Source: Cyclostephanos tholiformis (lineage: Eukaryota > Bacillariophyta > Thalassiosirophyceae > Thalassiosirales > Thalassiosiraceae). Taken from it: 22,807 nucleotides of DNA. The first letter of the stretch is position 1. Each line of letters starts with the position of its first letter. Position numbers and translations under genes: made by a program. The stretch is from contig JALLPB010000143.1 in the NCBI GenBank assembly GCA_036939975.1, forward strand, positions 1 through 22,807, in the 5' to 3' direction. Below, in pieces: positions 1 to 22,807 of this stretch. The notes under the pieces were generated by a model. The model was not told the DNA's origin. It saw only the letters and a list, made by a program, of their open reading frames with translations, and ran no database searches.

Positions 1-293
1 TGCCCCGTGTCACGCACGATGTAATGAGCTTGCGCGTCTTTCTGGGTCGGGCGGTGGATAGTGACGGGCGGCGGCAGAGGCGGTGGAGGTCCTCAACAGA
101 GTTCCGAAAAAAATCGGTTCAACACCTGGCCCGGCCCAACCAGGGCATGTATGGGATCGCCAGAAAGCACTCCTCAACGCGCAAACATCTGTGGCCTTGT
201 ACTAAGGTCTTGATGTAGCAGATCAGGAGAAACGAGAGGGGGGGCCTCTAAGGAGTACATAGAGGGGGCTAATAATCTAGGAAAAGGAGAAGT

Positions 294-327
294 GTCTCTT
301 ATGCCGTGGCGTCTCTTATGCCCCGGC
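294..327. repeat. 17-bp tandem duplication
   Basis: The unit GTCTCTTATGCCGTGGC at 294-310 is followed directly by a copy at 311-327 that differs at one base (GTCTCTTATGCCCCGGC). It lies just left of the palindromic element at about 336-494. No function is apparent. Confidence 0.8.
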
Positions 328-335
328 TTATGGTA

Positions 336-494
336 GATCTGTGGCAGCTAATATTGAATCTGCCTTAGATCCGGATTTAGATGCCTAGAATCCTGCAAAT
401 TTCCAATAGGCCCAAAAGATTTTTATTGGTCATTCCGGAAATTACCTGCTCAAATCTGATTCTAGGGCAGATTTGATATTAGCTGCGACAGATC
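336..494. repeat. Palindromic MITE-like element
   Basis: The left arm beginning ATCTGTGGCAGCTAATAT at 337 matches the reverse complement of the right arm ending at 493 (ATCTGTCGCAGCTAATAT). By eye about 35 of 44 positions match. The symmetry continues inward, with AATTTCC near 399 facing GGAAATT near 437. The whole of about 159 bp can therefore fold into one long imperfect hairpin with its centre near 415. There is no coding capacity. Size and structure fit a foldback MITE. I see no clear target-site duplication, so mobility is inferred. Confidence 0.6.
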
Positions 495-779
495 CAATCT
501 CGTCTGTTTTTTTCCTACCGGGGGATAATGAGAGGTATGAACCCTACGTACCTAAAAGATTGCTATTTTACCAATATTGAGAAGTCAGCGAGGTGCCTTC
601 TACAGTAATGAAGGTTTTGATGTTAGATTTTTCTCGAGCATGCGTTGATTTCTCGCCGACTTTTTGGAAATGTCACGAAACACTCTGTCTCGGCGTCAAA
701 TTATCTCCCACCATAAACTCTTCTGTATTCCTACCACAGCGCCATCCCATTCGTCCATCTCTCTCTGAGCACAAAATCG

Positions 780-2987
780 ATGCGCATTGAAAGTAACTTC
801 CCTATCGCAGGAGAGATGTCCACCAACGCCTTCATCCCCACGTCCTCTGATTCAGCCATGCTAGCCTCTCGGAAGCAGCAGCTCGCACACCTCCAAACAC
901 TGCAGCTCCAACAGCAGCAGGTTTTGCAGCAAATGAGCGGAAGGAACGCTTCCTCGCCTGTGTCCATGATGATGGCCATGAGCAACGGCGGCTATGTTGA
1001 CGGACGCGACGATGGATTCTCGGCGAGTGGGATGCGCTTGTCACCGTACTCGCCCGGTGGATCAGCTATCACCTTCGCTCCAATCCAGCTCCCCGCGAGT
1101 CCTCGGCGTACTACATTCGAGTGCGATTACGATGTTAACCCAACAGCTCTGTACCTAGCCGTGCAGCGCAAAGATTGGGAGGCGGCATCGAATCTTGCTG
1201 CTGTTTCCGCTCAGGAAGCATCTACCTGGGTATCGCGCAAGGAGGCTGATGGCAAGTTGAGGTGGCGTCTATTGCCGCTCCATGCCGCAATCATCTTCCG
1301 CGCCCCAGAGCGCGCTATCTCGGCTCTTCTTAATGCCTTCTCTCAGGGCGCGGCATGCAAGGACGACCAAGGCATGCTCCCTCTTCACCTTGCCTTTCGC
1401 AACGGTTGCGATGAGGACGTCGTCAATCTCCTCCTTATGGCATACCCCCAAAGTATCGATGTTCAGGATCGCAAGGGACGCACGCCCATGGTTTTGGCCC
1501 AGCAGTCCACCCATGCCAATCGTGATATGTACATTCGTGCCCTTGAAAAGGGACCCGCGTACTATGCCGTTGCAAATGCGGCCAAGGATGGCAACATGAT
1601 GAGCATTGTGCCTGCCATGCCAGACTTCCAGATGCCCACTGTCACGTCTCCTACGATGATGTGGACAAATGCGGCTTCTCCCACTGCCAATACGTTAGCG
1701 GCAACGGCAACGGCAACAGGCGAAGAACGCATTGCCGAGCTCAAGGCGGAGCTTGTCAAGACACAGGAGACGTCTCAGGTCCTTGTCGATCACGTTAATG
1801 GTCTCGAGGCGCAACTAGCCTCGCGGACCGATACTGAGCGTTTCCTTGCCACCAAGATCGCCAACCTCGATAAGGAGGTCAAGGCATTGACTGTCGCGCT
1901 CGAGGAGGCGAAGGGCGAAATTGAAAGCAAGAAATTGGAATTGTCAGGCAAGGATGACGAGGCTGCAGAAGAGGCAAAGAAGTTCGAGTTGCAGATTGCT
2001 GAACTTAATGCGGCATTGAAAGACAAGAAGGCCGCAGAGCTCATGACCTACAAGTTGACCAACAAGGAGCGATTCGATTTGGAGGAACGCGTTGAAACCA
2101 GTGAGAGGGAATGCGCTGCGGCCCAGGCCAACGCCGCCACCCTTGAGGCGCAGCTCAGGAAGAAGATCGAGATTGAACAATCGTTAGCAAGTCAAGTTTC
2201 CATGCTTGCGTCCCAACTGGCGTCCAGCGCGAGTTGCTCGTCCGAGACCGCCGAGACCTACCAACGCGCTTGTGAATCTCTTACGGCTGAGAACAAAAAG
2301 CTTCAATCATACATCAGCGAGCTTGAGACGAAGCTTGCCACTGTCGCCACGGCCCTTGATGCCATGGCCGCCGAGCAGGAAGGAATTGTTGAGGCTGCAG
2401 CCAAGCACGCAAGGACCATGGAAGAATGTGTCCAGGCTCATCAGACAATCTTTGCAGACACAGTGCGCCAAGAGACTTTGCTCGAGGACGCCGCCAAGGA
2501 ACGTGAGCAGATCGTCAGCATCCTCATGCGTCAGGCCGAAGATGCGGAGAGGACTATGTCCGACCGTGAGCGAGTGTTGGAGGCGGTCAAGGCGCAGGAG
2601 GCTGAAATCACGAGGGCCACCGAGGAGCGGAACGCCGTCATAGAGAGCGTTAGCAAGCAGCGTGAGTACATGGACTACGTGCTCAATGGCGAGTTATCAT
2701 TTTTAAAGCGCACAGTCAGCGAGGAAAAGTGCGAGCTAGTCAAGGAGCAGAAAATGGAGGACATGCGGAGCAAGATGGCTGCATTCAAAATGGAGAAGGA
2801 GGCTGCCAAGGATGGAGAGCAAGTTGGTAAGGAAGACTCCGACAACATTGGAGTTGTCTGTGCACCAGATGCCGTTGATGCATCATTTGAGTCTGCTAAT
2901 GACGAGGAAGAAGTTGACGAAGATGAAATAGATGCTGCGATTTCCGCCGCATCAAGTGAAGATTCAGAATCTTCAGACGAGGAGTAA
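780..2987 (+). CDS. Ankyrin-repeat, coiled-coil protein
   Basis: A 735-residue, intronless protein. Residues 1-110 are low complexity, with a Gln-rich stretch at 42-51. Residues about 120-260 hold degenerate ankyrin repeats: LPLHAAI at 165-171, then LPLHLAFRNG near 200, then the repeat around DVQDRKGRTPMVLA at 227-240. From about 310 to 690 the sequence is almost unbroken heptad-like Glu/Lys/Ala/Leu, a long coiled coil. The last 35 residues are strongly acidic (Glu/Asp/Ser). Repeats of the form LPLHxA with an unusual spacing are common in stramenopile proteins. The likely role is a scaffold or binding protein in cytosol or nucleus. No signal peptide or membrane span is seen. The first ATG is at 780; an in-frame ATG at 816 is an equally possible start. 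The specific partner is unknown. Confidence 0.8.
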   Translation: MRIESNFPIAGEMSTNAFIPTSSDSAMLASRKQQLAHLQTLQLQQQQVLQQMSGRNASSPVSMMMAMSNGGYVDGRDDGFSASGMRLSPYSPGGSAITFAPIQLPASPRRTTFECDYDVNPTALYLAVQRKDWEAASNLAAVSAQEASTWVSRKEADGKLRWRLLPLHAAIIFRAPERAISALLNAFSQGAACKDDQGMLPLHLAFRNGCDEDVVNLLLMAYPQSIDVQDRKGRTPMVLAQQSTHANRDMYIRALEKGPAYYAVANAAKDGNMMSIVPAMPDFQMPTVTSPTMMWTNAASPTANTLAATATATGEERIAELKAELVKTQETSQVLVDHVNGLEAQLASRTDTERFLATKIANLDKEVKALTVALEEAKGEIESKKLELSGKDDEAAEEAKKFELQIAELNAALKDKKAAELMTYKLTNKERFDLEERVETSERECAAAQANAATLEAQLRKKIEIEQSLASQVSMLASQLASSASCSSETAETYQRACESLTAENKKLQSYISELETKLATVATALDAMAAEQEGIVEAAAKHARTMEECVQAHQTIFADTVRQETLLEDAAKEREQIVSILMRQAEDAERTMSDRERVLEAVKAQEAEITRATEERNAVIESVSKQREYMDYVLNGELSFLKRTVSEEKCELVKEQKMEDMRSKMAAFKMEKEAAKDGEQVGKEDSDNIGVVCAPDAVDASFESANDEEEVDEDEIDAAISAASSEDSESSDEE

Positions 2988-3594
2988 AATGTAACGATCT
3001 TCAAGCAAGGAAGTATGAGTCGACCCCTTTACAAACGAGTTTTGTGGGGTTTGCGTTGAACAGTAAAACTGACCAAGGAGGGCATATTGGGTACCTAACT
3101 CTCCAATGAGAAGAATGTTGTGTAGTAAAAGTTAACCACTAAAATTGTATAGACAAAACAAAAAACCGAATTTATAACTGCTGCGATTTGCAGATCTATT
3201 TATCTACCAAAATCTATCTTAAAATTTGATTTTCCAGGAAATGATACAAAAAATGTCTCATGCCATGAGATGTATTCCCGATATGGCATTGTTTGCGTTT
3301 GGCACAATCCTGTCCAACTTAAAGATGTGACACAAATCCTTCCTGTGATTGTAATCTATTCTTATCTCACAGAAGGCGAGTCAGCTTAGTTTGCTGCTGA
3401 TGCAAAAATAGTTACTTATGGGTATTGGCGAAGAGATGAGACCTGCGTATTCTCAGTAAAAGAAAAGAGGGCTTTAGTGTGCCCAATAGGAATACGTGGT
3501 ATTTAGGTCCATGGCACATGCTTTTTTTCAGCGACAAGACGATTTGTTCCGATGGAAAGAAGTAAAAAAGAAATGGTTTATCTTAGTGGAAATA
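2988..3594. other. Intergenic region between convergent genes
   Basis: About 600 bp between two genes that face each other, so it should contain both 3' ends. It is AT-rich with no gene-like reading frame. A perfect 7-bp inverted repeat with one-base loop, TCTCATG-C-CATGAGA, lies at 3256-3270. I see no classical polyadenylation signal I would stake a call on. Confidence 0.5.
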
Positions 3595-5891
3595 TTATCG
3601 ATCTTTTTTTTCCCTAGCGCCCCTCCTCTTTGTAACCATCGTCCTTCCCGATCTTTCGGTTTTATTGTCATCGACATCGGCTGCGGCAGAGGCAGCAATA
3701 ATTTGTTCCCGCTCCAACTCCGCCAACATTTCTGCACTTGGCTGAGCACACTGACCGAACTCGTTAATGCGGGTGTAGTCCACCCTATACTTGTATCGTT
3801 GAAAGAGATACACGAAGAAGATCAGATCGTCGCGTAGGCACGCTAGCCTGTGCATAATAGGCATCTTGATCACAAACGCGAATAAGTCGTCGATGAACGT
3901 ATTTATGCTCTTGTACGACATGGTGCGCCAGTTGAGGTGGGCCACGCTCTGGAGCTTGTAGTTGATGAATAATTGGGGCGTCATCATCACGAATCCAAAC
4001 ATGTATATGAAGCCCACGAGAGTGTTGAGCACCCACGAGTACCACCCCTTGTGCTTCTGGTAAAACAGAGAGTACATCCCGTATCCAGCGACTAGGGGCA
4101 TAGTAACGAAGAGGAGGTGGGAGGTGGCGATCTCATCGTACTCTTTCGTTTTGGACTTTTTATACGACGATGCCTCGACCCACTCTATTTTGCCCCCCTC
4201 GAAGCTGACGGTGACCGCCTTGGATATCTTCCACGCCTCAATCGCCAACCCAACGCCGTTGGACATCAGCACCATGTAGCTGGTATCGTTGTCGGCCAGA
4301 TAAAGTAGAATAACGAGGCTGAAGCTGGCGTTGACGATCATGGAGCGTAGACTGATGCCCTCCATCGATTTCTTGTTCTTGAAGAAGCTGATGTCATTCT
4401 TGAATGCGAGCACGTCGAACACGGTGTGCAATATGGAGACTATCGCGGTCACGGCTATGAGGTAGGGATTCGTGTCAAGGAGCATGTTTCGAAGAACGTC
4501 GTTCCCCTGGTCCTCCTCCCCTGTTATCGCTTCCTGCTTCCGCCAACTTTCCTCGGTCTGACTTTGCAGCTGCCACTTCCACATCTGTGGATGAGAGACA
4601 AGAGAGTCTCGGTGAGATGCGAGAACGTAGCGGTTCGCGACGGCGCAAGTTGAGAAATGGATGCGGGTTAAGCATCCCCGATGCGCAGGCACGTATGACG
4701 AAAAAAAAAGCGCACACAAACTAAACAACTCACCGCCACAGGCTCGAAGTTCACGTCAAGCCTGCTATCCTTCAGCGTGCCGTTCACCTCCCGTAAACTT
4801 GCGCTTGTGATCCAGAATTCCGATTGGTAAAGTATGGGATAGTACCAATCCCTTGTCGGATCGCTGTCATACCAATCCATGTGATCCATAAATTGACGGG
4901 GAATGCTCTGCCTGTTGGGGAATTCGATCGATCCAAAATCGATTATCTGCAATGTCAGGCTCGGCTTCATGTACAGCAGTATCTGGTCGTGCGTCTTGTT
5001 CAGCGATGCCAATGTCAACACCGAGTCGTCATGCCCCTTTCGCGCGTCGAGGTTATCCTCGGCATCTCTTGAATCTAGCAGGCTCTTCACGTCGCGATTG
5101 CGCTTCCTCTTGCGATAACGCGTCAACGGCATCCTCTTCACCAAAACGTCTGTGGGGGAATCGGCCCCGGAAGCGCGTTTCCTACGCAGCATAACGTGGG
5201 CGTACACACCCGATGTCTCGTTGTTACTTATCGATTTATCGATGGGTACGACGAGCGTCGCATTGCGATAGTTCATGGTCTGATCGGCATTCGAGTAACC
5301 GAACAGAGAAAAGAAGGGGGAGGAGTACTTCGTTTTCGAGTCGGATACGCCCCCGAGTATCAGGTCTCGTTCGTGCCACTCCACGAGGATAATGCCCTTC
5401 CCAGCATTGCCTTTATCGGAGTAATCGACCACATTGATGTCAGGAGTCGTCAGAGGAGGCCATGAGCTTGGCGAATTCGGCGAGTCGGTGATGAGTACGT
5501 CGAGGTCCATGTACGTTCCCGGCTGCCACAGGCACATGGGCTTGTAGGGCTTCATCCTCCCCACGGAGGCGGCGCCGTCTCCGGCATTTGCGGGGACGGT
5601 AGCGCCGAGGGGTTTCGCCTTTTTATTGGTAGTATCCGTGGCCTTTATCGCGTCGGGGAACATGAATTGATCGGTTATTGGCAATCCTCCGTCCGACGAG
5701 GAGGGCGGGGGAGGGGGGGGGGGACGAAAATTGGCAGCGAACTTGGTGGCGACTAGGGCCATCATGTTCTGCATCAAGAAAAAGATTGTCAGCCAGTGAA
5801 GGATTTCCATTAAGGCCTTCTGCCCTCCCTGCTGCTCTCCCGCGGGTGCGGGCGCGGCTCCGCCAACTGGGGGGACTTCCCTAGCTGCCAT
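3595..5891 (-). CDS. CLPTM1-family membrane protein (2 exons)
   Basis: Exon 1 runs 5891-4734 and exon 2 runs 4584-3595. The 149-bp intron starts GTGAGT, ends CCACAG and is in phase 0. Joined length is 715 residues, close to human CLPTM1 (669). Family landmarks are clear: MWKWQLQ right after the junction, then LLDTNPYLIAVTAIVSILH, VFDVLAFKND, HKGWYSWVL, MTPQLFINYKLQSVAHLNWR, NTFIDDLFAFVIKMP, CLRDDLIFFVYLFQRY and YRVDYTRINEFGQ. The N-terminal part has one membrane segment (about 29-50), a Pro run, then a long luminal domain with NxT/S sites. The C-terminal half has several membrane spans. Family members act at ER/Golgi membranes (GABA-A receptor trafficking and lipid scrambling have been reported in animals). 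The role in algae is not established. The start at 5891 is the upstream-most ATG before the first membrane segment. Confidence 0.93.
4585..4733 (-). other. Intron of the CLPTM1-family gene
   Basis: On the minus strand the intron begins GTGAGTTG at 4733 and ends CATCCACAG at 4585. Removing it joins GCG to ATG in phase 0 and produces an uninterrupted CLPTM1 alignment across the junction (…FEPVA then MWKWQ…). Both reading frames end or begin inside it. Confidence 0.9.
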
Positions 5892-6089
5892 GAAAGGGAT
5901 TTAATTGGCGACGGAGGTGAAATGATGAAATAATGTTGTGATCTGTGTTTCTTCCGTCTGTGGTGACTCTAAAAAAATTTTTTTTTTCATTATTTTTTTC
6001 TTGCACTACTATTAGAATACAATAGATACTACTACTATGTAGTTAGTATATTATTATTAGGACGCAAATCCCAAACTTGCGACTTGATC

Positions 6090-6725
6090 ATGGTGATGAT
6101 ACAGAAAATCGTTCTTCTTGGCGACTCAGATATGTCGCGATGGCCGTCATCCCTACTTCCCATCATTCCGTCAGGGCCCAGTGTCGTAATCAACTATGGG
6201 AAAAGTGGTGCATGTCTCGTGGACCTGCGACAACAAATTGACCTATGGGAAGTTCAAAATGATGATCGTTGCAATTGTTTGTTCATATGCTGCGCGGGAG
6301 AAAACGACGTCGGATCCGGAAGAACAATGGAACAAATATCCGAAGCGTTCCGAACCTTACTCGATGCTCTGTTCCCAACGATCAACCAAGATGAACGACA
6401 TGAATCGAGAATGATATTTCTCGGTCCGAAATTCGAGCCCTGGCTGACCGATGATAATGCAAGTCGCAAGAAATACGCGAAGTTGAATAATGAATTGGAG
6501 AGGGTCATTCGAGAGCACCATGCAAGCGATAGAATAACATATGTCAATTGCCTTACATTATTTTGCAAGAAGGAAACGGCGTCCGAACCCGGGGCGGTGT
6601 ACGGCGGTAGGGGTATTCCAGATGTTCAATATTTCGATTCCGATTGCCTTCATCTGAATGATGCGGGGTACAGTGTGTGGAAGCGTATTGTTGAATCGGA
6701 AATTCGATGTTGTGCACTTTCATAA
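6090..6725 (+). CDS. SGNH/GDSL-type hydrolase
   Basis: A 211-residue protein. It shows the four SGNH blocks in order: VLLGDSD with the candidate nucleophile Ser at residue 13; NYGKSG with Gly 37; CAGENDV with Asn 72; and DCLHLNDAGY with Asp 185 and His 188. These are the residues expected for an esterase/lipase or acyl hydrolase of this fold. Block I has GDSD rather than the usual GDSL. There is no signal peptide or membrane span, so it is probably cytosolic. The substrate cannot be inferred. ATG codons at 6090 and 6096 are both possible starts, and I use the first. The gene lies 198 bp from the divergent CLPTM1-family gene, so the two may share a promoter region that is AT-rich with long A and T runs. 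Confidence 0.82.
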   Translation: MVMIQKIVLLGDSDMSRWPSSLLPIIPSGPSVVINYGKSGACLVDLRQQIDLWEVQNDDRCNCLFICCAGENDVGSGRTMEQISEAFRTLLDALFPTINQDERHESRMIFLGPKFEPWLTDDNASRKKYAKLNNELERVIREHHASDRITYVNCLTLFCKKETASEPGAVYGGRGIPDVQYFDSDCLHLNDAGYSVWKRIVESEIRCCALS

Positions 6726-7633
6726 GAATAAATAAGTGAAGATTTAAGTTATGGAATGCTTCTTGGATGGTTTAGAGTGTAGATGAACTCAATAGTCTTC
6801 CAAACGAGCATAACTTTATTGGGAAACCGAGCGCTAGATAGTGCAGGCGGCGTGCAAAACAGACATCATTATGACCAGCATACTGCTTTTGTTTGATGGT
6901 ATAACGTGGTCATGTCCATTGTGGGTGCATCCTTCTTTTCAGTCTCCGATTGGGCTTTCATGGTTGCCCGCGCAAGTCGTCTTGGGCACCTGAAACAGGG
7001 AGATAGATGCAGAGTGCAAAAGATTATATTAGATGCGGTTCGCAAAAGATAATATAAATGAGTTCGGACAAATCCACGGCCATCTGTTTCGGTGCACAGA
7101 TATCGACGGTGAGAATGCACGAGTATGTGCACAGGAACTTTCGAGTAATCTACGAGTTGAGCACTCAATTTTTTTTACTTTTCTTTTTCGATTTGATGCT
7201 GTTTGACTTGACCTCTCACCCATGCCCCTTTTTGTAACTAATCAACCAAGATTTACTTTCTCAAGTTAATTAACATCTCATTATTACTCTTTGCATTATG
7301 GTATCCATCAGCATGGTCATGTATGATGATTCGAAGCTATTCACTCTCCGTAGAAAATTTGCATCCAAAAACATTCTCGCCTATCAAGTCTGCTATCGCC
7401 ATCTCCCAATATCATTACAATGATGAATTAATAGCGGGTTCGTTCAAAAGGGCAGAGACAGGCTGCGTCAATACATTGATCTCTTCCAGTTCATCAGAGT
7501 TCAGTCATGGATCGTTTGAAATCTAACGCCCAAACTTTCTCTGAATACATTCAAATAAACTTACGAGAAGATACACGTCGCCTTCTCATCAACCAACAAC
7601 AGCATTCCACACATGCGCTGCTCACCATCCATG
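6726..7633. other. Intergenic region, no gene recognised
   Basis: About 900 bp that should hold the 3' ends of the SGNH gene and of the minus-strand gene ending at 7634. Several short open frames occur on both strands, but none has a domain, targeting signal or coding-like composition. On the minus strand a possible 3' splice site (CTGTTTCAG) lies just before a short frame beginning at an ATG near 6960. Without a matching upstream exon I do not call it a gene. Confidence 0.4.
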
Positions 7634-8863
7634 CTATGAAGAACCTCTGGATCCGTAGCTTCCATTCACCGGCACATAGTTCCCGTTCATATCCACCGAC
7701 GGCACGCGATCCTCCATGCCACCGCCGCCACGGCCATCAGAAACATTCTTGATCAGTAATTCCTCGATCTTGACGAACTCCCTCGCGAGCTGCTCGTCGC
7801 GTTCGCGCTGCCAGTTCTCCAACCTGCTCGAGATCTCGTCCGGCAGACGACCGACGCTCGATTCCAACGCGACCATCCTTCCCCGTACTTCGTTGAGGGA
7901 GGATAGGTATTCGGCCACGACACGCGTGGAGGACGGGGCGTCGATCTCGCCCCTCGACAGACCGTCGAGGTAGGACGCGAACGCCACCGTCACCGGCGCA
8001 TCATCTGGCGGGGGGGATCCCCCTCCCCCGACGTCGTGGACGGGAGGACGGCGGGATAGCGACGACGACGACGACGACGACGACAGGCTGTCCAGGTACG
8101 TGAGCACGGCATTCGCTGTCTCCCGCTGGTCGTCGCTCGGCCCAACACCTCCCTTGTCCGAAATCTCCCGCACCTCTCCCAAGAAGTCCGTTATCGCCGC
8201 CGCGCAGCCGTCGTCGACCACTCCTTTCTCGCACGACGATCTCACCCTGTCGGACGGAGGGATCGGATCGTTCGTCCTAACGTTGACCCCGTTGTAATAC
8301 CTCCGTCCGGCGTCGAGGCCGTACGGTTCCGGCTGTATCATGACCACCCTCGCCTTGGTCGCGGAGTAATCGTCGTTCTTTGGGAAGGACCGTCCGGATA
8401 TGACGAAAAGCATGGCGTATATAGACAATCCCGAGAGGAAGATTTCGGCGCCGACCGCGGAGCTCTTGAGCTTCTGAGGCGTCTGCGATCCCGGTGGACC
8501 GTCCTCGTTGGCGGCGGCAGCGCGGGCGGCGTCCGACGAGACGTGCCACGCGAGCGTCGCCGCAACCCCGGACGACGTCGACGAGATCAGGGCATTGCGG
8601 AAGCGCCGGAGCGCATCGCGACGATTCGTCGCCGTCGTCATTGACGACGGTGGCATCTCGGCATCATCGTTCCTCCACGCCTTCGCCCCCGACGACGGGG
8701 GGCGCATTCGCACGAATGTCATTGGATACGTCAACGAAGGATTGGAGGCGAGTCGTCTTCGTCCTCTCGGATCCAATGGGCGATGGAACGAGTCGACGCA
8801 TCCACAACCACCGAGGATCGCGAGGAGGGCGAAGCCGCCGCCGCCGAAGCAATAGATTCTCAT
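7634..8863 (-). CDS. Plastid-targeted YLD-repeat membrane protein 1
   Basis: A 409-residue intronless protein not matched to a described family. Residues 1-25 are a signal peptide (hydrophobic FALLAILGG) ending VDS|F, the diatom bipartite plastid signal. Residues 81-117 look like a second, twin-arginine-type signal: RRDALRRF, a moderately hydrophobic stretch, then ARAAA. One membrane span lies at about 138-157. Then come C211-E...C220, FL near 227, TYLDSL at 256-260, a Ser run, SYLDGL near 298, EYLSSL near 319, and a coiled coil at about 323-372 containing LPDEI and NWQ. The tail is Gly-rich. The start at 8863 places the signal peptide at the N terminus; an upstream in-frame ATG (8971) would bury it. 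It is divergent from the paralogue at 9264, sharing a 400-bp promoter. Very GC-rich. Confidence 0.8.
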   Translation of the reverse strand: MRIYCFGGGGFALLAILGGCGCVDSFHRPLDPRGRRRLASNPSLTYPMTFVRMRPPSSGAKAWRNDDAEMPPSSMTTATNRRDALRRFRNALISSTSSGVAATLAWHVSSDAARAAAANEDGPPGSQTPQKLKSSAVGAEIFLSGLSIYAMLFVISGRSFPKNDDYSATKARVVMIQPEPYGLDAGRRYYNGVNVRTNDPIPPSDRVRSSCEKGVVDDGCAAAITDFLGEVREISDKGGVGPSDDQRETANAVLTYLDSLSSSSSSSSLSRRPPVHDVGGGGSPPPDDAPVTVAFASYLDGLSRGEIDAPSSTRVVAEYLSSLNEVRGRMVALESSVGRLPDEISSRLENWQRERDEQLAREFVKIEELLIKNVSDGRGGGGMEDRVPSVDMNGNYVPVNGSYGSRGSS

Positions 8864-9263
8864 TGGATCAATATTTGATATAATCGACGAAGTGTGTTTT
8901 GATATTATTTGTGACAAGAATAAAAAATACGATGTCGTCATGGTCGAGGAACACGGCAGGTGACGACGCAATAATGACGTAGGATCTCTTCAATGACGTT
9001 TGAAAGTATCGAATTCCAACATGAGTACCTTTTTTTCTCGCCCGGTGCAGGATGTGACGCAAAAAGATTCGTTGTGCATCCATCTATCATCATCTGTTCC
9101 TCCCATCCCGTTCCCCCCCCCCCCCCATCACACAAAGCATCACCCATCATCATCCATCACACCAATCCAAGTGAGACGTATCCGAAGACTCGCCTTCTTG
9201 TCCTCGTCTCCCCACAACTCCGGCCCGGGGAGATACAGAGAGGTCAAAAAGCAAAAAACAAAA
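8864..9263. promoter_or_regulatory. Shared divergent promoter with TGACGT/TGACGC elements
   Basis: A 400-bp region between two head-to-head paralogues. On the plus strand it has TGACGT at 8975-8980, TGACGT at 8994-8999 and TGACGC at 9055-9060. Established knowledge: in the diatom Phaeodactylum, TGACGT, ACGTCA and TGACGC were described as CO2/cAMP-responsive elements of the plastid carbonic anhydrase promoter. The same hexamers occur singly elsewhere in this window, so chance is not excluded. A run of 14 C is at 9113-9126 in the probable leader of the plus-strand gene. Confidence 0.4.
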
Positions 9264-11173
9264 ATGAAGATGATGGTGGCACTCACCCTCCTCCTGACCA
9301 TCGCGGGCTACCGCTCCAACAATAATAATAATGGTTGCGTGTCCGCGTTCGTCCCCCGGCTGGCAACTACCAAGCCTCAATCCTCCCGCGCGATCATTTC
9401 CGACAATAACGATCGACCACTGCAAGTCGTCGACATCCCCAACATGAGGATGATGGACAACGACGACGATTGCACGTCTGGCGGCGAGATGGGCCGACGC
9501 GACGCCGTCGTACGCTTCCTGGCGACATCGGCCTCCATCGCCGCCGCGATGCCGGCCAACGCGGCTACCATCCCGGCCACGGAATTCTCGGAGCCGCCCA
9601 CGTCCGAGGCGAGCATCGCCAGATACACGTACGACGGGAAGGACATCCTCCCGCTCGCTACTACTGCTACTACTACTCCACCTCCTGCCACCACCCCCGT
9701 CGCCGCCGCCAACTCGTCGGCGACGGTGTCTGCTGCCGAAACCACGAGGCCTAAGAGGAGGGCCGATTACGACGGCAACGAGGCCGGGCCGGTCGGCGCC
9801 GCCGACGAGGGGACCAGGGCCCCCATCAAGGGCGCGGTAATGGCCAAGGAGAGATCGTCGCCCTCCTCCCTGCTCACCAGCTCCCTCGAGCCGAAGGTGA
9901 ACGTGCCGATATCCAAGGAGGCGCTCGTCGGGGGTGCGGTCGTGCTCTTTGGCCTCATGGCCATGGCAAACGGCAACGAGGAGGGGGGAGTCGTCGAGGC
10001 GGGGGGAGCTAGCGCTAGCGGCTCGGTCCCGCCCCCGATGACGGGCGGCGTGGACGCGAATGCGGCGACCCCCCCCCCCCCCCCCCCCCCCCCCCGCCGG
10101 TCGCCGTCGCGGCGCCCAAGGTGGACTCTAAGTCGAGTTGGAAGTTCGAGAAGCCGGTGCCGTACGGCGTCCAGAATCCTGCCGGGAGGAATCCGTTCCT
10201 CAAGGAGGTGCTCGATTACTGCGAGGGCGGGAAGGTGACCGTGGATTGCGCCGATTCCATCAAGGGATACCTCGATAATCTGGCGGACACGGGCGCCGTC
10301 GCCACGACGGAGGAGGTCACCGCCATCGTCGGTTACCTCGGCTCGCTCGGGGGGGACGGCGCGCCATTCTCGCCGTCGACGACACCCGAGAAGAAGAGGG
10401 TCGGGGCCGCGTTCGCGAGCTACCTCGATGCGCTTTCGGCCGGATCGGCTCCCCCCCCCAGCTCCGCGAAAGCCGTCAAGACCTACCTGGACACGCTGAA
10501 CGGCTCCCCCGACGCCGCTAGGTCCGTGCGGGTTCAGAGGGAGGCCGCCTTGCCCCCCGCGACTTCCAAGCTGACATCTCCGACCGACGCGGTCGCGGCC
10601 GCGTCCGGCGCGTGGGATTACGCCGCGTACGACAACCGACTGACCAGCATCGAGGGCAGGGTCTCCACCCTCGAGACTAAGGTCGACGAGCTCCCGGATA
10701 GGGTGTTCGAGAAGATCGAGGCCTGGCAGACGAGGCAGGAGGGACGCCTGACCGAGGAGGTGAGGAAGATCGTGAACGCGCTGGCGTCCTCCTCCCCCTC
10801 GACCTCCTCCTTGCCACCCGCCGCCACCGAGGTCGTGCATTCGTCCCCGCCCCCCCCGGTCCCCGAAGCGGCCGTGGCGCCGCCGATGCCCGTCGCTCCG
10901 GTCGTGCCGTACACGCCCCTCTCGGGCGCCGTGCCCGAGAGGGGTGGATTGCCAAAGGCGGGCGCCCCCGTCGCCGGTCCGAGGAAGGGTTACAGGTTCG
11001 GAGGTGGGTCGTCGTGGAAGTCGGACGACAGCAAGTCCCCCACGGCGCAGGCCGCGCCGCAGAACATGCGTTCGTCCGTGCCGAAGAAGTTCGCGGTGGG
11101 CGGGGGAGCCAGTTGGAAGACCGGCAAGCCGAAGGGGGGCGGCGGCGGGTACCTCGATAACATGGGCCCCTAG
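9264..11173 (+). CDS. Plastid-targeted YLD-repeat protein 2 (frame break at C27)
   Basis: Paralogue of the gene at 7634. The first reading frame (9264 to the C tract at 10069-10095) has a signal peptide with VSA|FVP, a twin-arginine-type signal at residues 78-101 (RRDAVVRF...MPANAA) and a membrane span near 220-240. After 27 Cs this frame runs into composition-driven Arg/Ser sequence and stops at 10238. The family sequence continues in another frame from about 10094 to 11173: SSWKFEKPVPYG, C-E...C, GYLDNL, GYLGSL, SYLDAL, TYLDTL, a coiled coil with LPDRV and AWQ, a Pro/Ala-rich linker, two further SSWK/ASWK motifs and a terminal GYLDNMGP. One extra C (or two fewer) would restore a single frame of 636 codons. 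I list it as one gene. The break may be assembly error or real. Confidence 0.78.
10069..10095 (+). repeat. 27-base C homopolymer inside a coding region
   Basis: A run of 27 C encodes poly-Pro between the membrane segment and the first CE-x(7)-C motif of the plus-strand paralogue. The coding frame differs on its two sides by one base. Such tracts are error-prone in sequencing and also hypermutable in cells. Confidence 0.9.
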
Positions 11174-11423
11174 AGAACTGATTTAGAGACGCGCTACGTG
11201 GGGATGATTTACCAGAGGCTATAGAAATAAAATATTCGATGGAATTGTCGTTCAAGTTACCGTCACATGGGTTTAACTAATGAATGAGACGATGGCTTGT
11301 GTGTTTAATTCGTTAAGGCCGAGTTAGGAGTCTTGACTCGACGGGGGAGATATGTAATTTGGACCAAAACATATCCTTTTGACGTTTAAGGATAATGCAA
11401 ACAAATAGTCAAGAGGGTATCTA

Positions 11424-13300
11424 TTATTTATCGAGCAACTTTCCTTCCACCAACATCTTCATTATTCGTTCAGTCTCATCGGCCAGTTTCTTCTCTTGGC
11501 TGATCTGCCACTCCACTAACCTAGATGCTATATCATCCGGGAGATTGTTGATTGACGATTCTAGTTTCTTGAGACGATCTTCGACCTCGTTGATTCGAGA
11601 ATCTGCGGGACTATTTTCTACTTCACTCGTTGCTGGTGCAGACGTTGTAGTAACATCGCTCAGGGCATCTAGATAACTAAACACCGCCCTCGCCGAGGAT
11701 GGAGCAGGGATATAACCGGTCGATAAAGCGTCCAGATAGTTTGTAAATGCAGCTCCAGTGCTTTCGTTCGGTGTGACGTTTCTGGAAAGTGAATCTAAGT
11801 AGCCCACAATTGCCTTGACCTCCCCATCCGTTGCCACGACGCCGGTGCTCGCCAACGTGTCCAAATATCCCCGTAGGTATTCAGCACAGTCCTCTTTCAC
11901 TTGACCAGGCTCGCAATATTCTCCAAAGTTGCCATCGCCTTCATTGGCGTCTGTCTGATTTTTTCGAAGAAGTGTAGGATCAATGCCGGCATTCGTTTTT
12001 TGCAATGCCGTTGATGATATGCGAGACACTTGAGTCTCGAATCGACTTAACCGGTCCTCAATTTTTGAGAAAGCCGACGGTTCGCCGTCCTTCATTTCAA
12101 TGTCTTCATCGAATGAAAATTGAGTCTTGGAAAATACTTCGCCCTCCTCGCCCACCTTATTTTCCCGTAGATATTGCTCGTTTTCAACCAAAGCGGCGAT
12201 CGTCTCCTCATCGGATTCCACGGCCGCGTATCGATCGACCTCGCCCTGACTTCCACTCATCCTGATCAATATATTCCGTTCCACCCATGGAATGGTACTC
12301 AGGGCCAATCCGACCCTTATAGGCACGGCAAGTCGAGCGAAGTTAACGAACGCGAATGCCTCGAGGCCCAACTTCCTCAAGTCCTCGCCGCTCGTAAAAT
12401 CAGGCCAATGTCCGGTAACCTGGTGGTAGCTAGTCAGGCAGACTGGGATCGAAATGCCCCAAAATGCCGCCTCCCAGAGCGCGTACGATATAGCGCCCGC
12501 CGCGCCTGCGTCCTTTATTTTCTGGAGGAGATTCTTCGACGTTTCCAAAACCCCAGGCTCGTTATTTTTATCACCGGAGGAATCGCTTTTCCCGTCCCCC
12601 GTATCGTTGTCGTCCCTAGCCTGATTCAAATACATTCCCAATGCCAGGGATAACGAAATGCCAATTACGATCAACGGCAACGGTCCGAAGGCCTCGACGT
12701 TCGTATTGTCGATGTTGGGCAAATTGAACGTCGGCAATGGTCGTTGCTGCGTTTGGATGATGACGGAGGAGGGTTTGGATACTGCCGCCTCGGCGCTCGT
12801 CGGGTTGGCGGATATTCTCTCCCCGGCGGTAGCGGCGACAGTGGCCGATGCATCGTCGGCCGGGGGCATCTCGTCCGACGCCGATGTAACGGCAGACGAC
12901 GCCCCTCCCGCGTCCTGCATGGATCGGACATCGTAATCATCGCCCGGGGCATTCGCGGTCGTGGGCGGCGGCGGCGGCGGCGGCGGCATGACGCCATCGT
13001 CGACGGCGACGGGCGAGGCCGCCGCGTTCGCATCGCCGCCGATCCCGCCTTTCTCGCTCCCTTCGATCCCCCCCCCCGGGGATACCTTCGCTCCGCGAGG
13101 AGGACGGGATCCATCCCCGATGCCGAGACCTGCCCTACCGTCGAGTCCACCGCCCGATGATGTGCCCCCCCCCCCCCCGCCGTCGTAGGGAGGACGGGAT
13201 CTTCCCTCGACGCCGAAGCCGGTGAATTTACTCGTATGAGTCGCACCGACATCCTCGGCGGAGATGGCGTCCGGCTCCTCCACGTCGTCGATGATCACCA

Positions 13301-13331
<31 letters not shown>

Positions 13332-13557
13332 CCGTCGTTACTGCCATCGATGGGTTCCGACCGTTCCGACGCGATGCCGAAATCGACGAACATCGTGGCG
13401 CGACGACGTGGCTCGGGCGCCGCCGGGATCGCCGTCGCGCTTGATCCCGACGAGGCCACCTCGCCCGTCATCGACGACGACGACGACGACGTCGCCCGCG
13501 TCGTAAAGTAGGGTTGGGGGAGGGGAAAATTCGAATCACGATGACGAGACGGCGGAT

Positions 13558-13591
<34 letters not shown>

Positions 13592-13726
13592 ACGACGCGG
13601 GCATCGAACGACGACGCGCGAGATCGGCGGGTGGAATGCGCTCGCGCACCTCGAGTCGAGGAGGGCCCGATGGATCAGCAGGACCAAAAGGACGGGAGGG
13701 GGGAAGTAATTTGGCATTCCCACCAT
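11424..13726 (-). CDS. Plastid-targeted YLD-repeat protein 3 with DUF1279-like domain (frame break at G29)
   Basis: Third paralogue, convergent with the second. The N-terminal frame (13726 to the tract at 13301-13329) has a signal peptide ending RCASA|FHPP, a textbook diatom plastid motif, then Ser-rich sequence. It ends in a stop just past the G tract. The remainder continues in the frame from about 13330 to 11424: Gly/Pro-rich linker, a membrane span (PLPLIVIGISLSLALGMYL), a membrane domain containing SYALWEAAFWGI, SYHQVTG and FARLAVPIRVGLAL that resembles DUF1279/FAM210, then CEPGQ...C, GYLDTL, GYLDSL, NYLDAL, SYLDAL and a coiled coil with LPDDI and EWQ. One extra G gives a single frame of 767 residues. 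No twin-arginine-type second signal is obvious. The 3' half is noticeably less GC-rich than the 5' half. Confidence 0.78.
13301..13329. repeat. 29-base C homopolymer (poly-Gly on minus strand)
   Basis: A run of 29 C on the plus strand is read as poly-Gly in the minus-strand paralogue. The N-terminal frame reads W, nine Gly, W, stop across it. The downstream family sequence sits in the frame that would be reached with 30 or 27 bases. Confidence 0.9.
13559..13591. repeat. (ACG)n trinucleotide repeat
   Basis: About eleven ACG units encode a poly-Ser stretch on the minus strand, in the region after the plastid presequence of paralogue 3. Shorter GAC repeats at about 8057-8082 and 13478-13491 encode Ser runs in paralogues 1 and 3. 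Confidence 0.85.
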
Positions 13727-14292
13727 TATTTTATTCCCCCCCCCCCCCCCCCCTCCTCCCACCTCTCTCTCTCTGGGGAAGCGGGAATAACTCCTATGAA
13801 GGAGGAGATATTTATATATTATAGATTATTATATGGATCGATGGATTCGGCCCGTCCCGCCTACCTGCCGAGGTCGAGGCATAGACGACCTCTTCGTTCG
13901 CCCTGGCCTGCTTGTGTGTGTGTGTTTATTATATTATTTATTTTGCTTTTGGTTGAGTTTGTTTTGTTATGTTGAGTCGCGGACGTGACCCAATCATTTC
14001 GGTGTCAGATTCTATGACGTCACATGCAACTTGCAGGAGAATCCACATCTATCCGCGCCACTCTCGTCAGTCATTCCTCGCTATTGTACATGCGATCCTT
14101 TCGATAATATGAAAAAAGCCTATCCCAACGTGTAAATATGGTATCCCAGCAACTCGATTCGTTCTCTGTGAAGCAGCAAACGATAACGATCGGGAGAGGC
14201 CAAAATAATATCCAGCCATCTCTCTCAAAAGGGAGAAGATTTTCATCAGATCAAACATAAAAGAATAATCATCAAACTTCCATCATCCAAAA
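13727..14292. promoter_or_regulatory. Divergent intergenic region with G18 leader tract and TGACGTCA
   Basis: Separates paralogue 3 (minus) from the transporter-family gene (plus). A run of 18 C at 13736-13753 lies only 9 bases upstream of the minus-strand ATG, so it should be a G18 tract in that mRNA leader. A perfect palindrome TGACGTCA is at 14015-14022, combining the TGACGT and ACGTCA forms. A short GT repeat is at about 13915-13925. Binding by bZIP-type factors is inference. Confidence 0.4.
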
Positions 14293-15694
14293 ATGGCCGG
14301 CGCACCCGATTCGGTGGCCCTACTCCTCTTCTTCGTGTTCTGGTACGCCGGCAACATGAAGTACAACGAGTACAACACGTCGGCGCTGAATGCCGTGGGG
14401 GGGAAGAATTCCGGATTGACCATGACGGTAGCTACGATGCAATTGGGGGTATGCCTGGTGTACGCCGTGATCACCTGGGCGGTGAGGTTGAATCCGGCGA
14501 AATTGTTCGGTTTGCAAATGCCCGAGAGGCAGGACGTCCCGCGTGTGACTGGGGGGGATTTGATCAAATCGATACCGTTGGCATTCTGCGCCGCCGGCGC
14601 GCACGCCGCGACGGTATTCGCGCTCGGTGGCGATCCTCTATTCGGTCAGATCGGTGAGAAGCTACCCGAACGAGAAATGGCGTACCCTAGAGGGACACGC
14701 TCCATTCCGGGGGCGTGTATTATTAACATTATACATGTATATACTATTATGGGATCCCCCATCTTTTCCCCTTCGTCGTTCCCTCTATCTCATCATCCCA
14801 ACCCCCCTCCCCCCCCCCAACCCCCTCTCGAGTACAGTCAAATCCGCTGAGCCGGTATTGGCCGCCATCGTCGGGACCGTCTTCTACGCCAAGGCGCCGT
14901 CCTTCTACAAGGTGTGCTGCCTCCCCATCATCGTGGGCGGGGTGGCATTCGCGAGTCTCAAGAGGGGGACCGACGGATCGTACTCGCTCAAGTTCGATGC
15001 CACGGCGCTCATCTTCGGTATGCTAGCGAATGCATTCGCGGCGTTCAAGGGGGGGGAGAATACGAGGCTCATGTCGGACAAGGGCGTGGCGCAGAGATAT
15101 GGAGGCGTCGGTAATCAGGTGATTGAGAGAACCTACATGTTTCCTCGCAAAGACTTTTCCTTTAATTACCAACAGCCTCCTTGTTATTTTATTCTTATTT
15201 AGTTCGCAGTCACGCAGATTGTTGGCTTTTTCATCCTCCTTCCGATCATGTTTGTCACCGAGGGAGAGAAGTTTGGCACCTTCGTGGAAATGCTCAAGAC
15301 GAAATCGAGCCTGCAGTATAATCTCATCATGTCGGGACTATGCTTCTACATCTACAACGAGCTAGCCACCTACACGCTACAGGTGACTGGGGCGGTTACG
15401 GCCTCCGTTGCCAATACTGCCAAGAGGGTGGTAAGCTACATTTATATAACTTTCCCACGTATTATATATCATGATTTGCAAACGCCATTATTTAATGATG
15501 TCGCCAAAATCTTCTCGTTTGCTCACTTTTTTACCATCCCGATAATATATTAGATCGTCATGGTGTATATGGCGGCTGTTACTGGCACGGCACTAACGGA
15601 AGAGCAAAAGCTAGGCTCGGGCATTGCCATTTCGGGCGTTCTGCTATACTCGCTCATCGACGATCTGCTCAAGCCGAAGAAGAAAACAGACTGA
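14293..15694 (+). CDS. Triose-phosphate/nucleotide-sugar transporter family protein (4 exons)
   Basis: Exons are 14293-14653, 14838-15118, 15203-15430 and 15554-15694, giving 336 residues. The introns (184, 84 and 123 bp) are all GT-AG, in phases 1, 0 and 0. The joined protein has about ten hydrophobic segments and landmarks of plastid phosphate translocators and their relatives: QIVKSAEPVLAAIVG across junction 1, the PIIVGGVAFAS loop, NQFAVTQIVGFFILLP across junction 2, GLCFYIYNELATY, and NTAKRVIVMV across junction 3, followed by a membrane span and a Lys-rich tail. Family members exchange phosphorylated sugars or nucleotide sugars. The substrate is not deducible here. There is no plastid presequence before the first span, so Golgi/ER or the outermost plastid membrane is more likely than the inner envelope. 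For exon 2 an alternative donor at 15111 with acceptor at 15210 also keeps frame, but it shortens a conserved region. Confidence 0.85.
14654..14837 (+). other. Intron 1 of the transporter-family gene
   Basis: Begins GTGAGAAG and ends GTACAG. Removal joins a lone G to TC, restoring Val in IVKSAEPV. The intron is C-rich near its 3' end. Confidence 0.85.
15119..15202 (+). other. Intron 2 of the transporter-family gene
   Basis: Begins GTGATT and ends TTATTTAG, phase 0. It joins NQ to FAVTQ, matching the N-x-[FY]-A pattern of the family. A second GT/AG pair (15111 and 15210) is possible but fits less well. Confidence 0.75.
15431..15553 (+). other. Intron 3 of the transporter-family gene
   Basis: Begins GTAAGC and ends ATATTAG, phase 0. 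It joins AKRV to IVMVY within a conserved transporter segment. Confidence 0.85.
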
Positions 15695-16352
15695 AGTCGT
15701 CATTCTTTGCTAATGATCCTGCCTTTTTGTGAAATACCATTACACTGTCATCTCCGATTGTTGCTTAAGATACATTACATGTCATAAATTTCTACTAAGG
15801 GCTATAACATTTTGAGTTTGAGCCCGTCACTCCAACGAAAACCAATATCGATAGCTTTTGTCTTGGCAGCTTTGGCTGCACACATGCTATGCAAATTGTG
15901 CGAGATGGGATGAGATCAGGCTGGATCATGATTCCATTGTAGTTTGCATCTGTAGCCAGTGCAGTTGATTCATCACCGACGAAAGGGTTTGTCAAGAAAC
16001 GTATGATGGGGACAAAACTGCTCCTCGAAGAGCTGTGAAGATTTGCCTACCAGATAGGTATCTCATCCTCGCTGGTTTATTCATCATCGCGCGTATGAGA
16101 ATGAGAACAAGAAAGATTTCACCCTCCACGTGGAAGCATTTTTCATGACGTACAATGTTATTTACTCCTACTTATGTACATAGTGTAGTGTCCTAGAAAA
16201 CGATTTCTTTTTTTTCGGAGTGTATGGTATCGTATGGTATTATTACAATGATTGTTTTGGGGTTTTTGTTGTTGACACATCCTGAATCCTGACATCCTCC
16301 TTCCTCCTTCTGCTGTCGCCGAATATATTAATTCGAAATACTTGGTAATAAG
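15695..16352. other. Intergenic region upstream of RRF
   Basis: About 660 bp with no gene-like frame. It holds the 3' end of the transporter-family gene and the promoter of RRF. A TGACGT hexamer is at 16146-16151, about 200 bp before the RRF start. A short imperfect duplication (GTATGGTATC/GTATGGTATT) lies near 16221-16240. Confidence 0.45.
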
Positions 16353-17066
16353 ATGAAGCTCTCCACCACCATCTCAATCCTCTCGGCCGTAGCCATCGCA
16401 TGCGCAGATGCGTTCTCCATCTCCAGGGCACCCCTCGGGACCGCATCGGACATCCATCAAGTGTCGTCGCGCCGCCATCGAATCACCCCGCCTCGCATGT
16501 CCCAAGAGGACATGGACCTGATCACCATGGACGCCGACGAGCGCATGGGCAAGACTATGTCCAATCTCGCCGACAACCTCTCGACCGTACGTACGGGCCG
16601 CGCCAACCCGAGCATGCTCGATCGAGTCGAGGCCGATTACTACGGCGCGTTAACCCCCATAAGTCAAATGGCGACGATATCAGTCCCCTCGAGTCAGCAG
16701 CTGCAGATCACGCCATTCGACAAGTCGAGCATCGCCGCGGTCGAGAAGGCGATCATATATGCCGGATTGGGCTTCACTCCCACGAGCGATGGCAATGTCA
16801 TACGGATCAATATACCCCAACTCACCGAGGAACGACGTAAGGATTTATTGAAGCAGTGTAAATCGATCGGGGAGGAGGCCAAGGTGGCGATACGTAATAT
16901 TCGACGCGATGGCGTCGACGCGATAAAGAAGATGGAGAAGGCGGGTGACTTGGGTAAGGATCAGGCGTTGGATGGGATCGATACGATACAAAAGTTGACG
17001 GACGAACATATTAAGCTTGTGGATGAAAGGGTTGGTAAGAAGGAGAAGGAAGTCGCCACATTGTGA
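16353..17066 (+). CDS. frr: Plastid ribosome recycling factor
   Basis: A 237-residue intronless protein. RRF, with EF-G, splits the post-termination 70S ribosome. The core from about residue 50 is unmistakable: MDADERMGKTMSNLADNLST followed by VRTGRANPSMLDRV, YYGALTPISQMATISVP, LQITPFDKSSI, IRINIPQLTEERRKDL, AKVAIRNIRRDGVDAIKK and a C-terminal helix. It matches the usual 185-residue bacterial length after a presequence. The presequence is a signal peptide with the plastid motif CADA|FSIS at about residues 17-23, so the protein should act in the plastid stroma on plastid translation. The start at 16353 puts this signal at the very N terminus. Confidence 0.97.
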   Translation: MKLSTTISILSAVAIACADAFSISRAPLGTASDIHQVSSRRHRITPPRMSQEDMDLITMDADERMGKTMSNLADNLSTVRTGRANPSMLDRVEADYYGALTPISQMATISVPSSQQLQITPFDKSSIAAVEKAIIYAGLGFTPTSDGNVIRINIPQLTEERRKDLLKQCKSIGEEAKVAIRNIRRDGVDAIKKMEKAGDLGKDQALDGIDTIQKLTDEHIKLVDERVGKKEKEVATL

Positions 17067-18085
17067 AGTAATAAGTTATTATGAGAGATAGTGCGTGGAT
17101 GAATGACAGTTGAACAAGCATGGAAGTTATAGTGAGATGAAAATATAGGGCATAGTTTGGCTTTCGAAAACGCTGCCGCGTTAGTTTCAGTCCTTCATGA
17201 AGCTTACATATTTTGAGCAGAGAAATGGATTTGATGTCTTTATTTGTAACACGCTTGCCTCCATCATCAAAAACACATATTTGTTAGGATGCATGTACCA
17301 GAGATTGGGGTTTTCGGCTGAGCTATCAAAGGAGGGTATCAGCTCAGAAACAGATTTTCCAAAAACAAAACTGTCCCTTGATCCATGCCAAAAAATGTAT
17401 CAATTGAGCTGATTTTTCAATCATTTTCTGTTATAGATACATACTTCTTCTCAAGCCGTTCTCCTTTGCTGCTGAACAACATTCAGTTCCTTTCTCTCTC
17501 TTGGGGTTCGAGCTGTCAGGTCAGCTTTGTTAGCCAGTTTTGCAGGTCAAAAAATTACATAAGAATTGGTGGGCAAGTATCTTATGGTGAATGACGATGT
17601 AATCCAAGCCCAAAAGGCATCCTCAAACTCTCGCAACTGGAAGACACTTCCAACGAGACAATTCTTTGTCCATTCCTCTCGGACTCTGTCTATCTAAGTC
17701 CTTCGCGTCACACATCCAATTCGCCTCCAGAAAATCCAGTGATCACCCCCCTGCCCTGTTCATAGTCCTCGCCCTAACGTACTAGTTCCTACCTTTGACG
17801 ATCACCCTTGATAGGCCACTCCAATATAAAAACATATCGTACATACGATACCTCTTTGACCGAAAAGGGTTCGCTAAATCCAATATAAAATATGCTTCCT
17901 GTGTAAGTAGATACGAACAACCCAGATTAATTGATAGGGGCTCATTGATGTCAATCACAAGATAGGGACAAATCACCATGCAGCTTGGTGATAGTATGGT
18001 CATCGGATTCTAGATTATCATCGTCCAGCTAGGCAGCGCACAGGGAATAATTTTTTTTTCGGCCCTACTACAAAGCCCCCCCAAC
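17067..18085. other. 1-kb intergenic region, no gene recognised
   Basis: No reading frame here has a domain or coding-like composition. A perfect palindrome TATCGTA-CA-TACGATA is at 17835-17850. The words TCCAATATAAAA occur twice about 60 bp apart, near 17820 and 17879, possibly a small decayed duplication. A GGTTCGA near 17505 resembles a tRNA B box, but no tRNA can be built around it. Confidence 0.45.
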
Positions 18086-18931
18086 ATGCCGGAACATGAT
18101 GATATAAAGACAATGAAACTATACACCAACGTCGAGCGCATACAAAATGAACTCGCAGCTCGCGGTATGTTAGAAAGCGAATATATTAACCCCCTCTCAC
18201 TTTGCGAAGTCGACTCAATGCATTACAAGGGAATGAGCGCCATTGAAGCTGTCATAGCGGCGATGAAGCTCGAATCATCGAGCACCGTTTTGGACATCGG
18301 ATCGGGCTTTGGTGGAACCGCCCGTATCTTATCGGAGTCTTCGAAATGCGCCACGACAGCGCTGGAGTTACAACGAGACATTCATGAAATGGCAGAGTAT
18401 CTGACGAAAAAGTGCAGGCTGGAAAACCTTGTGAGGCACGTGTCGGGGGATATCCTCACACTTGATCTTGATAAGCTTGGGGGTGGTATTGCATTTTTTG
18501 ACGGAGTGGTCAGTCTTTTAGTATTTCTACATATTAGTGATAAAAGGTCACTGTTGGAGAAATGCGCAAAAATGCTGAAACCCGGTGGAACTCTTTTTGT
18601 CGAAGACTACTATTGTCGTTCCCCATTCTCCGAAGATGAAGTTAAATCGCTAATGGAGGATGTTTATGCATTCGATTTGCCGACTCGAGACGAATACATC
18701 TCACATCTCGAAGCATCTGGTTTCCATAACATTCAATTCAATGATAAAACTTCCGAATGGACGATATATGTCCAGGAGAGGGTGCTGAAATTCGTTTCCA
18801 ATCGGAGCCACTTTGAGGACATACACGGAGAGCCAACATATTTGAGCCTTCTTCATTTCTATGAAGCTGTGGCCAAACTTTTCTCTGCGCAGAGTCTTGG
18901 GGGAGTTCGTATTATTGCAAAAGCGAAGTAA
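18086..18931 (+). CDS. Class I SAM-dependent methyltransferase
   Basis: A 281-residue intronless protein of the Rossmann-fold methyltransferase type. Motif I is VLDIGSGFGG (residues 68-77). An acidic residue follows strand 2 in TALELQ (Glu 94). The GD at 121-122 fits the adenine-contact region. HISDK (149-153) and LKPGGTLFVED (164-174) follow. The GSGFGGTAR version of motif I and the helical lid after FVEDYY recall glycine/sarcosine/dimethylglycine and phosphoethanolamine N-methyltransferases, so a small amine such as a betaine precursor is a reasonable guess. The sequence does not prove it. There is no signal peptide, so a cytosolic location is likely. A poly-C run just before ATG is part of the leader. 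Confidence 0.85.
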   Translation: MPEHDDIKTMKLYTNVERIQNELAARGMLESEYINPLSLCEVDSMHYKGMSAIEAVIAAMKLESSSTVLDIGSGFGGTARILSESSKCATTALELQRDIHEMAEYLTKKCRLENLVRHVSGDILTLDLDKLGGGIAFFDGVVSLLVFLHISDKRSLLEKCAKMLKPGGTLFVEDYYCRSPFSEDEVKSLMEDVYAFDLPTRDEYISHLEASGFHNIQFNDKTSEWTIYVQERVLKFVSNRSHFEDIHGEPTYLSLLHFYEAVAKLFSAQSLGGVRIIAKAK

Positions 18932-19446
18932 CTGAGCTGAGCAAAGTAATGGGGAGAGACGATAATGGCAGAATCATCATTAGTCTCTGGTCTGGAGTAT
19001 TCTTAAGTGAGATACTGTTCCCACTTTCCCTGATCTGAGTATAGGAATACTGCCGGTCTGCCTCCCTCCTTGTGGTCGCGACCTTGGTAGTCGAGTTGGA
19101 TGTCGGTGTGACCCCACCCCCCCCCCGGCTCGCAAGCACTATCTCGGGCACGTTCTCAATCTAATACAGTCAACTACCTCCTACAGGCCGAGGAACAGGT
19201 GGCCGTCACGCCCTCTGTTTCTCCAGATACAAAAACACAGGTGCAGATGATATTGCCGCCTCGGCCAGAAGCCAGACCCGGTTGCTATAATCGATTCACA
19301 TAATGATATGTCTATACAATGTGATACTATATACTAGATAAAAAGAATGTTATGTGTTATGTTGGTAACACTGTGTGAAAGCATGCTGCCATTAAAAAAT
19401 TCAGAGCAGAATTGTACAAGTTGAGAAAATGTGCTCAGAAAATTTA
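18932..19446. other. Intergenic region between convergent genes
   Basis: About 500 bp holding the 3' ends of the methyltransferase gene and of the minus-strand gene ending at 19447. A 10-base C run lies at 19117-19126. No coding region, RNA gene or repeat is evident. Confidence 0.45.
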
Positions 19447-20154
19447 TCATCCCACTTGCGAGTGAGGGGCGATCTTGCCTGCCCGATCATTGCCTTTTTT
19501 AATTAATCTCTTGAACTTTCTGCGCGCACTCTCCACGGCAGCTTCTACGTCTTCCATTAAGGGGTAGGTCTCCGCCAAAAAAGCCGTGAGACGTCGGTTC
19601 CTTTTCGTGCGATTTATTTGCTTCAGGGTATGATGGATATCTACCTTGGTGAATCCAGCTTCCGAAAGGAGGCGCATCCTTTGGGAGATATTGAGTTGCA
19701 TGTTTTCCATGCTTCTTCGTGGAGAACGATGTAACTCGTATTCATCCACATCGAGAGGTTGATACTCTGTGTAGTTCCAACTGATGGCCAAAGGAATTCC
19801 AGATACGCAGCTTGGATTGTCACCAAGAATCATGTCGTAGTCCCTTATTACGATGGATCCAAAGCGAACCTGGCGTTTAGGCTGATCTTGAATTGCATCG
19901 GCGTTGGGATTTTCGACCGCTGGGGGGATAATTTTTCCGCCGTTGACTTCGTCTAAACGAACGATACCATGAGGGATCATAAGGTCCTCTAAATGGGAGT
20001 TCTCTTCTTCATGTACGTCAACGTCATTTATCTTGTGAAATCTCCCAACAGCCATCGAATCCCTGATGTTGAACGAGACGCCGCCAACGCGACCTTGGAA
20101 AAAAGTTCCCTCGGGTCGATCATCCTCGCATATTTCGATGGTAGGATGGTTCAT
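19447..20154 (-). CDS. Conserved diatom-type protein of unknown function
   Basis: A 235-residue intronless protein. The core at about 95-195 has the pattern VRFGSIVIRDYDMILGDNPS, then GIPLAISWNY, a DVDEYE acidic element, and HRSPRRS, followed by a basic helical stretch with RMRLLSEAGF and KRNRRLTAF. I recall this arrangement (xxFxxVxIRxYxxxLGDNPxxxxGxPxxxxW) as a large, multi-copy family in diatom genomes with no assigned function. That is memory, not a search. No signal peptide or membrane span is seen. The C-terminal basic region could bind nucleic acid or an acidic partner. The start is the first ATG, at 20154. Confidence 0.75.
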   Translation of the reverse strand: MNHPTIEICEDDRPEGTFFQGRVGGVSFNIRDSMAVGRFHKINDVDVHEEENSHLEDLMIPHGIVRLDEVNGGKIIPPAVENPNADAIQDQPKRQVRFGSIVIRDYDMILGDNPSCVSGIPLAISWNYTEYQPLDVDEYELHRSPRRSMENMQLNISQRMRLLSEAGFTKVDIHHTLKQINRTKRNRRLTAFLAETYPLMEDVEAAVESARRKFKRLIKKGNDRAGKIAPHSQVG

Positions 20155-20470
20155 GGGAACCTACTTCATCATCCTACTCGGGGCGGCCTTTGGTCTTCGC
20201 AGTGGCGGAGCTTTCGTCAAGATTTTTCTTTTTAGACGCCATAAGAAGCAAATAATAATTGCTGCGGTTACTGGTTGTTTTCGGGCGGAGATGAGATTGG
20301 AGCACAGGAAAAGTATCGTAGATGGAGATTTGCTTCTTTCTTTCATGAACATAGAAGTAATCTTCACCACGTGTTCTGACGAAAGCATATAAGAAGCACG
20401 CATGTTGTGTGTCAGCGACTCCGAAACGGCGGGAAACTCCAAAACTCCCTGCAATTAAATACTACCTACG
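20155..20470. other. Upstream region of the diatom-type gene, no gene recognised
   Basis: Promoter side of the minus-strand gene. A 97-codon minus-strand frame (20161-20454) has no domain or signal and ends just before the gene's start, so I leave it uncalled. It could be an unrecognised upstream exon. Confidence 0.35.
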
Positions 20471-20474
20471 TACT

Positions 20475-20536
20475 CTGTCCGAAAAGTTTTCGTAATTTTT
20501 GACGTACAGACTGTACGGAAAGTATTCGTATTTTTT
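20475..20536. repeat. Tc1/mariner-like terminal repeat with 36-bp period
   Basis: CTGTCCGAAAAGTTTTCGTA at 20475 (26 bp with its T-rich tail) recurs at 20511 as CTGTACGGAAAGTATTCGTA, with 22 of 26 positions matching. Between them lies the perfect palindrome GTACAG-A-CTGTAC (20504-20516). CTGTCCGAAAAGTTTTCG-like words are typical of Tc1/mariner ends. It sits about 1.7 kb beyond the C-terminal side of the transposase core, so it may be one end of that element or the relic of another. Confidence 0.45.
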
Positions 20537-20784
20537 TATACCAGGTTTTCACGGATTCCTACATAGACGCCGAAAGTTCTTTCTACTTTTTTTGTAAGAA
20601 ATGAACCTGATGCACTTCACTGTAAAATTTAACTTACAGAAAATACCCAACGCATGCACCAAACATCAAAACATCACGATATTACTAGAAAAAGAGAAAA
20701 GAGTATTATGATGGATCCATGATGGCCCTCTCTTTGCCGTGCTCCTTGTCCTCCAATAACAGGACCGGTGCATCTGATGACAAG

Positions 20785-21128
20785 CTACTCATTGGGGGTG
20801 TACTGCCCATCGTCCTCTACCTCAGGATTGTGGACGTAATTCTCATTGCCCCACTCAACTTTGCCTACAAAGTTGTCAAAAATATCCTCGAGAGCATCCA
20901 ATCGATGGAGCCGTCGTCCCATCTGGCAGAGCCCGTCCATGCTACTGTCGTCGGCGGCATCATCGCGGTGATTGTGTTTGTTGTCGGTGCCATCGTTTTG
21001 TGAATCTGCATCAGAGCCATTGCTTGCTGGTGAGTCCGATCCAAGGGACAGCTCCTCCAACTCAACAATCAACTTTTCTTGTTCGTCGGCATTGATCAAG
21101 TCGAGGGGGGCAGCTGCAGCTGCGGCCA
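20785..21128 (-). other. Acidic reading frame downstream of transposase, possible 3' exon
   Basis: From the possible acceptor CATTGCAG (exon would start at 21128) this frame reads through ADEQEKLIVELEELSLGS, an acidic Asp/Ser/Asn stretch and a helical DALEDIFDNFVGK segment to a stop at 20785. It follows the transposase pseudogene on the same strand. A GTAAGC donor at 21230 would give a 102-bp intron. The donor is phase 0 but the acceptor needs one base from the first exon, so splicing would shift frame. It is either a decayed tail exon of the transposase, an unrelated frame, or a wrong splice guess. Confidence 0.3.
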
Positions 21129-21206
21129 CTGCAATGGTGACAACGCAACAATCAACAAAATTTTCGGGACAGTGGAGGTTGAATGGTGGAGGCAAAGACA
21201 AAATAA

Positions 21207-22667
21207 TTACATGTAGACACGAAAGCTTACGTTTGCTTCCTCGTTGGCGACAAAAGCGGTGATGGGGGCTTCGTCGATGTTGGCACCGGCGATGAGTGCT
21301 TGGCATGGTAGACGTGCCGGGAAGTCTTTGCCAAGCGCGCGAGCGATTTGCATCTTCCCAACGTGCGGGAGTTTGTATTGGTTCCCACCGTCAGAAAGGA
21401 TGATGGAGTTCATTACCATCTGCACCATTGACCAGACTTGCCTGCAGACGTCGAGAGGCAAGTTGTCGTATGCCTCCTCGACGTTGGCGATCAGCTCGTC
21501 AAGGTTCTTTGCCGGTTTTTGATATTGCAACAACTGGATCACACGAAAAAACGCAAGATCCAGCGTATTTGTGTCGGGCGAGTTCGCCGGCTGGGCGAGG
21601 AAGTCGATGTCCCAACCGGCTTCGTCTCGCAGCTGCGTGACATGCTGGGTGAGTCATTTGCCTAACCTCCCCGGCTAGGGATGCACCGGTGCATTGTCGA
21701 GTTGGATGCGGACGACTCGTGCCTCCCATGCCGACCATTTTTCCATAATTGCCGGAAGTAATTTGTTGATGTACATCTCCTCGCTCGTAGCTTTCGTCAC
21801 ATTCACCGTACGCATCTCAATAGTCCCAGCAGGTCGATTGCGCGAACTTCTCACCGCTGGGACCTGTTCAACGAAGAACCAGGTCCCAATTTTCCCGTCC
21901 CACCAGTCCCCTGTGACAGGATTGGGACAAGGGCGTGCCACTGCAGTAAGGCACATTGCCTTAGGAATGTGACTCTTGTGCTGGCATACACGATGGGGAG
22001 GTTTCTCGCCAGGCACGAGTATGTAGTTCATGTTGACCTGGTAGAGATAAAACCACTTTTCGTCAATGTCAACACGATTGAACATTGAAGAGAAGCAATT
22101 GTCTTGGACATTCCCAAGACAATAAGCAACACGTGCTGCCTTGTTGGGCTCCGTCAACATTGGCTTGATGTGACTTTTTGTAGTCCGAAGAAGGCCACGT
22201 TTCATGGCATCATGAAGGGTGGACTTTGGAACACCAATTTTCTTAGCTAAGGTGCGAATGTCCTTGCGAAAATGCCACTCTACCTGCCTAACTCGTGCAT
22301 GTAGCTCTTGAACACTAATGTGTCGGGGTCTTCCTGGTACGTTCTTATGCTTGAGTGACTCCATAAGATTGTGTCTTAGGGAGTCAACAATAGCATCCTT
22401 GTGACGCCGCCAAATGTCTCCGACATATCTGGGTGACACGCCCAAGTCAGCTAACTCCTGCGCGACCTGCCCATAGGCCTTCAATCTGTTCATAAGACTC
22501 CCAGTCTCGGGGCTGACATACTTGCACAAGCAGAGAGAGACCTTGAAGCGGATCTCTTCCTGCTTGCCAGAGAGTTTCTTGTGCCCCACCATTGTTTTTT
22601 CACGAATTTTGGCATGCTCTGTGAGATTTTCCTGGACGTACGATACAGAAAGGGTAGAACATATCAT
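21207..22667 (-). pseudogene. Mariner-type transposase, two in-frame stops
   Basis: One continuous frame, 22667 to 21207, broken by TAG at 21675-21677 and TGA at 21654-21656. The N-terminal half has helix-turn-helix regions (RYVGDIWRRHKDAI; PKSTLHDAMKRGLL) and a GRPRH linker. The catalytic domain has VDIDEKWFYLYQ (first Asp), VRIQLDNAPVHP (second Asp) and QPANSPDTNTLDLAFF (third Asp). About 40 codons separate the second and third Asp, stops included, close to plant-type DD39D mariner elements. It ends with YKLPHVGK, another landmark of this group. Both stops fall between the second and third catalytic Asp, so the copy cannot make active transposase by ordinary translation. The likely start is ATG at 22592 (MVGHKKLS) or 22667. 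Confidence 0.88.
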
Positions 22668-22807
22668 TGGTCTGATGGGCGCGCCAATTTTTTCCCATCT
22701 ATCCTACGGTACCTATGGTACTCTATCCTACAGGGACAGCGTCAAAATTAGGAGGAATTAAATTGCGGCGCAATAAAGCCGTTTTCAGAAATAGCCAATA
22801 GCACCAT

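Follow-up and report, generated by a model that had tools for sequence, protein, structure and literature searches.

Three neighbouring genes, here called A, B and C, lie in minus/plus/minus order on contig JALLPB010000143.1 of the diatom Cyclostephanos tholiformis. They raise the question of which family their products belong to, how old the cluster is and what these proteins might do in the plastid. The window, i.e., the whole stretch of DNA that was analysed, is 22,807 nucleotides long.

Organization of the Three Genes

The open reading frames bear out three adjacent genes for proteins of 409, about 636 and about 767 residues, the last two being frame-broken (Table 1). All three proteins carry a plastid-type presequence, a membrane span and a shared coiled coil, as the earlier note on this DNA had described, together with a CE-x(7)-C pair, YL[DSGN] units, LPD-x-[IV] and WQ. 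Pro, Ala and Ser are abundant in them. The “Gly tail” ascribed to A amounts to a short Gly-rich stretch.

Table 1. Positions of the genes, their parts and the homopolymer runs within the window.
Feature	Position	Strand	Basis or remark
Gene A	7637-8863	-	409 aa; ORF; PF25195 5.9e-21, PF25193 4.7e-12; presequence, RR..AxA segment, membrane span, DPC1 motif, DPC2 domain, coiled coil
A residues 80-125, twin-Arg + helix + AxA	8489-8626	-	RRDALRRF; model helix 81-98; Tat-like thylakoid signal (putative)
A residues 136-155, internal span	8399-8458	-	Hydropathy 1.96 over 137-155; model helix 136-155
A DPC1 motif with PYGLDAGRRYY	8282-8413	-	PF25193 49.9 bits
A DPC2 domain with YLD units	7889-8245	-	PF25195 78.2 bits (assembly search)
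A residues 313-375, last YL unit into 63-residue helix, coiled coil	7739-7927	-	AlphaFold2
Gene B	9264-11170	+	636 residues, two frames joined end to end; RR..AxA segment, span, W..PYGVQN motif, DPC2, coiled coil, Pro-rich tail with GGG.SWK motifs, then C-terminal GYLDNM
B residues 78-100, RRDAVVRF...ANA	9495-9563	+	Tat-like signal (putative)
B internal span	9909-9965	+	Hydropathy 1.64
27-C run	10069-10095	+	Point of B frame break
B W-KFEKPVPYGVQN motif	10139-10177	+	Present in 9/9 B-type homologues
B DPC2 domain	10208-10513	+	PF25195 103.6 bits (assembly search)
B coiled coil with LPDRV and WQ	10628-10783	+	Sequence motifs
B two GGG[SA]SWK motifs	10991-11131 (10991-11020, 11099-11131)	+	Related [GN]..W[KT] in 5/9 B-type homologues
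B C-terminal GYLDNMGP, YLD unit outside domain	11147-11170	+	C-terminal GYLD in 5/9 B-type homologues
Gene C	11427-13726	-	About 767 residues across frame break; presequence, F-x-[DG]-F-G motifs, membrane span, conserved middle domain, DPC2, coiled coil
C 58-residue helix, coiled coil	11433-11606	-	AlphaFold2, fragment residues 136-193, pLDDT up to 95
C DPC2 domain	11646-11921	-	PF25195 102.8 bits (assembly search); model: helix per YLD unit
C conserved middle domain (KDAG..GAISYALWE ... FAFVNFARLAVP)	12264-12539	-	63% paralogue on another contig
C span PLPLIVIGISLSLALGMYL	12627-12683	-	Hydropathy 1.96
29-C run	13301-13329	-	Point of C frame break

Assignment to the DPC2 Family

The three proteins almost certainly belong to the family of PF25195, “Diatom pyrenoid component 2” (DPC2). 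Against its curated cut-off of 70 bits, A, B and C scored 75.3, 101.2 and 98.9 bits, respectively, over a model of 105 positions that includes neither the Tat-like signal and span nor the coiled coil and tail motifs. Apart from A, B and C, the assembly has a reported match to PF25195 in a single gene region, on C1201. A placement of the three proteins in the pyrenoid, the site of CO2 fixation in the alga, is implied only by the name of the Pfam entry.

Protein A additionally contains the “DPC1 motif” of PF25193 (46.9 bits, cut-off 27), and it was the sole match reported in the assembly at E ≤ 1 (49.9 bits). A precomputed PF25193 domain is annotated in each of the 22 proteins given for A, one of which is the record of A itself. 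The motif was found in neither B nor C of the window by protein and whole-assembly profile searches. In the B protein of Stephanodiscus triporus, PF25193 scores 26.4 bits, marginally below the cut-off, and the domain is nonetheless in its precomputed list; at this position, the alignment has a gap in B of the window.

The view that no described family has this design fails, as the family is catalogued under PF25195 and PF25193. A match to a well-characterised family was among the refuting outcomes named in the earlier note, although the family matched here is known as a named Pfam entry, not as a well-characterised one. A literature search on DPC1, DPC2 and the pyrenoid yielded no description of the family among the matches listed. 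Among solved structures, sequence searches gave no credible relative for A (best E 3.2) or for the part of B downstream of the frame break (best E 0.22).

The possibility that A, B and C resemble each other through low complexity only, for which their Pro-, Ala- and Ser-rich composition might speak, is negligible. Their C-terminal parts contain three, four and four Y[LI][DSGN] units, for shuffle means of 0.14, 0.19 and 0.26, and the observed number was reached in none of 5000 shuffles for any of them. In an alignment of 47 rows, both Cys are invariant, as are YL, Tyr, Ser and Val columns. Such an explanation is ruled out by the shuffles, by these columns and by the passing of the curated cut-off. 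With C as the query against the whole assembly, B was retrieved with an E value of 3.3e-22 and A with one of 1.8e-12, far above chance similarity. Judged by their sequences, the YLD units and the coiled coil of the three proteins are homologous.

Age of the Gene Cluster

In the phylogenetic tree, the A-type, B-type and C-type proteins fall into one group apiece, spanning related diatoms, with supports of 98/95, 100/97 and only 72/87, respectively, and with several long branches flagged by the tool. S. triporus P0040 is the closest relative of B of the window. In that species, the A, B and C types are all listed with a contig size of 27,426 bp, a putative synteny judged from equal contig sizes in protein tables.

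Local duplication followed by divergence had been put forward as the origin of the cluster. The clustering of true paralogues stands; a recent origin does not, because the three types split before the sampled species. By this phylogeny, A, B and C are old paralogues. That an undescribed family arose here by recent local duplication is thus very improbable, for all that three clear paralogues lie in a tandem cluster: two Pfam entries exist for the family, and the cross-species groups rule out a recent event, within the limits of the C group support and the long branches.

Membrane Span and Putative Tat-Like Signal

One internal hydrophobic span was identified by hydropathy in each of the three proteins at the threshold used. 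A has a second hydrophobic stretch, at its extreme N-terminus, which is read as a signal peptide. A Tat signal motif consists of twin Arg, a hydrophobic stretch and an AxA site. A loose version of it, RR..AxA, is present in 9/9 B-type homologues (shuffled mean 1.5, maximum 5), in 20/22 A-type homologues (7.9, maximum 14) and in 11 of 38 C-type sequences starting with Met (5.3, maximum 11). This pattern is unspecific: its first match in A of the window is another RR pair, and it also matches the start of C. A narrow twin-Arg pattern, fitted by eye and post hoc on sequences already seen, is found in 17/22 A-type, 7/9 B-type and 0/42 C-type sequences.

A and B look as if they were routed to the thylakoid by the Tat pathway, with one internal span placed between the Tat-like signal and the conserved arm. 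This putative routing and the single span are new here. The two proteins would be imported into the plastid, then directed by the Tat-type signal, and would end as single-pass thylakoid proteins with a luminal N-terminal piece and a long stromal C-terminal part. The DPC2 arm would be stromal because the span precedes it, given a luminal N-terminus.

Alternatively, the whole protein might be luminal after the Tat-like signal, anchored by the span and serving to organise a carbonic anhydrase of the lumen. The lumen of the pyrenoid-crossing thylakoid of Phaeodactylum contains such an enzyme (PMC10288592), and a segment FS[EDG].P.S[EDG].S[IVL]A follows the AxA site in 6/9 B-type homologues and in B of the window. 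This arrangement is improbable, given the position of the span ahead of the arm and the absence of the narrow twin-Arg pattern from the C-type proteins, which yet share the arm.

Predicted Structure and Short Motifs

In the AlphaFold2 models of A and of a C fragment, whose overall confidence is low (mean pLDDT 56.7 and 62.8, respectively), each YL-type unit forms one helix, and a single long helix of 63 residues in A (pLDDT mostly 82-97) and of 58 residues in C (mostly 72-95) was predicted. These long helices would be compatible with a coiled coil and indicate no partner for the hetero-oligomers suggested in the earlier note. No PDB entry matched the DPC2-plus-helix model at E ≤ 0.001 in a fold search.

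The PYG motif of A lies in a stretch modelled at a pLDDT of about 40-46. Its pattern PYG..GR[RN] is found in 22/22 A-type, 9/9 B-type and 0/42 C-type homologues; PYG..GR is absent from B of the window, though present in all nine B-type homologues. Among ten B-type sequences, including the one of the window, 36 of the 40 Trp fall within recurring motifs, which were defined from the same ten sequences. The recurring Trp/Tyr-Gly motifs of the B-type proteins are likewise new here.

The repeated Trp/Tyr-Gly motifs recall PYCO1, the Rubisco linker of Phaeodactylum, whose Trp stickers were shown to bind Rubisco and for which its authors found no homologue in other algae (PMC10288592). The likeness is one of functional type only, both concerning a largely disordered plastid protein. 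The PYCO1 motifs KWSP, GTGYNP and EWxSMN are absent from the proteins of the window and from all 110 homologues. A, B and C differ from PYCO1 in their predicted membrane anchoring and in isoelectric point, which is 6.06 (A), 6.2 (B) and 4.41 (C part), compared to 10.03 for PYCO1 (PMC10288592).

Other YLD Proteins

The same assembly encodes a predicted soluble plastid-type protein with 28 YL/YM/YI units, of which 13 are YLD, and 24 of its 27 unit spacings measure 19-25 residues. Such an array is also new here. The LPD coiled-coil signature occurs in none of 37 multi-YLD proteins, compared to 17/22 A-type, 9/9 B-type and 39/42 C-type proteins, and the YLD units may therefore bind a non-membrane partner.

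This could point to a binding of the DPC2 proteins at the pyrenoid shell or margin instead of the penetrating thylakoid, the YLD helices docking on proteins of the shell or of the matrix edge, with the span in a peripheral thylakoid. Diatom pyrenoids do possess a protein shell (PMC13159521). Such a location is rather unlikely, as the putative Tat-like signal and span of A and B suggest the thylakoid.

Another YLD protein, P0106, has a weak match to the SET domain (E 0.0044), which was rejected at 17.9 bits for a Pfam cut-off of 22.4, and phmmer gave a single PDB match for it (E 0.54).

Possible Role in Matrix Attachment

Up to 20% of global CO2 fixation is ascribed to diatoms (PMC10288592), and the literature searched gave no account of what holds the diatom Rubisco matrix to the membrane that delivers CO2. 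The linked trio of membrane-anchored DPC2 proteins and the soluble YLD array are candidates, with their short motifs, for this attachment.

We favour, tentatively and with slightly less than even confidence, the hypothesis that A, B and C are thylakoid-anchored tethers gripping the Rubisco matrix via the YLD/coiled-coil part and the short motifs. The stromal part would be a sticker-and-scaffold arm, in which PYGL..GR[RN], W..PxPYGIxN and GGxxWK would bind the matrix as stickers. The DPC2 domain would associate through its four YLD-type helices with YLD helices elsewhere, among them those of the 28-unit soluble protein, and the coiled coil would bring A, B and C into oligomers. C would play an equivalent role from a different membrane module. 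Together, the three would raise the adhesion of the pyrenoid-penetrating thylakoid to the matrix, and the CO2-delivering membrane would therefore be kept within it. Points against this hypothesis are the low confidence of the models, the unspecific loose RR..AxA pattern, the lack of PYG..GR in B of the window, the absence of the PYCO1 motifs and the fold search that found no PDB match at the E value given above. In Chlamydomonas, membrane-matrix adhesion has been proposed for SAGA1 and MITH1, SAGA1 has Rubisco-binding motifs and RBMP1 binds Rubisco (PMC11649565). Their likeness to A, B and C would lie in membrane-matrix tethering, by analogy of working only.

In a broader and more speculative version, which is possible and rather doubtful, the YLD helix would serve throughout the diatom pyrenoid as a common adhesive, joining membrane, matrix and enzymes, and the B-type Trp/PYG motifs would be centric-diatom Rubisco stickers replacing PYCO1. 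It would account, with the same reserve, for anchored arms with a coiled coil and four such helices, 28 YL-type units in a soluble protein and others fused to different domains (P0106 with its weak SET match).

Middle Domain of C and Frame Breaks

The middle domain of C had been likened to DUF1279, and by eye its two-part hydrophobic layout is similar to that of FAM210A/B (PF06916). This identity did not hold: PF06916 matched 0/11 C-type rows, in the whole assembly it was reported on C1121 only and not at C, and hhalign of the domain with the FAM210 protein of the same assembly gave E 0.027 and a probability of 0.9%.

Neither B nor C is an open frame in the present assembly, each being interrupted at a poly-C run. 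Both breaks probably result from an error of homopolymer length in the assembly, since the homologues P0040 and P0002, both read at full length, continue uninterrupted at the corresponding positions.

Family assignment and gene models

The products of the three adjacent paralogous genes A, B and C almost certainly belong to the DPC2 family. An hmmscan search against Pfam placed PF25195 (“Diatom pyrenoid component 2”, the domain of YLD units) above cut-off in all three, and PF25193 (“DPC1 motif”) was matched in A. Precomputed PF25195 matches were found in 49/49 proteins listed by a first homologue search, and all 22 listed by a second (one being the window's own) carried both PF25195 and PF25193. 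Nam et al. 2024, in a proteome of the diatom pyrenoid, are reportedly the source of the names DPC1 and DPC2; the literature searched yielded no paper dealing with either. The observation made in the earlier note is sound. Its claim that the set of parts matches no described family is wrong: PF25195 (A, B, C) and PF25193 (A) already describe them. New are the anatomy of A, B and C and a set of concrete short motifs to test.

The assembly searched comprises 25 Mb in 1,566 contigs, the window being the entire contig C143 (22,807 bases). The divergent pair A and B have starts 400 bp apart; B and C are convergent.

Coordinates of the genes and neighbouring features
Feature	Contig	Position	Strand	Description
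CLPTM1-family gene	C143	3598-5897	minus	two overlapping open frames (PF05602)
Gene A	C143	7637-8863	minus	uninterrupted open frame, 409 aa
Gene B	C143	9264-11170	plus	frame shifts at poly-C run of 27 bases (10069-10095)
Gene C	C143	11427-13726	minus	frame shifts at poly-C run of 29 bases (13301-13329)
Ribosome recycling factor	C143	16353-17063	plus	PF01765; signal-like start, perhaps plastid
Transposase-like open frames	C143	21210-22676	minus	resemble Tc1/mariner type by eye; no Pfam match at E 0.01
Stand-alone plastid-type protein (L013)	C304	about 3056-3740	minus	relative of C middle domain
YLD-array gene (L014)	C1201	122-2578	minus	five exons, inferred; 684 aa once joined

The frame changes of B and C at the poly-C runs are probably homopolymer length errors in the assembly, since the full sequences of two relatives, P0040 (Stephanodiscus triporus, B-type) and P0002, continue without interruption there. 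Over its last 183 residues, C shows 100% identity to P0001, the public protein model of Cyclostephanos tholiformis, a centric diatom (order Thalassiosirales). That model starts within C and has just 499 aa, perhaps due to the same error. Three more C runs occur at 9113 (14 bases), 13165 (14 bases) and 13736 (18 bases).

Shared region and the middle domain of C

Homologues are labelled A-, B- or C-type on our own assignment from motif and tree, and the A-type count of 22 takes in the window's own record. With C as query against the whole assembly, B was recovered at 3.3e-22 and A at 1.8e-12. Both Cys and seven further columns, mostly within YL units, are invariant in an alignment of 47 rows, which took the window fragment together with 46 out of 71 collected proteins. 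A Cys pair with 5-22 intervening residues precedes an [FY][LMI] helix in 104/110 collected proteins, and the spacing is eight residues in 106/146 occurrences. The shared part of A, B and C is real homology. AlphaFold2 predicted one helix per YLD unit and a 58-residue helix for the last 195 residues of C; with a mean pLDDT of 62.8, only the 58-residue helix is firm. In the model of A (mean pLDDT 56.7), the Tat-like segment, the span and the YL-type units are helical, and there is a helix of 63 residues.

C looks like a fusion protein, because its middle domain has a 63% identical stand-alone paralogue on contig C304. The DUF1279-like identity formerly proposed for this domain was not borne out: the FAM210/DUF1279 Pfam model matched 0/11 C-type rows and gave no match to C in the whole-assembly search, and hhalign against the assembly's own FAM210 protein returned an E of 0.027 and a probability of 0.9%.

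Evolution of the cluster

In a tree of the DPC2 and coiled-coil region (76 rows: 73 collected homologues and the three window genes), each type forms a single group (A 98/95, B 100/97, C 72/87), although long branches are flagged by the tool. The three types are therefore not recent duplicates within one species. The cluster of three clear paralogues, for which local duplication was proposed earlier, stands; a recent origin in one species does not. Linkage of the three types is indicated in S. triporus, where a contig size of 27,426 bp is listed for the A-type ACHAW5_001331, the B-type 001337 and the C-type 001338 alike. B and C types also share contig sizes of 14,293 bp (P0039, P0033) and 21,201 bp (P0109, P0016). 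Linkage was judged from these identical sizes; as contig names were not visible, the evidence is strong but indirect. The cluster seems to be conserved across relatives, and A, B and C very probably form an old, linked cluster.

Motifs separating the paralogues

The motif PYG..GR[RN] is found in 22/22 A-type, 9/9 B-type and 0/42 C-type homologues. All nine B-type homologues carry W..PxPYGxN, which is absent from the A- and C-type ones; [GN]..W[KT] occurs in 5/9 B-type and 1/42 C-type homologues, and a C-terminal GYLD in 5/9 of the B-type. The C middle domain, scored as the string SYA[LF]WE, is present in 32/42 C-type homologues. The DPC1-type PYG..GR motif was not found in the window's B (window 10000-10100), in contrast to the 9/9 B-type homologues; alignment with S. 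triporus B places a gap beside the poly-C run at this position, and the absence may be a real loss or a mis-assembly. Across ten B-type sequences, one of them window B, 36/40 Trp fall in recurring motifs; this count is a description and not a test, as the motifs were defined on these very sequences.

Targeting and proposed role

A, B and C begin with a signal-peptide-like stretch ending before Phe (DSF, SAF, SAF), which we take to be the diatom plastid motif. A loose twin-Arg...AxA pattern was found in 9/9 B-type (shuffled mean 1.5, max 5), 20/22 A-type (mean 7.9, max 14) and 11/38 C-type proteins with a Met start (mean 5.3, max 11), but it is unspecific: its first match in window A is another RR pair, and window C matched too. 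A narrower pattern, fitted afterwards, retained 17/22 A-type, 7/9 B-type and 0/42 C-type homologues; the five A-type misses include short, N-terminally incomplete-looking entries. One internal span follows the Tat-like segment in A and B, and routing by a Tat-type pathway appears more likely than not for both. Should their N-terminus be luminal, the DPC2 arm, which comes after the span, would be on the stromal side.

The best-supported reading is that thylakoid-anchored arms of the A, B and C set would stick to the Rubisco matrix; the full tether mechanism is put forward tentatively. A Rubisco-sticker role is proposed for the short motifs, by analogy with PYCO1. In PYCO1, the Trp of KWSP is required for binding to the Rubisco small subunit and the Tyr of GTGYNP for condensation (PMC10288592). 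A second analogy is the adhesion between membrane and matrix proposed for SAGA1/MITH1 in Chlamydomonas (PMC11649565). Unlike PYCO1, neither the window proteins nor the 110 homologues contain KWSP, GTGYNP or EWxSMN.

Wider use of the YLD unit

In this assembly, all reported DPC2 matches outside A, B and C lie on contig C1201, in the YLD-array gene. The product of this gene has a plastid-type start, lacks Trp and contains 28 YL/YM/YI units, of which 13 are YLD; 24/27 spacings measure 19-25 residues. With the exons as inferred, it would be a soluble member of the DPC2 family built as a YLD array. As a query it listed 39 proteins, each of which carries a precomputed PF25195 match. P0109 and P0110 are B-type; the LPD coiled-coil signature is absent from all 37 others. 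One of those listed, P0102 from the pennate Cylindrotheca closterium, scores 62.1 bits for PF25195 in the present Pfam copy, below the cut-off of 70, and has a weak I29 match. The C-terminal region of the YLD protein P0100 is SET-like by eye only, with no Pfam match; that of P0106 gives a weak, sub-threshold SET match in Pfam. The SET-like region of these two proteins might represent a methyltransferase recruited to the pyrenoid.
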